DNA of 64,000 bases from Candidatus Chlorohelix allophototropha (GTDB lineage Bacteria; Chloroflexota; Chloroflexia; Chloroheliales; Chloroheliaceae), in contig NZ_CP128399.1 of the NCBI RefSeq assembly GCF_030389965.1, positions 1,116,001-1,180,000 on the forward strand, written 5' to 3'. Below are positions 1 through 64,000 of this stretch, in pieces. Numbering within the stretch: the stretch's first letter is position 1; the number at the start of each line of letters is the position of its first letter. The notes beneath the pieces are model-generated. The model did no database searches. It was not told the origin of the DNA and saw nothing but the letters and a program-made list of their open reading frames with translations. The position numbers and the translations under genes were made by a program.

Positions 1-518
1 CCGGAATTTCATTTCGAAGAGCTGAGGGTGATTATGTCAAGCCTGATAGCTATAAAGCGACTTTGCGCGTGAGTGTAGTGCTTGGACAAGTAGAAGCCAC
101 CACCATTGCGTTGGGTAACGAACAATGGATTCTGGTTAAGGGGTTAAACGATAAGTGGCAACCCTTACCCGCCGGAGTGGGCTTCAAAGCAGCCGAGCTT
201 TTCGATTCACAGCGTGGTCTAGGCGCAATTGTGCAAAAAGCTCAAAACCTTGCAATAACCGGAACTGAAACTATCGACGGTGCGGAAAGCTGGAAACTCA
301 GCGGCACTATTCAGGGTAAAGAATTAGAAACCTTTACTGCCGGTACTCTCAATAACAGCGATGTGAATTTCGACATCTGGGTGTCCAAGAGCGATACGCT
401 GCTAAGACAGGCTATTTTAAAAGAAGTTACGCAAGACCCTGCCAAAGGCGTGACGTGGCAAATGAACTTCAGCAAGTTTAATGAAACTGTGACCGTCCAA
501 AGACCACCGGGAGTATAA
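1..518 (+). CDS. LppX/LprAFG-like lipoprotein, 5' end cut off
   Basis: The frame is open from base 3 to the TAA at 516-518, so this is the C-terminal part of a gene that starts outside the window; the TTG at 63 is only an internal codon. The visible part begins EGDYVKPDSYKATLRV and continues with an IALGNEQWILVKG strand and a late DIWVSKSDTLLRQAIL segment. That is the layout of the LppX_LprAFG fold, a half-barrel lipid-binding lipoprotein known from mycobacteria. The signal peptide and lipobox cannot be seen. The stop is 6 nt before an MFS transporter start, so the two are almost certainly co-transcribed. This matches the lprG-Rv1410c (P55) arrangement, in which the lipoprotein hands lipids to, or receives them from, the exporter. 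Family assignment is by pattern, not by search. Confidence 0.72.
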   Translation, partial: GISFRRAEGDYVKPDSYKATLRVSVVLGQVEATTIALGNEQWILVKGLNDKWQPLPAGVGFKAAELFDSQRGLGAIVQKAQNLAITGTETIDGAESWKLSGTIQGKELETFTAGTLNNSDVNFDIWVSKSDTLLRQAILKEVTQDPAKGVTWQMNFSKFNETVTVQRPPGV

Positions 519-524
519 AGCCTG

Positions 525-2126
525 ATGATCAAAGATACGGCGCAACCTGAGCAATCAAAGCCAGCCGAACAGAATAAAAGCGGGTCACCTTGGTTTGTAT
601 TAGGAATACTTTCGATTGGGGTAATTCTTGCTGCCCTCGACCTGACGGTGGTAGTGGCAATCCTGACTAGTATTATGGATAGTCTGGATGTCACAATTGA
701 TAATATTGATCAGGGAGCGTGGATAGTTAGCGCCTATTTGCTGGCTTACACCGTTACTATGCCCTTTATGGGGCGGGTCTCGGATGTTTTTGGACGACGG
801 GAAGTATTTCTAGGTGCGCTGTTAGTATTTGTGGCTGGCTCGGTAGTGGGTGCGCTCGCTACCTCCCTTCCGATTATGATTGCCGCACGCTCCTTGCAAG
901 CGCTCGGCGGCGGGGCAATGGTGCCGGTTTCGATGGCAGTGGTAGGAGACCTTTTTCCATCTAATAAGCGTGGCATGGCGCTGGGAATAATCGGGGCAGC
1001 AGATACGGCGGGATGGGTGCTTGGTCCGTTATACGGTTCACTGATGCTCCGCTATTTTAATTGGCATTCAATTTTCTGGATCAATGTACCGTTAGGTTTG
1101 ATTTCCGCCGCCATTATTTATTTCATGCTCAAACCCGCTCTAAAAACCAGTCGTACTAGCTCGATTAATTTTGGCAAACTCTGGAAGAATATTGATATAC
1201 CGGGTTTTCTGCTGCTAGCAGTGTCGCTTACTTGCCTTTCTCTAGCGCTTGGCGGCAAGGATACGGCAGCCTTGAGTGGCGCTTCACTTGAAGAAATCAC
1301 CAAAAACCCCCTGAAAGAATACCAGATACCTCTGCTAATCGGCGCGGCAGTAGCATTGATACTCTTTGTCCTTACCGAACTGAGAATAGATAAACCGCTA
1401 ATAAACATACGCACTTTTTTGCGCGTACCCTATTCAGCCGCGAACCTTGCCAATTTGTTTATCGGGGGGGCGTTGGTTGCGGCGCTGGTAGGGATTGCGC
1501 TATTTGTTAACTCGACCGACCGCAGCAACAGCGCAATTGACATATCATTCCATAGCGCCTTGGCGCTTGCTCCGTTGACGCTGGGAATGGCGCTGGGAGC
1601 GGTTCTTGGCGGTTGGCTTAGTGACAGATTGGGTTATCGACTTGCTACAATTTTTGGTTTAGTGCTGGTTTCGGGTGGCTTTTTGCTGATGAATCGTTGG
1701 GATACTCACTGGCAACCACCGAACGACTTGTGGAATATGTTGCCCGGCGCAAGTGTGGCGGGTTTGGGTTTTGGTTTCGTGATTGCCCCGGTGGGCAGTG
1801 CGGTCATAGACTGGGCAGAACGCGAAGAAATAGGGGTTGCCGCCGCACTGGTACTCATTTTGCGGTTGGTGGGCATGACTCTTGGCACTTCTTTCCTAAC
1901 CACATGGACTCTCAATCGCTATAACGACTTGAAGCCAAAGAACATAGATATTACAAAAATTGACGCGCAAGCTTTGAGCCTTCCGTTGGCACAAGCTGTT
2001 ACCGAGGTCTTTTTAGGGGCGGCAGCGTTGGCAGCGTTAGCAATTTTTCCTGCATTACTACTGTCTCAGCGCAAGCTTAGTTCTCAGGAAGAACAAGACA
2101 GGCACGAAATCAGCCATTTACTTTAA
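525..2126 (+). CDS. MFS exporter, DHA2 (EmrB/QacA) type, P55-like
   Basis: This 533-residue polytopic membrane protein has about 14 hydrophobic segments. TM1 carries the DHA2-type LDLTVV motif, and the TM2-3 loop carries motif A (GRVSDVFGRREVF). A QALGGGAMVP stretch and a motif-C-like GAADTAGWVLGP follow, and the LGGWLSDRLGYR loop repeats motif A in the second half. The family exports drugs or lipids in exchange for protons. The position 6 nt after an LppX/LprAFG lipoprotein makes a lipid or lipoglycan substrate more likely than a drug, as for mycobacterial P55; the substrate is inference. The ATG at 525 overlaps no upstream gene and keeps the whole of TM1. The C-terminus is short and charged. 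Confidence 0.88.
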   Translation: MIKDTAQPEQSKPAEQNKSGSPWFVLGILSIGVILAALDLTVVVAILTSIMDSLDVTIDNIDQGAWIVSAYLLAYTVTMPFMGRVSDVFGRREVFLGALLVFVAGSVVGALATSLPIMIAARSLQALGGGAMVPVSMAVVGDLFPSNKRGMALGIIGAADTAGWVLGPLYGSLMLRYFNWHSIFWINVPLGLISAAIIYFMLKPALKTSRTSSINFGKLWKNIDIPGFLLLAVSLTCLSLALGGKDTAALSGASLEEITKNPLKEYQIPLLIGAAVALILFVLTELRIDKPLINIRTFLRVPYSAANLANLFIGGALVAALVGIALFVNSTDRSNSAIDISFHSALALAPLTLGMALGAVLGGWLSDRLGYRLATIFGLVLVSGGFLLMNRWDTHWQPPNDLWNMLPGASVAGLGFGFVIAPVGSAVIDWAEREEIGVAAALVLILRLVGMTLGTSFLTTWTLNRYNDLKPKNIDITKIDAQALSLPLAQAVTEVFLGAAALAALAIFPALLLSQRKLSSQEEQDRHEISHLL

Positions 2127-2264
2127 ACAAAACCTATACACAACCTTTCACAGAAATAATCCCTAAAACTTGCCAATCCGGTTTATTATGTAGGTGGTTA
2201 TTTGTAAATAAAAAACTTGGATATGCGCATATTAGAAATTGTTTATTGAAAGAAGGGTATATAA

Positions 2265-2720
2265 ATGGCTTTACAAGTAGGTAACACTGCCCCTGATTTT
2301 ACAGTTAAAGATCACAAGGGGAATATCGTAAAACTTTCCGCGTTCAAGGGGGTCAGCCCGGTAGTGTTGATATTCTACCCCGGCGATGAAACCCCCGGTT
2401 GCACTATTCAGCTTTGCAGCGCTCGTGACGATTACGATAAGTATCGCGAAGCAGGAGTAGAAGTGTTCGGGGTGAATCAGGCTGATCAAGAGAAGCATAC
2501 CCGCTTTGTGGCGAAACACAAATTAAAAACCCCACTGTTGGTTGATCGCAATTATGCGATATCCGAGAAATATGATGCCTTGATGAAATTAGGACCAATG
2601 CGCCTGATTAATCGCACCGTAGTTGGCATTGATACAGAGGGTAAAATCGTTTTCTACAAACGTGGGATGCCTTCCACCGCTGAAATCCTTTCAAGCTTTA
2701 AAGTAGTAAAGGCGCAATAG
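2265..2720 (+). CDS. Thiol peroxidase of the PrxQ/Bcp type
   Basis: A 151-residue peroxiredoxin that reduces H2O2 and organic or lipid peroxides in the cytoplasm. The thioredoxin-fold start (GNTAPDFTVKDHKGN) leads to FYPGDETPGC, with the peroxidatic Cys46. Cys51 lies five residues later and is the usual resolving cysteine of atypical 2-Cys PrxQ enzymes. The length is normal for the family. It has its own leader: 138 nt separate it from the MFS gene, with AAAGAAGGG about 8 nt before the ATG as ribosome binding site. A clear hairpin terminator follows, so it is probably monocistronic. A second, very different peroxiredoxin-fold gene with UxxU lies at 6292. Confidence 0.93.
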   Translation: MALQVGNTAPDFTVKDHKGNIVKLSAFKGVSPVVLIFYPGDETPGCTIQLCSARDDYDKYREAGVEVFGVNQADQEKHTRFVAKHKLKTPLLVDRNYAISEKYDALMKLGPMRLINRTVVGIDTEGKIVFYKRGMPSTAEILSSFKVVKAQ

Positions 2721-2759
2721 GCTTATTCCTGTCGACCATTTAGAAGTTTGTATTAGCCG

Positions 2760-2791
2760 ATAAGGGGTTTTAAACCCCTTATTTCTATTTT
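2760..2791 (+). terminator. Rho-independent terminator after prxQ
   Basis: An 11-bp perfect stem, ATAAGGGGTTT (2760-2770) with AAACCCCTTAT (2772-2782), is followed by TTCTATTTT. The A-rich opposite side could also stop minus-strand transcription. Confidence 0.75.
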
Positions 2792-2911
2792 AAGCTACTC
2801 TTTCTTGGATAATAATGTTCGATTATTTTAATGAACGCTTAATCTTTGCAAAAATTTGATAATTGGCAACACTTTTTTTAGATATTTTTTACAATCGAGT
2901 AGTATAGTGTC

Positions 2912-3004
2912 TGTAGAGGAATTAATCTCCAAAAGTAATCCTCTTGTCCAATAATCCCGCACAAGCTTAGCACAATCCGCCCTTATCCCTTAGGGCGGTT
3001 TTTA
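2912..3004 (+). ncRNA. Possible small RNA ending in a terminator
   Basis: Between the prxQ terminator and the next gene there is no credible reading frame, yet a complete second terminator occurs: CCGCCC (2977-2982), loop, GGGCGG (2993-2998), then TTTTT. About 12 nt downstream of a TATAGT box (2903-2908) lies an AGAGGA...TCCTCT hairpin. An upstream terminator, a -10-like box, a hairpin and a terminal terminator together fit a transcript of about 90 nt. No good -35 was found and no known RNA family is recognised, so this is a weak call. Confidence 0.27.
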
Positions 3005-3107
3005 TTTGCCGATTTTCAATAATCCTCATTTTTCTTCGTTCCTTTCTTTTTCTCCAATTCTGTACTACAGCAAAAATAAATAATCATATTCCAACGAGAA
3101 AATTCAT

Positions 3108-3200
3108 ATGTATAATAAAAGCAGACGTAACAAGTTTGACTATAATTCATCGCCGCTTAATATTGAAGCTATAGTACGGCAAATATTTTCCCAATTGTAA
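3108..3200 (+). CDS. Possible 30-residue leader ORF
   Basis: ATG at 3108 to TAA at 3198-3200 encodes 30 residues (MYNKSRRNKFDYNSSPLN..., ending IFSQL). It ends 6 nt before the start of the secreted-protein gene at 3207, so translational coupling is possible; that gene has no obvious ribosome binding site of its own. The ORF itself also lacks a clear Shine-Dalgarno sequence. No family is recognised and the call is tentative. Confidence 0.25.
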   Translation: MYNKSRRNKFDYNSSPLNIEAIVRQIFSQL

Positions 3201-3206
3201 AAACAA

Positions 3207-4439
3207 ATGAAGCAATGGTTTCCAGAATTACTGCTTACTATCACCATAATAATTATGGTGGTTTTAACCTTAACGGTGAAATTATACTCGGTACACCTAC
3301 TTGCGCCGCCCCGAACTCACCTTGCGGCGACAGGTTGCGACCAAGCGCCCACTAACCCGCCCTCAGCCCGAGCCCTATTTCTAGAACGCTACGCCGAAGA
3401 TTGGGGAGTTTATTGTGAGAATAGCCCAATCTCACCCTATAACCCACCTATTTGGCAAAAACTGTATTCAAGTTATGGCGGAGGTTCGCTGGAATGTGCG
3501 CTGGCATCAGGAAGTGCAGCCTATTCCAATGTTTACTGTTATCACGATATGAACTCGAAGCCCAATGCCAAAAGCTTTATTCTGAGCTTCTCTTTCTGGA
3601 TACCTGCCACCACCTGCAATAATCAGGGAGGCGAATCAATTATACAGGCGCTGGAATTTACCTTTAACAAATATTACCAATCAAAAAGATACGAGTTCGC
3701 GCTACAGTATCAGAATGTGTGGGATGGCTACGGGGTAAACGATGAACCATCGTGGCATTACTGGATACCGACCGCAGATGGAATATCAGGTAGTTGGACA
3801 AATCTACCTAACCCAATCCACCAGTGCCTTCAGGGTAATAGTTGGCATACATTCTTATTCGAGGGAGAGATAAATAGCAGCGATCAGGTGGTATATAAAA
3901 ATTTTACGCTGGATGGAATTGCAAACGATCTGACAACAATTGCCCCGCAAACTGCACCCGCTTCCACCTTTGGAGAGAAACTAACTATTAGCGTGCAGCT
4001 TGACAGCAATTCACATGGAGACCCTTACAAATTACTCCTCAACAAAATCAATTTTATAGCAGCAACAAAAAGATGGGAGGTTGCCACCCAAGCAGATGAT
4101 GGTACGGGGGGTACAAGCGGCGCCTTCTCATGGGCAATCAAAAACGCGGGAATAGACGAGGCAATTACTTTCCAGCCGAGTGTAACAAAAATTAATTTTA
4201 CCGGGTCGCTGAATTATCATAATTTACAAGTGGGTGCGTTGATTTATGGTAGGTGTAGCGCTAAGGCGGAGATTACCATTGATGGCGCGGGCACAGGCGC
4301 AAACTCCAAAGGATTAGTGCTGAATGGAAATAATCTGCTTTATGGCGTTAAAGTCGCCAAGTTCAGTCTCCAACAATTGAGCATACCACTCGCCAGCGGC
4401 AATAACCAACTTACCTGTGTATCTACCAGCAAACTATAA
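3207..4439 (+). CDS. Secreted or membrane-anchored protein of unknown function
   Basis: This 410-residue protein begins with one hydrophobic segment (LLLTITIIIMVVLTLTVKLY, about residues 9-28), acting as signal anchor or signal peptide. The rest is polar, rich in Gly, Ser, Asn, Thr and aromatic residues, with several cysteines (GVYCEN, SLECAL, VYCYHD, TTCNNQ, IHQCLQ) suggesting extracytoplasmic disulfides. The middle looks like a beta-sandwich. The last 130 residues (DDGTGGTSGAFSWAIKNAG...) resemble the start of secreted beta-helix repeats that follow a TSG.SLR.AI pattern. No catalytic motif is recognised. A possible 30-codon ORF ends 6 nt upstream. The next gene starts 122 nt downstream with its own leader. 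Confidence 0.75.
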   Translation: MKQWFPELLLTITIIIMVVLTLTVKLYSVHLLAPPRTHLAATGCDQAPTNPPSARALFLERYAEDWGVYCENSPISPYNPPIWQKLYSSYGGGSLECALASGSAAYSNVYCYHDMNSKPNAKSFILSFSFWIPATTCNNQGGESIIQALEFTFNKYYQSKRYEFALQYQNVWDGYGVNDEPSWHYWIPTADGISGSWTNLPNPIHQCLQGNSWHTFLFEGEINSSDQVVYKNFTLDGIANDLTTIAPQTAPASTFGEKLTISVQLDSNSHGDPYKLLLNKINFIAATKRWEVATQADDGTGGTSGAFSWAIKNAGIDEAITFQPSVTKINFTGSLNYHNLQVGALIYGRCSAKAEITIDGAGTGANSKGLVLNGNNLLYGVKVAKFSLQQLSIPLASGNNQLTCVSTSKL

Positions 4440-4561
4440 ATTTTGCCAGATTTGTAGCCACTCTCATTAAAATTGTCACAACTATATGACTACTTGAATT
4501 GCTTTACATAAAAGCCGTATAATTCAATGTAGGTTACCGTGATTGAACAGACCTGAAGCAG

Positions 4562-6160
4562 ATGCCAATATTTACGAAACACCCTGAAAGAAGCATAGTT
4601 CTGATTGAAGTGGAGACAAGCGAGCCGCGTTCATCATGGTGGCGTGCCCATTGGCTGAAATTGGCTTTGAGCGGCGCAGCGCTGATACTGCTTACGGTTG
4701 TCGCAGTAATGTGGTTGCGTAATTCGTTAACCGCCGTTGAAACTGAGCTTGATCGCAGTCGCAATCTTTATTACGCCGGACATTATACCGAAGCGGTGCG
4801 CCGACTGCGTGAGTATGTCGTTACCAACCCTACGGACTATGAAAGCCGTCTCTTGCTGGCACAAGGTTTGCTACAATTGCAACAGCCGCAACCTGCCGCC
4901 GGATATTTGCGCAATGTGCTGGCAACCCACCCTGATGACCCTGCCGCTACCTATTGGCTAGGACGCGCCCTTTCCGAAGACGGTAAGTATGAGCAAGCCG
5001 AACAAACGCTGACCTCTGCCACTAACAACGAATATCGAGCGCGTATTTTGCTAGCGTTGGGGGAAAACTACTACCGACAAAGCCGCTTTCAGGAAGCACG
5101 TAGCACCATTAACGAAGCCATGAAGTTGGGTAGCACCCTTGATACCCCTGAAGCGTATCGCGCCAACTATCTTTATGCCTTGCTGCTACTAAGTGACCTG
5201 CGCTTTGATGATGCCCGCGCTCAATTCAAACGCACCGCTTCGATATTTCCCGATGGTAAATGGCAAAATAACGCGCCGTTGGCGTGGAATATCTCTAAAT
5301 ACAACGAGCGAATCCGACAGATTACAGCCGCCCTTCCGGCAGACGCAAGCCAAGAAGCCGAAGCGGCGCGGCGCACCAAAGCTGGTTACGCTTTGCTGAG
5401 CGGTGAGGAATTTGGACTGGCGGAAGAACAGCTAGTGCGCGTGTTGCAGCTAACGCCAAATTTTATAGATGCACAGGCTTATCTTGCCTCTATTTACTGG
5501 CGTACGGGCAGGGTTTTGCAAGCACAGGATACGCTTTATTCGGTGCTGCAAGCCGACCCTACCAACCGCTTTGCTCGTCAAATTTTTGTGCAATTGCTGG
5601 TAGATCAGTTGCAACATGCCCAACCTGCCGTTAATTCTACCGAACAGGTCAATAAAGCGCGGGATTTTGCGCAAGGATTAATTCAGGCTTTATTGAAAGA
5701 ACGCCCTGATGACCCGCTCTTACAGGTGGATTTAGCCCGTTTCTATATGGTGCAAGGACAGTACAGCAAAACGGAAGAAGCCTATATCAAGGCGCTGGAA
5801 TTGAACGATAAAAGCCCTGCGCCCGGCTTGAACGTGGAAGCATTACTGCTGCAACTCTATACTGAAATAGGGGTTGACCCTTGCGGTAGAGGGGGCATGT
5901 TTGCAGAGCGCGTGGTGCAAGATTTCCCGCAAGACCCCGATAGCTGGTATTTTGCCGGGCTTTCTAACGTGCTATGTAACAAATACAACCTTGCCATCAC
6001 CCAGTTTCAGAGAGCTTTGGAATTAAAACCCAACTGGCCTATTGCTACCTACCGCCTGGGAATTGCTTTCTTCGAGCGAGGCGATAAAGAGCAAGCTACC
6101 CGCTATTTTGATATGGCTAATGACCTCGAACCTAGTAGCCGTTGGATGCGCCCCAACTAG
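4562..6160 (+). CDS. Membrane-anchored TPR protein
   Basis: 532 residues. A cytoplasmic head of about 35 residues (with a WWRAHWLK stretch) is followed by one TM helix (LALSGAALILLTVVAVMWL, about 37-55) and then roughly twelve TPR-like helical hairpins. Typical TPR signatures are YYAGHYTEAVRRLREYVVTNP, YWLGRALSEDGKYEQAEQ and YRLGIAFFERGDKEQATRYF. The solenoid would face outward. TPR arrays usually act as protein-docking scaffolds; the partner is unknown. Alternatives are an O-linked GlcNAc-transferase-like or cell-envelope assembly scaffold, but no catalytic domain follows. The start at 4562 keeps the head before the TM; a later in-frame start cannot be excluded. Confidence 0.85.
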   Translation: MPIFTKHPERSIVLIEVETSEPRSSWWRAHWLKLALSGAALILLTVVAVMWLRNSLTAVETELDRSRNLYYAGHYTEAVRRLREYVVTNPTDYESRLLLAQGLLQLQQPQPAAGYLRNVLATHPDDPAATYWLGRALSEDGKYEQAEQTLTSATNNEYRARILLALGENYYRQSRFQEARSTINEAMKLGSTLDTPEAYRANYLYALLLLSDLRFDDARAQFKRTASIFPDGKWQNNAPLAWNISKYNERIRQITAALPADASQEAEAARRTKAGYALLSGEEFGLAEEQLVRVLQLTPNFIDAQAYLASIYWRTGRVLQAQDTLYSVLQADPTNRFARQIFVQLLVDQLQHAQPAVNSTEQVNKARDFAQGLIQALLKERPDDPLLQVDLARFYMVQGQYSKTEEAYIKALELNDKSPAPGLNVEALLLQLYTEIGVDPCGRGGMFAERVVQDFPQDPDSWYFAGLSNVLCNKYNLAITQFQRALELKPNWPIATYRLGIAFFERGDKEQATRYFDMANDLEPSSRWMRPN

Positions 6161-6223
6161 CCTAAGCATAGTTGACTCTTTAAGTTAAGTTTTCACGAAT
6201 GTTCCGCGAATTAGCTCTACTTA

Positions 6224-6254
6224 TTCACATTTCACAGATAGGCTTTGTTATAAT
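6224..6254 (+). promoter_or_regulatory. Putative sigma-70 promoter for the selenoprotein gene
   Basis: A perfect TATAAT (6249-6254) is preceded 19 nt upstream by TTCACA (6224-6229). The -10 is good and the -35 and spacing are weak. It lies about 38 nt before the TTG start at 6292. Confidence 0.4.
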
Positions 6255-6291
6255 CTGTTTGGTCAAGTAAGATAATAATAAGGTGAGAACA

Positions 6292-6894
6292 TTGGCATTA
6301 CCAAGCATTGGGGCAAAAGCTCCCGATTTTCAATTACCTACTCCGGATGGCTCATTAATACGCCTTTCAGATTACCAACAACCGCAGCTAATATGCTTTA
6401 TGCGGCACTTGGCTTGAATGCCTTGAGCGGAACATCTGGTGCAGTTGCATCAGCCTAATTTTATACAGCAATTGGCTAACCTGAAGGCACGCTTACTGGT
6501 GATTTCTTTCGCCCCACCTGAGCATTTCCACAAATGGCTGGATTATTGGAAACAGATTCACCTTGCCCCCGAACTTGCAGGGAAAAAAACGCCTGAAAGC
6601 AACCAACTGTTACAGCAAACTGTCTTTCTCAGTGACCCACAACGAGAGGTATATCGCGCTTACAAACTAGGCAAATACTCAATGTTGACAGTGTATGGTC
6701 CTTCTGTGCTGGCGAAATATACCTTATATGCTGCACAGGGCAAGAAAATTCTCAAAACCCGTGAGGATGTATTGCAGAAGGGCGGAGATTTTGTGGTGAG
6801 CGCAGAAGGTAAAATTACCTTTGCCCATAGCGGACGCAACCAACTTGATCGACCGCACTCCCAAATTCTGCTTGATTCGCTGCTTCGCGCCTAA
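6292..6894 (+). CDS. Probable selenoprotein, SelL-like AhpC/TSA_2 redox protein (UxxU)
   Basis: The frame runs from TTG at 6292 (AGGTGA at 6281-6286, 5 nt upstream) to TAA at 6892-6894, interrupted only by TGA at 6415-6417 and 6424-6426. The first part reads LPSIGAKAPDFQLPTPDGS...LICFMRHLA, the standard N-terminal half of a thioredoxin-fold peroxiredoxin-like protein. Family members continue RH-x-x-C-x-x-C, and both cysteine positions are UGA here, giving U42-M-P-U45. The second part continues without loss (AEHLVQL, FLSDPQREVYRAYKLGK, GGDFVVSAEGKITFAHSG, DRPHSQILLDSLL), as in AhpC-TSA_2 proteins. If both UGA are read as selenocysteine the product is 200 residues. UxxU with a diselenide is known from selenoprotein L. 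The alternative, a pseudogene with two nonsense mutations exactly at the two catalytic cysteines and nowhere else, is much less likely. Confidence 0.8.
6436..6453 (+). promoter_or_regulatory. Candidate bacterial SECIS hairpin
   Basis: CTGGTGC (6436-6442) can pair with GCATCAG (6447-6453), with one G-U pair, around an AGTT loop (6443-6446). The loop starts 16 nt after the second UGA and 25 nt after the first. Bacterial SECIS loops normally lie about 16-37 nt from the UGA, inside the coding region, with a G (often GU) in a small apical loop. Both features are present. The fold was judged by eye only. Confidence 0.5.
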
Positions 6895-6933
6895 GTTTGG
6901 AATGGTTTGGACGGGAAATCAGTTCGGTTTACT

Positions 6934-6963
6934 TTGCCACACCTCCACAAACCCGGCTATAAT
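6934..6963 (+). promoter_or_regulatory. Putative sigma-70 promoter for the alpha/beta hydrolase
   Basis: TTGCCA (6934-6939), an 18-nt spacer and TATAAT (6958-6963). Transcription from here would give a leader of about 180 nt before the start at 7152, with no recognised riboswitch in it. Confidence 0.5.
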
Positions 6964-7151
6964 ACGCTAACTCTTATCGCTAAGCCCGTTACAATTTCTA
7001 TAAGGGCGCTTTCGCCACATCAGGCTTTTATTAAGTTTTTCTGCGTGTGACACTCGGTTTCACCCGACATTATTCTTAAACCCATATACTAATGTATGGA
7101 CTATTTCTTATTGCTTAACTTGCCAATCAATGATGAATGGAGGACACAAAG

Positions 7152-7997
7152 ATGAGTGTAACTACCAAAACCGGCGAGGTTACTACCGGCGATGGCATAA
7201 CTTTGCGCTATATCGAAGCGGGAGCGGGGCAACCGCTTGTGATGATTCCGGGCTGGTCACAAACAGCCGCCCAATATAGGGATCAAATCGAGGCTTTGTC
7301 GGATCGCTACCGGGTTATTAGCCTTGATATGCGCGGACATGGTGAGTCGGATAAACCCAATAGCGGCTACCGAATAGCGCGTTTTTCTCAGGATTTGCAT
7401 GATGTGTTGGTAGAACTTGACCTGCAAAACGTGGTGTTGCTGGGACATTCGATGGGCTGTTCAATAATCTGGAGCTATTGGGACACCTTCGGGGCAGAGC
7501 GGATTTCAAAACTTGTGCTGATTGATCAAGTAGCCTTCGTAACCTCGAACCCGGCTTGGAGCGCGGAAGAACTGGAAGCAGCAGGCGCAATCTTTGACCA
7601 TCCAACACTGGTTGGTTTATGTAATGGAATAGCCGGAGCGGAAGGAGTCGCTACCAGTACCGGCTTGGTGGGAAGCATGTTTACCGGAGCCGCCAGCGCG
7701 GAGTTGAAACAGTGGGCAGTTGATTTAAATCTGAAACTTCCGCGACAGCACGCCGCCACCTTGTTATACAATCATTGCACACAAGATTGGCGCGATGTGA
7801 TTCCTCAAATTAACGTACCTAGCCTAGTTATCGGAGGAACGGTCAGTATATTTCCGGCAAAAGCTGTAGAATGGGTACACCAACAAATCCCCGGTTCGCA
7901 ACTGGCAATTTTCAATGAAAGCGAAGGAGGCAGCCATTTCATGTTTATCGAAGGGGCTGCTAAACTCAACAATCTGGTTAGGGATTTCATCGGTTAA
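7152..7997 (+). CDS. Alpha/beta-fold hydrolase
   Basis: 281 residues from the ATG at 7152. GGAGGA at 7139-7144 is ideally placed for that start, while an earlier in-frame ATG at 7137 overlaps it. The protein begins with a short DGITLRYIEAGAGQPLVMIPGW strand region carrying the oxyanion-hole segment. The nucleophile elbow is GHSMG, followed by a lid region, and GGSHFMFIEG near the C-terminus supplies the catalytic His. It resembles the non-heme haloperoxidase and esterase group and acts on a small ester, lactone or similar substrate in the cytoplasm; the substrate cannot be told. It is a single gene with its own promoter and a terminator-like hairpin at 8061. Confidence 0.88.
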   Translation: MSVTTKTGEVTTGDGITLRYIEAGAGQPLVMIPGWSQTAAQYRDQIEALSDRYRVISLDMRGHGESDKPNSGYRIARFSQDLHDVLVELDLQNVVLLGHSMGCSIIWSYWDTFGAERISKLVLIDQVAFVTSNPAWSAEELEAAGAIFDHPTLVGLCNGIAGAEGVATSTGLVGSMFTGAASAELKQWAVDLNLKLPRQHAATLLYNHCTQDWRDVIPQINVPSLVIGGTVSIFPAKAVEWVHQQIPGSQLAIFNESEGGSHFMFIEGAAKLNNLVRDFIG

Positions 7998-8060
7998 TCT
8001 CTACGGTGGTTTCCAATCACCTGTTTTGGTCACTTTCCCACCTACAAAAAAAATTGTTTT

Positions 8061-8092
8061 CAGGCAAGCGGTTATACGCCCCTTGCCTGTTT
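8061..8092 (+). terminator. Terminator-like hairpin after the hydrolase
   Basis: CAGGCAAG (8061-8068) pairs with CTTGCCTG (8082-8089), with an inner GCG/CGC extension, followed by a short T-rich tail. It ends the single-gene unit. Confidence 0.55.
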
Positions 8093-8448
8093 CTCATTCC
8101 TCATTTTTCGTTAGATAGATTCCTTAAACACAAATAGAAAGTACAAAATCATTAATTATATTCAATTCTGAATCGTGAAATATTAACGAGGAAAGTGCCT
8201 GTGTTTAAAATGCTTTTATAATATGTATGCTTTAACTTTAGAGAAAATGTGGTTAAATCCTAACTATTCCAACTATATTTAAGTTCAATTTTCAAATAAA
8301 AACATTGGGCATGTATAAAATTTAATAACCACTCTCTATTTTTTAACAGCAGTTTGTGATAAAATATCTTTAATCACGGGTATTCTCTTTCTAATTATTG
8401 CTCAAACTTGTTCTTACGCTTATCTAAGTCGATAAGGATTAACGATAG
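8093..8448. other. AT-rich intergenic region, no gene seen
   Basis: 356 nt of AT-rich DNA upstream of the histidine kinase. No reading frame with coding character, RNA gene or clear consensus promoter was recognised, though promoters for the kinase are expected here. Only a weak ribosome binding site (GATAAGGATT) is visible before the ATG at 8449. Confidence 0.6.
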
Positions 8449-10851
8449 ATGTCCATTGAGTCACCCAAGAAAAAAACAATTCAAAAGCTTGCATTATATG
8501 CGATACCTGAAAAAGCTTACCTCTATCGTTACGGGCTTGCTTTACTTCTGGTTATAATTGCTACACTCATCAAATTGGCTTTAGTGTATTCCACGGATAA
8601 CCCCAAAGACCCTAATGCCCCATTTTTAGTCTATTTCCCCGCGATAATAATTAGCGTTTGGTATTGCGGTATCAAACCCGGATTATTTACTATTGTTTTG
8701 AGCGCAATAGTTGGAGACTTTTTTTTCATAGCCCCGATTTATACTCTTAAGATATTTAATACTAATGGGTTACCCAATTTCTTAACTTTTCTCTTCGATT
8801 CATTGCTCATCAATATATTAATCCACAATTTGCACAAATATATCAACCGCTCTGATATAGTAATAAAGGAACTTAGAAAGGCTGAAGCCACTGTAAAAGC
8901 GCAAAGTGAACAATTACGAATAACTTTAGTGAGCATCGGAGACGGAGTTATTGCAACAGATACTAACGGCTACGTCACCCTTTTAAACCCAGAAGCACAA
9001 AGATTAACCGGTTGGAAAGAAGAAGAAGCAATAGGGCAGACTATATCTAGCATTTTCGAAATCATTAACGAACATAGCAAGAAGAAAGTTGAAAACCCGG
9101 TAGAGAAAGTATTGCTTGAAGGCAAAACGGTGGAGATGGCTAACCACACCATGCTAATTTCGAAAGAGGGTAAGCATACGCATATCGCAGATAGTGGTGC
9201 GCCAATTCTCGATGATTCAGACAATGTAACCGGCGTAGTTCTAGTTTTCCGCGATGTTACAGCGTCCCGCCAAGCAGAATGCGAACGCGAGCAAATGCTT
9301 GAACAGTTGCAAGCAGAACATATCTTCCTTGAAACTGTAATAGAACAATTACCAACCGGCGTTTTTATAACTGAAGTTCCATCCGGTAAAATATTGCGCT
9401 GGAATCCTGCGATGGAACATCACTGGCATTATGATGTTAACCTCCATAATGGAATGTTTGATTATCAAAACATACAAATCTTCCATAAAGATGGAAAGCA
9501 ATATTTGCCGGAAGAATGGCCGCTGGCACGCGCTATTTCGGGCAGAGTAATAATAAAAGATGAAATGATACGTTTCCAACCAGATCAGAAAACGTGGCGC
9601 ACCCTATTACTCAGTGCCGCGCCGATAAATAACAATCAAGGGGAAATAACCGCCATTGTCAACACCGTCAGAGATATAAGCGATTTATTATCTCTGGAAG
9701 AGCAACTACGGCAGACCCAGAAAATGGAAGCTATCGGAAGGTTAGCCGGTGGCGTAGCACACGATTTCAATAATATACTAACAATAATTCTATCATATAC
9801 AGAACTGTTAGAAATTGAACTTAAAGAGCAAGAGCAAGATATTGATATTATAACCGAGATACAAAAAGCCGCGAAAAAAGCCGCTTCGTTGACCAGTCAG
9901 CTATTATCATTTAGTCGCCGCCAAGTAATAAAAGCTGAAGTTCTCGATATAAACCCGGTTATTTCAAATATGAACAATATGCTCCAACGGATTATCGGTG
10001 AAGATATAGCGCTTGAATACGAGTTGCAACCTAACTTGGGTAAAGTGTTGGCAGATGCAGGGCAAATAGAACAAGTAATTCTGAATATGGCAGTAAACGC
10101 CCGTGATGCCATGCCCGGAGGAGGAACACTCAGGCTAAAAACCACCAATGTAACCCTAGATGAGGCTTATGCTGATGAACACTACGAAGTCAACCCGGGA
10201 GCATATGTCCTGATAGAAATCAGTGATACCGGAATAGGAATGGATCATGAAACCCAAAGCCATATCTTTGAACCGTTTTTCACTACCAAAGAATCGAGCA
10301 AGGGTACCGGATTAGGGCTTTCAATTGTTTATGGCATAGTACAGCAAAGCAACGGGCATATCTGGGTTTATAGTGAAAAAGGGGTAGGAACTGTATTTAA
10401 AATTTATCTGCCCTTGGTCGCGGAATCGGTAAAGCAAGCTGTGAGTTTAAAACCGATCGAGCGGAGCGATTCAAAAGGCTCTGAGACTATATTGCTGGTC
10501 GAAGATGAGCAACTTATCAGGAAACTTGCCAGCAAAGTTCTGAAAGAAAATGGCTATACGGTATTAGAAGCACAAAACGGCTTCGAAGCATTGGAAGTTT
10601 CCGAAAGTTTTTCTAATACAATACATTTATTAATAAGTGATATGGTAATGCCAAAAATGGGAGGGTGGAGTCTTTCGAGAGAATTGATGAAAAAATACTC
10701 CGATCTAAAAATTCTGCTTATGTCGGGATATTCCAGCGAATCAGTACCCAATCTGAATTTAGCCGAAGAGTTGAACTTCCTGCAAAAACCTTTTACCGCT
10801 ATTGAGTTTATCTCCAAAGTACGGATGGTACTAGATAACAAACTTAATTAA
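8449..10851 (+). CDS. Hybrid sensor histidine kinase (DUF4118-PAS-PAS-HisKA-HATPase-REC)
   Basis: 800 residues. Residues about 25-125 hold four hydrophobic segments with the DUF4118/KdpD-like pattern (FLVYFPAIIISVWYCGIKPG). A PAS domain (LRITLVSIGDGVIATD...LTGWKEEEAIGQ, ending VVLVFRDVTASRQ) and a second PAS-like domain follow. HisKA has the phospho-acceptor in GGVAHDFNN. HATPase_c has the N box (NMAVNARDAMPGGG), the G1 box (ISDTGIGM) and GTGLGLSIV. The C-terminal receiver (TILLVEDEQLIRKLA) has the acceptor Asp in LISDMVMPKMGG and the conserved Lys in FLQKPF. All catalytic residues appear intact. No response-regulator gene is adjacent, so phosphate probably passes from His to the internal REC and then to an unlinked Hpt protein. 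The signal is unknown. Confidence 0.95.
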   Translation: MSIESPKKKTIQKLALYAIPEKAYLYRYGLALLLVIIATLIKLALVYSTDNPKDPNAPFLVYFPAIIISVWYCGIKPGLFTIVLSAIVGDFFFIAPIYTLKIFNTNGLPNFLTFLFDSLLINILIHNLHKYINRSDIVIKELRKAEATVKAQSEQLRITLVSIGDGVIATDTNGYVTLLNPEAQRLTGWKEEEAIGQTISSIFEIINEHSKKKVENPVEKVLLEGKTVEMANHTMLISKEGKHTHIADSGAPILDDSDNVTGVVLVFRDVTASRQAECEREQMLEQLQAEHIFLETVIEQLPTGVFITEVPSGKILRWNPAMEHHWHYDVNLHNGMFDYQNIQIFHKDGKQYLPEEWPLARAISGRVIIKDEMIRFQPDQKTWRTLLLSAAPINNNQGEITAIVNTVRDISDLLSLEEQLRQTQKMEAIGRLAGGVAHDFNNILTIILSYTELLEIELKEQEQDIDIITEIQKAAKKAASLTSQLLSFSRRQVIKAEVLDINPVISNMNNMLQRIIGEDIALEYELQPNLGKVLADAGQIEQVILNMAVNARDAMPGGGTLRLKTTNVTLDEAYADEHYEVNPGAYVLIEISDTGIGMDHETQSHIFEPFFTTKESSKGTGLGLSIVYGIVQQSNGHIWVYSEKGVGTVFKIYLPLVAESVKQAVSLKPIERSDSKGSETILLVEDEQLIRKLASKVLKENGYTVLEAQNGFEALEVSESFSNTIHLLISDMVMPKMGGWSLSRELMKKYSDLKILLMSGYSSESVPNLNLAEELNFLQKPFTAIEFISKVRMVLDNKLN

Positions 10852-10886
10852 TGCGGTGACTGAGAATTAGATGGTTTTTTGCTTGG

Positions 10887-10916
10887 TTGAAGTAAAGTAG
10901 CTAAGTGTGCTATAAT
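10887..10916 (+). promoter_or_regulatory. Promoter of the tRNA cluster
   Basis: TTGAAG (10887-10892), an 18-nt spacer and a perfect TATAAT (10911-10916), 21 nt before the first tRNA. The three tRNA genes downstream are spaced by 9-50 nt and are probably one transcript. Confidence 0.65.
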
Positions 10917-10936
10917 CTGCAAGCACAAAAAGAGTT

Positions 10937-11022
10937 GGAGAGGTCGCATAGCTGGCCTAGTGCGCCCGTCTCGAAAACGGGTATGGTTAACACCATCGTG
11001 GGTTCGAATCCCACCCTCTCCG
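10937..11022 (+). tRNA. tRNA-Ser (anticodon CGA)
   Basis: Class II tRNA. The acceptor GGAGAGG pairs with CCTCTCC, the anticodon stem-loop is CCCGT-CTCGAAA-ACGGG, the long variable arm is GTATGGTTAACACCAT and the T loop is TTCGAAT. It decodes UCG. CCA is not encoded. Discriminator G, as expected for Ser. Confidence 0.93.
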
Positions 11023-11072
11023 CTTCCTCAGATGGCTGCGCAAAGTAGCCGCTATCTTAGCTATACAAACGG

Positions 11073-11157
11073 GGGGAGGTCGCATAGTGGCCGAGTGCGC
11101 TCGCTTGGAAAGCGAGTAGGGTTAACGCCCTCGAGGGTTCGAATCCCTCCCTCTCCG
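11073..11157 (+). tRNA. tRNA-Ser (anticodon GGA)
   Basis: Class II tRNA very similar in its 5' third to the preceding one. Acceptor GGGGAGG/CCTCTCC with one G-U pair, anticodon loop CTTGGAA (GGA, reading UCC/UCU), variable arm GTAGGGTTAACGCCCTC, T arm GAGGG-TTCGAAT-CCCTC. CCA is not encoded. Duplication and divergence from its neighbour is likely. Confidence 0.93.
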
Positions 11158-11163
11158 TTTTTT

Positions 11164-11239
<76 letters not shown>

Positions 11240-11341
11240 TCCTACCTCTTATACTTCTGTTTACTTTTCTCCTATCCTCAATTTTAAATAGTATAATTAG
11301 CCTGTTTGATACTCTATATTATGCTGGGAGGGATGCAAAGG

Positions 11342-12412
11342 ATGAATACAACTTCGGATGGAAACAAACCCAATCTAGTTCTTAAGCCATTGGCAAAACT
11401 ACGGACAGGGATAAACCAAAGAAACGGCACTACCCCTAAGCATCGCTCAGGATTGGATATAGAAAATCGAAAACCTCGTGTGGAAATATGCGAGGAAGAA
11501 GGCTTGCCGGTACGCTGGATTAACATAGAACGTGCCGAATCGGTTGAGATAGATTGGCTGCATCGCAGCTTTGAATTTAATCCTCTCCATCTCGATGACG
11601 TAACCAGCTATATGCAACGTCCAAAGCTAGACGATTTCGATGATACCGATTACTTATTTCTGGTGTTGCATTTCCCGGTTTACAATAAATCCGAAAAAGT
11701 CAGCGTAGCAGAAGAAGTTGATATTTTTCTAGGCTCTGATTACATCATCACAGTCCACGATGGTAAGCTAAATCCGCTTAACCGTTTATTTGAACAATGC
11801 AAAAATAATCCCGGCAAACGACACGGTATGCTTAACCGCTCACCCGCTTATACTATGTACAAGATTCTGGATATATTGGTAGAATATATCTTTCCAATTC
11901 TTAATAAATTATCGCAAAATCTGGACGATGTTGATAGCAAGATATTTCAAGCAAGTTCGCAGTCAACCATCTACCAGATTTCGACTGTACGACGAGATAT
12001 TCTGGCAGTACGGCGTATATTAAAGCCTCAAATCTCAGTGTTGAGCAGCCTTGAGCGACGCAAACGAATAGTGGAAGTGGGTGAGGACGACCTTGAACCA
12101 CTCTACGCCGACATTACCGACCATATAAATAAGGTTTGGGACACGCTGGAAGAATTCCGAGAAGTAATAGAAAGCCTTTGCAGCACCTATGATTCACTCA
12201 ATACCCATCGCTTGAACATGGTTATCAAAACACTCACTATAATTTCGGTAATTATGCTCCCGTTGACGGTGATTACAGGCTTCTGGGGTATGAATGTAAA
12301 AGTGCCGTTCCAGGAAGAGGGTTTTGAATATGCTTTTCTGATAATTCTGGGACTGATGTTTTTTTCAGTAGCCTCTATGCTAGCAATTTTCAAGTGGCGC
12401 AAGTGGCTCTGA
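11342..12412 (+). CDS. CorA-family divalent metal (Mg2+) transporter
   Basis: 356 residues from the ATG at 11342. GGGAGGG at 11326-11332 is well placed for this start, whereas the in-frame ATG at 11333 sits on top of it. The long N-terminal cytoplasmic funnel includes the typical [20 protein letters not shown] segment and the stalk-helix region ([19 protein letters not shown]). Two C-terminal TM helices follow ([19 protein letters not shown], then [18 protein letters not shown]). The pore signature GMN sits in FWGMN at the end of TM1, and the protein closes with KWRKWL. It forms a pentameric channel for Mg2+ or a related cation. A DUF4032-like gene starts 19 nt downstream and is probably co-transcribed. 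Confidence 0.95.
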
Positions 12413-12431
12413 ACCGAAAGGAGTAGTAAAA

Positions 12432-13235
12432 ATGCCCGGAGATATATCGGCAGATGAAGTTTATGCGGACCGAGAATTATTGAACCGGCTAGGCTACGGA
12501 ATTTTCGATGTGCAATGGGGTAAAAACGGAGTTGGCTTCGAAAATGTGCGCGACTTCTCGTATGTGGTCAGGGAGCATGAAGACCCGAAGTTATACCGCC
12601 GCAAGATTTTCGAACTGGTAGGCAAATATTACCCAAACAATCTGGCAAAGGCTGTCTGGGATAAATTTATAGATCATAAATGGGTGTTGAGCGAGCAACG
12701 CGGCGAAGAAGTCAGCCTCAAGCTCGCTGCTGAGGATTGGATAGAAAATCACAGCCACGAATTCCTCAAAGAGTGGACTTTCAAACAACCCGAAGTACCA
12801 TACCGCATCCGCAGCACCAGCGAACCACGCAAAGATTTTCTGAGTATAGTAACAGGGATGATGTTTCCTAACCTCCAAGATTTGTTGAATGTGGGTTTTA
12901 GCGTAACCGATATTATATGGGCACGCTTACAAGAGATAAAGCCCATCCGCAAATCGCCCCAAAAGCAGGAAGAAGCAAAAACTGCGCAAGGTGAGGGTTA
13001 CTACGTAGTCCAGAAAATAAACCCCAGTGAGTTTAATTATATCCGCTTGGTAGCAAATCTGACCGGACATGTTATTCAAACGCAAGAAGAAGCGGAGAAG
13101 CGCTGGAACGAGATACTAGAACACAAGTGGTATATGAGCGAACGCGAAGGTAACGATGTAGGGCTGCGAACTGCCGCGCTTGATTATTACCGCAGAATCA
13201 ACCTGTTAGCCGAAACTGAACGAGGCATGGATTAA
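12432..13235 (+). CDS. DUF4032-like protein with a duplicated helical module
   Basis: 267 residues with a strong ribosome binding site (GAAAGGAG) 9 nt before the ATG. Two related segments are visible: WDKFIDHKWVLSEQRGEEVS (about 76-95) and WNEILEHKWYMSEREGNDVG (about 224-243). Each is followed by a short helix of the AxxDW/AxxDY type. This hKW.(L/M)SE..G..V motif resembles the C-terminal block of DUF4032 proteins (LEHRWYLSE..GRDVG), but the kinase-like N-terminal part of that family is missing, so only the module is shared. No signal peptide or TM. It sits directly behind corA, suggesting a cytoplasmic partner or regulator of transport; that is inference. Confidence 0.8.
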   Translation: MPGDISADEVYADRELLNRLGYGIFDVQWGKNGVGFENVRDFSYVVREHEDPKLYRRKIFELVGKYYPNNLAKAVWDKFIDHKWVLSEQRGEEVSLKLAAEDWIENHSHEFLKEWTFKQPEVPYRIRSTSEPRKDFLSIVTGMMFPNLQDLLNVGFSVTDIIWARLQEIKPIRKSPQKQEEAKTAQGEGYYVVQKINPSEFNYIRLVANLTGHVIQTQEEAEKRWNEILEHKWYMSEREGNDVGLRTAALDYYRRINLLAETERGMD

Positions 13236-13242
13236 TAAAAAA

Positions 13243-13274
13243 ACAAGGGATGAATATCCCTTGTCAGAATTTTT
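13243..13274 (+). terminator. Terminator after the corA operon
   Basis: ACAAGGGAT (13243-13251), GAAT loop, ATCCCTTGT (13256-13264), then CAGAATTTTT. The A-tract on the 5' side makes it usable on the minus strand too, where a convergent gene ends at 13388. Confidence 0.75.
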
Positions 13275-13349
13275 ACATAGGTATAACTTAAGATAAAAAC
13301 GCACCCACAACAAAAACTGTACTTTGGAAGCGTCATAACTTAAAGACCG

Positions 13350-13372
13350 GCAAGGAGTTTTAACCCCCTTGC
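13350..13372 (-). terminator. Terminator-like hairpin of the minus-strand small gene
   Basis: GCAAGG (13350-13355) and CCTTGC (13367-13372), with inner GTT/AAC pairs, 16 nt beyond the end of the 113-codon minus-strand gene. The tail is T-poor, so it is moderate. Confidence 0.45.
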
Positions 13373-13387
13373 GCAAACCTATAGAAT

Positions 13388-13729
13388 TTACTTCTTGCCT
13401 AAAAGACCGATCTGCTGCGCTTCAGGTTGAGAGGTGCTACTAGGCTGGTCAATCTGATCTGAAAATATTCGGCTTCTCACCAAGAAGTTAGCAGCAATCT
13501 GCCAAACAATCAGTACCAGAAAGAAGATAAGCACGCCCAACAAAGACATATCGGGCGGAATATCGGTTGGAGCAAGCTTCTGCGGATTAGAACCCGCAGG
13601 AGGCACTAGTGTTGGTGTTGGTGTTTGCGCCAGCACAGTACCAGCGAAAATAAACATGCTCAACATTACCAATGAGATGGCGGTGGTGAGCTTCACCCAA
13701 GATTTTTTCACAAATTTAACGGGCTGCAT
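13388..13729 (-). CDS. Small secreted/anchored protein, one C-terminal TM
   Basis: 113 residues. The cationic N-terminus (KFVKKSWVKL) plus hydrophobic core ending FAGTVLAQTPTP is a good Sec signal peptide with cleavage after VLA. A short Pro/Thr-rich linker and one TM helix (LLGVLIFFLVLIVWQIAANFLV) follow, then a short polar tail. It would be a single-span envelope protein with a small outer domain. No family is recognised. It lies alone between convergent units; a terminator hairpin follows at 13350-13372. Confidence 0.72.
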   Translation of the reverse strand: MQPVKFVKKSWVKLTTAISLVMLSMFIFAGTVLAQTPTPTLVPPAGSNPQKLAPTDIPPDMSLLGVLIFFLVLIVWQIAANFLVRSRIFSDQIDQPSSTSQPEAQQIGLLGKK

Positions 13730-13917
13730 AGGGCTTCCCTCGCTACAATTGCCACGATTTTGAAAATGAGCAAAATTAGAAAATGGTCAATACCTAGCAG
13801 TATCTTAGCTCTTTTGAGGCATACTTGTCGGTAACTAATGCTACAATCAGTTTTTACGTGCAAGAGGTGAATCAAAGAAGATTTGAATCCCGCTAGTACA
13901 GCCCTACCCTAATTTAT

Positions 13918-15474
13918 CTATCCGCCATTTTCTGCTAACGCTTCCACTAAAGTTGCAGCACGTCCTATTCGAGCCTCGTTTCGAGCTTTTTTGGACTCCA
14001 GCAAGGCTATATTCGCTATTTCGAATAATTCCCGGTGGTTGGCGGCATCCTGTGGAAAATAAGCTGCGCCTAAGCTAACGGTAACATATAGCTTGTCATT
14101 GTTCGCCAAAATAATAGGGGTATCGCAGATTGCCTTCCTGATTTTCTCCGACACCAGTTCCAAACCCTTGTAAGAAGTACCGGGCAATAACACCGCAAAT
14201 TCATCGCCACCATAGCGGGAAACAATATCGGTGCGCCGAACATTTCGCGTTATTATTTCCGCGATATGTTTGAGAGCGGTACTGCCAATCAGATAATTGT
14301 ACTGAGAGTTTATAGTTTTAAGCATATCCATATCTATAATCAGCAAACCGAGCGAATAATTTAGGCGGTGCGCTTTATCCAGTTGCATCGGTAGCTCACG
14401 CTCAAAATAATTATGGTTGTAGGTTCCCACTCTTTCGTCAAAATCCGCCATACGCTTTTTCTCTTCGTAAAGACGGCAATTGAGCATAGCAGGTGTAAAT
14501 AGCGCTGCCATTTTCTCTATCAATAACAAGGGCACTGTATCAGGGCGGTAGGTATTGGGTTCACGATATGAGAGGGCAAGCACCCCATGTAACTTATTGC
14601 GATGTATAAGGGGGAGTAATAATAAGGAACTGCCGCGAGGAATATAGGGTAATTCGCCGGGTTGTGCTGGATTGATTAGCGAAGTGCGTTCGCGAATAAC
14701 AATTTCTATGAGACTACCCTCTATTTTATATTCCTGGCGCGACCGACGGCGTGGTTTATTCTCAGAATTGCTGGAAGTGTATGCCAGTGTATAATAGAAG
14801 TGATCTAGTAGGAGAAAAAGTGCCGCATGGCTGATGCTTATTATGTTTTCTAGCTTAGTTAGCATGTATTGCAAAAGTTCTTGCAAATCTAGGCTATCCG
14901 TTATTTCTGCTGCAATTTGATTCAAGTAGGCGGTTTCGGCAGCATCGTATTGCAGCGATTCCATACGGGTGGTATTCTCCAACCCAATAGCAATTGTGCT
15001 TCCTAACGCTCCGAATAGCCTTAACTCAATTTCCTCAAGTGGTTCAAGGCTACCACCTAGCAACAGCCCATATTGTCGGTTAGAAGCGATCACGGGCATA
15101 CAATAGAGCCATTTCACCCCAATTTCAGGTTTGAGCGCAGATGGCACAGTAACCTGAACAGGTAGGGTTTGAGGCACAGACGACAACCTTGTACCGTCCA
15201 GATGCGATTTCAGTAAATGGTTTAGTTCACCACGTAACCAATCTAACCGCACGCTGGTGATATTCTTACCGACAGTAAGAGCATATAGCTCAGTGGAATG
15301 TCCCGGTTCTACTCGCAAAAAGGCGCTGAAGGTCAGATTATTCAGCAATTCAGTTAGTGAGGATGGAGCGAGATTAAAAATCACTCCAGAGGAAACAGCA
15401 CGTAAAATCACTCCATTTAGAGTTATTAGTTTGTTGAACTGAGTATCGGTTAGGCTTATTAAACTTTCTTCCAC
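13918..15474 (-). CDS. GAF-GGDEF diguanylate cyclase
   Basis: 518 residues, soluble. The N-terminal 320 residues contain two GAF-like sensor regions (the second around TDSLDLQELLQYMLTKLENI to MAALFTPAMLN). The C-terminal GGDEF domain starts near NHNYFERELPMQLDKA. The signature YGGDEFAVLLPG is intact, and an RxxD inhibitory site (RRTD) lies five residues before it, so c-di-GMP product inhibition is likely. The magnesium/substrate segment (IDMDMLKTINSQY) keeps the Asp, Lys and Asn, but the usual GH..GD is replaced by YLIGS, which may lower activity. It makes c-di-GMP in response to a cytoplasmic ligand or redox cue. Single gene, no partner nearby. Confidence 0.92.
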   Translation of the reverse strand: MEESLISLTDTQFNKLITLNGVILRAVSSGVIFNLAPSSLTELLNNLTFSAFLRVEPGHSTELYALTVGKNITSVRLDWLRGELNHLLKSHLDGTRLSSVPQTLPVQVTVPSALKPEIGVKWLYCMPVIASNRQYGLLLGGSLEPLEEIELRLFGALGSTIAIGLENTTRMESLQYDAAETAYLNQIAAEITDSLDLQELLQYMLTKLENIISISHAALFLLLDHFYYTLAYTSSNSENKPRRRSRQEYKIEGSLIEIVIRERTSLINPAQPGELPYIPRGSSLLLLPLIHRNKLHGVLALSYREPNTYRPDTVPLLLIEKMAALFTPAMLNCRLYEEKKRMADFDERVGTYNHNYFERELPMQLDKAHRLNYSLGLLIIDMDMLKTINSQYNYLIGSTALKHIAEIITRNVRRTDIVSRYGGDEFAVLLPGTSYKGLELVSEKIRKAICDTPIILANNDKLYVTVSLGAAYFPQDAANHRELFEIANIALLESKKARNEARIGRAATLVEALAENGG

Positions 15475-15703
15475 AACTTTTGACCCTATTAGTTACTGCT
15501 TCTTAACAACTCTCGTGTGCCAGTCTCTCCCTTTACTCTTCCTTTTAGAATGTGGCAAATGGCACAATCTTTTTAATATCTTATATAACGTTCATGCTAA
15601 TAATTTAATACGCTAAACGTATAAGAAATAAGTAATAGGCAAATTGCTACCAAAAGGACTATTACTGATTTAGGAGATTCTGGCTATGTGATATAATGCC
15701 GCT

Positions 15704-16903
15704 ATGAACACACCCAATTATCCAAAATTGAAATTGAAACCAGGACGCGATTGGACAGCACGACGCGGACATCCGTGGGTCTTTTCCGGCGCATTGCAAA
15801 CACCAGTGCCGCCCCATAAAGCTGGTACTGTGGTTGATTTGGAAGACGCAGGAGGCGAGTTTGTAGCGCGAGGCTACTACAACTCTGGCACCGATATTGC
15901 GGTACGCATTCTTACCGCTAATCCTAACATGCCAGCCAACACGCATTTCTTCGCTACACGGCTTGCAGAGGCTTATAATTTAAGAAAGATGCACCTTGAC
16001 CTTGAAACCACTACTGCGTTCCGTCTGGTTAATGCAGAGGGAGATTTTATACCCGGTTTAATTGCCGATTATTATGCGGGTGTGGTAGTTATTCAATCAC
16101 ATACCGCAGGTATAGATCAGCTGCTTGACTATATTATAGAGGGAATCAGGCAAGTTTTGCAACCTGATGCTTTGCTTGTCAGAAACGATGTGCAGGTACG
16201 TACTCGCGAAGGCTTAAAACGAGAAGAGCCTCGATTGATTTTCGGGGAAATACCAAAAGAATTGGTTATCACAGAAAATAGTTTAAAATTTGTGATAAAC
16301 CCATGGACTGGGCAAAAAACCGGCTTTTACGCCGACCAACGCGATAAACGCCTCGCATTGCTGCGTTACTCCAATGGTGATAGCTTGCTAAATTGTTTCA
16401 GCTATTCGGGCGGCTTTTCGGTATATGCCGCCAGTGCAAATCCGAAACTGAAAACTACTAACTTGGATCAATCTGCGGCAGCGCTGGCATTGGCACGCCG
16501 CAATTTTAGCATTAACGAGTTAGATGCGGACAAGCATGAATTTGTGGTAGCCGACTCATTTGAATATTTGCAAAGTTGCACTGAACGTTATGATACAGTG
16601 ATACTTGATCCACCAGCCTTTGCTAAAAGCCACCGTGAAAAAGAAAAGGCGTTGCAGGGATATGTGCGGTTGAACACTTTAGGTTTGCCGTTGATTAAGC
16701 CCGGTGGCATTCTGTTAACATGTTCCTGCTCTGGTAGTATCAGTATGGAAGACTTTAGCGGGACAATTGCTCAGGCTGCCGCACAAACACACCGCCGAGT
16801 GCAAATTCTGGAAAGTTTTGAGAATGGGTTAGATCACCCGGTAAATATTTTTACGCCTGAAAGCCGTTACCTGAAAGCGTTGTTTTGCCGAGTACTCGAT
16901 TAA
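15704..16903 (+). CDS. rlmI: 23S rRNA m5C methyltransferase, RlmI family
   Basis: 399 residues. The N-terminal PUA-like domain (KLKLKPGRDWTARRGHPWVFSGAL) is followed by an EEHEY-like central part and a Rossmann methyltransferase. SAM-binding FSYSGGFSVYA, the acidic NLDQSAAAL, the DPPAFAK motif and CSCSGS are all present. The family methylates C1962 of 23S rRNA with SAM (E. coli numbering). The start at 15704 gives normal family length. Two small genes follow, 27 and 11 nt apart, in the same direction. Other class-I rRNA MTases of the same COG are possible, but the DPPAF and CSCS combination fits RlmI best. Confidence 0.92.
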   Translation: MNTPNYPKLKLKPGRDWTARRGHPWVFSGALQTPVPPHKAGTVVDLEDAGGEFVARGYYNSGTDIAVRILTANPNMPANTHFFATRLAEAYNLRKMHLDLETTTAFRLVNAEGDFIPGLIADYYAGVVVIQSHTAGIDQLLDYIIEGIRQVLQPDALLVRNDVQVRTREGLKREEPRLIFGEIPKELVITENSLKFVINPWTGQKTGFYADQRDKRLALLRYSNGDSLLNCFSYSGGFSVYAASANPKLKTTNLDQSAAALALARRNFSINELDADKHEFVVADSFEYLQSCTERYDTVILDPPAFAKSHREKEKALQGYVRLNTLGLPLIKPGGILLTCSCSGSISMEDFSGTIAQAAAQTHRRVQILESFENGLDHPVNIFTPESRYLKALFCRVLD

Positions 16904-16930
16904 TCTAGATAATGATTGGAGAATAATTAA

Positions 16931-17233
16931 ATGATAGTAGTTCAAAATCGTATCACATGTCCGGTTGAAGTTAGCGGACGAGTGGAGCAGGGCTTTGCCC
17001 ATTCTACAGAAGGTATGAAAAGCAATAAGGGTTTTGTCAGTTTTAACTTGCTGAAATTGGAAAACGAAGTTGAAGCGGGCAAAGTGCTTTACGTGGCGAT
17101 GACTTTCTGGGAAGATCGCGAAAGTTTTCAGACATGGCGCGAGGGCGATTCCTTTGCAAAAGCTCATAGTAGTCGGGCTTCTGGCGAAAAAAGCCCATTG
17201 CAATCTACCGTTGAGGTATTCGAGGTAGTTTAG
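16931..17233 (+). CDS. IsdG/HmoA-like heme-degrading monooxygenase (ABM domain)
   Basis: 100 residues, a single ferredoxin-like ABM domain. Asn6 (VVQN), Trp69 (FQTWR) and His79 (FAKAH) reproduce the spacing of the Asn-Trp-His triad of IsdG-type heme oxygenases. Those enzymes open heme and release iron in the cytoplasm, working as dimers. The start has TTGGAGAAT about 9 nt upstream. It lies between rlmI and a SixA-like phosphatase. A general ABM enzyme acting on another aromatic substrate is the alternative. In a bacteriochlorophyll-making cell heme turnover would be relevant, but that link is inference. Confidence 0.85.
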   Translation: MIVVQNRITCPVEVSGRVEQGFAHSTEGMKSNKGFVSFNLLKLENEVEAGKVLYVAMTFWEDRESFQTWREGDSFAKAHSSRASGEKSPLQSTVEVFEVV

Positions 17234-17244
17234 GTCACAAGAGA

Positions 17245-17742
17245 ATGAGAATAATTCTTATAAGACACGCTGAACGCGAATACACACAGGGAGTTACAGA
17301 AGAAAACCAAGCGCTCACCAGCAGAGGAATCAAGAACTGTCGCAAACTTGGTGAGTTGATTGCCCTACATGAGCCGGATGTAAAAGCTATCTTCAGTAGT
17401 CCTTTTCGGCGTGCTACCCAAACTGCCGCCTACTTGCTACCCTACTTACCAACTCTCCAAATTTACCGAGTAGAAGAGGCGCTGGCTACCAGCCTTGATA
17501 CTACGCCGCAACCGCTCATAGAATTATTGGAATCCTGCGGAAATTATAATTGTGTGGCGCTAGTAGGGCATAAACCGGAATTGGAACAACTTCTTACTGC
17601 GCTCTGCGGTGAAGAAGTAGAACTAAAAAAAGCCCATGCGGTTTGTATTGAAGTGGGCAAAGACTTCCGAAACGGCAAATTGCTATGGCATCTTAACCCA
17701 AAATCTGCCGTGGTTGCCCTTTCGGAAGATGTGGATTTCTAA
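17245..17742 (+). CDS. SixA-like histidine phosphatase
   Basis: 165 residues of the histidine phosphatase superfamily. The phospho-acceptor motif is RHAE (residues about 7-10), with the second Arg in SSPFRRATQTA and the second His in LVGHKPELEQLL. The length and lack of extra domains match SixA, which removes phosphate from phospho-His on Hpt domains. A small-molecule or protein phosphatase role cannot be excluded. The ATG is 11 nt after the previous stop, so it is in one unit with the ABM gene. Confidence 0.88.
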   Translation: MRIILIRHAEREYTQGVTEENQALTSRGIKNCRKLGELIALHEPDVKAIFSSPFRRATQTAAYLLPYLPTLQIYRVEEALATSLDTTPQPLIELLESCGNYNCVALVGHKPELEQLLTALCGEEVELKKAHAVCIEVGKDFRNGKLLWHLNPKSAVVALSEDVDF

Positions 17743-17753
17743 AGTTCTCGAAG

Positions 17754-17792
17754 GGCGGTTCATACCCTACTACCGGTCAAAGTTGAACCGCC
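17754..17792 (+). repeat. Inverted repeat between sixA-like gene and bchE
   Basis: GGCGGTTCA (17754-17762) is repeated inverted as TGAACCGCC (17784-17792), perfect over 9 bp with a 21-nt loop. There is no T-tract, so it may be a Rho-type or structural element rather than a simple terminator. The remaining 215 nt to bchE hold no gene and only AT-rich promoter-like DNA. Confidence 0.5.
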
Positions 17793-18007
17793 TATCGAAA
17801 TTTGAAAATAGTAGTCCGTAGTCTGGATTTTTTAACCTTTTGTTTACCTTAATTTACCGATATATTAACCGGTGTGCGATATTTTAGCATGAATATATTG
17901 GTTCACCTCATTGATAATTTCACTCACTAATGGAATAATTCGGGATGCAGGAATAGCATCGAGCCTACACCCGGCAGCAGCTTTGCGTGAGGAAAAAGGA
18001 GAGATCC

Positions 18008-19834
18008 ATGCGTATTTTAATGATTCAGCCAAATTACCATTCCGGTGGCGCTGAAATAGCCGGTAACTGGCCTCCCGGCTGGGTCCCCTATATTGGTGGT
18101 GCGCTTAAAAAGGCAGGGTACAACCAAGTTAAGTTCGTAGATTCGATGACCAAAGACCTGCCAGATGAGGCTGTTGCCGCGATCATCAAATCATATGCCC
18201 CCGACGTGGTGCTGACCACTGCCATTACCCCTATGATTTATCAGTCGCAGAAAGTAATGAAAATTGCGCGAGAGATGGCGCCCAATGCTAAAACCATTCT
18301 CGGTGGTATTCATCCTACTTTTATGTATGCTGAAGTGTTGAACGAAGCGCCCTATATTGATTACATCGTGCGCGGTGAGGGCGAGGAAATCATTGTAAAT
18401 CTGTTGCGTTCTATCGAAGCGGGCACCGACCTGCAAGATCGCAGTACAATACTAGGGCTTTCCTATATACAAGATGGTCAGGTGGTAGCGACACCAGCAC
18501 ACCCGGTAATCCAGAATCTGGATACGATTTCGGCAGACTGGAGTTTGCTGGAGTGGAAGGATTACATCTATCGTCCCCTCAACTGCCGCGTGGCTGTACC
18601 AAACTTTGCGCGTGGTTGCCCCTTCACCTGCCGTTTCTGCTCGCAATGGAGTTTCTGGCGCACTTATCGCACGCGCACTCCAAAATTATTTGTAGATGAA
18701 ATCGAGCAACTGGTAAAAGTGCACAATGTAGGTTTCTTCATCCTCGCTGACGAAGAACCGACCATCAATAAAAAGAAATTTGTGGCGCTTTGCCAGGAAT
18801 TGATCGACCGCAAACTAGATATTCACTGGGGTATCAATACCCGCGTGACCGATATTTTGCGCGATCAGGAATTGCTACCCTTCTATCGCAAGGCGGGTCT
18901 GGTACACGTTTCGCTCGGAACGGAAGCAGCTGCTCAGTTGAAACTAGATCGCTTCCGCAAGCAGACCACTATTGAGCAGAACAAACGCGCCGTCCAACTG
19001 CTGAAAGACGCGGGTATGGTCGCGGAAGTACAGTTCATTATGGGTCTGGAAAACGAAACGAAGGAAACCATCGAAGAAACATATCGTTTGGCGATGGACT
19101 GGAAACCGGACATGGCTAACTGGAATATGTACACCCCTTGGCCCTTCGCCGAACTGTTCGAGGAACTGGGCGACCGGGTAGAGGTGCGCGATTATTCCAA
19201 GTACAACTTCGTAACCCCTATCATGAAACCCGATGCTATGGAACGCGAAGAGGTATTGAAGGGCGTTTTGAAGAACTATGCGCGCTTCTTCGCCAACAAA
19301 ACCTTTACTTCCTATCCCTTCATCAAGGACAAATGGAAACGCAAATATATGATGGGCTGCTTGAAGGCTTTCGCCGTCACCACCCTAAACAAGCGGTTCT
19401 ATAACCTTGGACGCATCAAACGCAAGGGCTTCAAGGCTGAAATCGACTTTGGGTTTGACTCTGATCGCATTCTGAACACAGAAGAATTGGCACGTTACAA
19501 GGGTATGCGCGGTGATAAAATCTCGCAAGAGAATGTTGTCATGCTAGGCAATATCGGCAACGGGCCTGTTTCTCTACACGGTGCGCCTAAAGGCTTGCCC
19601 GAAGAGTATAGTGATGAGAACAGCGACAAAAAGAAGCTGACCATGATTGACTCCATTTCGGTTTCCGCTTGCGGTGCGCCAAACCACTTGCCGGAATATG
19701 TCGAGGAGGAAGCCCCTCAAGCTGTCATGAAGATGGTTTCCACCGATGTTTCTGCCTGTGGCGCTCCTAAAGGCTTGCCCGATGTTTACGAGGAGTTGGA
19801 AGACGTCGAACCGGTGGCGCAGAAGGAGAGCTAA
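18008..19834 (+). CDS. bchE: Anaerobic Mg-protoporphyrin IX monomethyl ester cyclase BchE
   Basis: 608 residues from the ATG at 18008, with AAAGGAGA at 17996-18003. It forms the isocyclic E ring of bacteriochlorophyll without O2, using cobalamin and a radical-SAM [4Fe-4S] cluster. The start MRILMIQPNYHSGGAEIAGNWPPGW is the BchE signature at the head of the B12-binding domain (1-150). The cluster cysteines are C204, C208 and C211 in RGCPFTCRFCSQW. The family body ends near residue 480. After it comes an unusual tail with three copies of VS(A/L)(C/H)GAP.(G/H)LP at 521-534, 552-565 and 581-594. A BchJ/V4R gene begins 2 nt after the stop. A BchE-like radical SAM enzyme of another pathway is the alternative, but the partner gene and bchH in this window argue for BchE. 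Confidence 0.93.
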   Translation: MRILMIQPNYHSGGAEIAGNWPPGWVPYIGGALKKAGYNQVKFVDSMTKDLPDEAVAAIIKSYAPDVVLTTAITPMIYQSQKVMKIAREMAPNAKTILGGIHPTFMYAEVLNEAPYIDYIVRGEGEEIIVNLLRSIEAGTDLQDRSTILGLSYIQDGQVVATPAHPVIQNLDTISADWSLLEWKDYIYRPLNCRVAVPNFARGCPFTCRFCSQWSFWRTYRTRTPKLFVDEIEQLVKVHNVGFFILADEEPTINKKKFVALCQELIDRKLDIHWGINTRVTDILRDQELLPFYRKAGLVHVSLGTEAAAQLKLDRFRKQTTIEQNKRAVQLLKDAGMVAEVQFIMGLENETKETIEETYRLAMDWKPDMANWNMYTPWPFAELFEELGDRVEVRDYSKYNFVTPIMKPDAMEREEVLKGVLKNYARFFANKTFTSYPFIKDKWKRKYMMGCLKAFAVTTLNKRFYNLGRIKRKGFKAEIDFGFDSDRILNTEELARYKGMRGDKISQENVVMLGNIGNGPVSLHGAPKGLPEEYSDENSDKKKLTMIDSISVSACGAPNHLPEYVEEEAPQAVMKMVSTDVSACGAPKGLPDVYEELEDVEPVAQKES

Positions 19835-19835
19835 G

Positions 19836-20468
19836 ATGACTACCGCCGGTCTGGATCATGGCAACGCTTCGGTACATCCTTCCGGTAAGATCGGTCCAAA
19901 CTCCTTAATCCAGACCGTGCGCGCAATGCGCCGTATCTACGGTGATGAGAAAGCGCGACGGATACTGGAAGAGGGTGGACAGGGCTTCCTGTGGGATCAT
20001 CATCCGGGTGAAATGATCGACGAGGGTGAGTTTATCACCTTGGCGCGTATGCTCTATTCCAACCTTGGCGTTCAAGAGACTTTACCGTTGTTACGTCTCT
20101 CCGGTAATCTGACCGGAGAGTACGTACTGGCAAATCGCATCCCTAAGTTTGCGCAACGTATCATTAAATTTTTGCCGCGCAAGCTACGTCTGAAAGTGAT
20201 GCTTAATGCTATCGGTAAAAATGCTTGGACATTCGCCGGAAGCGGTAAATACAGCTTCACGCTTTCCCCACAACTCCAGATAAATCTGGATGAAAGTATC
20301 ATTCGCCATGCCATTAGCAAAGCGAACGTACCGGTATGTAGTTACTACACTGGCGCATTCGAAACTCTGCTCAAAACGCTGGTGGATGCTCACATTCAGG
20401 TGGAGGAAATCGAATGTGCTATTCGAGGGGACTCGCGCTGCGTTTTCCAGATAAAATTCACACGCTAG
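19836..20468 (+). CDS. bchJ: BchJ/V4R-domain bacteriochlorophyll biosynthesis protein
   Basis: 210 residues from the ATG at 19836, only 1 nt after the bchE stop, with AAGGAGAG inside the end of bchE as ribosome binding site. The C-terminal V4R domain is clear: PVCSYYTGAFETLLKTL, then EEIECAIRGDSRCVFQI, with its conserved Cys pair. BchJ was first described as a 4-vinyl reductase. Later work points to a supporting role in bacteriochlorophyll synthesis rather than catalysis, perhaps delivering Mg-porphyrin intermediates to BchE. Tight coupling with bchE is consistent with that. A strong terminator follows. Confidence 0.9.
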   Translation: MTTAGLDHGNASVHPSGKIGPNSLIQTVRAMRRIYGDEKARRILEEGGQGFLWDHHPGEMIDEGEFITLARMLYSNLGVQETLPLLRLSGNLTGEYVLANRIPKFAQRIIKFLPRKLRLKVMLNAIGKNAWTFAGSGKYSFTLSPQLQINLDESIIRHAISKANVPVCSYYTGAFETLLKTLVDAHIQVEEIECAIRGDSRCVFQIKFTR

Positions 20469-20487
20469 CTTAATTATTCCAGCTAGA

Positions 20488-20526
20488 GCGGGGACTCGCA
20501 ATTTCAACGCGAATCCCCGCTTTTTT
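20488..20526 (+). terminator. Strong terminator of the bchE-bchJ operon
   Basis: GCGGGGACTCGC (20488-20499) pairs with GCGAATCCCCGC (20509-20520), 11 of 12 bp, followed by TTTTTT. Confidence 0.92.
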
Positions 20527-20615
20527 GTTTCCAAGCAATCTTTTGCTCTGAAACAGCGCATGTGTTATCTTACAACAATGATAATACAAAATAGACCTTT
20601 GGAAATTCTAACCTA

Positions 20616-21401
20616 ATGCAATTAAAAACACTGAAAGCAACCCGCTATATTACCCCTTTGCGCGAGGGTGGTTCTCTTCCCGCCATTGTGGAAGCAGATG
20701 ACAACGCAATGTATGTTATGAAATTCCGGGGGGCAGGGCAAGGAAGCAAAGCGCTGGTGGCAGAACTGGTGGGCGGGGAAATAGCGCGAGCGTTGGGCTT
20801 GCCTGTGCCTGAACTGGTTTTTATGGAACTTGAGGCTTGGATGAGCCGTAACGAACCTGACCCTGAAATTCAGGATTTGTTGAAAGCCAGCACCGGATTG
20901 AATCTCGCCTTAAAATATCTAGATGGAGCGTTGGCATATGATCCTGCCGCCTCCCCTAAGCCCGATGCTACTTTAGCTTCCGCTATTGTGTGGATGGATG
21001 CCTATCTCACCAATGTAGATCGCACCGCCCGCAATACTAATATGCTGATGTGGCAGCGCGAACTCTGGCTGATTGATCATGCTGCTTCGCTGTATTTTCA
21101 CTTTAACTGGGACGGGTATCTGGAACGCACCTCCAACCGCTTCAGCGCTATCAAAAACCATGTGTTGTTGAAATTTGCCAGCGATTTAACGCAAACTGAC
21201 GCACGCCTTAAACCACTGCTGTCGGGTAATGTTTTGGAAGAAATCATCTCCATTATCCCTGAAGAGTGGTTCGAAAAAGAAACTATCTTCTCCAGCCCAC
21301 AGGAAAATCGAGAGGCTTATCTGACCTATCTAACCAAACGGCTAGAAGCCTCAAGCGTATTTGTAGAGGAGGCGGTAAATGCCCGATCTGGTACAGTTTG
21401 A
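20616..21401 (+). CDS. HipA-like kinase family protein
   Basis: 261 residues of the short HipA-like (HipA_2) group. The N-terminal lobe has a lysine strand (MYVMKFRGAGQGSKAL) and the αC-type region AELVGGEIARALGLPVPEL. The catalytic loop reads DAYLTNVDRTARNTNMLMW, equivalent to HxD...N, and the metal-binding Asp is in LWLIDHAASLYF. It lacks the long N-terminal domain of toxin HipA. A DUF3037 gene overlaps its 3' end by 23 nt, a conserved gene pair. The substrate is unknown; protein phosphorylation is inferred from the fold. Confidence 0.85.
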   Translation: MQLKTLKATRYITPLREGGSLPAIVEADDNAMYVMKFRGAGQGSKALVAELVGGEIARALGLPVPELVFMELEAWMSRNEPDPEIQDLLKASTGLNLALKYLDGALAYDPAASPKPDATLASAIVWMDAYLTNVDRTARNTNMLMWQRELWLIDHAASLYFHFNWDGYLERTSNRFSAIKNHVLLKFASDLTQTDARLKPLLSGNVLEEIISIIPEEWFEKETIFSSPQENREAYLTYLTKRLEASSVFVEEAVNARSGTV

Positions 21402-21774
21402 TTATGCCATTATCCGGGTTGTGCCGAGGGTAGAACGCGGTGAATGTTTAAATGTGGGCATAATCCTATATTGTCGCGCTCACCACTATCTGAACTGTGC
21501 GATTGAGCTTGAACGCTATAGGCTGTTGGCGTTGTGCCCAGAAATAGATATAGAAGCAGTAGAGAAACACCTTTCGGTTATCCCACTGATTTGCGCCGGA
21601 AATAATGAGGGTGGTCCGATTTCGGCATTGTCGCAACAAGAACGCTTTCATTGGCTCGTAGCGCCTCGTAGCACTAGCATCCAGACCTCACCACCGCACT
21701 CCGGTTTATGCGCTGACCCCACTGCATACCTCGAACACTTGATGGAAATGATGGTGCGGTTGCCTCCGCATTAA
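21379..21774 (+). CDS. DUF3037 protein, partner of the HipA-like kinase
   Basis: 131 residues. The start FDYAIIRVVPRVERGECLNVGIILYCR is the DUF3037 signature, followed by a helical second half. The ATG at 21379 lies inside the kinase gene (GGAGG at 21368-21372 serves as ribosome binding site), so translation is coupled. Function is unknown; the constant pairing suggests regulator, substrate or antidote of the kinase. No DNA-binding motif is visible. Confidence 0.85.
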   Translation: MPDLVQFDYAIIRVVPRVERGECLNVGIILYCRAHHYLNCAIELERYRLLALCPEIDIEAVEKHLSVIPLICAGNNEGGPISALSQQERFHWLVAPRSTSIQTSPPHSGLCADPTAYLEHLMEMMVRLPPH

Positions 21775-21954
21775 CCATTCTCTGAAGACAAGACTACATA
21801 GTATCCATGCTTTCTTCACAAAACCCCGATTTTTTCTGTACAAAATTTATGCTAGTATTAAATTGAAGTTATACGTCATGTAGTTTTTGAAGTTATGTAT
21901 TACTTCTACAAATGCTGAAATTTCTTTAACTAGAATAAATAGGAAAACAAATAT

Positions 21955-22302
21955 ATGGAACCCGTATTAATCACCACCAAATATCAGGATTTATACCGCT
22001 TATTGGCAGCAATGGAAGTACTGGTTTACGAAAATGGCAAACCTGAGAATATTCTGATCTGGTCGCCGGAGTCTTCTTCCAAGCTGTTAAACGGTCTCGA
22101 TAAACTTGAAGTGATCAATCGTTACGCCGGAAAGTTGGGTGTTAACGTGGTTCTATCGGCGGCATCAGATAATAAGCTGCGGAAATTGGCAAAAGCAGTA
22201 GGCTGGAAAGTAGTATGGGAGATTCCGACATTGGATGAATCAGCAGATCTTTTCGGTTTCAACCCGAATCAGGTTAGTACCGCTAAGCAACTGGCATCCT
22301 AA
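21955..22302 (+). CDS. Small protein of unknown function
   Basis: 115 residues with a Rossmann-like alternation of strands and helices: ENILIWSPESSSKLLNG, VINRYAGKLGVNVVLSAAS, DNKLRKLAKAVGWKVVWEI. This pattern resembles the N-terminal domain of some large actinobacterial and Chloroflexota surface proteins (ILV.P...L..LE...L...A...G..VALVT.D..VR.LA...G), present here alone. No TM, Cys or catalytic motif. The gene is flanked by 180 nt upstream and a strong terminator downstream, so it is transcribed by itself. The comparison is from memory and weak. Confidence 0.75.
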   Translation: MEPVLITTKYQDLYRLLAAMEVLVYENGKPENILIWSPESSSKLLNGLDKLEVINRYAGKLGVNVVLSAASDNKLRKLAKAVGWKVVWEIPTLDESADLFGFNPNQVSTAKQLAS

Positions 22303-22342
22303 TTGCAAATCCTCTAATAAGCACACGCTAGCAGAAAGAAAC

Positions 22343-22380
22343 AAAATGACTCCCAGCGCATTAGGGAGTCATTTTGTTTT
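22343..22380 (+). terminator. Terminator after the 115-residue protein gene
   Basis: AAAATGACTCCC (22343-22354) and GGGAGTCATTTT (22364-22375), 12 bp, then GTTTT. Likely works in both directions. Confidence 0.88.
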
Positions 22381-22407
22381 CCAGATATCCTACCTTCTTG
22401 AAAACAA

Positions 22408-22436
22408 TTGACAAACCATATTGTACATAATATATT
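22408..22436 (+). promoter_or_regulatory. Promoter of pxpABC
   Basis: Perfect -35 TTGACA (22408-22413), 17-nt spacer and TATATT (22431-22436). It leaves a leader of about 170 nt before pxpA. Confidence 0.65.
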
Positions 22437-22499
22437 AAGCCCTGTTTTGGCAAGTTATCCTATAATCCCTTAAAATTCCCCCAATATCTCCGTAACGGA

Positions 22500-22516
22500 T
22501 AATTCCAGTGGAATTA
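22500..22516. promoter_or_regulatory. Candidate operator palindrome upstream of pxpA
   Basis: TAATTCCA-G-TGGAATTA is a perfect 8-1-8 palindrome about 65 nt downstream of the -10 box and 98 nt before pxpA. The size fits a repressor dimer site acting as a roadblock; no regulator gene is nearby. Confidence 0.4.
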
Positions 22517-22614
22517 GGCTATTCGAACAGTTGCCCTGTCCCGGTGAGGAGTGTTATTATCCAACTGAAAGTTAAGAAATTAACATGTGTTCCGAGATAG
22601 AATGGGTAAGATTA

Positions 22615-23388
22615 ATGCAAATTGATATAAATTGCGATATGGGCGAGAGTTTCGGACACTATAAGTTGGGAAATGACCTTGCCTTGCTAGAATATGTCAC
22701 TTCTGCAAATGTCGCGTGCGGTTTCCACGCTGGTGACCCGCTGGTGATGTCCGAAACGGTAAAGCTGGCGTTGGATAAAGATGTAGCAGTTGGGGCGCAT
22801 CCCTCTTACCCTGATTTGCAGGGCTTTGGACGGCGCAAAATGGAGATGACTGCTGCTGAAATCGAGGCATTTATCCTTTACCAAATCGGCGCACTTTCAG
22901 CCTTTGTGCATGCACAGGGCGCAACTCTAACTCATGTTAAAGCGCATGGAGCGCTGTACAATGTGGCTGCGTTGGAGATGCCGGTGGCAGAAGCGATTGC
23001 ACGTGCCATAGCACGTTTCGACCAAACGCTGATAATGGTCGTACTGGCAACCTCTCCCCTGATGATTGAAGCGGGGCAACGAGCGGGTTTGCAGGTAGCG
23101 CGAGAAGCTTTCGCAGATCGGGCTTATAATGCGGACGGTACGCTGGTAAATCGAAAGTTACCGAACAGCCTCATTACCGACCCGGTTAAAGCGACAGAAC
23201 AAGTGGTGCGTTTGGTTAAAAAAGGCGAAATCATGGCAAGCGATGGCTCAATCTTAGAATTACAGGCAGATACGGTGTGCATACACGGCGATGGTCCTAC
23301 CGCTTTGGAAATTGCCCGACACTTGAGCGAGACACTTGCCGCCGAAAATATCAAGACTTGCGCGTTACAAAAGCAGGGCAGGAATTAA
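22615..23388 (+). CDS. pxpA: 5-oxoprolinase subunit A (LamB/YcsF family)
   Basis: 257 residues from the ATG at 22615; an in-frame ATG at 22585 would add ten residues not typical of the family. MQIDINCDMGESFGHYKLGND is the classic LamB/YcsF start. CGFHAGDP, GAHPSYPD, VKAHGALYN and CIHGDGP carry the conserved metal-binding or catalytic His and Asp residues. With PxpB and PxpC it hydrolyses 5-oxoproline to glutamate using ATP. Coupled to pxpB (GTG 3 nt after the stop). Confidence 0.95.
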   Translation: MQIDINCDMGESFGHYKLGNDLALLEYVTSANVACGFHAGDPLVMSETVKLALDKDVAVGAHPSYPDLQGFGRRKMEMTAAEIEAFILYQIGALSAFVHAQGATLTHVKAHGALYNVAALEMPVAEAIARAIARFDQTLIMVVLATSPLMIEAGQRAGLQVAREAFADRAYNADGTLVNRKLPNSLITDPVKATEQVVRLVKKGEIMASDGSILELQADTVCIHGDGPTALEIARHLSETLAAENIKTCALQKQGRN

Positions 23389-23390
23389 AC

Positions 23391-24215
23391 GTGTCAATCG
23401 ACCTTCCCGTATTGCCCCACCGTATCCTCGACCCGCGCCCACTGGGAAATCACGCTATTCTGGCGCGTCTGACCTACCCGCTCGGCATTGAAAATCACGC
23501 AGCTTTGGATGCAGAAACACGCTATAAGCGGTTGTTGCTGGCGCGTGGTTGCGCTCAATACCTGCGCAGCATACACCCCGAATGGGGAAAAAGCTTGGTA
23601 ACAGGTTACGATAGTGTATTAGTTCCGCTCGAAACGACGTACCACAAGATGGGCGCTACGTTGCGCTGGCTTCAGGAACTGGGAGAATCGCCGGAACTGG
23701 GAGAATACTTGCGCGGTTATCTAGAAGTAGGTGGTTTAAACCCGGCGCGTCAGCATCGTATCCCGGTGGTTTACGGAGGCGAATACGGTGAAGACCTTGA
23801 GGAAGTGGCACAACTTAAGGGCTTGAGCGTCGAGGAAGTCATCAGGCTACATTCTTCCGCCACCTACTCGGTATATATCGTAGGCTTTACTGCCAGTTAT
23901 GCCTATATGGGCGCGTTACCGCCTGAAATTGATTTGCCACGGTTGGCACGACCCCGCACGCGAGTCCGGCGCGGCACAGTGGCGCTGGCTGCCGGAATGA
24001 CGGGCATCTATCCTCTTGATATGCCCGGTGGTTGGCGGTTGCTAGGTTATACGCCGCTCTCGGTTTTCGAGCCGGAATGTGAGCCACCCTCTCGTTTTCA
24101 ACCGGGCGATTTAGTGCAATTTTTCCCTATTAGCACGAAAGAGCTTGAGCAGTATCAGCACAATATACACAACCTCGATTCCAGCTTGGAGCAAATAAAT
24201 GTTCAGCCAGCCTGA
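23391..24215 (+). CDS. pxpB: 5-oxoprolinase subunit B (KipI-like)
   Basis: 274 residues starting at GTG 23391, with GCAGGAA upstream; a longer frame opening inside pxpA is not credible. The N-terminal half has the KipI pattern (YDSVLVPLE) and the C-terminal cyclophilin-like half has VVYGGEYGEDLEEVA, HSSATYSVYIVGF, and the GYMG-like AYMGALP. GTVALAAGMTGIYP and GGWRLLGYTP complete the family signature. Overlaps pxpC by 17 nt, so the subunits are made in stoichiometric coupling. Confidence 0.94.
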   Translation: MSIDLPVLPHRILDPRPLGNHAILARLTYPLGIENHAALDAETRYKRLLLARGCAQYLRSIHPEWGKSLVTGYDSVLVPLETTYHKMGATLRWLQELGESPELGEYLRGYLEVGGLNPARQHRIPVVYGGEYGEDLEEVAQLKGLSVEEVIRLHSSATYSVYIVGFTASYAYMGALPPEIDLPRLARPRTRVRRGTVALAAGMTGIYPLDMPGGWRLLGYTPLSVFEPECEPPSRFQPGDLVQFFPISTKELEQYQHNIHNLDSSLEQINVQPA

Positions 24216-25128
24216 GTGCCGAGTGCAAGTGCAGGACGGCGGAATTTTCACCACCCTTCAAGATTTAGGACGTACCAGCGGCAAACCCTACGGGGTAACG
24301 CCCGGAGGCGCGCTAGACCGTTTCGCCCACCGTGCCGCCAATGAATTGGTAGGCAATAACCCCCACGCTGCCACCCTCGAAATGACCTTGCGTGGAGCAA
24401 CGCTTAGATTCGAGCAAAAGGCGCTCATTGCGATAACCGGCAGCGATTTCAAACCGCGTCTAGATAAGCAACCTATTCCCATGTGGCACAGCGTATTTGT
24501 ACGCGCCGGGCAAACCTTGGATTTCGGGGGAGCAGAGGGGCGGTTGGCATATCTAGCGGTGTATGGCGGTTGGAATGCACCCTTACTGATGGGCAGCCGT
24601 TCCACCAATGTACGCGCCCGCTTCGGCGGCTACGCCGGGCAGGGGCGTGCCTTGAAAGCCGGAGATGTTCTTACCAACACAAACGATTATCTCAAGCCAA
24701 TGTCGCATTTGGCGGGTGCGGCAGGCTATTCCCACCCGCTCAAGGTGCGCCCACATTATGGTAAAGAGGTAATAGTACGCATAGTTCCGGGACCTTATCT
24801 TGAACACTTCGCGCCCGATTCACTGGAAGTGTTTTATCGCACGTCCTATGAAATCAGTAGCGAATCGGAACGGATGGGTTACCGCTTGAAGGGAGAAAGC
24901 GTGCCGTATCGGGGCAATGAATGGGCAGAAATTGCCGCATGTGGCACGGTTTTTGGCACAATCCAAGTGCCACCGGACGGACAACCGATAATCTTGATGG
25001 CAGACCATCAAGTTACGGGTGGTTATCCCATTATTGGGGTAGTTGCCGAAACCGATTTGCCGCTTATCGCACAATTACTACCGGGTCAAAAAGTCCGCTT
25101 CAGGCTGTTCGAGGAAGTAATGATTTAA
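24199..25128 (+). CDS. pxpC: 5-oxoprolinase subunit C (KipA-like)
   Basis: 309 residues, start inside the end of pxpB. Signatures are VQDGGIFTTLQDLGR, the GVTPGGALDRFAHRAAN block, ITGSDFKP, and near the C-terminus SSESERMGYRLKGE with PPDGQPIILMADHQVTGGYP. It is the carboxyltransferase-type subunit related to allophanate hydrolase subunit 2. The set A-B-C is complete, so the cell can salvage 5-oxoproline, a spontaneous product of glutamate and glutamine damage. A methyltransferase gene begins 22 nt later, perhaps by read-through. Confidence 0.95.
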   Translation: MFSQPECRVQVQDGGIFTTLQDLGRTSGKPYGVTPGGALDRFAHRAANELVGNNPHAATLEMTLRGATLRFEQKALIAITGSDFKPRLDKQPIPMWHSVFVRAGQTLDFGGAEGRLAYLAVYGGWNAPLLMGSRSTNVRARFGGYAGQGRALKAGDVLTNTNDYLKPMSHLAGAAGYSHPLKVRPHYGKEVIVRIVPGPYLEHFAPDSLEVFYRTSYEISSESERMGYRLKGESVPYRGNEWAEIAACGTVFGTIQVPPDGQPIILMADHQVTGGYPIIGVVAETDLPLIAQLLPGQKVRFRLFEEVMI

Positions 25129-25150
25129 GCTAAATATTAGGTGAAATAAT

Positions 25151-25987
25151 ATGCCAAAACAAGAAGCCAGCAAAACTGCTTTAAGCGTAGCTGCGATGAG
25201 AGCAGTGCATCAACTTTTCGATGCAACGCCCAAAATCCTCGATGATAAGGTTGTTGTACAACTCCTGGGTGCGCCGTTTGTGGAACAAATTCAGACTCAT
25301 CTGGCGCGTTTTCAAACAATAGAAGCAAATGTTTTACGTTCTCACATCCTGTTACGCAGCCGCTATGCCGAGGATCGGTTGGCTAAAGCGATCGAACGAG
25401 GCGTGCAACAATATCTTATTTTGGGCGCTGGCTTTGATACATTTCCTTATCGCCAACCAACATGGGCGCACTCGCTGCAAATCTTCGAGGTTGATCAACC
25501 TGCTAGCCAGCAAGAAAAGCGCGAACGATTACTTCACAACGATATTAATGTTCCAGCTAACCTTGAATTTGTGACAATTGACTTTGAAACGACCTCGTTA
25601 GTTGACGGTTTGAAAAAAAGCAGTTTCGATTCTTCAAAGCCTACCTTCGTATCATGGTTGGGTGTGATGATGTATTTAAACCAAGACGCAATTGATAGTG
25701 TTTTAAAGTATGTAGTTGCCCTACCAAGTTCCAGCGAGATTGTATTTACCTTTGTGCCGCCATTATCCAGCGCAAAACAGGTTGAACTTGCCGAACTTGC
25801 GGCAAAACAAGGTGAACCTTGGAAGAATTACGTTATGCCAGAAGATTTAGTGCAGTCATTACACTCGTTAGGTTTTACAGACATCACACTACCTACATCA
25901 GCAGAGCTTGACGCATGGTACATATGTGGTCGGCAAGATGGGCTTGGTGTATCGAACAGAACCTTAATTGCCAGTGCAATTGTTTAG
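25151..25987 (+). CDS. Class I SAM-dependent methyltransferase (LCMT/PPM family)
   Basis: 278 residues. The family features are ARFQTIEANVLRSHILLRSRYAEDRL, then the SAM-binding loop LILGAGFDTFPYRQP, the acidic IFEVDQPASQQEKRE, and NLEFVTIDFE. SWLGVMMYLNQDAI corresponds to the WEGV.MYL motif. Members are often encoded by actinobacteria and methylate carboxylates on small molecules or proteins; the substrate here is unknown. The ribosome binding site (TAGGTGAAATAAT) is modest. Confidence 0.88.
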   Translation: MPKQEASKTALSVAAMRAVHQLFDATPKILDDKVVVQLLGAPFVEQIQTHLARFQTIEANVLRSHILLRSRYAEDRLAKAIERGVQQYLILGAGFDTFPYRQPTWAHSLQIFEVDQPASQQEKRERLLHNDINVPANLEFVTIDFETTSLVDGLKKSSFDSSKPTFVSWLGVMMYLNQDAIDSVLKYVVALPSSSEIVFTFVPPLSSAKQVELAELAAKQGEPWKNYVMPEDLVQSLHSLGFTDITLPTSAELDAWYICGRQDGLGVSNRTLIASAIV

Positions 25988-26000
25988 GTATATAAAGCAA

Positions 26001-26195
26001 TTATCCCCTCCACAGCACATAAAGAGTAAGTGGTAAGGCAAAAGCCACCACTAACCACAATATCTTCTCCAATAGCCGGATTATCAAAAGCCGCTCATCA
26101 TCTTCCGAAGTTCTGGTGCGCTTGCCAAGTTGCAACCCCAGCAATGATAAAAGCGCGATACCCAACATTATTGAAGCAAAATTCAGATTTTGCAT
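26001..26195 (-). CDS. Small two-TM membrane protein
   Basis: 64 residues with two hydrophobic helices (FASIMLGIALLSLLGLQLG and LLEKILWLVVAFALPLTLYVLW) joined by a charged loop KRTRTSEDDERLL. No family recognised. It converges on the methyltransferase gene, with 13 nt between the stops. Its coding nature rests on the clean amphipathic layout. Confidence 0.6.
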   Translation of the reverse strand: MQNLNFASIMLGIALLSLLGLQLGKRTRTSEDDERLLIIRLLEKILWLVVAFALPLTLYVLWRG

Positions 26196-26399
26196 TATCG
26201 CCCTGCCTCAATCTCCTAATTAAACCTTTGTAGTATCTTGTAAGGAAAAAGCCCTACAACTATCTGAGACTTATATACCCCTTGTAGGTGCGCCAACCCG
26301 CGTAGGCGTAAATAGCCGTAACGCCGGATGTGACATACGCTAATAAAAGTTATTATGACGTTGCAAGAAGAATAATTATAAAACGAAAGGAATCGAAAA

Positions 26400-26870
26400 A
26401 TGAGCGTTGAAATTACAGAAAAAGAGCAAAATCCTGCCGATGCGCCGCAAGTTCCGACAAACCCTTATTATTACCAACCTGCTTACCAGTATCCAACTAA
26501 TTACTGGCAGCAATACCAGTCAATGCGCACCAGTTCCATTAGAACTGTAAATATATTGTTCTGGGTTTTCTATGCATTGGTTGGGTTCTGGGTAGATTTT
26601 AGTATTGCTGTATCCCTCTGGACGGTTGCGCTAATATTACCATTCACACTGCCAATTGCGCTGGTACTACGAACCTTTAACAACCAAGATTACTCAATTT
26701 ACATTAACGGGGTCTATTATAACAATCTAACCGATGCACAGTATTATACCGCTGCGGGGATTATTACAGCGATAGGTATCATGATCTTGATAGGAGCAGT
26801 AATGACCATAAAGCCAATGTTGAAATTGCATCGCATCCTCTTCCGCGATTTGGGCGGTTTGAAAATCTGA
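26400..26870 (+). CDS. Membrane protein with two to three TM helices, unknown
   Basis: 156 residues, preceded by a good ribosome binding site (GAAAGGAA) 8 nt before the ATG. A Pro/Tyr/Gln-rich N-terminal tail (PTNPYYYQPAYQYPTNYWQQY) is followed by hydrophobic segments at about 52-72, 74-95 and 119-139. A short basic C-terminal tail (KLHRILFRDLGG) ends it. Such Y/P/Q tails are common in small bacterial membrane proteins of unknown role. Closed by a terminator, so it is a single-gene unit. Confidence 0.78.
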   Translation: MSVEITEKEQNPADAPQVPTNPYYYQPAYQYPTNYWQQYQSMRTSSIRTVNILFWVFYALVGFWVDFSIAVSLWTVALILPFTLPIALVLRTFNNQDYSIYINGVYYNNLTDAQYYTAAGIITAIGIMILIGAVMTIKPMLKLHRILFRDLGGLKI

Positions 26871-26893
26871 TTAACTCTTACTTATCCATATTC

Positions 26894-26923
26894 AGCGTCC
26901 GGAATTGCTCCTGACGCTTTTTT
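26894..26923 (+). terminator. Terminator after the Y/P/Q-tail membrane protein
   Basis: AGCGTC (26894-26899) pairs with GACGCT (26913-26918), with an inner GGA/TCC pair, followed by a run of six T. Confidence 0.85.
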
Positions 26924-26983
26924 CATGCAATACAGGGCTTTTAATTATAGTCGTAAGAGGAAACTTTAGTATGATAAAATAAT

Positions 26984-27070
26984 ATGAAGCTGTTTTTGAA
27001 TCCGGTGAATGAAGATGTAGTATTCATACAGAATGAAATGGAAGCAAATGGCATTAAGTGTCTTGCTTGA
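26984..27070 (+). CDS. Possible 28-residue ORF, maybe a DUF2007-like remnant
   Basis: ATG 26984 to TGA 27068-27070 encodes MKLFLNPVNEDVVFIQNEM..., resembling the first third of DUF2007 proteins (a strand, then a helix with E.L...GI.C). It stops early and is in the same frame as the glycosyltransferase that starts 22 nt later. It is either a leader ORF, a decayed gene or chance. Confidence 0.25.
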   Translation: MKLFLNPVNEDVVFIQNEMEANGIKCLA

Positions 27071-27091
27071 AACCTCGATGGTTATCTCCAA

Positions 27092-28342
27092 ATGCTCTCA
27101 GTAAATACTAGATTTAGTGAGAGTTTCAAGAAAAGATTTAGCTTTGCACTTTTAGGCTTAACTTTATTTCTCTGCCTATTCTTTCTCTTTCAAATTTTAC
27201 TGATTCTTATACAAAAAAAAGCAATATTCGCTATAGATTTCAAAGTATATTGGGCGAGCGGAAAAGCTATACATGATAATTTCAGTCCTTATGGGGCTAA
27301 TCTGTTGCAATTTAGCGAAGCACAATTCCTGTATCCCCCTCTTTTTGCTATCCTAATGGTTCCCTTTTCTTTACTACCATTCGAAATTGCAGGAATAATT
27401 TGGTTAATATTATCTCTCTGCCTGTTAGGAGCGATTTGTGTTTTTATTATTAAGTTGGTGGGTTATCCAAAAACGATTTTTACAAATACAAAAACAGTAA
27501 CCTTAATACTGCTAGGAATTTCAACGCTACTCTACCCGGTATTTTCCGCCATCAAATTAGGTCAGATTAGTACCCTCATATTCTTTTTGATTGTTGCAGC
27601 GTTACTGGCACAATATCGAAACAAGCCTATATTGGGTGGTTTGCTTTTAGGATTGGCTATTTCATTAAAAATCACACCGCTTCCTCTACTTATTTTTGCA
27701 TTTTGGGTAGGATGGTATCACCTAGGAATCACAGCCAGCCTGACCTTTTTTGGAACACAAATAGTATCGGCTATATATAATCCCTCTATATTTTTCGAGT
27801 ATTGGTTCAGTGTGTTTCCCAAAATTGCCTCTATAACTGGTGGTGTCAGCCTATCTCTTCAAGGATTAGTGACACAATTAGCGCCATCACAACTATTATT
27901 TCTACTTGTACCAGTAACAATAATAATATCAGCTATAATAATTCTTATACCTTTTAGCCTTGTATTCTCAAAACACGATCCTCAAATAGTATTACAAGGG
28001 TTTGTATTACTATTATGCGGTCTTGGAATAGGACTACCTACCGTAGAAGATCATTATTTAATTTGGCTTATATTACCAAACTGGATGATTCTTAATTATT
28101 TAATCCAGAAAAATGCTTTGGGCAAAATCGTGCTTTTTCTACTAACCATTATTTTGCTCGCATGGAAGCCTTACGAACTAGGCGGAATAATTACAGGAAT
28201 TAGCGGTACCGCACAGGAGCAAGCTATAAATAACAGGCTGGTAATTGGGCGAGTAATACTTGAGATTGTATCATTTTGGTTTTATATTATTTTTATTCGT
28301 AATTTGGTAGTGCCGCCTACCAACGTGAAAACAGTACCTTAA
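27092..28342 (+). CDS. GT87-like polytopic glycosyltransferase
   Basis: 416 residues, about ten TM helices. The first outer loop reads FAIDFKVYWASGKAIHDNFSPYG, carrying the DF..YW.A...L....PY motif with the catalytic Asp of the GT-C family GT87 (DUF2029). It is followed by LYPPLFAILMVPF, and KLGQISTLIFFLIVAALLA and LKITPLPLLIFA are also typical. Members use polyprenyl-phosphate sugars, typically mannose, on the outer membrane face. The acceptor is unknown. The ORF is AT-richer than its neighbours, as is usual for polytopic proteins. No clear ribosome binding site; the start could lie a few codons further in. Confidence 0.85.
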   Translation: MLSVNTRFSESFKKRFSFALLGLTLFLCLFFLFQILLILIQKKAIFAIDFKVYWASGKAIHDNFSPYGANLLQFSEAQFLYPPLFAILMVPFSLLPFEIAGIIWLILSLCLLGAICVFIIKLVGYPKTIFTNTKTVTLILLGISTLLYPVFSAIKLGQISTLIFFLIVAALLAQYRNKPILGGLLLGLAISLKITPLPLLIFAFWVGWYHLGITASLTFFGTQIVSAIYNPSIFFEYWFSVFPKIASITGGVSLSLQGLVTQLAPSQLLFLLVPVTIIISAIIILIPFSLVFSKHDPQIVLQGFVLLLCGLGIGLPTVEDHYLIWLILPNWMILNYLIQKNALGKIVLFLLTIILLAWKPYELGGIITGISGTAQEQAINNRLVIGRVILEIVSFWFYIIFIRNLVVPPTNVKTVP

Positions 28343-28455
28343 CAACAAAAGACTTGGAAAATTAGCGTCTCTCAAGTCTAATTCTGGTATGAAAACAAAC
28401 CAACTAAAACCAGAAAAACCGATGGGGGTGGGGACATGTGGCTAAATGGTAAATC

Positions 28456-29493
28456 TTAGCGGGCGCAAAACTCGCATAACAGCAGATCAAGTTGGGTGGA
28501 TAAATCGGCACGCCCTTTTTTATCGGCGTAATCCAACTCGGTCAAGCGATTATAGAGGTCGTCGAGGCGGTTAGGGGTAAAATTGCGACTCAATTTCAGA
28601 ATGATTTCCGCTCTATAGGGGTGTATTTTAAATTGTGTGGCAATTTCAGCAGGGCTTCGACGCTGTACATCCAATTCACGAACCTGTACCAATTCAAACA
28701 CCTGTTTGCAAATACTACTGAAAACATATCTGGTAAAACTAGGGCGGGCTAAGGTAGTTTCGCTGCGCATTCGGTTCAACTGGGTGAGAGCAACATTTAG
28801 ATTCTTCTGTCCTAACGCTTCGGTGAGCTTGTAAATCGGAGTATCGGTCACAGATACGCTTAGTTTTTCTACCATCTCAGCAGTGACAGTTTGATTCTCC
28901 CCGGCATAAGCCGCCAGCTTTTGAAGTTCATTGTCAATTCGCCAGAGATCGTTGCCCATGTATTGTGCCACCAAAGTTACGGCAGCCGGATGTATTTTTA
29001 TTTTATTCTCTTTGGCATGATCGCTAATCCATTTTTCCAGCGACATTCCTTCAAGGGGCTTGAATTCTATAACCTTTGCCAGTTTCTCAACCGCTTTGAA
29101 AATTGCATCGCTCTTGCCGGTTTTGCTTTCAGCCATTACCAGCACGGTGGTCTCCGGCATGTTTCCCAGAAAATTGAGGAAACGTTCTTTTGGAGTAGTG
29201 GCAGTAGGCTGCACCGTTTTTTTACCACCGCGTGAGGTCGGTTTAGGTGATTCTGAATCGCTACTTTTGCCGAATTTGGCAAGGACATCATTTACCAGCA
29301 CCAAACGTTTCTCGCTCAAGAAAGGGTAGGATTCGGCGGCATTTATCAAATCATCGAGATTGAAACTACTATTGGAGGCATCAAAGCGGGCAAAATTAAA
29401 ATCCCGTGCTTCTAATGGCAGGGTTTCTTCACGCAGCTTATCAATTTGTTTTCGAAGGCTGAAAGTATCTTCGCCGTAGAATAAATATATCAT
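28456..29493 (-). CDS. holA: DNA polymerase III subunit delta
   Basis: 345 residues. The start MIYLFYGEDTFSLRKQIDKL is typical, followed by a SYPFLSEKRLVLVNDVLAKF segment with the clamp-opening hydrophobic residues. A lid of helices and the C-terminal collar domain (RRSPAEIATQFKIHPYRAEIILKLS and LDYADKKGRADLSTQLDLLL) complete it. A Lys/Ser/Thr-rich insert of about 25 residues near 75-100 (KSSDSESPKPTSRGGKKTV) is an unusual loop. It loads the sliding clamp during replication. Monocistronic; upstream and downstream genes are well separated. Confidence 0.93.
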   Translation of the reverse strand: MIYLFYGEDTFSLRKQIDKLREETLPLEARDFNFARFDASNSSFNLDDLINAAESYPFLSEKRLVLVNDVLAKFGKSSDSESPKPTSRGGKKTVQPTATTPKERFLNFLGNMPETTVLVMAESKTGKSDAIFKAVEKLAKVIEFKPLEGMSLEKWISDHAKENKIKIHPAAVTLVAQYMGNDLWRIDNELQKLAAYAGENQTVTAEMVEKLSVSVTDTPIYKLTEALGQKNLNVALTQLNRMRSETTLARPSFTRYVFSSICKQVFELVQVRELDVQRRSPAEIATQFKIHPYRAEIILKLSRNFTPNRLDDLYNRLTELDYADKKGRADLSTQLDLLLCEFCAR

Positions 29494-29821
29494 AGTTAAA
29501 TGGGGAAATTAATGCCCTACTGGAACGTGTGCCTCATGTTTCCGACCCCTGCTTATGCAAGGTGGGTGTCTATTACTGGTTTTCAGCCTAACGCGCCCAA
29601 GTTTATCCAACTAGCGCAGACATACAGCCTGTAAAATCGACTCCCTAAATCGTTGATGTTGAAGTTGAAACATTACTGGCATCACGTATTCAATAGGGCT
29701 AAAATTATTATAGCACCTTGAAAATGGCTTTGCAATCAGTTCAAAATAGGAATTTGCAATACCTCCAGAAATGGGGCAAATCTGCATTAAAACCAATTCC
29801 CAAAATTTACAAGACGTTTAC
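29494..29821. other. Intergenic region between holA and the NHL gene
   Basis: 328 nt without a credible gene. It must hold the holA promoter (minus strand) and the end of the NHL transcript, but no clear terminator or consensus promoter was recognised. Confidence 0.5.
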
Positions 29822-32209
29822 TTAATGAAGCGAGAATTTCTGGATGCGATTGTTTCTGGTATCGGCAATATAGGCATTATCGAAATTATCAACTGCAATA
29901 GCTTCAGGCAAGGAAAATTGTCCATCTGCGCTGCCTTCGCTGCCCCAATCCAGCAGAAAATGACCATCATTATCGAATTTCCAAATGCGTCCGTTGCTGG
30001 TTCCCGCTACGTACAGGTTACCCTTACTATCTACGGTGATACTATTCCCGCCATTACCGAACTTTGTCAGGAAATGACCTTTGCTATCAAACTTTTGGAT
30101 GCGAAGGTCATCAGTTACAAAAACATTATCAGCACTATCAATGCTGATCGAGTAGGGATAGGCAAACTCTCCGTTCTGTAGTCCGGCATTACCCCATTTA
30201 TATAGAAAATGACCGTTGCTGTCAAAAACCTGAATACGAGCATTTCCCCTGTCTGCTACATAAACGTTGCCTTTTGAATCTACTGCAATTCCATAGGGTC
30301 CGCCGGGATAGATAATACCCCCAAACTCACCATCGGCTGTGCCTTGCTTGCCCCACATCAACAGGAAATTTCCCGCGCTGTCGAATTTCTGGATGCGATA
30401 GTTCCCACAATCCGCCACGTAGATATAGCCTAAAGGGTCAATTGCTATGGATAGTCGAGTACAGGGCGTGCCGGGGTCATAATCGAATTGACCCGCTCCA
30501 GTACCTTTCGAACCGAAAGAAAAAAGAAACCGCCCGGCATAATCAAATTTCTGAATACTATGGTTTCCGGCATCGCCAACGTAAATATTGCCTTGACGGT
30601 TCACCGCGATTCCGGTGGGACCACCGATAAAATCGGGATTAAACTGCCCATCACCGTTAAGCGCATTTCCCCACTTGAGCAAAAAGTTACCGTTAGAATC
30701 AAATTTCTGTACTCGGTAATTATACAGATCGCTTACATAGACATTGCCCTTGCTATCCAGCGCAATTCCGGTGGGAGCATTAAACTGACCGTTTTGACCT
30801 CCCTGTGCACCCCAACTCTTGAGCAATTGTCCTTTATCATCGTATTTCAGTATCCGATTGGTAGCGCCATCGGCAATATAAAGCTCCCCTACCTGTGACA
30901 CTGCAAGGCTATATGCCGAATTAGTCCGGTCAAATGGGCGCGATTCTAAATCTAGTTTGGAAAGATAAAGCCCATTGTTATCAAACTTTTGCACCCGATG
31001 ATTATAAATCTCGGCAACATAAACCCGATCTTGCTTGTCAATCGCCAAACTCCAAGGCATATTTAATTGACCGTTACCTGAGCCGTATGTACCCCATTTA
31101 AGTAAAAATTTGCCGTTACCATCGAATTTTAGGATGCTATTCCCGATACTATCCGCTACATAGACATTTCCAAGACTATCGGTGGCAATACCTGCTTGCC
31201 CGGAAAGGTCGTAAGAAACGGGTGTGCCTGTACCCAAATCTGTCCATTTGAGCAGAAAATTACCGAAAGAATCAAATTTGGCGATGGTAGAACTGCCAAT
31301 AGCCGGCACAAATATATTGCCCTTTTGGTCGGCAGCGATAGCAGCTACAGCATTGAATTGTCCGTTATGATCGCCTTCCAGCCCCCATTTAGCCTGTATC
31401 AATCCGATCGAGTCATACTTGAAAACGCGCTTGCTGAGTTGGTCGGTGATATAAACATTATCCTGAGTATCCACCGCTATACCACCGGGGCTAAAGAAGC
31501 GGTTAAAGCCGCCCCCGATTTTCCACATGAACTCGGCTTTTGTTTTGGGAGCTTTTATCTGATTACCCAACAAGCCTAGTAAAATATCATAAGGGGCTTT
31601 ATTTTCAGGGTGATATTCAAACCTTGCCCTTTCAAACCATTGCGAGATATAAACTTTTCCGGTTTCTGGGTCAGTTTCGGGGTGTTCTTCGGAAATGGGG
31701 TAGCCAAATCGTTCCAATCCACCGTTATCTAGCCAATATTGCAAGAAACCAAATCGTAGGTTATGCCCGGTTTCGGGGAGATACCATTGCTGCTCTTTGG
31801 GACGCGAGGGGTCGAAAATCTTACCGGCGGGGAAGAAATCAGGGTCAACCGCCAGTGCTTCCCGGCGTAAATCTTTACCCAACAAGCCCAACAAGACTTC
31901 AAAGCGAGTTCCGGCAAATTCTGGATGCAATTCAAAGCGGGCGCGTTCAAACCACTGTATGAGAAAGGATTTATTCGTTTCGGGGTCGATTTCGACTTGT
32001 GCGTTAGTAATCGGATAACCATAAACAGGCAATCCTCCGTTGTTGTTCCAATAGTCCAGAAACTTGCCGCTTACGGTTTTATCTGTGTCTGGAAAATACC
32101 GACTAGATTCAGCAGCATAAACACGCTGAAACGATAAAGAAAATAAGCTAAAAATAATGCAAATAATAATAAAAAGGCTAATCCGCTTATTTGCTAAAAA
32201 TCTTAACAC
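29822..32209 (-). CDS. Secreted protein with two GGL-FGYP modules and 12 NHL repeats
   Basis: 795 residues. A Sec signal peptide ends at about VYAAES (residue 33). Two modules of about 75 residues follow (about 35-110 and 125-205), both with Y W..NGGL..(Y/F)GYPI and QWFERARFE.HPE, a pattern common in Chloroflexota exported proteins. The rest consists of about twelve NHL repeats (for example GIALDSKGNVYVSDLYNYRVQKFDSNGNF), enough for two six-bladed beta-propellers. NHL propellers bind proteins or carbohydrates; no catalytic residues are apparent. The product acts outside the cytoplasmic membrane. Repeats are diverged, so recombination between them is not obvious. Confidence 0.9.
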   Translation of the reverse strand: MLRFLANKRISLFIIICIIFSLFSLSFQRVYAAESSRYFPDTDKTVSGKFLDYWNNNGGLPVYGYPITNAQVEIDPETNKSFLIQWFERARFELHPEFAGTRFEVLLGLLGKDLRREALAVDPDFFPAGKIFDPSRPKEQQWYLPETGHNLRFGFLQYWLDNGGLERFGYPISEEHPETDPETGKVYISQWFERARFEYHPENKAPYDILLGLLGNQIKAPKTKAEFMWKIGGGFNRFFSPGGIAVDTQDNVYITDQLSKRVFKYDSIGLIQAKWGLEGDHNGQFNAVAAIAADQKGNIFVPAIGSSTIAKFDSFGNFLLKWTDLGTGTPVSYDLSGQAGIATDSLGNVYVADSIGNSILKFDGNGKFLLKWGTYGSGNGQLNMPWSLAIDKQDRVYVAEIYNHRVQKFDNNGLYLSKLDLESRPFDRTNSAYSLAVSQVGELYIADGATNRILKYDDKGQLLKSWGAQGGQNGQFNAPTGIALDSKGNVYVSDLYNYRVQKFDSNGNFLLKWGNALNGDGQFNPDFIGGPTGIAVNRQGNIYVGDAGNHSIQKFDYAGRFLFSFGSKGTGAGQFDYDPGTPCTRLSIAIDPLGYIYVADCGNYRIQKFDSAGNFLLMWGKQGTADGEFGGIIYPGGPYGIAVDSKGNVYVADRGNARIQVFDSNGHFLYKWGNAGLQNGEFAYPYSISIDSADNVFVTDDLRIQKFDSKGHFLTKFGNGGNSITVDSKGNLYVAGTSNGRIWKFDNDGHFLLDWGSEGSADGQFSLPEAIAVDNFDNAYIADTRNNRIQKFSLH

Positions 32210-32363
32210 TTGCTAGATTTCCTTTCACCTATAAGCTGCTACCTAATCCGCTAATGATTTATTAACGTATAAACAGGCAAATTGTTCTGAAAAAATGTGG
32301 TATGCAAAGGAAATTAGCTGTTTTTAAGCATCTCTTTTTATAGTTATAGTGGTGTAGCAGAAA

Positions 32364-32391
32364 TTGACAGGTTGATTTTCGGGGCTATAAT
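32364..32391 (+). promoter_or_regulatory. Promoter for the Bcr/CflA transporter gene
   Basis: TTGACA (32364-32369), 16-nt spacer and TATAAT (32386-32391), both boxes perfect. It lies 132 nt before the ATG, in the 313-nt region between two divergent genes. Confidence 0.75.
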
Positions 32392-32522
32392 CAGCTTCTA
32401 CGATAAAACAATTATGGAGTGAATTGCAGTTGCATTTATGTCAAGTAAATCATTGTGCTTTTTCAAGATGTAATTAGCGATGACACAAAATCACAGAACT
32501 ATTTCCGCGAATTTGTACAAGG

Positions 32523-33752
32523 ATGATTGAACAAAAAGTTACCTTCACCCAACCAAAAGAAAAGCCGGGGCGTTTGCGTCTGATTATTATTATCGGGGCG
32601 TTGTCGGCTTTTGGCCCTCTTTCAATTGATATGTACTTGCCTGGTTTGCCTTCGCTTTCGAAAGATCTCGGCGGTGCAGATTGGCAAGTTCAGCTAACCT
32701 TAACTGCCTGTCTACTGGGCTTAGCTAGTGGTCAGATATTGGCTGGCCCGTTGAGTGACGCGAGGGGACGATATCGCCCGTTACTGGTTGGATTGTTGAT
32801 TTATAGCCTCGCTTCTTTAGCATGTGCTTTAGCGCCTAACATTTTCGTGCTTATACTTACAAGAGTTTTGCAAGGGGCAGCAGGTTCAGCAGGTATTGTA
32901 ATTGCCAGAGCAATGGTTCGTGATATGTTTTCAGGTGACGAGGTAGCGCGTTTTTTCGCTATGACAATGGCAATAAACGGACTGGCGCCGATTCTAGCGC
33001 CAATTCTAGGAGGACAATTGCTGAACTTTACCTCTTGGCGGGGCATATTCATAGTGCTAACTGCAATCGGCATTGTGCTATTTTTTACCGCTGCTTTGGG
33101 TTTGAAAGAAACATTACCGCTAGAAAATCGGCATACAGGCGGTATCCTAACGACCATCGGAATATTCCGAAAATTACTTTCCGACCGTATTTTCATTGGA
33201 TATGCCCTATCCTCCGGTCTCGCTTTTGGGGGAATGTTCGCCTATATAGCCGGGTCGCCTTTTGTGCTAGAAGGCATTTTCGGATTGTCACCACAGATGT
33301 TCAGCCTGATTTTCGCTTTAAATGCACTTGGAATTGTTATTACCAGTCAAATCAGCGGCAGATTGGTCGGCAAGGTAAAACCGCGAAAGTTGCTTGGTTT
33401 GGGTTTGAACAGCGCCTTGATAGGTGGGCTACTTCTGGCATTAGTTATCGTAACTAATATCGGGTTGGGTGGTGTACTTCCCGCGCTGTTTCTGGTGGTT
33501 GCCAGTATCGGGCTAATCGCCCCAAATGCGACAGCGCTGGCTATGGCTGAAAATGCGAAAATTGCGGGAAGCGCTTCTGCACTTATCGGCGTAACCCAGT
33601 ACATAATCGGAGGATTGGTAACACCACTGGTAAGTATAGGTGGTAGTCAAACCGACCTGCCTTGGTCGTTGGTCATTGTAGTGCTAGTTATTTTAGCGAA
33701 TATAACTTTTATAATAATGACCCGCCCGCATCCTGAAAGAATCGAGAACTAA
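32523..33752 (+). CDS. Bcr/CflA-type MFS multidrug exporter
   Basis: 409 residues, 12 TM helices. Typical are FGPLSIDMYLPGLPSL in TM1, motif A (GPLSDARGRYRPLL), QGAAGSAGIVIARAMVRDMF in TM4, and ILAPILGGQLL as motif C. Homologues export drugs such as bicyclomycin or chloramphenicol and metabolites such as cysteine in exchange for protons. Substrate unknown. A strong promoter lies upstream and a DUF2252 gene follows after 21 nt, so the two may be co-transcribed. Confidence 0.92.
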   Translation: MIEQKVTFTQPKEKPGRLRLIIIIGALSAFGPLSIDMYLPGLPSLSKDLGGADWQVQLTLTACLLGLASGQILAGPLSDARGRYRPLLVGLLIYSLASLACALAPNIFVLILTRVLQGAAGSAGIVIARAMVRDMFSGDEVARFFAMTMAINGLAPILAPILGGQLLNFTSWRGIFIVLTAIGIVLFFTAALGLKETLPLENRHTGGILTTIGIFRKLLSDRIFIGYALSSGLAFGGMFAYIAGSPFVLEGIFGLSPQMFSLIFALNALGIVITSQISGRLVGKVKPRKLLGLGLNSALIGGLLLALVIVTNIGLGGVLPALFLVVASIGLIAPNATALAMAENAKIAGSASALIGVTQYIIGGLVTPLVSIGGSQTDLPWSLVIVVLVILANITFIIMTRPHPERIEN

Positions 33753-33773
33753 AAGGCGCAAGGGAAGATTCTT

Positions 33774-34994
33774 ATGAATATGCAAGATACAAGCGTTATA
33801 GAACGAATAAAGAGTTTTAACAAAAATCGAAACCCTGAGTTATTATCCCTAAAATATGAGCGTATGAGCCAAGATGCCTTCAGCTTCTTCCGAGGCACCT
33901 GTCATCTATTTTACGAGGATTTGCCTACCGAGACACCACTTAACGAAGCCCCCGCTACATGGATTTGTGGTGATTTGCATTTTGAAAATTTCGGCAGCTA
34001 CAAAGGCGATAACAAGTTGGTGTATTTCGACCTCAATGATTTCGATGAAGCGATGCTTGCTCCTTGCATATGGGATATGGCGCGCTTCATTACCAGTATT
34101 ATGGTAGCATCACATTCATTGGGAATAGATCGAGTTGGAAGCCTTGAATTAAGTAGCGATGTGCTAAAAACGTACCGAAATACACTTTCGACTGGCAGAA
34201 TTAGCACCATTGAAAGAGATACAGCTACCGGGATGGTAAAAGAACTGCTACTCAGTCTAAAAAACCGTAGCCGTCGCGAATTTCTCGATAGTCGTACTCA
34301 AATAGTTAAGCAAAACCGAAAATTAATAATCGACCCTAAGCGTACTTTACAGGTAGCCCCTGAAGAGCGCACCAGAATAACCAGCTTTATGGAAAAATGG
34401 GCGCTCAAGCAAAGCGAACCGAACTTCTTCAAGCTTCTAGATATGGCTAAAAGGATAGCGGGAAACAGCTCACTTGGAATTGAGCGTTATGTGCTGCTGG
34501 TTGAAGGGGAAGGCTCTCAGCACCGAAATTATTTGTTAGACCTCAAGTTTGAGGGTGTTTCATCGTTACAACCCTATCTGAAATTGGCACAACCCAATTG
34601 GGCTAATCAAGCGGTGCGCGTAGCAACAATCCAGAAAAGAGTTCAGGGTACACCGCCTGCACTGCTACAAGCTGTAGCAATCGGGGAAAAATCCTATCTG
34701 ATGCGTGAGTTGCAACCTACGCAAGATAGAGTTAACCTTACGCTATGCAACGGAAAATTGCGCAGACTGGAAAAAGTAGCTAATCAAATGGTACAACTCG
34801 TTGCATGGGGGCAGTTGCGTAGCGGAGGGCGACAGGGTAGCGCAAGTGCCGATGAAATGATAGAGTTTGCAGCCTCCAATAAATGGGTCAAACCTCTCCT
34901 TGAATATGCCACAGCATATGCCTTAAAAGTACAAAGCGATTATGCTATTTACAAAATTGCTTATAACCAAGGTGACTTCAAATTTTCAAATTAA
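33774..34994 (+). CDS. DUF2252 family protein
   Basis: 406 residues. It has the kinase-like DUF2252 signatures: KYERMSQDAFSFFRGTCHLFYEDL near the start, WICGDLHFENFGSYKG, and VYFDLNDFDEAMLAPCIWDMARF. Later comes MRELQPTQDRVNL, with A.LVAWGQLRSGGRQGSA at the C-terminal side. The GDLH.EN and D.ND.D motifs match the catalytic and metal loops of aminoglycoside-phosphotransferase-like folds, but no substrate is known. AAGGCGCAAGGGAAG lies before the ATG. It follows a transporter gene by 21 nt. Confidence 0.9.
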   Translation: MNMQDTSVIERIKSFNKNRNPELLSLKYERMSQDAFSFFRGTCHLFYEDLPTETPLNEAPATWICGDLHFENFGSYKGDNKLVYFDLNDFDEAMLAPCIWDMARFITSIMVASHSLGIDRVGSLELSSDVLKTYRNTLSTGRISTIERDTATGMVKELLLSLKNRSRREFLDSRTQIVKQNRKLIIDPKRTLQVAPEERTRITSFMEKWALKQSEPNFFKLLDMAKRIAGNSSLGIERYVLLVEGEGSQHRNYLLDLKFEGVSSLQPYLKLAQPNWANQAVRVATIQKRVQGTPPALLQAVAIGEKSYLMRELQPTQDRVNLTLCNGKLRRLEKVANQMVQLVAWGQLRSGGRQGSASADEMIEFAASNKWVKPLLEYATAYALKVQSDYAIYKIAYNQGDFKFSN

Positions 34995-35241
34995 AGCTCC
35001 TATGTAAAAGCATATTTATAGCAACTTATTCCAGAATATGGTAATATCTGCTAACTTACCTCAGCGAAGTAAATAATCTCATTTGATATTCAATTATTGT
35101 TGTACTAAGCTAATTATGGTAACCGATTGCACCCAGTGCAACAGGTGTTTATATTTTATCCACAGGAACTGAGGTGAAATTTAGCAGCTAACATATTATT
35201 AAAACTTTGAAAATCTATAAGAATAGAAGGATATCATACTT

Positions 35242-35613
35242 ATGAATACAGCATTTTGGATATTACAGGGGTTGTTAGGGTTGGCATTTCTGGCTGCTGG
35301 TATTATGAAAGCCACACAACCTCTTGAGAACCTTTCCACACGAATGGATTGGGTTAAACAAGTTCCCGCTGGTTTGGTACGCTTTATCGGTATAGCGGAG
35401 GTGTTAGGCGCAATCGGCTTAATAGTTCCGGCAGTTACCGGTATTGCAAGCATCTTAACACCTATAGCCGCCTCGGCGCTTGCAGTGGTGATGTTATTAG
35501 CAGCAGGTTTTCATTACAACCGGAAAGAGTATAATCGCATTGCTCCTAGTGCGGTTCTCTTTGTATTGACTGTAGTGGTAGCGGTAGGACGCTTTGCAAT
35601 TAGACCATTTTAA
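35242..35613 (+). CDS. DoxX family membrane protein
   Basis: 123 residues, four TM helices. The pattern LLGLAFLAAGIMKATQP in TM1, WVKQVPAGLVRFIGIAEVLGAIGLIVPAVTG and the following small helices are typical of DoxX-like proteins. AGAAGGATA serves as ribosome binding site. A YgiD-like dioxygenase gene follows after 13 nt; DoxX genes are often coupled to redox enzymes. Its exact role is unknown. Confidence 0.87.
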   Translation: MNTAFWILQGLLGLAFLAAGIMKATQPLENLSTRMDWVKQVPAGLVRFIGIAEVLGAIGLIVPAVTGIASILTPIAASALAVVMLLAAGFHYNRKEYNRIAPSAVLFVLTVVVAVGRFAIRPF

Positions 35614-35626
35614 GGGAATATGTTAG

Positions 35627-36439
35627 ATGTCAAATAACCTTACTGGAGAAAATCTGTTTTCATTTTCAGACCAAAAACTGCCCGCCCTTTTTATAGGGCA
35701 TGGCAGCCCTATGAACGCCATTGAAGATAACGAATTCAGTCGTAGTTGGGAAGAATTGGGCAAAACCTTGCCAAGACCACACGCAATTCTATGCATCTCA
35801 GCCCACTGGGAAACGCGAGGCACACAGGTTACGGCAATGACCCAGCCTGAGACGATACATGACTTTGGCGGGTTTCCGCAAGAACTTTTCGAATATCAGT
35901 ATCCCGCTCCCGGCTCACCTGAACTAGCAAAATTGGTTCAAGAAATAGTGCAACTCACCAAAGTTGAGCCAGACCTAAGTTGGGGTTTGGATCACGGCAC
36001 ATGGTCAATCCTAACAAAAATTTACCCTGAAGCCGATATACCAATAGTTCAATTGAGCTTGGATCGCACCAAAGAACCTGCCTATCACTATGCCTTGGGC
36101 AAAGAACTAAGAGCCTTACGCAACCGAGGCGTTATGATAATCGGCAGTGGCAATATAGTACACAACCTGCGTTTCTTGTCTTTTCAGATAACAGCCTACG
36201 ATTGGGCAATTGAGTTTGATACTCTGATCAAACAATTGATAGAAAAAGGCGACCACGAATCTATAGTTAATTTTCGAAATCTGGGAAAAGCAGCGCAGCT
36301 TTCTATTCCAACCAGCGAACACTTTTTACCACTACTATATATTTTGGCGCTTCAAGAAGAAACAGATAGCCTTCGTTTTTTTGCAGAGCAATTTTCAATG
36401 GGTTCTCTTTCGATGAGTTCAGTCTGCTTGGAGGCATAA
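35627..36439 (+). CDS. YgiD-like (LigB-fold) extradiol dioxygenase
   Basis: 270 residues of the class III extradiol ring-cleavage fold. Metal and active-site motifs are LFIGHGSPMNAIEDN, ILCISAHWETRG, the GLDHGTWSIL block and GSGNIVHNLR. Family members (E. coli YgiD, plant DODA) cleave DOPA-like catechols with Zn or Fe. The metal-binding histidines all appear present. The ATG has a weak ribosome binding site (AAGGGAATATG). It is 13 nt behind doxX. The natural substrate in bacteria is not settled. Confidence 0.9.
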   Translation: MSNNLTGENLFSFSDQKLPALFIGHGSPMNAIEDNEFSRSWEELGKTLPRPHAILCISAHWETRGTQVTAMTQPETIHDFGGFPQELFEYQYPAPGSPELAKLVQEIVQLTKVEPDLSWGLDHGTWSILTKIYPEADIPIVQLSLDRTKEPAYHYALGKELRALRNRGVMIIGSGNIVHNLRFLSFQITAYDWAIEFDTLIKQLIEKGDHESIVNFRNLGKAAQLSIPTSEHFLPLLYILALQEETDSLRFFAEQFSMGSLSMSSVCLEA

Positions 36440-36574
36440 TATCAGCTTGACTTGTTATTCTTGAGTATATCAATTAAATAGGTGAACAATTTTTAACTTG
36501 ACAGTTTTCACTTTTCTTATTATTATTTGTTTAGCCTTTTAACAGGCAAGGCTTAATAACAGAATATTGTAGCT

Positions 36575-36697
36575 CTTATCCAGAGAGGTGGAGGGTAAAA
36601 GGCCCTGTGAAGCCCGGCAACCAACGCAAGTTAAAACTAATATGCGTAAGGTGCCAATTCCGGCGTAACCATTTAACAGGTTTGCGCAAGATAAGGG
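36575..36697 (+). promoter_or_regulatory. SAM-I (S-box) riboswitch aptamer
   Basis: CTTATC (36575-36580) closes P1 with GATAAG (36690-36695). The conserved core is present: CAGAGAGGTGGAGGG, GGCCCTGTGAAGCCCGGCAACC (split as two conserved blocks) and AAGGTGCCAATTCC. This is the canonical SAM-I consensus. SAM binding stabilises P1 and allows the downstream terminator to form. Confidence 0.95.
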
Positions 36698-36702
36698 AAT
36701 CT

Positions 36703-36777
36703 TTCGGTTTCTAAAACCGGTAATTCAAAAGAAGATTTAACCCCCTTATCTAGTTGCAGATAAGCGGGTTTTTTTAT
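36703..36777 (+). terminator. SAM-riboswitch expression platform and terminator
   Basis: A small CGGTTT/AAACCG hairpin (about 36705-36719) is followed by a strong terminator: AACCCCCTTATCT (36739-36751), loop, AGATAAGCGGGTT (36758-36770), then TTTTTTT. The CTTATC repeats that of P1, so it can compete for GATAAG of the aptamer, giving the antiterminator switch. Confidence 0.85.
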
Positions 36778-36839
36778 TGCCCGCCCAAGCTCAGTTTTTA
36801 AAAATAGTAAATCAATTCGCAAAGGGAAGGGTACGAGAA

Positions 36840-38000
36840 ATGAGTTTAACATTACCGATTTATTTGGACTATAACGCGACTACCCCAGTAGACGAGCGAG
36901 TTTTGGAGGCAATGTTGCCTTATTTTTCAAGAAAATTCGGTAATGCCGCCAGCGACCATTTGTTCGGGCATGAAGTGCAGGGTTCCATATACAAAGCGCG
37001 TCGTCAAATAGCCAATCTTATTGGCGCAAAAGCGGAAAATATCGTTTTCACCAGCGGGGCAACCGAATCTGACAATATCGCGCTCTTTGGAATTGCAGAA
37101 AAATATGCTACTAAAGGCGATCATATAATCACCTGCGTTACAGAGCATAAAGCAATTCTAGATTCAGCCCGCCGCCTTGAGCAATTGGGTAAAAATATTA
37201 CTTTTCTGCCGGTTGACCAATATGGCAGAGTTGATCCTGAAGCAGTACGAAACGCCATTACTCCTCACACAATCCTAATTTCTATTATGGCTGCCAATAA
37301 CGAGATCGGCACAATTCCCGATCTGAAAGCAATTGGCGCGATTGCGCGCGAGCATGGGGTGCTGTTCCATACTGATGGCGCACAATATGTTGGGCATTTA
37401 CCCTTGAATGTCGATGAATACAATATAGACCTCCTTTCCATTTCCGCTCACAAAATTTACGGACCAAAGGGAATCGGCGCTTTATATATCAGACCGGGTG
37501 TTGAGGTAGAGCCGGTAATTTACGGGGGCGGGCATGAACAGGGTGTACGCTCTGGAACATTAAATGTGCCGGGTATCGTGGGTTTTGGCGAAGCAGCTCA
37601 AATTTGCGCGGAACATTTGGAGACAGAAGTGCCACGCTTGCGAAATTTGACTCAGCGCCTATGGGAAGGTATCAGCAAAGCAGTAGAAGGTGTTGAACTG
37701 AACGGACATCCTACCGAACGCTTACCTCACAATCTTAATATCAGCATAAAAGGCATAAGCAGTCGTGAATTGATTGTGCAATTGGGCGACATTGCTATCT
37801 CAGCGGGTAGCGCTTGTAATGCAGCTGTTGCAAAAGCTTCGCATGTTATCTCTGCGCTCGGTTTTGGGGAAGAACGTGGATTGACCAGCCTACGGTTCGG
37901 GTTGGGGAGATATAACACTGAAGAGGAAATAGATTACGTAATTGAAAAGGTAATCGGGTTGGCAAACAGTAAAACCCACGTACTAAGCTATAGCGCGTAA
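36840..38000 (+). CDS. Cysteine desulfurase, IscS/NifS family
   Basis: 386 residues from the ATG at 36840 (GGGAAGGG upstream); an earlier start at 36777 would begin inside the terminator. YLDYNATTPVDERVLEAM is the family start, VFTSGATESDNIAL binds the cofactor, and SISAHKIYGPKGIG carries the PLP lysine. The active Cys lies in the SAGSACNAAV loop. It removes sulfur from cysteine for Fe-S clusters or thio-cofactors; some relatives also deliver selenium. Control by a SAM-I riboswitch points to a role in methionine/cysteine sulfur balance instead of a general Fe-S operon (no iscU nearby). The exact NifS, IscS or CsdA subtype is not certain. Confidence 0.92.
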   Translation: MSLTLPIYLDYNATTPVDERVLEAMLPYFSRKFGNAASDHLFGHEVQGSIYKARRQIANLIGAKAENIVFTSGATESDNIALFGIAEKYATKGDHIITCVTEHKAILDSARRLEQLGKNITFLPVDQYGRVDPEAVRNAITPHTILISIMAANNEIGTIPDLKAIGAIAREHGVLFHTDGAQYVGHLPLNVDEYNIDLLSISAHKIYGPKGIGALYIRPGVEVEPVIYGGGHEQGVRSGTLNVPGIVGFGEAAQICAEHLETEVPRLRNLTQRLWEGISKAVEGVELNGHPTERLPHNLNISIKGISSRELIVQLGDIAISAGSACNAAVAKASHVISALGFGEERGLTSLRFGLGRYNTEEEIDYVIEKVIGLANSKTHVLSYSA

Positions 38001-38009
38001 AATCTTGGG

Positions 38010-38045
38010 GAAGGGGATGAGGGTTGCAGTAACCGCATCCCCTTC
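38010..38045 (+). terminator. Hairpin between convergent genes
   Basis: GAAGGGGATG (38010-38019) pairs with CATCCCCTTC (38036-38045), with a nested GGTT/AACC pair. It probably ends the desulfurase transcript and may serve the convergent minus-strand gene, though no long T-tract follows. Confidence 0.6.
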
Positions 38046-38064
38046 GAAATTACAGAAGGACTTA

Positions 38065-38841
38065 TCAGCCTTTTTCAGGTTCAGTGGGTTTAGCACTACC
38101 CCTGCTACGCAAACCAATTATCATCGCGCCAACACCAATCAAAATGCCAACTACGCCTGCAACAAGCCCTACTATACCAAATAAAGCGGCATTATCGGCA
38201 GCAGATTTAGCATCCTGAGCCGTTTTTTGCTGTGCCAGCAATTGATCCTTAAGCGCTTGAACATCGGAAGAAGCTACCGAAGCAGCAACCGGAGTTATAG
38301 TAGTCGAAGGTACACTTGTAGCAACTTGAACCGCAGAATTAAAGCCCGGTTTGTCAGGAAATTGAATGGCTGTCAAGGGTTGCACACTATCGAAAGTATT
38401 TGGGCTGGAAACAAACTTTTCATCTATCTTGTCCTGACCGATAGAGCCGAAGAAATGAAAGGCATAATCCCCGATTTTGGTAGGAATAAAAATCGCATCA
38501 TATTTACCGGGATTGCGCGGCACCGGTAATAAGGTAAGCGGCATAGACTGGCTTCCATAAATAACCTCCGCTTTGAGGGTATCAAAAGCGCCCGTCTCCC
38601 CATTAGAATAAGTGCCATCTCCTTTAGAATCGCATTTGCCCCGACATATAAGTAATTCAAGACCATTAGCGATACCCTGATAAGTTGGCTCAGAAATCCA
38701 ACCTACCCTGAATAGGTACTTTCCGCTACTAACCTCGCGATCTTCATGCGCGCTGGCAATTCGGGTTTCAGCCAAAATCGGCAATAGCAAGAATAGCAAT
38801 AAAACTAGCAGACTTATTTTTACCAGATTAGATTTGTTCAC
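38065..38841 (-). CDS. Secreted, membrane-anchored protein next to CopC
   Basis: 258 residues with a GTG start. A signal peptide ends around ASAHEDRE. The outer part starts with SSGKYLFRVGWISEPTYQGIANGLEL, a pattern often found in exported proteins encoded beside CopC-type copper proteins. The C-terminus has a Gln/Ala coiled-coil stretch (LKDQLLAQQKTAQDAKSAADNA) and one TM helix (ALFGIVGLVAGVVGILIGVGAMII) with a basic tail. A role in copper handling is inferred from the neighbour, which lies 81 nt upstream on the same strand. Confidence 0.78.
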   Translation of the reverse strand: MNKSNLVKISLLVLLLFLLLPILAETRIASAHEDREVSSGKYLFRVGWISEPTYQGIANGLELLICRGKCDSKGDGTYSNGETGAFDTLKAEVIYGSQSMPLTLLPVPRNPGKYDAIFIPTKIGDYAFHFFGSIGQDKIDEKFVSSPNTFDSVQPLTAIQFPDKPGFNSAVQVATSVPSTTITPVAASVASSDVQALKDQLLAQQKTAQDAKSAADNAALFGIVGLVAGVVGILIGVGAMIIGLRSRGSAKPTEPEKG

Positions 38842-38922
38842 CTGAAACCCACATCCTCTTGATAAACTCTAGATTTACATCGCTTCTGCCAAGCATACAC
38901 TTATGTCAACTTCATGGCAGGG

Positions 38923-39510
38923 TTAGCGGTTTCTCTGTCTATTGATTACAAATCCAGCGCTTGCCAGAATCAGGATTGAGGTAAGCAACACTAGAGGAGC
39001 TAGTAGACTGAAACTATCCTTATTAATTCCAAGCCCTGTGCTAGGCAGTTGAGTAAGAGAAGTATCATAGCTTTCGGTTTGCGTGACAGCATTCGCGTCA
39101 CCCGCTGAAACTGCACCACTTTTCGCTACAGTAAAGCTGAACTCACCGTTTACAACACCGCTATCATCCTCGGTAAAAGTACGAAATTTAACGGTATATT
39201 TTCCATCCGAAAGGGTTGTTAAGCTAATAGTAGCCGTATCCTTATCAACTTTGAGATCACCCTTATCGACAACTTTACCAGTTGAGTCCAGTACCTGTAA
39301 TTTAGTTAGGTCTGTGCTGGTGTCCTCGGTAAAAGTTAAAGTTAAGGTAACCGGAGAACTATTTAAAACTGCATTCGGTAAAATGCTAGAGGTTTTAAGC
39401 TGTGAATGCGCTAACGCTATACTAAATTGAAGAAGGAATAGCGTCAACAGTGACAGAGTTGTTGCCAATCCAATTCTTTTAATAAGGCTTTGCCTTTTTT
39501 TCCCGATCAT
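38923..39510 (-). CDS. CopC-domain protein with an LPxTG-like C-terminal anchor
   Basis: 195 residues from the ATG at 39510, which has AAAGGAG 5 nt upstream; an earlier in-frame ATG at 39531 lies before that site. A signal peptide ends IALA, leaving HSQLKTSSILPN, so the mature protein starts with His, as in the copper-binding histidine brace of CopC. The beta-sandwich (VTLTLTFTEDTSTDLTKL, GKYTVKFRTFTEDDSGVVNGEFSFTV) is typical. The C-terminus ends with LPSTG (155-159), a hydrophobic stretch and NRQRNR, a textbook cell-wall sorting signal that is unusual on a CopC protein. It probably binds Cu(I)/Cu(II) at the cell surface. Same-strand secreted gene downstream. Confidence 0.85.
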   Translation of the reverse strand: MIGKKRQSLIKRIGLATTLSLLTLFLLQFSIALAHSQLKTSSILPNAVLNSSPVTLTLTFTEDTSTDLTKLQVLDSTGKVVDKGDLKVDKDTATISLTTLSDGKYTVKFRTFTEDDSGVVNGEFSFTVAKSGAVSAGDANAVTQTESYDTSLTQLPSTGLGINKDSFSLLAPLVLLTSILILASAGFVINRQRNR

Positions 39511-39931
39511 AAAGACTCCTTTCAAGTACATCGGTTTACCAAAGATACTTCAGTGTTGTTCTAATTTAGCTCAAGCGCAATAACGAGGAAGAATTAGCCC
39601 TAGAATTATTTCCATTTTATATAGCCCTAAGAATAGAGGCTTATAGTTGCTGTAGCCTGATTTCTTGCATTTATAAAAGGCTGTACTGCATAATGGGAAA
39701 ATATTACAGTAGAAAAAACAACTTGTATTTTCAATAATGGTTTAATTCTACACAAATGTAATGCACTTCCAGATTATAGGTCTTTATCATTAATTTTGGA
39801 TTAATAATAAGGGCTTGGCAATAGCTCTTTACTGTCACATATAGCTATAAAAGAACTATAACTTACAAGCTCATTAGTAGCACATTCTGATTATTTGTCT
39901 CTAATAAGGATCTATGCAGGAGGGTAAAACT
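39511..39931. other. Divergent intergenic region
   Basis: 421 nt between the copC-like gene (minus) and the SDR gene (plus). AT-rich, with no reading frame or RNA family recognised. Promoters for both genes are expected but no clear consensus stands out. Confidence 0.5.
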
Positions 39932-40798
39932 ATGCAGAATTTTGCAGGCAAAGTGGCAGTTATTACCGGGGCTGCCAGCGGTATTGGAAAAGGTTTGGCA
40001 GAGAAATGTGTTAGAGAAGGTATGAGGGTAGTGCTGGCAGATTTTGAAGAACAAGCTTTGCAGCAAACTGTCACAGAATTGCGCGCTTTTGGAGAGCAAG
40101 CCATTTTGCCTGTAATCATAAATGTTGCAAAAGAGGATCAGGTTTTAGACCTTGCCTCACAAACCATTGCAGAATTTGGCGCAGTAGATTTCCTTTTTAA
40201 TAACGCCGGAGTAGGGGTAAACAAACCGATTTGGGAATTTACCCATGCGGATTGGGAGTGGGTACTAAGTGTTAACTTATGGGGTGTTATTAACGGTATC
40301 CATGCTTTTCTTCCATTGATGCTCAAACAAGAGCAAGGAGGACACATTATAAATACCAGTTCGGTTTCCGGTTTGACCTCCGCGCCCTATATGGCTCCTT
40401 ATAATATTACCAAACATGGCATTGTGACCCTATCTGAAACGCTCTATATTGATTTACAGGTAGCAGGTTATAAACATATCAAAGTATCGGTGCTTTGCCC
40501 CGGTTTTGTAAACACCCGCGCTTATGATGCCGAACGCAATCGCCCAGCAGAATGGCAAAATCCTTCCCGTGAAATAGCGCCTGAGGAAGTGCAACGTTAC
40601 GAAATGGGACGTAAAGCCCTTGAGGGTGGTATGGCTCCTTCCGAAGTTGCAGATAAAACTTTTGCGGCAATTAAGGATGAGAAATTCTATATTCTCACCC
40701 ATCCTCACTTTAATCCGGTAATCCAAATGCGGATGGAAGATATTTTACTGGGTCGTAATCCCATGTCTGCTAGACCTCAAGGTCGCCCTTCCAATTAG
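39932..40798 (+). CDS. Short-chain dehydrogenase/reductase
   Basis: 288 residues from the ATG at 39932. AGGAGG at 39918-39923 supports this start over the in-frame ATG at 39914. The NAD(P)-binding motif is TGAASGIG. NNAGVG follows, the catalytic Ser is in INTSSVSG, and the YNITK block gives Tyr and Lys. ADFEE at the end of strand 2 indicates NAD(H) preference. The C-terminal substrate region (CPGFVNTRAYDAERNRP) is of the classical type. The substrate is unknown. Monocistronic. Confidence 0.92.
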   Translation: MQNFAGKVAVITGAASGIGKGLAEKCVREGMRVVLADFEEQALQQTVTELRAFGEQAILPVIINVAKEDQVLDLASQTIAEFGAVDFLFNNAGVGVNKPIWEFTHADWEWVLSVNLWGVINGIHAFLPLMLKQEQGGHIINTSSVSGLTSAPYMAPYNITKHGIVTLSETLYIDLQVAGYKHIKVSVLCPGFVNTRAYDAERNRPAEWQNPSREIAPEEVQRYEMGRKALEGGMAPSEVADKTFAAIKDEKFYILTHPHFNPVIQMRMEDILLGRNPMSARPQGRPSN

Positions 40799-40872
40799 AG
40801 CTATAAAGAACAAGTAGAGTAAGAGTTGCCAAAATAAGCTTATGCCAACTCTTACTCTACCATTTCAGCTAA

Positions 40873-41424
40873 TTAGAACCTCAATTGCAAGAGTTGCAAT
40901 CTGGAACGAATCAGCATATCTATGTTATTGAGAGCGCCCTCTAGTTTTGTAGCTTCCCCTGCATGATTCCACAAATCGGCAGTAATTGCGCGAATACGCT
41001 GGTTGAGTTCATCGGCAAATTGCACCAACTGACAATCTAATTGAACAAGTTGGTTTAATAAGGGCAACTCATCGCGTATACGACCCCAGATTTTATCCTG
41101 AGTCGGAACAGGCATCCCCAATATCCGAGCGCCTAATTCTCTGAGACGCTCTCGCAAGAGAGTTAAATCTCTAAGGCGGTTTATTGCCTCCGAGTTTGGA
41201 AAAGGATTTTCGCGGGTTGCCGCAGGAATGTACTGACGCTGGTAATCCATTTCAAGTCTAGCAATTAGCTCTGCCGCTTCATTGAGAGATTTAGTAGCTC
41301 TCTGGCGTACCAACAAATCATCGGCACGTGCTTGATTCTTTTTGTCATAGAAATTATAACCATAACCCAACATTAGCAATTCAAGTTGCTGCTTAAATGG
41401 GTTATTTCCCTGTAGGTTACTCAT
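40873..41424 (-). CDS. Helical protein, partner of the SPFH-like protein
   Basis: 183 residues, mostly charged helices with heptad character (KSLNEAAELIARLEMDYQRQ, RLRDLTLLRERLRELGARI). No TM or signal peptide. The start codon overlaps the stop of the upstream gene (ATGA at 41421-41424), so it is translationally coupled and probably a physical partner. No known family was recognised. Confidence 0.78.
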   Translation of the reverse strand: MSNLQGNNPFKQQLELLMLGYGYNFYDKKNQARADDLLVRQRATKSLNEAAELIARLEMDYQRQYIPAATRENPFPNSEAINRLRDLTLLRERLRELGARILGMPVPTQDKIWGRIRDELPLLNQLVQLDCQLVQFADELNQRIRAITADLWNHAGEATKLEGALNNIDMLIRSRLQLLQLRF

Positions 41425-42338
41425 CTAGGTAACTCCGGATTTGGAGGCCATGGCTGGTTTGCCGCGGGAGGGCGTGGAGCTTGAGGGGGCATAGGCGGCA
41501 TCCCGCCTTGCGGTGGAGCTATAAAGCGTTCGGTATTCATAACTGGCGTAACCGACCCAATATTAAAGGGTTGCCCAATTGCCATATTTGGCGCGCTAAC
41601 AGTGCCACGTTCTGCCATTATCATAGCGGTATAGTAGCGAACCGCATCTAGCTCACTCAAGCCAAAGGCTTTTAAGGAAATGAGCGCTTTCATCCGCACA
41701 TCGCTTGGGCGCACCAAAACCTTGACCGTATCAAGGGAAATACCATAAGTGGCTAGAAATTGCTGGAGATGGCTATAAACCAATTGAGTCAAATCATGAA
41801 TCTTTTCATTTACTCGTTCCAGCGGTGTCACCTGTATTAGCTGGTTTATAGCCTGCTCGACTACCGGTCCGGCATAGGCATTTACTTCCATTGTATTTAT
41901 CATATGACCCCGATAGGGCATATGTTGTACCAGCGCCACTGCATTATCCGGGGTTGCCACATGAACATAATAATCCACATCGTATGCCATTTCAGCCATC
42001 TCACGAGAAAGCGCCAAGCCCGACGTTTTAATAACCAGCTTTGCCCGGTTAATGTAAATTGCTTCATATTGCCAAGGACTCTGTCCACCGTAAAAAGCTT
42101 GTTGAATTGAGCCGAATAGAATTTTCTGCGGGGTTTGCACCGGATATTGACCGGTCTCATAAACTGCTAGGATTGCACCTCGTGATTTCAATACGCAAAA
42201 ATGGTTGCTTTCAACGGTAAGCAGAGAGCCGTTGATAATATCGTTGTTCGGATAGTGCCAAAGTAGCACTTCGGGACCCATAATTTCTTGCCCATCATTG
42301 GTTAGGGTAGAAATAACCTGTCTAATTCCTGCCATCAT
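41421..42338 (-). CDS. SPFH/YdjI-like protein
   Basis: 305 residues with AGGAGAGG upstream. The N-terminal part follows the SPFH pattern of YdjI-like proteins: a start with LLWHYPNNDIINGSLLTVESNHFCVLKSRG and AVYETGQYPVQTP. The middle has the helical region (VNEKIHDLTQLVYSHLQQFLATYGI) then DTVKVLVRP, and the C-terminal tail is Pro/Gly/Met-rich. The N-terminal TM of true flotillins is absent. YdjI types are recruited to membranes by other proteins in stress or envelope repair. Coupled to the 183-residue helical gene. Confidence 0.8.
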   Translation of the reverse strand: MMAGIRQVISTLTNDGQEIMGPEVLLWHYPNNDIINGSLLTVESNHFCVLKSRGAILAVYETGQYPVQTPQKILFGSIQQAFYGGQSPWQYEAIYINRAKLVIKTSGLALSREMAEMAYDVDYYVHVATPDNAVALVQHMPYRGHMINTMEVNAYAGPVVEQAINQLIQVTPLERVNEKIHDLTQLVYSHLQQFLATYGISLDTVKVLVRPSDVRMKALISLKAFGLSELDAVRYYTAMIMAERGTVSAPNMAIGQPFNIGSVTPVMNTERFIAPPQGGMPPMPPQAPRPPAANQPWPPNPELPR

Positions 42339-42521
42339 AACACCTCTCCTGAAATAATTTTTCTCAAGGTTGAGTTGAGCATCAAAAAAGAACCGGAGTT
42401 CTTAACTTACCAATAACAAGAATTGCACTCGCTCATTCAGTTATAACAAAAACGAGAATTAATAAGTATGATACACAGCACTTTTTTCTAATGTTATTTT
42501 AATGTTAGCCTTTCAAAAAGC

Positions 42522-42749
42522 GATAACGTTGTTCAAAGTTTTGCTACCTAGCGAAAAGTAAGATTTTTCGTGAGGTAATCACATGCTCAGTGTTAGATCC
42601 TTACACCCACTTTTCTTATTTACTTTGAACAGGGAAAAACGCTATCATCTATTATTCTCTACCCGGCAGCTAAAAAAATTAAGGAGAATGCGAATAGTGC
42701 GGCAAACCAAGCGGGTGACCGGAAGTACGGCATAATCGGAAATTAGCTG
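42522..42749 (+). ncRNA. Candidate structured RNA in the long leader of bchH
   Basis: Two long-range helices were found by eye. GATAACGTT-GTTCAAAGT (42522-42539) can pair with ACTTTGAAC (42622-42630) and AACGCTATC (42638-42646), 17 of 18 bp, with one 7-nt bulge. CAGCTAA (42667-42673) pairs with TTAGCTG (42743-42749), enclosing a GC-rich part with smaller hairpins such as CCG-GAAGTA-CGG. Inside the first helix, CGAAAA/TTTTCG makes a local stem. The sequence does not match the cobalamin, c-di-GMP or T-box consensus. It stands in a 763-nt region without genes. Family unknown; strand is inferred. Confidence 0.4.
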
Positions 42750-43009
42750 AGATGAAAGAAAAAGTTGGGAAGCGCAGAACAATGGCATATACCCGATGAA
42801 TTATAGTACAGAATGACGCTATATTTTATCGCTTGCGTACTGGTACTCTGAATTTATATCTAAAACCCCATAATTGACTAATGGTGCAACATGTTTTATA
42901 ATCCATTTCAAATAGTCAATAATGAATATTTACAAATGAATATTGTGTTAGTTTGATTATCTCCAACTCAAAAGTACCAAGCACTACCAGAAGTTTGTAG
43001 CCTAAATAC

Positions 43010-43038
43010 TTGCTAGTTATCTCAAGGTTCATTATAAG
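43010..43038 (+). promoter_or_regulatory. Putative promoter close to bchH
   Basis: TTGCTA (43010-43015), 17-nt spacer and TATAAG (43033-43038), 63 nt before the ATG. If used, the structured element above would lie upstream of this start site. Confidence 0.45.
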
Positions 43039-43101
43039 AAATAAAAGGGAAAGATTTATAATTATATCTCGCAAGAAATCGAGAGAAGGGAGCTAGACGT
43101 T

Positions 43102-46100
43102 ATGAAGTTCCTTTTTATGCTGGCTGAAGACAGTATGCTGGGTGCTGTAGAGCAGGGCGCAGCGGCTGTTCAGCGTAAACATGGCATAAAAATTGAAATC
43201 AAGTTTTGGACAGCACGCATGCTGAAGGAAGGTTCAACCAACTGGAACCAGTTTGAACAAGATTTGAAGGAATGCGATCTATTTCTAGCGAGTATGATTA
43301 GCGCAGATACCCAGCAAGTCTATACGCTTGAAAGATTGCTCAAGACTTATGGGCCAGTGCGACGTGATCGCGCCATTATCGTTCTGAACTCAATGCCTAA
43401 CCTCATGGCTTTGACACGTATGGGTGATTTTGAGTTCACTAATTTCCTACAGTTTATGAAAAACGGCCCGGTAGGCAAAATTTCAGGCTTCGTAGGTGGT
43501 ATTCGCAAACTGATGAAGCATGATGATGGTAAAGAGGTTGAGCCAGACTTTGACCCTGATGAGGTACGCGGCAGACAGAAGTTACGCCATCATAAGCCAG
43601 CTAAAAAAGGTGTGGTCTCTGGTATGATGGGAGTTCTGCGCCACCTACCCACTGTTCTCAAGCTAGTTCCGGGTCAGGCGCAAGACCTACGCGCTTATCT
43701 GGTTATTATGCTTTACTGGCTGAACAGTTCGCCAGAAAATTATGAAGAATTTTTCAAATATGTGATTGACCGCTATATGCCTTCTTATACCGGACCGAAG
43801 CTGAAGGCAAAAGACCCGGCTATTTACCCGCAACTGGCTTTGTTCCACCCAGATGCGCCCGGCAAATATTTTCAGACTCGCGAAGAGTATGAAAAGTGGC
43901 TAGCTAAAGCCCGACCTCAATCGGTTGGTCGCCCTCGTGTAGGCTTACTGACCATGCAAGGCTCGTACATGTCCGGCAACTATAAGCACATATACGAATT
44001 GATACGCCAACTCGATGCCGAAGGGGTCGAGTCGATGCCCTGCTTTGTAGGCGGTCTAGATTATCGCCCCGCCGTAGAAACTTTCTATCTGGACGAAGAT
44101 AAGAAAGGTAATATCAAACCTGTAATTGATCTACTTATCAATACAGTGGGATTCTCAATGGTCGGTAGTATGGCAGGAGCCGACCCAGAAGCGGGTATAG
44201 CCGAGCTTAAACGCCTGAACCGCCCTTACTGGTCTATTATGCCTTTGATCTATCAGAACGAGGCAGAATGGCGCAGCAGCCGCACCGGTCTTAGCCCCTT
44301 GCAGACTGCGTTTATGGTTGCAGTTCCTGAACTGGACGGTGCCTCTGAACCGCGGGTTTATGCTGCAACCGGGCAACTTGCCAATGATAAAACAATTCAG
44401 GCTTTACCAGCCGAAACTCGCCGCGTAGTGGGGCGAGCGGCACGCTATGTCAAGCTACGAAACAAGCCGAACCGTGACAAGAAAATTTCGGTGGTATTGT
44501 TCTGCTATCCGCCTAATAAAGGCGCAATCGGCACAGCAGCTTATCTGGGAGTATTTGAGAGCCTTTACCGCATTATGAAACGGTTAAAATCCGAAGGCTA
44601 TAATGTGGAAGTGCCACAAGATTCGGATGATTTGCGGAAACAACTGACGGATGGTAACTCAGCGGTTTATGGTACAACCGCTAATGTGCATACTCATATG
44701 CCTGTTACCGAATATATGAAGCTATTCCCAGATTATGTAGAACTGGAACAATACTGGGGCAGCCCTCCCGGTCATATGCTCAACGATTCGGAAGGCTTCC
44801 AGATATTAGGCAAGCAGTTTGGTAATTTGCTGGTGGCGATTCAACCCACCTTTGGTTACGAAGATGACCCGTTGCGCCTGCTGATGGCAGAAAACGTGGG
44901 TACTAACCATGCCTTTGCCGCTTTCTACACTTGGTTGAACAAAGTCTATAAAGCGGATGCAGCCTTACACTTCGGGACTCACGGTGCGTTGGAATTTATG
45001 CCGGGTAAACAGGTGGGTTTGACCGCTAAATGCTGGCCCGATCGCTTGATCGGTGATATTCCGAACTTTTACTTGTATTGTGTCAATAACCCCTCGGAAG
45101 GCACAATCGCCAAGCGTCGCAGCTATGCAACCCTCATCAGCTATCTATCGCCCCCGATGGAGAATGCGGGGTTGTATCGCCAGCTTTCACAGCTAAAAGA
45201 TGTCATCAATCAGTATCGCAACAAGCTGAATGAGGGCGGTGATGGCGCATTACTCGAATCTATTATAGAGCAGGCTCAAGCGCTCGAACTGAAAGTAAAG
45301 GTTACGCCAGAGCAAGGGATTGAGACCTATTTGCTGGAGCTATACGCCGCTTTGCTTGAAATCGAAGAACGCCTGATACCTACCGGCTTGCATTTACTGG
45401 ACGAATTACCGGATGAAGCTTTCCTGCATGATGTGTTGAATTCGGTTGGTAGTTTCTCACGCGGCAAACCCGGTAGCAATGAAGAAATACCTGCCCTTAC
45501 CGAATTGGTAGCGGAAGGCTTCGGCTACAATCTTGACGATGTCCGCAAAAATGCTACCCGCGATTCTGAAACAATGGGAAAGTGGGAAAATATCGAGCGG
45601 TCACAGCGTGAATCGGTACGGATTTTCGTGGAGAACTGGCAAAAAGGTAACAAAGAAGCAGCCCGCAACGATGCTGTACAATACCTGCGTACGGTTGCAA
45701 AGGTTGATCCAAAGCGCAGTACGCCGATGATGGAATATCTTTCCGAAGTGGCGGAGGGGATGTATATCCAGAATGAGATAAACCAAATCGTGCGCGCTTT
45801 CAATGCCGAGTATATCGAACCTAGTCCCGGCAGCAACATAGTACAAAACCCGGCGGTTCTGCCTACCGGACGTAACATTCATGCGGTTGACCCTGCGCTC
45901 ATCCCTTCGCCTTTAGCCCGCCGCAACGCTGAACGCAGCGTAAAAGCAATAGTGGAGAAGGCACGCCAAGAGATGGAGCTACCGGAAGGGCAGTATCCTG
46001 AAACCATCGCGATGGTATTGTGGGGTACAGACAATATTAAGACCGATGGTGAAGGCATCGCTCAGTGTCTAGCTATGGTTGGGGCACGCGCCATCAGCGA

Positions 46101-47100
46101 TGGCTTGGGCAAGATGACCGATGTTAAATTGCTGCCACTTTCAGATTTGAATCGCCCACGTCTTGATGTGGTAGTGACGGTTAGCGGTATTTTCCGCGAT
46201 TTGTTGCCACTACATATGGGATTAATTGACCGCGCTGTTCGCTTGGCTGCTCAGGCAGATGAATCTGAAGAGCAAAACTTTATCAAGAAGCATGTGCGGG
46301 TTGAAATGGAAAAAGGCGCAACCTTCGATGAAGCCGTTACGCGCGTCTTTAGCAATGCACCCGGACAATATGGTGCGAGCGTTAACTCAATGATAGATAA
46401 TAGTGTATGGCAGGACGATAACGAGCTTAGTGATGCTTTCCTCAGTCGCAAGAGCTTTGCCTACGGTATTAAAGCCGATGGTGAGGGTGCGCGCAAGCTA
46501 ATGGAAAGCGCCTTGAGCAAAGTTGATTTGAGTTTCCAGAACGTGGACAGCGCCGAAGTGGGTATTACTGATGTTGATCACTACTATGAATATTTGGGAG
46601 GTATCAGCAAATCAGTTGAGAAACTAACGGGTCGAAGGGCTACCACCTTAGTTGCGGATAGCCTATCTGCCAGTAGTTCAAGCCTCTCTCAAGGTAACAG
46701 TATCAAGACTTTGCAAGAGGCAGTACGACTCGAATCGCGTACCAAGTTACTCAACCCCAAGTGGTACGAAAGCATGCTTAAATATGGCTTCGAAGGGGTG
46801 CGCGAAATCGAGGTAAGAGTCAGCAACACTTATGGTTGGAGCGCTACCAATGATGCGGTTGATAAGTGGGTCTATGACGGTGTCAACGAGACTTTTGTCC
46901 AAGATGAGGAAATGCGCGACAGGTTAGCCGAACTAAACCCCCATAGCCTTAAAGGTATTGTGGGACGGTTGCTTGAAGCAAATGGACGCGGTTTCTGGGA
47001 AGCAGACGCCTCTATGATTGAGAAGTTAAAGGAAATTTTTGCAGGTCTTGAAGATGAGATTGAAGGAGTTGGCGAACCGAATTTGATAGCCCGCAAGTGA
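43102..47100 (+). CDS. bchH: Magnesium chelatase subunit H (BchH)
   Basis: 1332 residues. It binds protoporphyrin IX and inserts Mg2+ together with BchI and BchD, the first committed step to bacteriochlorophyll. The N-terminal DUF3479 region (KFLFMLAEDSMLGAVEQGA...) separates BchH from the cobaltochelatase CobN. HFGTHGALEFMPGKQVGL carries the conserved His and Glu, and the CobN/Mg-chelatase core includes MVLWGTDNIKTDGEGIAQ, VVVTVSGIFRDLLPLHMGLIDRAV and the final YGWSATNDAVDKWVYDG. GGGAG supports the start. Phototrophs with chlorosomes often carry several H paralogues (BchH, BchS, BchT); which this is cannot be told. No bchD or bchI adjoins it. A strong terminator follows. Confidence 0.95.
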   Translation: MKFLFMLAEDSMLGAVEQGAAAVQRKHGIKIEIKFWTARMLKEGSTNWNQFEQDLKECDLFLASMISADTQQVYTLERLLKTYGPVRRDRAIIVLNSMPNLMALTRMGDFEFTNFLQFMKNGPVGKISGFVGGIRKLMKHDDGKEVEPDFDPDEVRGRQKLRHHKPAKKGVVSGMMGVLRHLPTVLKLVPGQAQDLRAYLVIMLYWLNSSPENYEEFFKYVIDRYMPSYTGPKLKAKDPAIYPQLALFHPDAPGKYFQTREEYEKWLAKARPQSVGRPRVGLLTMQGSYMSGNYKHIYELIRQLDAEGVESMPCFVGGLDYRPAVETFYLDEDKKGNIKPVIDLLINTVGFSMVGSMAGADPEAGIAELKRLNRPYWSIMPLIYQNEAEWRSSRTGLSPLQTAFMVAVPELDGASEPRVYAATGQLANDKTIQALPAETRRVVGRAARYVKLRNKPNRDKKISVVLFCYPPNKGAIGTAAYLGVFESLYRIMKRLKSEGYNVEVPQDSDDLRKQLTDGNSAVYGTTANVHTHMPVTEYMKLFPDYVELEQYWGSPPGHMLNDSEGFQILGKQFGNLLVAIQPTFGYEDDPLRLLMAENVGTNHAFAAFYTWLNKVYKADAALHFGTHGALEFMPGKQVGLTAKCWPDRLIGDIPNFYLYCVNNPSEGTIAKRRSYATLISYLSPPMENAGLYRQLSQLKDVINQYRNKLNEGGDGALLESIIEQAQALELKVKVTPEQGIETYLLELYAALLEIEERLIPTGLHLLDELPDEAFLHDVLNSVGSFSRGKPGSNEEIPALTELVAEGFGYNLDDVRKNATRDSETMGKWENIERSQRESVRIFVENWQKGNKEAARNDAVQYLRTVAKVDPKRSTPMMEYLSEVAEGMYIQNEINQIVRAFNAEYIEPSPGSNIVQNPAVLPTGRNIHAVDPALIPSPLARRNAERSVKAIVEKARQEMELPEGQYPETIAMVLWGTDNIKTDGEGIAQCLAMVGARAISDGLGKMTDVKLLPLSDLNRPRLDVVVTVSGIFRDLLPLHMGLIDRAVRLAAQADESEEQNFIKKHVRVEMEKGATFDEAVTRVFSNAPGQYGASVNSMIDNSVWQDDNELSDAFLSRKSFAYGIKADGEGARKLMESALSKVDLSFQNVDSAEVGITDVDHYYEYLGGISKSVEKLTGRRATTLVADSLSASSSSLSQGNSIKTLQEAVRLESRTKLLNPKWYESMLKYGFEGVREIEVRVSNTYGWSATNDAVDKWVYDGVNETFVQDEEMRDRLAELNPHSLKGIVGRLLEANGRGFWEADASMIEKLKEIFAGLEDEIEGVGEPNLIARK

Positions 47101-47125
47101 TTTTGTTATAATAATTTGAGAACCA

Positions 47126-47165
47126 AACTTGTCCTCAAAATTAACTTTGGGGACAAGTTTTTTTA
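47126..47165 (+). terminator. Terminator of bchH
   Basis: AAACTTGTCCTCAAA (47126-47140), 6-nt loop, TTTGGGGACAAGTTT (47147-47161), 15 bp with one wobble pair, continuing into TTTTT. Confidence 0.9.
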
Positions 47166-47304
47166 TTGCTATCCAATTATCTATTGGATCAATATTCTCA
47201 ACCAACTCGCTATTCGGTTTGATGGTAGATTTATCCTGCGATGTTTCCACCCATTTTCATTTACACATTTCTATTGGCATACCCCTTTCGGGGTGAGGGA
47301 GCAA

Positions 47305-48462
47305 CTATTTCAGAATAGTATCAGTAATTGTGGAAAGCTCAAGTGAGGCTGTTCCAGCTAACTCAATCTTGACTCCCATCTTTTCCATGTCGAGCAACAT
47401 CTGGCGTGGTTCAGGCAAGTGTGCCTGATAAAATAATCCGGGCTTGCGAATATCACTATTGAGATATTGCAACAGACAAGCCATCACCGGTATAACAGTA
47501 AAGGCATAGCCATCAAGATGGCTGATAGCAAGTTCCGCTTTTACGGGCTTGTAATTTTTCCAACCGTTTGCTTCTAATTTCAGAATAGTGATATAAGGCG
47601 GTTTAGACATGCTATTCATCGCCCAAGCAGCTAAACGTGCTACTTGAGGCACTGTTTTTTCAGGACGCACTTTTAGGCTGATAAAAGCCAGCGGCAACAC
47701 TATGTAATCCATTAACCAATTAAAGCCACCCACATAAAATCCGGTTTCCTCCAAAGATGGGATAAGTTCAGGTACAAGCCGCATCTCTTCCATATACATA
47801 TGGGTGGTATTGCGTTTACCAAAGACCGGACCGAAATCAAATTTCTTCTGATAATAACCTTTTTTCCATTGCCCTCCTACGAAAGCATCCATCCGCCAAT
47901 CTTTTAAATCCTCAAGGAATCCCTGTGCATTTGATTGAGTGATTGGATATTCTTTAAAATCTTCCAGAATAACACTACCAACGTTTGCGCTTTCAAGACG
48001 ATCGAAATAAGGCGCAATATAGCGTACCAACAGCGCGGGCAAGCCGGGATGGAAGCCACCATCGGTAATGAAACAAAGCCCGGCTTGTTGTATCTCTTTT
48101 TCCATCGCTTTCAGGGCGTTGATTTTGGTTGAGGTGGAAAGTTGTATGTCGTAATAATCTACACCTGCGGCTATAGCAGCTTTGGCAACATTAACGGTAT
48201 CTTTAGTAGAACCTGCTGCTAGAATTACCATATCCACTTCGTTAAAGGCTTCATTTAGTGAACTAGGGTCGGTGATATCTACTCTACGTGCTATAACACG
48301 TGCTTCAGGATACTGCCGATTTAATTCTTCAGCCGCTGCCTTGGCTTTATCACTGCTTCTTCCGGCTAAAATTACGGTTGAGTCGCTTTCTTTTAGGATC
48401 AATTTTGCCAGCAATAGACCTGAATTACCGTAGCCACCCAGAATCAGAAAATTCTTTTTCAT
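47305..48462 (-). CDS. Saccharopine dehydrogenase-like oxidoreductase
   Basis: 385 residues. The Rossmann motif is ILGGYGNSGLLLAKLIL, followed by ILAGRSSDKA, VDITDPSSL and AAGSTKDTV, typical of the Sacchrp_dh_NADP fold. ITDGGFHPGLPALLVRYIA is also characteristic. The C-terminal half is divergent and contains a hydrophobic stretch (LMDYIVLPLAFISLKV) that may bind a lipid-like substrate or membrane. The actual substrate is not known; lysine metabolism is not implied by context. It is 193 nt downstream of a TPP enzyme gene on the same strand. Confidence 0.85.
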   Translation of the reverse strand: MKKNFLILGGYGNSGLLLAKLILKESDSTVILAGRSSDKAKAAAEELNRQYPEARVIARRVDITDPSSLNEAFNEVDMVILAAGSTKDTVNVAKAAIAAGVDYYDIQLSTSTKINALKAMEKEIQQAGLCFITDGGFHPGLPALLVRYIAPYFDRLESANVGSVILEDFKEYPITQSNAQGFLEDLKDWRMDAFVGGQWKKGYYQKKFDFGPVFGKRNTTHMYMEEMRLVPELIPSLEETGFYVGGFNWLMDYIVLPLAFISLKVRPEKTVPQVARLAAWAMNSMSKPPYITILKLEANGWKNYKPVKAELAISHLDGYAFTVIPVMACLLQYLNSDIRKPGLFYQAHLPEPRQMLLDMEKMGVKIELAGTASLELSTITDTILK

Positions 48463-48655
48463 TTTATAGCTCTTTCAGCTTGTTATTAAATATTTTATTA
48501 TTTCATATTTATTGTAGAAGGTTTCCGGGTTAGCTACATCAGGCTGAATGTTGAATTTATATGGTAAAGAAGAATAGGTGTTTGAAGGAAAATCTTCATA
48601 GCAATGTAAGGATAATTACTATACTAAAGTAGTTCTATCGGCGAGGCTAAGAATC

Positions 48656-49249
48656 TTATTCCAACATGGCTTGCTGCCCTAACAGGGCTTCACGCATCCG
48701 ATTTTTTAGATATGCGCCATCTCGTGGAGGTAAAACCAGCGGGTCAACCGTTAGCGCAATTTTTACTACCGCCATAAGTAGTTCATTGGACAGGTGAATG
48801 TCACTCTGCAAAGTTTCTACTTCTTCGATGGTATAAATCGTGCGGGTATTGTTAAAGCCACAGGCTTGTGCTACTGCCGCTAAATTAACCCCATTGGCAG
48901 TGTGGGTTTGTTGCTGACCTGTTTCGCCATAACGCTCATTGTCCAATATTACAATGCGCAAGTTGGGGGGCTGTTGAACGCCAATGGTGGCAAACGCTCC
49001 CAACCCCATAAGTTGTTCACCGTCTCCGGTTATTACCAGCACTTTTCTATCGGCTTGTGCCAAAGCTAATCCTAGACCCACCATTGCCGCGCCACCCATC
49101 GCGCCCCATAGAGGGAAATCCAGTGGGCTATTGCCGGTTGCTGCCAAATCCCAAGCAGACGCTCCTAAACCTGTTACTACCAGTAGGTCGCCCCGTTGCT
49201 TCAGTAAGTGCTGTACAACCTCACGCCGCTTCAAGCTCGGCACTGCCAT
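48656..49249 (-). CDS. TPP-dependent decarboxylase, beta (TPP-binding) subunit
   Basis: 197 residues. The thiamine-diphosphate/Mg motif is GDGEQLMGLGAFATIGVQQPPNLRIVILDN (GDG to N, split as usual), with WGAMGGAAMVGLGLALA upstream, as in the ComE, phosphonopyruvate and acetolactate group. It is the C-terminal (PP) domain only; the PYR domain is the upstream gene, 6 nt away. The size and split architecture match sulfopyruvate decarboxylase ComDE. Another 2-oxo-acid (phosphonopyruvate-like) is possible. It begins right after its partner and would form an alpha-beta complex. Confidence 0.83.
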   Translation of the reverse strand: MAVPSLKRREVVQHLLKQRGDLLVVTGLGASAWDLAATGNSPLDFPLWGAMGGAAMVGLGLALAQADRKVLVITGDGEQLMGLGAFATIGVQQPPNLRIVILDNERYGETGQQQTHTANGVNLAAVAQACGFNNTRTIYTIEEVETLQSDIHLSNELLMAVVKIALTVDPLVLPPRDGAYLKNRMREALLGQQAMLE

Positions 49250-49255
49250 TTCTAA

Positions 49256-49798
49256 CTATTTCCTTCCAAAGCTCTTAGAACCAAGCATACGCTGAGAAAG
49301 CAGCACTGCAACCGCGCTATAGCTGTTGTAAGCCAGTTTCAGGGCAGCTTCGATAGTATCCGCCACTTCCCTCGATTCATCAACCCGCATCACATGAATA
49401 CCGCATGCCTCTAGCACCTGTGGGGTGGCTTGTCCTGTTGGAAGTTGCCATGGATTAAATTCGCCCCATTCACCGCGCATTGTTACTATAGTTAAGAAAG
49501 GAAATTGACAGGTTTTAAGCAACGAAAACATATTGATACAGTTACCCACCCCGCTGGATTGCATTAGCAACACCGCACGTTTGCCGCCGAGATACGCTCC
49601 GGCAGAGAGTGCAACCCCTTCTTCTTCGGTTGTGAGCGCGACGGTTTTTATACTTGAATCCTGCTGGCACAACTCGATTAACCGCATATGACCTGCATCT
49701 GGCACATAAGAAACTATCGCAACACGCTGTTCTTTGAATTTCTTAAAAATATCGTCAGACCAATTGACCATTTGATCAAGAACATTATGCTCAGCCAT
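49256..49798 (-). CDS. TPP-dependent decarboxylase, alpha (PYR) subunit
   Basis: 180 residues. The PYR-domain signature is TTEEEGVALSAGAYLGGKRAVLLMQSSGVGN, with the catalytic Glu that activates thiamine. It continues with FPFLTIVTMRGEWGEFNPWQ, close to ComD and phosphonopyruvate decarboxylase N-terminal domains. Partner of the beta gene 6 nt downstream. Whether the complex decarboxylates sulfopyruvate (coenzyme M-type), phosphonopyruvate or another 2-oxo-acid cannot be decided; no phosphonate or sulfonate genes are adjacent. Confidence 0.82.
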   Translation of the reverse strand: MAEHNVLDQMVNWSDDIFKKFKEQRVAIVSYVPDAGHMRLIELCQQDSSIKTVALTTEEEGVALSAGAYLGGKRAVLLMQSSGVGNCINMFSLLKTCQFPFLTIVTMRGEWGEFNPWQLPTGQATPQVLEACGIHVMRVDESREVADTIEAALKLAYNSYSAVAVLLSQRMLGSKSFGRK

Positions 49799-49828
49799 TA
49801 TAGTTTCTTCCTTGCGGATTATTCATTA

Positions 49829-50629
49829 CTAATTCTCAGGATAGTCGGTCACAATCGATTCAAAACTGGCTAATTTACTATCGAGCGAAGAATAATTGCC
49901 GCGCCAATCGTTAATACGAATTTGGAGCAAGCCCTTCAGGGAGCGTACCACATCCTTAATCAATCTAACCTTCGTGCCACGAACATCATGCCAGTGTACT
50001 GGAACTTCCTTGATTTTATAGCCATTCTTACGAGCAATAAAGATAATTTCAGAGTCAAAACTCCAATCATACAACTGTTGGGCGGCATAAATCCTATGAC
50101 CGATCTCACGGCGATAGCATTTAAATCCGCAGGTTACATCGCTCACATGCGAGTTTGCCACATTATTGCTTAACCACGTAAAAACCTTCCCCATAGATTC
50201 ACGCAGCCAAGGTTGATGCCGTTCGATTGTTGCGCCGTTCATTTTGCGAGAACCCTGCACAATATCATAACCGCTGTTGTCGGCGTTTGGCTCAAACCAA
50301 GGCAACATTTTGTCCAGTTCGTCAATTGGGGTTGCTAGGTCTGCATCGGTGAAGAGTATGAATTTGCCGCGACTTGCCAGAACGCCTTGTTTCAAGGCGT
50401 AACCCTTTCCTTTGTTATCGCCATAGCTGATTATGCGAAATTCTACCTTATTATGGAGTGTTTCTTTTGCTAGGGTAATGCCCTGATCTTTGCTGCCATC
50501 ATCTACCAGAAGTATTTCCCATTTAAATGGTTTGTTTTGAAAATAATCTAGAATCTTAACAAGTGAGGGCTTAATACGTTGTTCTTCGTTGAATATTGGT
50601 ATAACTATCGATAGATGGGGTTCATCCAT
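49829..50629 (-). CDS. GT2 glycosyltransferase, dolichyl-phosphate sugar synthase-like
   Basis: 266 residues. The GT-A start is LSIVIPIFNEEQRIKPSL with LVDDGSKDQ. FTDADLATPIDELDKML is the DAD metal motif in the form typical of Alg5/DPM-like enzymes, which transfer glucose or mannose to polyprenyl phosphate. VTCGFKCYRR and SFDSEIIFIARKNGYKIKEVPVHW follow the family pattern. No TM, so it is a peripheral membrane enzyme. The product could feed GT-C enzymes such as the GT87 protein at 27092; that link is speculative. Gene order places it 30 nt before the TPP enzyme alpha gene. Confidence 0.9.
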   Translation of the reverse strand: MDEPHLSIVIPIFNEEQRIKPSLVKILDYFQNKPFKWEILLVDDGSKDQGITLAKETLHNKVEFRIISYGDNKGKGYALKQGVLASRGKFILFTDADLATPIDELDKMLPWFEPNADNSGYDIVQGSRKMNGATIERHQPWLRESMGKVFTWLSNNVANSHVSDVTCGFKCYRREIGHRIYAAQQLYDWSFDSEIIFIARKNGYKIKEVPVHWHDVRGTKVRLIKDVVRSLKGLLQIRINDWRGNYSSLDSKLASFESIVTDYPEN

Positions 50630-50874
50630 AAAAATTAGATTCCTCGTTTAAGTGTCTTAAATTATAGGGGCTGCAATTCTTTTTCAATGCTAATAATTGT
50701 ATATTCGTATGCTGCATTTCACCCCCCGGTTTGGGCATATCATATTACTTATGGCTTCCTTCGTCAAAAATTAGCTGGCAAAATTTGGGAAGTTAGGCAT
50801 AAAAAAGCGCAACGTGTATCAATCAGATTCTACGTTGCGCCGGGTCTGAAATTTTTTGATAGCGAAATATAGAG

Positions 50875-51816
50875 CTATAGTGCGGGCATATGGAAACTGG
50901 TATTATCCATTTCCAATAAATCATTTGATTTGGTGCTATGCACAGTGAATACCGGTACACTTGCTTGATGCATGACTCCTGCCACCACACTTCCGAATAC
51001 TAACTCACCCACTGCTCCTCTAGCATGGGTTGCCATTGCCAGCAGCATCGGACCGGTTTGGTTTATATAGTTGACGATTTCCTCATCGGGTGTGCCTACT
51101 CGCACTACTTTTATACAATCCAGCCCGCTTGCCACTACCTTTTCCTGAATTTTACCTAGATAATCATAGGCATCTTCGCGTCGGATACGCGCTTGCTCTT
51201 CCAGATCGTACAGATACCACGAACCGCTGAATTCATTGTAAACTACAGGCAACACAATTCGGATTAGATAAACGCTGGCGTTAATTTTCCGTGCCAAATC
51301 CAATGTCGGTTCAAGAATTGCCTCAGCTTCGGGGGAACCATCCAGCGTAATGGCGATACGCGGCTTTGGAAGGCGATATGCCACCGATTTTGCCATTGCT
51401 TCTTCTAACCCCATTGCTTCTTCACCTTTTTTAGGATGCAATAGTATAACCGGAATCGGGGAATTTTTGATTACCCGTGCTGCCACGCTACCAAGCAGTA
51501 GGCGCGACAAGCTATTCCGACTATGGGTTGTCATAGTAATAATATTAGCCCGGTGTTCGCGTGCAGAATGAAGTATTTGCTGGTAAGCTTCGCCCATTCC
51601 CACGCAAACTTCGATTACCTCAATTTCCGGGTAATATTTTCTTATCAGATCAGCGATTTGATTTAGATACGGTTCAACCTGTGTTACATCCTGAGGCTTA
51701 GCCACCCGGAGTAACACTATGCCGGCTTTACAAATTGATGCAAGCCTGAGCGCAACCGGCAGCGATTTTTCCGCAAGGGCTAATCCGTCTAACGGGACAA
51801 GTATCTTGTCATACAT
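50875..51816 (-). CDS. Tandem universal stress protein
   Basis: 313 residues if started at the ATG at 51816 (MYDKILVPLDG, the standard USP beginning); an upstream in-frame start at 51846 adds ten residues. Two UspA domains occur: 1-137 ending HSRNSLSRLLLGSVAARVIKNSPIPVILLHP, and about 160-300 ending ATHARGAVGELVFGSVVAGVMHQASVPVFTVH. Both keep the G-2x-G-9x-G-S/T-type ATP-binding pattern in modified form (second domain GAVGELVFGSV). These proteins bind nucleotides in stress adaptation. Monocistronic. Confidence 0.92.
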   Translation of the reverse strand: MYDKILVPLDGLALAEKSLPVALRLASICKAGIVLLRVAKPQDVTQVEPYLNQIADLIRKYYPEIEVIEVCVGMGEAYQQILHSAREHRANIITMTTHSRNSLSRLLLGSVAARVIKNSPIPVILLHPKKGEEAMGLEEAMAKSVAYRLPKPRIAITLDGSPEAEAILEPTLDLARKINASVYLIRIVLPVVYNEFSGSWYLYDLEEQARIRREDAYDYLGKIQEKVVASGLDCIKVVRVGTPDEEIVNYINQTGPMLLAMATHARGAVGELVFGSVVAGVMHQASVPVFTVHSTKSNDLLEMDNTSFHMPAL

Positions 51817-51923
51817 CGCCCTGTGCTCCGTGATAAAATATTCCATAATAATGACTAACTTTGTAAAATATTACCTGTATCGCGTTAAAAGGGCGGTTAA
51901 AAATAGTAGATGGTAGGTAAAAT

Positions 51924-52211
51924 TTGAGTGTAAATGAGTTGGAATATGGTGATAAAAAGGTAAAGAAGGAGAATCATTTTTATGTGTATATTTTGCGGTG
52001 CGCCGATAATACGCTTTACACAGGCTGGACGGTAAACCTCGCGGCACGAGTTGCACGGCATAACACCGGTAAAGGAGCTAAATATACCCGTTCTCGTTTG
52101 CCGGTTATATTAGTTTACCATGAGGAATGTGCTGATGAAAAAAGCGCGCGCCGCCGTGAGCTTGCTATCAAACGGTTGACACGCGCCGAGAAATTAGACC
52201 TAGTTGACTAG
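51924..52211 (+). CDS. GIY-YIG endonuclease-like protein (YhbQ type)
   Basis: 95 residues with a likely TTG start. The nuclease motif is YVYILRCADNTLYTGWT, followed by the catalytic Arg in LAARVARHN, then GAKYTRSRLPVILVYHE and the helix EKSARRRELAIKRLTRAEK. This short stand-alone type is widespread; its DNA role is unclear. It converges on, and overlaps by 4 nt, the TPR gene on the other strand. Confidence 0.87.
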   Translation: MSVNELEYGDKKVKKENHFYVYILRCADNTLYTGWTVNLAARVARHNTGKGAKYTRSRLPVILVYHEECADEKSARRRELAIKRLTRAEKLDLVD

Positions 52212-53071
52212 AGTTCGTCAGATTCTGGTTCTTCTAGGTATTCCTCGCTCATATCTATTTCTTCTTCGTTATCTTCAGTATCGCGGTCGTCACTATCGCT
52301 GTCGTCAAACATTTCATCTTCATCCTCGAAGCCATATCGAAGTACCGAGTCCTTGATGTAAGCTCGATAACCCACTCCACCATGTCGTGCGGGGAAACTC
52401 AGCCGCCCGCGCTGGTTGGGGTGTTGGAAAACTTCGCGGATAATAATGGTTAATTGCTTGTCGGTTACGCTGGTGACAGCAGCAGAATAACGATTGCCCC
52501 CTTCAATGAAGCGCACCAAGCGCAAAGCTAACTTAGGCTCGACTTGCCCTAGCATTTCACCTTCGGCATTTTTGACGTAGAGAGCCTGCTTTTTTGAATC
52601 CACTTCAAGATAAACCAAATCTCCGGCGGTCAATTTTGCAAGCACAACTGGTTTTCCCAGTTCACGTAGGGTAGTCAACCCGGTTTTCCCGGTTTCTTCG
52701 ATAAAGCTACTGGGGTCGGCTGCCGAACGCCCACTATTATGCGCCGGTGCGGGAGTTTTGCCGTTCTTGGAAAGAGCCGCATTTTCCGCAATTGCCTGCG
52801 CTAATCGTTGCAGGTTTTTCTGGGCAATACTGTTACCTGGATCATTTTTTAAGGCTTTTTCGTAAGCTTCTTTAGCTTCACTGAAGCGTCGCAATTCAAG
52901 GCAGGCTTTGCCAAGACGGTTCAACGCCTCCGAGTCATCCGGGAATACACTCAACAGTTCTTGATTAACGTTTACTGCCTCTTCCCATTTTCCCTCACGG
53001 GCAAGGCGAATAGCCAGTTCGGTTTTCTGTCGTTTAATTCGGTGTTTATCTTCAGGTTGGTACTGGGTCAA
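52208..53071 (-). CDS. TPR protein with acidic C-terminus
   Basis: 287 residues, cytoplasmic. Two to three TPR units lie at about 15-90 (IRLAREGKWEEAVNVNQELL, ALNRLGKACLELRRFSEAKEAYEKALKNDP). A Pro/Ala/Ser linker is followed by a beta-rich domain (about 140-225). The tail of about 50 residues is highly acidic (EDEDEMFDDSDSDDRD). Nothing catalytic is seen. The acidic tail may bind basic proteins or RNA-associated factors; it starts 17 nt downstream of miaB, suggesting co-transcription with this tRNA-modification gene. Confidence 0.8.
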   Translation of the reverse strand: MTQYQPEDKHRIKRQKTELAIRLAREGKWEEAVNVNQELLSVFPDDSEALNRLGKACLELRRFSEAKEAYEKALKNDPGNSIAQKNLQRLAQAIAENAALSKNGKTPAPAHNSGRSAADPSSFIEETGKTGLTTLRELGKPVVLAKLTAGDLVYLEVDSKKQALYVKNAEGEMLGQVEPKLALRLVRFIEGGNRYSAAVTSVTDKQLTIIIREVFQHPNQRGRLSFPARHGGVGYRAYIKDSVLRYGFEDEDEMFDDSDSDDRDTEDNEEEIDMSEEYLEEPESDEL

Positions 53072-53088
53072 TTCTGTTCCCCTGTCTA

Positions 53089-54486
53089 TTAATTACGCGC
53101 CATTGTCAGCGGAATCAAGCGTTTACCTGCGACCGGTTCCACCTCGCAAACTTCTGTTTCCACTTGAGTTTGCTCGATGATGGTCGGCGTACCTGCTACA
53201 TGCCCGACCAGTGACCAGGCGCCTGCCTTTTCAATAACCACATCTACCAGTTTTCCATGCCAATCAAAGCCCTCATATTCAGGCAAAGACGGGTTATCAA
53301 AGAAAACCGGCTTGTTATTGCGAGTGCGACCATGCCAGCGTCCCTTTTCCATCCGCTCTACCAAAATTTCTTGAGTTGTGCCGACTAGCGCACGAGAATA
53401 CTCTAATGCTATCTTTTCTTGTATCTGTTCTACTGCCTGTAATCTCTCGCGTTTTACCTCTATTGGCACATTATCTTCCATTTGTTCGGCTGAAACCGTG
53501 CCGGGACGCGGAGAGTAAGCCGCTACATGTACCTCGTTAAATTTCATTCGTTCCAGAAGCTGATAAGTATCTAAAAACTGCTGTTCGGTTTCACCCGGAA
53601 AGCCCACAATTATATCGGTGGAGATTGATAAATTTGGAACAGTTTTGCGAATAGTATCAGCGAGTTTTTCGTAAAAAGCTACGGTATAAGGACGTTTCAT
53701 CGCTTTCAGAATCTGATCATCCCCGTGTTGGATGGGCAAGCTGAAGTATTCGCATACTTTGGGCAAATCCGCAACCGCCTTAATCATCTTGTAGCTCATC
53801 ATTTTGGGATGGCTAGTCAGAAAACGAATACGCCATAGCCCTTCAATTTCGTTTACCGCCTGTAAAAGATCGGCAAGGTCTGGACGAGTAGGCAAATCGT
53901 GACCGTAGGCATCTACAGTTTGCCCTAGTAAGGTGACTTCGCGTACACCGCGCCGCACATAGCCTTTAATTTCCTCAACAATTTCTTCAACCGGGCGACT
54001 CTGCTCCTGACCACGCCGCAGCGGTACAATGCAATAGCTACAGGTGTAATTGCAGCCATAAATCACCGAAACAAAAGCGGTAACTCCGATTTTATTCTTG
54101 ATACTGGCTCCAGCTTGGGGCTGTTCGATACGATCCGGCAAAAGCTCCACCAACCGTTGGGGATCAAGCGTATCAAACAGTAGGTCGATAACCGGGAAAC
54201 GTTTATATAATGCTGCTTTACCGGCTTCTTCTCGCGGCACCATACAGCCCGTCATTGCTATCAACAGGTTCCGATTTTGGCGTTTAAATGATACCAGTTG
54301 CCCAAGTTTTCCTGCTGCGCTATCTTCGGCTCTTTGGCGCACGCTGCAAGTGTTGACAACTACAACATCTGCTTCACCAAGTTCATCTGTAAAGGTGTAA
54401 CCGGTTTGTTCCAACGCGCTACCGATGCGGATAGAGTCGGCAACGTTCATTTGGCAACCGATAGTATGTATATGATACTGCTTCAT
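53089..54486 (-). CDS. miaB: tRNA-2-methylthio-N6-dimethylallyladenosine synthase
   Basis: 465 residues. Three domains are seen: the UPF0004 N-terminal domain with GCQMNVADS, NTCSVRQRAEDSA and MTGCMVPR (three cluster-binding Cys), the radical SAM domain with YGCNYTCSYCIVPLRRG (CxxxCxxC), and a C-terminal TRAM domain. It adds the 2-methylthio group to i6A37 of tRNAs using SAM and two [4Fe-4S] clusters. Other MTTases (MtaB, RimO) differ at the SCSYCIVP block, and the VRQRAE motif fits MiaB. Confidence 0.94.
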   Translation of the reverse strand: MKQYHIHTIGCQMNVADSIRIGSALEQTGYTFTDELGEADVVVVNTCSVRQRAEDSAAGKLGQLVSFKRQNRNLLIAMTGCMVPREEAGKAALYKRFPVIDLLFDTLDPQRLVELLPDRIEQPQAGASIKNKIGVTAFVSVIYGCNYTCSYCIVPLRRGQEQSRPVEEIVEEIKGYVRRGVREVTLLGQTVDAYGHDLPTRPDLADLLQAVNEIEGLWRIRFLTSHPKMMSYKMIKAVADLPKVCEYFSLPIQHGDDQILKAMKRPYTVAFYEKLADTIRKTVPNLSISTDIIVGFPGETEQQFLDTYQLLERMKFNEVHVAAYSPRPGTVSAEQMEDNVPIEVKRERLQAVEQIQEKIALEYSRALVGTTQEILVERMEKGRWHGRTRNNKPVFFDNPSLPEYEGFDWHGKLVDVVIEKAGAWSLVGHVAGTPTIIEQTQVETEVCEVEPVAGKRLIPLTMARN

Positions 54487-54822
54487 TAAATCTTTCTTCT
54501 ATAATTTATAGTGGGGAAAACCCCTAACTCCCACCTTAAAAATCGCGCGTATTATACAGTCAATTGTTATAGTTTACAAGTGTTACAAGCGATAAAATCA
54601 CTACTATATAGTAACCGGATTTTTACATATAACTCGCCAGCTAGTGTTATATCTAAATTCAAGCCCATTTCTGGTTATAACAGATAGATTTAACTGCCTG
54701 CTTATTCGGAGATACTCCAATCGACCTATTGTACCTGATAAAGAACTTTGATAGGATAGAAAAAGGTTTTAGAAATTATGTATATATTTGTGAGCGCTAT
54801 TCGTTGAATAGGTTTCAGGAAA

Positions 54823-54963
54823 ATGTGGGCAAGACCAAGCAAATTGTATAGCAAGGATGGTTTGAGCGTTAAAGGCTTTATTTTCGCCCTGTCCATGCCG
54901 TACTATGCCCATTTTTCGGTGGCGCTTGTGCGTGAATTACAGGGCTTAAAAGCGATGAATTAA
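54823..54963 (+). CDS. Possible 46-residue small protein
   Basis: ATG 54823 to TAA 54961-54963 encodes 46 residues (MWARPSKLYSKDG...FALSMPYYAHFSVALV...LKAMN) in a 626-nt gap otherwise without genes. A terminator follows 23 nt later. The upstream ribosome binding site is poor (AGGA too near). It could be a small gene, a small RNA or the remnant of a lost gene. The rest of the gap (54487-54822 and 55030-55112) shows nothing recognisable. Confidence 0.35.
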   Translation: MWARPSKLYSKDGLSVKGFIFALSMPYYAHFSVALVRELQGLKAMN

Positions 54964-54986
54964 CCGCACATTAGCGAAATCTCTCG

Positions 54987-55029
54987 AAAACGTCGTGGGC
55001 TGGTTGGCAGGCTCGCGGCGTTTTTGTTT
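54987..55029 (+). terminator. Terminator before the ABC-F gene
   Basis: AAAACGTCG (54987-54995) pairs with CGGCGTTTT (55016-55024) with one wobble, continuing to TTTTTGTTTT. It implies that something upstream, such as the 46-codon ORF or a small RNA, is transcribed on the plus strand. Confidence 0.75.
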
Positions 55030-55112
55030 TAATTGATGACATTGCCTTTACGCCTGCCCTAGCTCACCTACATAGATTTCATTAGAGTTCTGTAATATGG
55101 AGGTTTTAGAAA

Positions 55113-56774
55113 ATGTTGATCGCTCGACTTGAACAGGCAGGCTTGAGCTATGGTACTCGCATAATTTTTGAGCAGCTTAGCCTGAGCTTGAACGATGGTG
55201 AGAAAATCGGTTTGATCGGTCAAAATGGGACAGGCAAATCGAGCTTGTTAAAGGTACTGGCAGGGGTTGAGGGTTTGAACAAAGGTGAGCGAATCTTGCG
55301 AAAGGGTGTTAAGGTTGCTTATCTACCACAGGAATTTAACGGCGAAGATCAGACTAGTGCGCTTGAGGAAGTTTTAAAAGGAAAACCCGAAATACAGGCG
55401 CTTGAACAAGCTTTGGAGAAAATCGAGGCGGAACTTGCCAAACCGGAAAATGCCGCAGATATGCAGCATTTTGGCGAGTTATTGGAACGACAGGCTGAGC
55501 TACTTGAAAAGCATGAAGAAATTGGCGGTCCTCGTTTGTTGAATGAAGCGCGGGGTTTTCTGGAGCAATTGGGTTTGCCAGCCGACATGCACCAATATCC
55601 CGTATCGCTGCTCAGTGGTGGTCAGCGCAAAATGGTGGGCTTGGCGCGCTGCCTCGTCAGCCAACCTGATTTGCTTTTGCTGGATGAGCCGGATAATCAC
55701 CTTGATTTGGAGGGTAAGGCGCGACTGGAAGAAGTTATTCAGGACTTTCCCGGTGCGCTGATTCTGATTTCACACGACCGTTATTTGCTGGACGATACCA
55801 TTGAGGAGATTGCCGAGCTTGAGAATGGCGTTCTAACGCTCTATCAGGGCAATTATTCCAGTTATACTGTTCAACGCGAGTTGACCCTTTTAAAGCAACA
55901 ACAGGACTATGTTTCTCAGCAAAAAGAAATCAAGCAACTGGAAGAGGCAATTACACGCTTTAAGCTATGGGCAAGCATAGTGGTAAATGAGCGCCATATT
56001 AAGCAAGCCCGTAACAAGCAACGCCAGATTGACCGAATGGATAAAATAGAACGTCCGGTGTTAGAGCGGCGCAAAATCGGTTTGAAATTCAAATCGGCTG
56101 AGCGGGGAGGTCAGAAGGTGCTGGAGGCGCGTCACCTTGCCAAAGCGTTTGATGACAATCTGGTTTTGCTTGATGTGGACTTTACCTTGCGTCGCGGTGA
56201 GCGGGTAGGTTTGGTTGGCAAAAACGGCACAGGTAAATCAGTGCTGTTTCGCCTGTTACTTGGTTTGCAGGAAGCTACCGAAGGCGAAATCTGGGTTGGT
56301 CCCTCAATTCGGCTTGGCTACTATTCGCAACAGCATGAAACGCTTGATCAATCAATTACACCGCTTCAACTCATCCGAAATTTGCGCCCACTCCGGGAAA
56401 ATGAAGCTATTAGCGTACTTGGCAGATTTCTTTTTACTTTCCGGCAGGCGCAAGAACCAATTTCCAAGCTGAGCGGTGGTGAAAAAAGCCGTTTACAATT
56501 GGCGAGCTTGATGCTCAGCGGGGTCAATTGTTTGTTACTGGATGAACCCACCAATCATTTGGATATTACCTCAACCGAAGTTTTGGAAGAGGCTTTGAAT
56601 AACTTTGATGGCACAATGCTGACTATTTCGCACGATCGCTACTTTCTAGACCGTAGCTGTAGCCGGATTCTTGAATTAGAAGAGGGTATGGTGCTGGATT
56701 ATCCGGGTGGCTACAGCTATTATACCGAGCAGAAGCGTAAGATTATTCAGCCCTCCATAACGGCTAAAAGGTAA
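55113..56774 (+). CDS. ABC-F family ATPase (ribosome-associated type)
   Basis: 553 residues, no TM. Two ABC domains are fused: the first with GQNGTGKSSLLK, LSGGQRKMVGLARCL and LLLLDEPDNHLDL, the second with GKNGTGKSVLFR, LSGGEKSRLQLASL and LLLDEPTNHLDI. Between them is a charged helical linker (about 245-305, KQQQDYVSQQKEIKQLEEA) of the P-site tRNA-interaction-motif kind. ABC-F proteins act on the ribosome, as translation factors or antibiotic-protection proteins. The DEPDNHLD in the first domain is a slight variant of DEPTNHLD. The exact subfamily (Uup, YbiT or an ARE type) is open. GGAGG before the ATG. Confidence 0.93.
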   Translation: MLIARLEQAGLSYGTRIIFEQLSLSLNDGEKIGLIGQNGTGKSSLLKVLAGVEGLNKGERILRKGVKVAYLPQEFNGEDQTSALEEVLKGKPEIQALEQALEKIEAELAKPENAADMQHFGELLERQAELLEKHEEIGGPRLLNEARGFLEQLGLPADMHQYPVSLLSGGQRKMVGLARCLVSQPDLLLLDEPDNHLDLEGKARLEEVIQDFPGALILISHDRYLLDDTIEEIAELENGVLTLYQGNYSSYTVQRELTLLKQQQDYVSQQKEIKQLEEAITRFKLWASIVVNERHIKQARNKQRQIDRMDKIERPVLERRKIGLKFKSAERGGQKVLEARHLAKAFDDNLVLLDVDFTLRRGERVGLVGKNGTGKSVLFRLLLGLQEATEGEIWVGPSIRLGYYSQQHETLDQSITPLQLIRNLRPLRENEAISVLGRFLFTFRQAQEPISKLSGGEKSRLQLASLMLSGVNCLLLDEPTNHLDITSTEVLEEALNNFDGTMLTISHDRYFLDRSCSRILELEEGMVLDYPGGYSYYTEQKRKIIQPSITAKR

Positions 56775-56784
56775 GGATACCAGT

Positions 56785-56988
56785 TTGGAGAATACTCTTT
56801 TTGAGGCAAGCGGCTCACCACCCTATCATAGCAAGTACAATGCGGTGGAAAGGTGCTGGGGTATTCTAGAACAGCACTGGAATCGCGACATCCTGGACTG
56901 TCTGGAAACAGTGAAAAGATTTGCACAGAGTATGGCTTGGAAGGGCAAGTTTCCAGATATTGACAAGCTGTATCAAGCGTGGAGTTAA
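56785..56988 (+). pseudogene. Transposase fragment, ISAzo13-like
   Basis: An open stretch of 67 codons starts 10 nt after the ABC-F stop. PPYHSKYNAVERCWGILEQHWN followed by a TV...MAWKGK segment is characteristic of the C-terminal part of ISAzo13-type transposases (PPYHSKYNPIE.CWG). The N-terminal DDE core is missing and the end is also cut. No terminal inverted repeats were found. It is a decayed insertion remnant. Confidence 0.7.
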
Positions 56989-57014
56989 GCTTTCCAGGGA
57001 AGCTATGGCTACAG

Positions 57015-57251
57015 TGGAATGTTCATCGTGAATGTCAGTTGGAAGCCAATGGGGTAACCGAATTTAATGATCCGCGTAGAGAGTCGTTAAAAAGCGGTAT
57101 TAAGGATTGGATTCTCCTTTTACAAATCAATTCAGATGCTGTTCCAGATACCGAGTGGGGGGATACCGGACGTATTTATTACTTTATCCGGAAACAAGAT
57201 TTGGAAAAGTTAGATTTTAATAAAGTATGGTTAATCATGCAGTGTACATAG
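57015..57251 (+). pseudogene. DUF1963 (YwqG-like) C-terminal fragment
   Basis: The frame reads HRECQLEANGVTEFNDPRR, then DWILLLQINSD, WGDTGRIYYFIRKQDLEKLDFNKVWLIMQC. This is the C-terminal third of DUF1963 proteins (LLLQIDSD...WGDAGR.YF.I...DL...F..VW...QC). The N-terminal two thirds are absent and a transposase fragment adjoins it, so the gene was broken by insertion or deletion. The 300 nt after it show no convincing gene. Confidence 0.65.
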
Positions 57252-57560
57252 GAAACCGTCCCAAACCCGAGGTCGGAATCCAGTGCTGGCAAATTCCCAT
57301 CAAATATGCTCTAAAAAGCGATGTTCAAAATTTCCTACTCGTAAAGTTTATGAAAATATCAAAATTAGGCTCAAATTCCTTTTTCTACGTTTCTCGTGGA
57401 AAGCACACTGCGCTTATTGGGGTAACTATTTCTTTGGCTCACAGTCCTAACCTTGCTCCCTTTCATGCCGTTGCTTAACCTGCCAGTATGGGGTCACAGG
57501 AATGTTCACTAACCGCTACTACCTTTTATCGTGGGCAAGGAGGTGAATTGTTACTTATAA

Positions 57561-57592
57561 AAGCAAAAGAGACGTGGTTTCCCACGCCTCTT
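57561..57592 (-). terminator. Terminator of the cold-shock gene
   Basis: On the minus strand AAGAGGCGTGGG and CCACGTCTCTT form a stem with an AAA loop (57567-57592), followed by TTGCTTTT. A second hairpin, CCATAT/ATATGG, lies at 57593-57608. Confidence 0.75.
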
Positions 57593-57660
57593 GCCATATT
57601 TAATATGGAATGTTCTTAAAATCCCGCATGTGTTTTGAACGCCAGTCTAGCTAGCACGAA

Positions 57661-57885
57661 TTAGGTTAACTGGGTCTGTCTCGAGGGAAGTGATACACTA
57701 ACCGCCTGAGGACCTTTGCCGGAGTTCTCAATATCAAACTCGACTTCTTGACCCTCGGTTAAGGTCTTAAACCCTTCCATCTGAATCGCGGAGAAGTGAA
57801 CAAACACATCTTCGAGGCCGGGGCGCTCAATAAAACCGTAACCCTTGGCATCATTAAACCATTTAACCTTACCTGTTGTTCTCAC
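57661..57885 (-). CDS. CspA-family cold-shock protein
   Basis: 74 residues, a single cold-shock domain. [18 protein letters not shown] holds RNP1 and DVFVHFSAI is RNP2. GGGAGGAAG lies 8 nt before the ATG. It binds single-stranded nucleic acid and melts RNA structure. The 5' leader appears long (the next gene upstream, on the other strand, begins 439 nt away), as usual for csp genes regulated at the mRNA level. Confidence 0.95.
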
Positions 57886-58324
57886 CGGAGACTTCCTCCC
57901 TTTCTTACATCTGTGTACTACGTGCTAGATCTGGTAAAGCACGATCGGGTACAGCAACTACTATTAACGCATAGATGCTCACACCAGGGGCTAAAGATAC
58001 ACCTTGTCAAGTTTTCAGGCAAACAAAAACCAGTACCGACCTCGTTTTCGCATTAATACTGCCAACGATAATGGAGGAAAGATGTAATGGATTCTTGTGG
58101 TTTGTAAACTTGCAGACGTGGTAGCCTTTAAGGTGTTACCTTAACTCATAGCTCATGCATCTATATAAGATATTATCATATTTTGAGTTCGATTGTCAAA
58201 TTTTTATCAAACTTATTTTAAACATGTATAATATTTTACTTTTGTTCATCTTTATTTACCTATATTTAAGTTAGTATATAATTATTGCTAAAGTTTTCAG
58301 TTTTTTAGGCAGAAAGGAAATAAA
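57886..58324. other. Divergent region between csp and an aldo/keto reductase
   Basis: 439 nt. For the plus strand, TTATCA (58204-58209), 17 nt and TATAAT (58227-58232) may be the promoter of the aldo/keto reductase. The minus-strand leader of csp lies in the left half. No gene or known RNA family was seen. Confidence 0.45.
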
Positions 58325-59284
58325 ATGAAGTATCGAAATCTGGGACGCACCGGATTAAAAGTTTCGGCTTTATGTCTTGGCACGATGCAATGGGGCTGGA
58401 CAACCGACGAGAAAAGCGCATTTGAAGTTATGGACGCTTTTGTGGAAGCAGACGGTAATTTCATCGATACCGCCGATGTTTATTCCAAATGGGCAGAGGG
58501 TAATCCCGGTGGGGTGGCAGAAGAAGTTATCGGGCGATGGCTGCAAGAGCGTGGTAATCGCTCACAAATCATCCTTGCTACCAAACTGCGGCATCCTATG
58601 GGTAGCAGTCCCAACGATGAGGGGCTTTCTCGGAAACATATAATCGACGCGATTGAGGCTTCCTTGCGCCGCCTTCAAACCGACTATATCGATCTTTACC
58701 AAGCGCATGCATCCGATGAAAATACCCCAATTGATGAAACCTTACGGGCTTTTGACGATTTGCAACGTGATGGCAAAATTCGCTATCTCGGTGCATCAAA
58801 TTACAAAGCGTGGGAACTGATGGAGGCGTTATGGAGCGCCGATAAAAATAATACCATCCGGTACGACACGCTTCAGCCTAAATACAACCTAATTACGCGC
58901 GCTGAATACGAGCGTGAGCTAAAAGCGGTCTGTGAAAAATTTGGTGTTGGAGTAATCCCCTACAGCCCCTTAGCAGCAGGCTTCCTGACGGGCAAATATC
59001 AGCGCGACAACATGCCGGATAGCAAACGCCTTTCCAGTGTAGCAAACCAATTCGCTACCGAACAGGGCTGGAAAATCCTAAATGAAGTGCTGAAAATAGC
59101 CGACGAAACCTCCAGCAACCCTTCGGCAGTTTCGCTGGCATGGCTGTTAGCTCAACCTGCCATCACCTCGCCGATTATCGGAGCAAACTCGGTTGCCCAA
59201 CTGAAAAGCTCGCTGGCAGCCCCTGAGATAAGGCTCAGCGAGGAACAAATCAAGCGACTCGACTCAGTTTCCAGTTGGCTATAG
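58325..59284 (+). CDS. Aldo/keto reductase
   Basis: 319 residues, (alpha/beta)8 barrel. [24 protein letters not shown] is the typical start. The catalytic tetrad is Asp49 and Tyr54 in [11 protein letters not shown], Lys in LATKLRHP, and His in [16 protein letters not shown] is bound through [15 protein letters not shown] and [19 protein letters not shown] serves as the ribosome binding site. Of the YajO/YhdN group that reduces aldehydes; the substrate is unknown. Single gene with its own terminator. Confidence 0.94.
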
Positions 59285-59301
59285 TTCCACAAAATAATCC
59301 T

Positions 59302-59336
59302 AAAGGGATGGCACGTTTATGCCATCCTTTTTTCTA
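59302..59336 (+). terminator. Terminator of the aldo/keto reductase gene
   Basis: AAAGGGATGGCA (59302-59313) pairs with TGCCATCCTTT (59320-59330) and the run of T continues to 59333. Confidence 0.88.
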
Positions 59337-59491
59337 TTTTGGTTCTAAAACCCCTTTTAAGATTTGATATTATTTGTTATTATGTAAATACAAGGAATAT
59401 TATGTCGAGTTTTAGGCTGCACAGAATTCAGATAATTGCTCGCAGTTTTTTTAATCAAGGGATTAACACATAATTGTAAGGACGTAACGAC

Positions 59492-61492
59492 ATGAAGGTT
59501 TCAAGGCTCACCCCCCTTTTGCTGGTTGCGCTTATTGCAGTAGCAAGTTTGTTGCTAGTTATCAGCGGCTCAACTGCTGGTGCTACATTGATTTCCTGCC
59601 CTTTCGCCGTCAATACTAGTGACAGTACTCAAGTTGCTCAGCGCGCTTTAGGACTAAGCCAATGGAACGATGCACGTACCAAGCTGAATATAGGAAATGG
59701 CGGTACACAGGTCAGACCGGTAACTGAAAGTTCCACTACTTTATTTAGTGCTGATGTACTGGCACATGCTATATATATATATGCGGTCAGCGATAACAGC
59801 GCTAACGACCCTTTAACTGAAAATGTTGCCACTGGTTGTAGCACATCGCAGGGCGTACTAGGGGCATTATGGGGCGTAAGCCGCCCTGGTCAACCTTGGC
59901 TGGGCACTACAAACAACTTTTCTAGCATGGATCAGGGAATCAATGCCTTACTGAACAGTGTATTTGATCGCCTTTATGTGTTAAACCCTCGCTTGGGTGG
60001 AGTTGGTTTGGGTATATCCAATATTGGCTCCAATGATGCTAAATTTGTCGTTCTTGCGAAGGGTGGTGCTGCCATGATCGACGACACACCTCCAGCACCA
60101 ATATTCCAGCCATTGGTATGGCCCGCCCGAAACCAGCAGTTTATACCTACAACGATGTCTCAAGGCGAATATCCACCCAGTAATATTACAAATCTCGGCA
60201 TAGCCTATCCAGCCGGTTATCCTGTTACAGTTATTTTTGACCCAACCGACACTGTAAGTATTACTAGTGCTACGATTACACCTGCGGGTGGTAGCGCCCT
60301 TGCAGTTACTCGAATTAATCCCAAATCAAGTTCCTATCCTTCGTCAGTAGTCTCTGATGCGTTGAATAACGCCCTTATACTTGTTCCTACCGCACCGTTA
60401 ATCGCAAACACCACTTATAATGTGTCAGTTAGCGGAACAACTAGCCTAGAAGGGTCTTTGAACCTTAGCTGGTCATTCACAACCGGCTCAACCGGAACGG
60501 GTGTGGCTACCACTGTGGCAGCTACTACCACTTCAGGAAGTGGTACAACACCCCTTGCAGACCGACAGCCACCTGTATTAATCCCATCTCAAACCCCGGT
60601 TGCCGTACCCACCCCAACACCGGGGATTCCGGCATATCCGCAGCCAAAACCGTTGCAGCCTGCTCCAGTTGGTGGCGGCTACTTCCCTCTTGTTGCTGCC
60701 GATGCCACTAACCCGCTCTTTTACCAACTTTGGCGCAGAGCAGACGACCCGGTATTCAACGGCAAGGCAGCGCGTTCATGGACATGGGGCGACCAACCTT
60801 ACGGATTCTCTATCTTGCTTGAACCATACGATGGGCAATTTCGTATCGTAAATTACCATGATAAAGCGCGTATGGAGGCAAACAACGCCGATGCTACCAG
60901 CACCTCCAACGGCTTGTTAGTACGCGAAATGATTTCCGGCTTGGCGCAAGTAGGCGATAACTCGTACATACCGCGTGTGCCTGCCCAAATCGCCATCGCA
61001 GGCGACCAAACCGAAACCAATATTAATGCGCCTACCTATTACAGTTTTTACAATATCGCTTCATTGAACAACGACAGACGCGCCCCTAACCAGACGGGAC
61101 AAAACGTAATTGCCACCATCTCTAAAGATGGCATTATCAATGTAAATCCCGGTGCGGCGGTGTACAACATCATAAACGTTTACTATGACAACAACCTCGG
61201 TCATAACATCCCGCAGGTCTTCTGGGATTTTATGAATCAGCAGGGAGTCATCAATCTGGGCGGTAGCTATCTGAACGGCACTGTTTCCGATTGGCTTTCC
61301 ACCTACGGCTTGCCGCTTACCGAACCATATTGGACACATGTTATTGTTGGTGGTGTTGATCGTGATGTACTGACTCAACTCTTTGAAAGGCGAGTCCTAA
61401 CCTTCACACCATCCAACGCTGACCCGTTCAAGGTCGAAATGGGCAACGTAGGGCGACATTATTACAAATGGCGCTACGGAAACGGTTACTAA
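59492..61492 (+). CDS. Large secreted protein, Ig-like region plus Chloroflexota-type C-terminal domain
   Basis: 666 residues. The signal peptide ends near STAGATLIS. Residues 35-200 form a domain with HAIYIYAV that may be a degenerate CAP/SCP fold. About 230-335 is an Ig-like (Big_5-type) domain (ILVPTAPLIANTTYNVSVSG). A Thr/Ser/Pro-rich linker (335-395) follows. The C-terminal part has YQLWRRADDPV, and WLSTYGLPLTEPYWTHVIVGGVDRDVLTQLFERRVLTFTP, ending VEMGNVGRHYYKWRYG, a domain widespread in Chloroflexota exported proteins. The role is unknown, probably surface recognition. Single gene with a strong terminator. Confidence 0.88.
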   Translation: MKVSRLTPLLLVALIAVASLLLVISGSTAGATLISCPFAVNTSDSTQVAQRALGLSQWNDARTKLNIGNGGTQVRPVTESSTTLFSADVLAHAIYIYAVSDNSANDPLTENVATGCSTSQGVLGALWGVSRPGQPWLGTTNNFSSMDQGINALLNSVFDRLYVLNPRLGGVGLGISNIGSNDAKFVVLAKGGAAMIDDTPPAPIFQPLVWPARNQQFIPTTMSQGEYPPSNITNLGIAYPAGYPVTVIFDPTDTVSITSATITPAGGSALAVTRINPKSSSYPSSVVSDALNNALILVPTAPLIANTTYNVSVSGTTSLEGSLNLSWSFTTGSTGTGVATTVAATTTSGSGTTPLADRQPPVLIPSQTPVAVPTPTPGIPAYPQPKPLQPAPVGGGYFPLVAADATNPLFYQLWRRADDPVFNGKAARSWTWGDQPYGFSILLEPYDGQFRIVNYHDKARMEANNADATSTSNGLLVREMISGLAQVGDNSYIPRVPAQIAIAGDQTETNINAPTYYSFYNIASLNNDRRAPNQTGQNVIATISKDGIINVNPGAAVYNIINVYYDNNLGHNIPQVFWDFMNQQGVINLGGSYLNGTVSDWLSTYGLPLTEPYWTHVIVGGVDRDVLTQLFERRVLTFTPSNADPFKVEMGNVGRHYYKWRYGNGY

Positions 61493-61506
61493 ACATTTAA
61501 AAGCGA

Positions 61507-61535
61507 AACCTCCCCGCATTTGGGGAGGTTTTTTA
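61507..61535 (+). terminator. Terminator of the large secreted protein gene
   Basis: AACCTCCCC (61507-61515), GCATTT loop, GGGGAGGTT (61522-61530) then TTTT. Perfect 9-bp stem. Confidence 0.92.
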
Positions 61536-61591
61536 TTGGACTTTGCGCTTCAGGCTAAATTTCTTACTACGCCCCTTGTCCTTTTGTTCTT

Positions 61592-63514
61592 CTACGGCAG
61601 CAGTACGCTCTGGCTAGAAGAAGTAGCACGGAGAGAAACGGATTTTACCAAGTTGGCAGGAGAGTCGCCGTAGGCTGCTACGGAGTAACTGCCATTCTTA
61701 TAGTAGCTCATCATCCAACTTTTATTTGGAACCAACTTGATAGTAAAAGAACCTTTATCATTGGTGGTAAAATCTAACGAACGCCCTTTAGGTTCAAAAC
61801 CGTTGGCAGTTTTAGTCCAGCTTTCATCTAGCTTCACCTTAAGACCTGAAAGCGGCTTGCCGTTGCGGTCTAACACCGTCACCGTCACATCCTGAGAAGC
61901 TTCCAGCTTATTCTTAGCATCCTGACCTTGGCTGGTAATTCCGAATTTATCCACCAATTCTTGATAACGGGTGATAGCGTTAGCATAATCCTTATCATCG
62001 TTCAGCTTATTAGCCAGCGCCAGCAACACACGCGGTTGAGCATCACTGGCTTGCTTGGTGAAATCCACCTGATCGCTATAATCTTTCAAAATAAGGCGAT
62101 AGCGATCTAGCGCGTTCTGAAAATCGTTATTCTTCTCAAGTTGCTGCGCCCAGTTAAAATAAGAACGGGCTAAATTCGTGCGGAACTGGGCAGTTAAAGG
62201 TGGGTTCGGATAATATTGCAACGAACGCTGATAAGTTTTAATAGCGGTTTCAAACTGCTGCTGGTTAAACTGGTCATCGCCGTATTGTAAGTGCAGATTG
62301 GACAGGCGCAACTTTAAATCGCTGGTTACATCTACCTTATTGACCACATAGGTCAACGCCTTTTCATAGTTATCAATGGCTTTTGGGTAATCTTTGGCGG
62401 CTTCCGCACTGCTACCTTGTGCCATCAGCGCCTCTCCAAGCAACCCCTGTAATTGACTACGGCTATCATAACGCCCGTAAGCAGTAAAAGCAGGAGTAAG
62501 TGTGGCAATTAAGTCGCTATAATTATTTTCTGCTAACAGTTTCTTGCCATTAGCGGTGTAACAATCCACAATGGCGAGATTATAAGCACCTACATCGTTG
62601 CCATACGCAAAGTTCAAATCCAACTTTTTCAGAGCTTGTTCATAATCACCCTGCGTCAGCAACATTTTACCCCACGCCAAATACGCTTTGGAAATATAGG
62701 GTTTCAGGTCGGCTTGCACGCCGCCATACAGGTCAATGGCGCTCTGGTAAGTGGCTACCGCCTTATCGAATTCACCGTTATCAAATTGTCGGTCACCTAC
62801 TTGGAAAATAATACCCTGTGCCTGATAGCGTGCCTTATCAATGGCTTCCGAATTTGAGCCGTCCTTAACCGTGTCATCGTATTTTATCAACGCTTGATCG
62901 GGGTTTTGCTCAAAATCCTCAAGGTATAAGCCCCACTCCAGATAAGCTTGCCCGATGCTCTTACGCGCTAAATCGCCCTGTCGGATTCCCTTATACTCAG
63001 GTGCAGAACCGGCACGATAAGCGACAATGGCTTTTTCAAACTGTTTGTCCTTTAGTAGCCCATTGCCCCACAACAAATACGAATCGGCTATGTTAAGGCT
63101 TCGATTGTTTTCTATGCCTTTGCGATATTCGACTATTGCCTGCTCGAAATTACCTTCTTTCTTAAATGCGTCAGCTTGTAAGGTATGTACCGGAGTTTCA
63201 CTCAATATACCTGCTGCCCCAATCGCCACGAAAAAAACCGCCAAGATTAAATAGGCAAGCCCATTAAAGCCCAGAAAAGTGCGTTTGCGAACCAGCGTAA
63301 TTAAAAAGCCAAGCACACACGCTCCGGCAATAACAGCCGAAACCCAGCCGGCTTGCCCCAAGCCCGAAGCAGCATCCTGTCCGGTTAGAAAAACCACCGT
63401 AAGCGACACCAGCGCGATAGTAACCAGCGTCATAGGTACCCAGATAGGCATCTTGGGCGGTTTCTTAGCTTTGGGAATAATAATTATTTCTGGAGCAGTT
63501 GCAGGTTGCGTCAT
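61592..63514 (-). CDS. Membrane-anchored TPR protein with C-terminal beta-domain
   Basis: 640 residues. Three TM helices lie at about 25-47, 57-77 and 85-103. They are followed by about twelve TPR-like repeats (DAFKKEGNFEQAIVEYRKGIEN, YLEWGLYLEDFEQNPDQALIKYD, YEKALTYVV). Near residue 530 a carboxypeptidase-regulatory-like beta domain begins (DVTVTVLDRNGKPLSGLKVKLD..., FTTNDKGSFTIKLVPNKSW). The array is probably outside the membrane. It could organise envelope complexes; nothing catalytic is present. It faces another secreted gene across the terminator at 61507. Confidence 0.88.
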   Translation of the reverse strand: MTQPATAPEIIIIPKAKKPPKMPIWVPMTLVTIALVSLTVVFLTGQDAASGLGQAGWVSAVIAGACVLGFLITLVRKRTFLGFNGLAYLILAVFFVAIGAAGILSETPVHTLQADAFKKEGNFEQAIVEYRKGIENNRSLNIADSYLLWGNGLLKDKQFEKAIVAYRAGSAPEYKGIRQGDLARKSIGQAYLEWGLYLEDFEQNPDQALIKYDDTVKDGSNSEAIDKARYQAQGIIFQVGDRQFDNGEFDKAVATYQSAIDLYGGVQADLKPYISKAYLAWGKMLLTQGDYEQALKKLDLNFAYGNDVGAYNLAIVDCYTANGKKLLAENNYSDLIATLTPAFTAYGRYDSRSQLQGLLGEALMAQGSSAEAAKDYPKAIDNYEKALTYVVNKVDVTSDLKLRLSNLHLQYGDDQFNQQQFETAIKTYQRSLQYYPNPPLTAQFRTNLARSYFNWAQQLEKNNDFQNALDRYRLILKDYSDQVDFTKQASDAQPRVLLALANKLNDDKDYANAITRYQELVDKFGITSQGQDAKNKLEASQDVTVTVLDRNGKPLSGLKVKLDESWTKTANGFEPKGRSLDFTTNDKGSFTIKLVPNKSWMMSYYKNGSYSVAAYGDSPANLVKSVSLRATSSSQSVLLP

Positions 63515-63613
63515 ATTTCCTTAGTCAAATTAACAAAATTGTATGATTATAAAACAAAAACATCGGGCAGATTATTCTCCCCGACATTTATTTTACCACA
63601 AACGCTCTAGCCT

Positions 63614-64000
63614 TTATTTTTTCAGTGTGTGTTTAACATATTCCTGGATAGACTCAAGTGATTTTTGGCTTGCCCAGCAATCAATCACCGCTTTATCAAA
63701 TTCTACGCCTTCTTCGCGTAATCGTTTAAGTACCGGAGCGCGCATTTGCTGCTTGGTCAGTGCAAAAGCCTCCGCCGGAAGCGCCGCCATCTTCTCTGCC
63801 ACACCGATAGCATATTCCAGCAATCTCTCCGGTTCTACCAGCCTATTCACCAGACCAAGCGAGTAGGCGCTCTCCACCGGAAAGGTTGCGCCACCGTATA
63901 GCAATTCTTCAAAATGCTGCGGGTCACACACAAAGCGCATAATTTCAAACGCAATCATCGGGAAAGGCACGCCCACCAACAGTTCCGGCACACCAATGCG
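63614..64000 (-). CDS. Enoyl-CoA hydratase/isomerase, N-terminal part outside window
   Basis: The frame is open to the window edge, so only the C-terminal 129 residues are seen. RIGVPELLVGVPFP is the usual strand near the oxyanion hole region, followed by GGATFPVESAYSLGLVNRLVEPERLLEYAIGVAEKMA and ALTKQQMRAPV, the typical crotonase tail. The catalytic residues lie outside. Involved in CoA-thioester metabolism; the specific reaction cannot be told. A GTG at 63989-63991 is internal, not the start. Confidence 0.85.
   Translation of the reverse strand, partial: RIGVPELLVGVPFPMIAFEIMRFVCDPQHFEELLYGGATFPVESAYSLGLVNRLVEPERLLEYAIGVAEKMAALPAEAFALTKQQMRAPVLKRLREEGVEFDKAVIDCWASQKSLESIQEYVKHTLKK

Follow-up and report, generated by a model that had tools for sequence, protein, structure and literature searches.

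Fish, invertebrates, and marine bacteria are the reported sources of selenoprotein L (SelL), for which a diselenide has also been described (PMC2397514); in the animal protein, both selenocysteines (Sec, U) are inserted with one SECIS (PMC3316567). Marine metagenomes contain UxxU sequences of the Prx-like 2 family (PMC2398784), and Prx-like thiol:disulfide oxidoreductases with UxxC or UxxU motifs are catalogued among prokaryotic selenoproteins in two selenoproteome reviews, neither of which mentions the Chloroflexota (PMC9312934, PMC13188914). A first-pass annotation of the locus described here had proposed a SelL-like UxxU protein that would widen this family. The claim of novelty was too strong, because prokaryotic UxxU Prx-like proteins are already catalogued and an NCBI model for SelL-related proteins exists. 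Its account of SelL as a UxxU protein with a diselenide agrees with the literature, but the limitation to animals does not, given the occurrence in marine bacteria (PMC2397514). What looks new is the distribution, with seven UxxU genes among many UxxC genes and a second Sec that appears to have been repeatedly gained or lost.

The host, 'Candidatus Chlorohelix allophototropha' L227-S17, is an anoxygenic phototroph from fresh water that has a type I reaction centre and is cultured in a medium containing selenite; its replicons comprise two chromosomes (2.96 and 2.45 Mb), a chromid (375 kb), and two plasmids (PMC10972752). The genome analyzed here has 6,086,194 bases in five contigs, and the window (the whole 64,000-nucleotide stretch of DNA under analysis) lies on contig 1. 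The predicted protein resembles SelL in its UxxU motif with Sec residues two residues apart, its Prx/Trx-like character, the putative use of one SECIS for two UGAs, and its bacterial occurrence. It differs in its freshwater, phototrophic Chloroflexota host and in its SECIS, a bacterial in-frame hairpin right after the UGAs; the diselenide is a prediction here, and the likeness was drawn from motif, fold, and family model. The repertoire of a type I reaction-centre phototroph of the Chloroflexota would thereby gain a two-selenium redox protein.

Gene structure and in-frame TGA codons

Translated conceptually with TGA as Sec, the gene (Table 1) is one frame of 200 residues with exactly two in-frame TGA codons, nine bases apart. 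This reproduces the first-pass annotation, which had described a single frame broken only by these codons at the redox CxxC positions, and the motifs that it listed around them (RHLA, AEHLVQL, GGDFV, and DRP) are all intact. In the homologues, the columns of U42 and U45 hold only C or U; among 28 aligned relatives, R38 is the only other invariant column. Two start codons are available, the TTG at 6292 and an alternative in-frame GTG at 6283.

Table 1 Features of the SelL-related locus (positions within the window).
Feature	Position	Strand	Remarks
Likely ribosome-binding site AAGGTGAG	6280..6287	+	Read from sequence; precedes TTG 6292
SelL-related selenoprotein gene, 200 aa	6292..6894	+	TTG start, TAA stop; predicted active site U42-M-P-U45 (UMPU)
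First predicted Sec codon UGA (U42)	6415..6417	+	N-terminal redox-motif position; U in every Sec-containing relative examined
Second predicted Sec codon UGA (U45)	6424..6426	+	Position of the peroxidatic Cys in peroxiredoxins; U or C in relatives
Putative bacterial SECIS hairpin CTGGTGC-AGTT-GCATCAG	6436..6453	+	7 bp, AGUU loop, -8.5 kcal/mol
Stop codon TAA	6892..6894	+	

Under the standard code, the ORF list retains only a 151-aa remainder of the gene (6439–6894), and initiation at its GTG (6439) would yield a product without the active site, which counts against the two-Sec reading. The same remainder and the two standard-code stops in frame would also fit a pseudogene or a sequencing error, with the gene being an AhpC/TSA-like one of the Cys type that shows two nonsense mutations. 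We regard this explanation as extremely improbable: both stops are TGA, they lie exactly on the redox positions, and the 200 codons contain no other lesion. Moreover, TGA also occurs at these codons in relatives, the downstream hairpin covaries, the Sec machinery is complete, and the closed genome combines short and long reads (PMC10972752). For two stops to fall on both catalytic positions by chance in 200 codons, the odds are about 1 in 20,000 from placement alone; together with the relatives that carry TGA at the same codons, this makes a chance origin unlikely. The gene therefore very probably encodes a genuine two-selenocysteine protein, with Sec predicted at both codons from sequence evidence, and a gene model broken under the standard genetic code is now corrected.

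General recoding of TGA was ruled out because this codon terminates 6 of the 37 long ORFs in the window, including one of 1332 aa (43102–47100), in keeping with the normal stop usage seen in the first pass. Within the window, no further convincing TGA-interrupted gene was found. Another ORF (2265–2720), located 3.6 kb upstream, encodes a Cys-type peroxiredoxin that is Bcp/PrxQ-like, judging by its translation. Comparison of gene neighbourhoods across the family revealed no common partner; an upstream ORF, ABC-type ATPase-like in translation, recurs within one genus only (L022 and L074).

Selenocysteine machinery of the genome

The UxxU motif had been taken in the first-pass annotation to imply a full Sec system, and a search of the genome recovered all four components. 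These are tRNA-Sec (selC; 72.2 bits, gathering score 47, anticodon TCA), selA (473.2 bits), selB (367.6 bits, cut-off 242), and selD (360.6 bits), the last 2.2 kb from tRNA-Sec and with an in-frame TGA of its own in AACAGUASK. The selD product (G000:C1:719866–720813; L019) is itself a predicted selenoprotein, and about 32–33 nt downstream of its UGA is the AGUU-type loop of a hairpin. Neither of the two formate-dehydrogenase-like genes of this genome (G000:C2:1233788–1235941 and C2:327361–329388; L087 and L088) contains an in-frame TGA, so that SelD and the SelL-related protein are the two selenoproteins found, a minimum for the genome. A paralogue of the broad family in the same genome (G000:C1:47709–48236; L002) has CPFC and carries neither TGA nor hairpin. 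Scanning genome contigs with single-protein patterns returned only weak Prx relatives.

Family affiliation and predicted fold

The protein matches the NCBIfam model NF040769 ("SelL-related redox protein") at 124.5 bits (E = 3.3e-36), barely past the curated cut-off of 120 for a family that mixes UxxU, UxxC, and CxxC members, which bears out the annotation of a SelL-like UxxU protein in a phototrophic Chloroflexota. This model matches all 28 aligned members and has matches above the cut-off in 31 of 400 Chloroflexota genomes. Further matches were to PF00578 (AhpC-TSA; 48.1 bits) and PF13911 (AhpC-TSA_2; 33.6 bits, Pfam gathering cut-off 27). A confident AlphaFold2 model (pLDDT 93.2, pTM 0.90) predicts a peroxiredoxin fold in which both Sec sit where the first long helix begins; this would combine the UxxU motif with the Prx/Trx-like fold of SelL. 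The best structural matches of the model are the peroxiredoxins AhpE and Bcp (Z 18–20), and human prostamide/PGF synthase matches with Z 17.3 and an rmsd of 2.6 over 155 residues (VIA-align, 9usa).

SelU corresponds to PRXL2 proteins, and the locus may alternatively encode a genuine selenoprotein of a bacterial PRXL2/SelU type that is no SelL relative, with a UxxU independent of that in animal SelL. The PF13911 match would agree with such an origin, as would the changes of the UxxU state, at least three inside the Chloroflexota. Human prostamide/PGF synthase (9us9), a PRXL2/PF13911 protein, shares the peroxiredoxin-like fold, a CxxC in the same place, and the GDxxQxGG motif, and among five solved relatives compared residue by residue it is the sole near-full-profile, single-stretch match; it has Cys for Sec, however, and only 18% identity. 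Because the curated NF040769 cut-off is passed and the same model matches 28 of 28 aligned members, we hold this alternative to be possible but somewhat doubtful, and a SelL-related assignment is retained. The prokaryotic Prx-like thiol:disulfide oxidoreductases are similar in their PF00578 domain, UxxC/UxxU motifs, and one to two Sec per protein, but are listed under a different reference protein (PMC13188914, PMC9312934).

Proposed redox mechanism

Profile alignment places U45 at the peroxidatic Cys and U42 at the Thr/Ser of the classical peroxiredoxin motif PxxxTxxC, in which Arg (R38) replaces Pro, so that the protein has RxxxUxxU in place of that motif. This makes a classical peroxiredoxin mechanism unlikely, and the substitution favours an oxidoreductase over classical peroxidase chemistry. 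Each of the more than 30 Sec members has U at the first redox position, whereas the second is either U or C; this pattern suggests that the first position is the nucleophile. By analogy with SelL and from this constant first U, a CxxC-type exchange fits better. The product would be a soluble, single-domain SelL-related protein of the peroxiredoxin/thioredoxin fold, in which the selenolate of U42, located N-terminally in the first helix, would attack and U45 would resolve. The two would form a diselenide that a cellular thiol or the thioredoxin system may re-reduce, and the protein would act as a thiol/selenol oxidoreductase or a peroxide-reducing redox enzyme. We infer the incorporation at both codons, the diselenide, the residue roles, and the reaction.

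A conserved putative SECIS hairpin downstream of both UGAs

Counted to the start of the hairpin loop, the spacing is 25 nt for the first UGA and 16 nt for the second. Bacterial SECIS elements have a published spacing of 16–37 nt (PMC13188914), and the hairpin fits every published bacterial criterion for both UGAs, with the second at the lower limit. Across 22 Sec-containing relatives, 87% of the stem cells are paired and six of the seven pairs show two-sided changes, with a covariation score of 0.593 (shuffled: 0.226; slid: at most 0.18). The hairpin is not kept in 13 Cys-containing relatives (53% paired, covariation score 0.278), and the paired positions differ between Sec and Cys members at p = 2e-5. 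In a synonymous-recoding control, the window gene alone gave a modest P = 0.019; the combined values were 5e-10 over the Sec members versus 0.91 over the Cys members, both inflated by relatedness. When a broad 91-nt region spanning the site was folded, its minimum free energy was unremarkable (z = 0.28), and an Rfam search of 6300–6600 returned no match; the signal is a local hairpin, visible only by targeted folding and covariation. This single hairpin would serve as the SECIS for both codons, and Sec-tRNA-Sec and SelB would decode both UGAs.

Its spacing at the bottom of the published range may make Sec insertion at the second UGA inefficient. Conceivably, only the first UGA is efficiently read as Sec and the second leads mostly to termination or another amino acid, with a working product being rare or UxxU being a transient state of UxxC. 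The canonical distance from the first UGA, the greater frequency of UxxC among relatives, and the scatter of UxxU on the tree are consistent with this. On the other hand, the seven UxxU genes belong to at least three lineages and stay open in frame past the second UGA, a distance of 16 nt is within the published range (PMC13188914), and animal SelL receives both Sec with one SECIS (PMC3316567). We consider efficient decoding of the first UGA alone unlikely and retain two selenocysteines as the preferred reading. The reach of a bacterial SECIS could readily be studied in this family, where UxxU and UxxC relatives occur naturally with one hairpin.

Apparent switching between one and two selenocysteines

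Active sites among the relatives are UxxU, UxxC, or CxxC, and UxxC is commoner than UxxU. The seven UxxU genes of the Chloroflexota are the window gene (UMPU), L022, L077, and L078 (all UHYU), L049 and L062 (both ULHU), and L079 (UHFU). The nearest relative, L070, from another genus of the same family, has UVYC, and the window protein clusters with L070 and the L022 group (100/99 support). Unrelated frameshifts or stops in close relatives had been named in the first pass as grounds for doubt; TGA was found only at the redox positions, the one exception to intact frames lying at a 3' end. This is L023/L076 (G152:C16, near 26784–27302; UHYC), in which the frame leaves the family near the 3' end and DRP is lost, a possible frameshift or decay.

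The selB gene is present in 16 of 18 tested genomes with Sec-type genes, and the two without it are 86% (G217) and 77% (G329) complete. G217, which carries the UxxU gene L049, is split into about 1040 contigs, and the missing selB is probably an assembly gap. Many genomes with Cys-type members also carry selB, so its presence alone fails to separate Sec-type from Cys-type genomes.

On the tree, the well-supported branches require no fewer than three shifts between UxxU and UxxC. Codon changes of the TGC/TGA type, upstream of the same hairpin, appear to account for these gains or losses of the second Sec. On balance, we lean towards a SECIS that truly directs both Sec insertions and reaches both codons, such that a single TGC/TGT-to-TGA change would switch the enzyme between its one- and two-selenium forms in either direction, as would have occurred at least three times. 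Species of a single genus differ at the second redox codon, which is TGA in L022 and TGC in L073–L075, the hairpin being identical or near-identical. The proteins of these UHYU/UHYC pairs are about 80% identical, and they provide a test of what the second selenium gives the enzyme.
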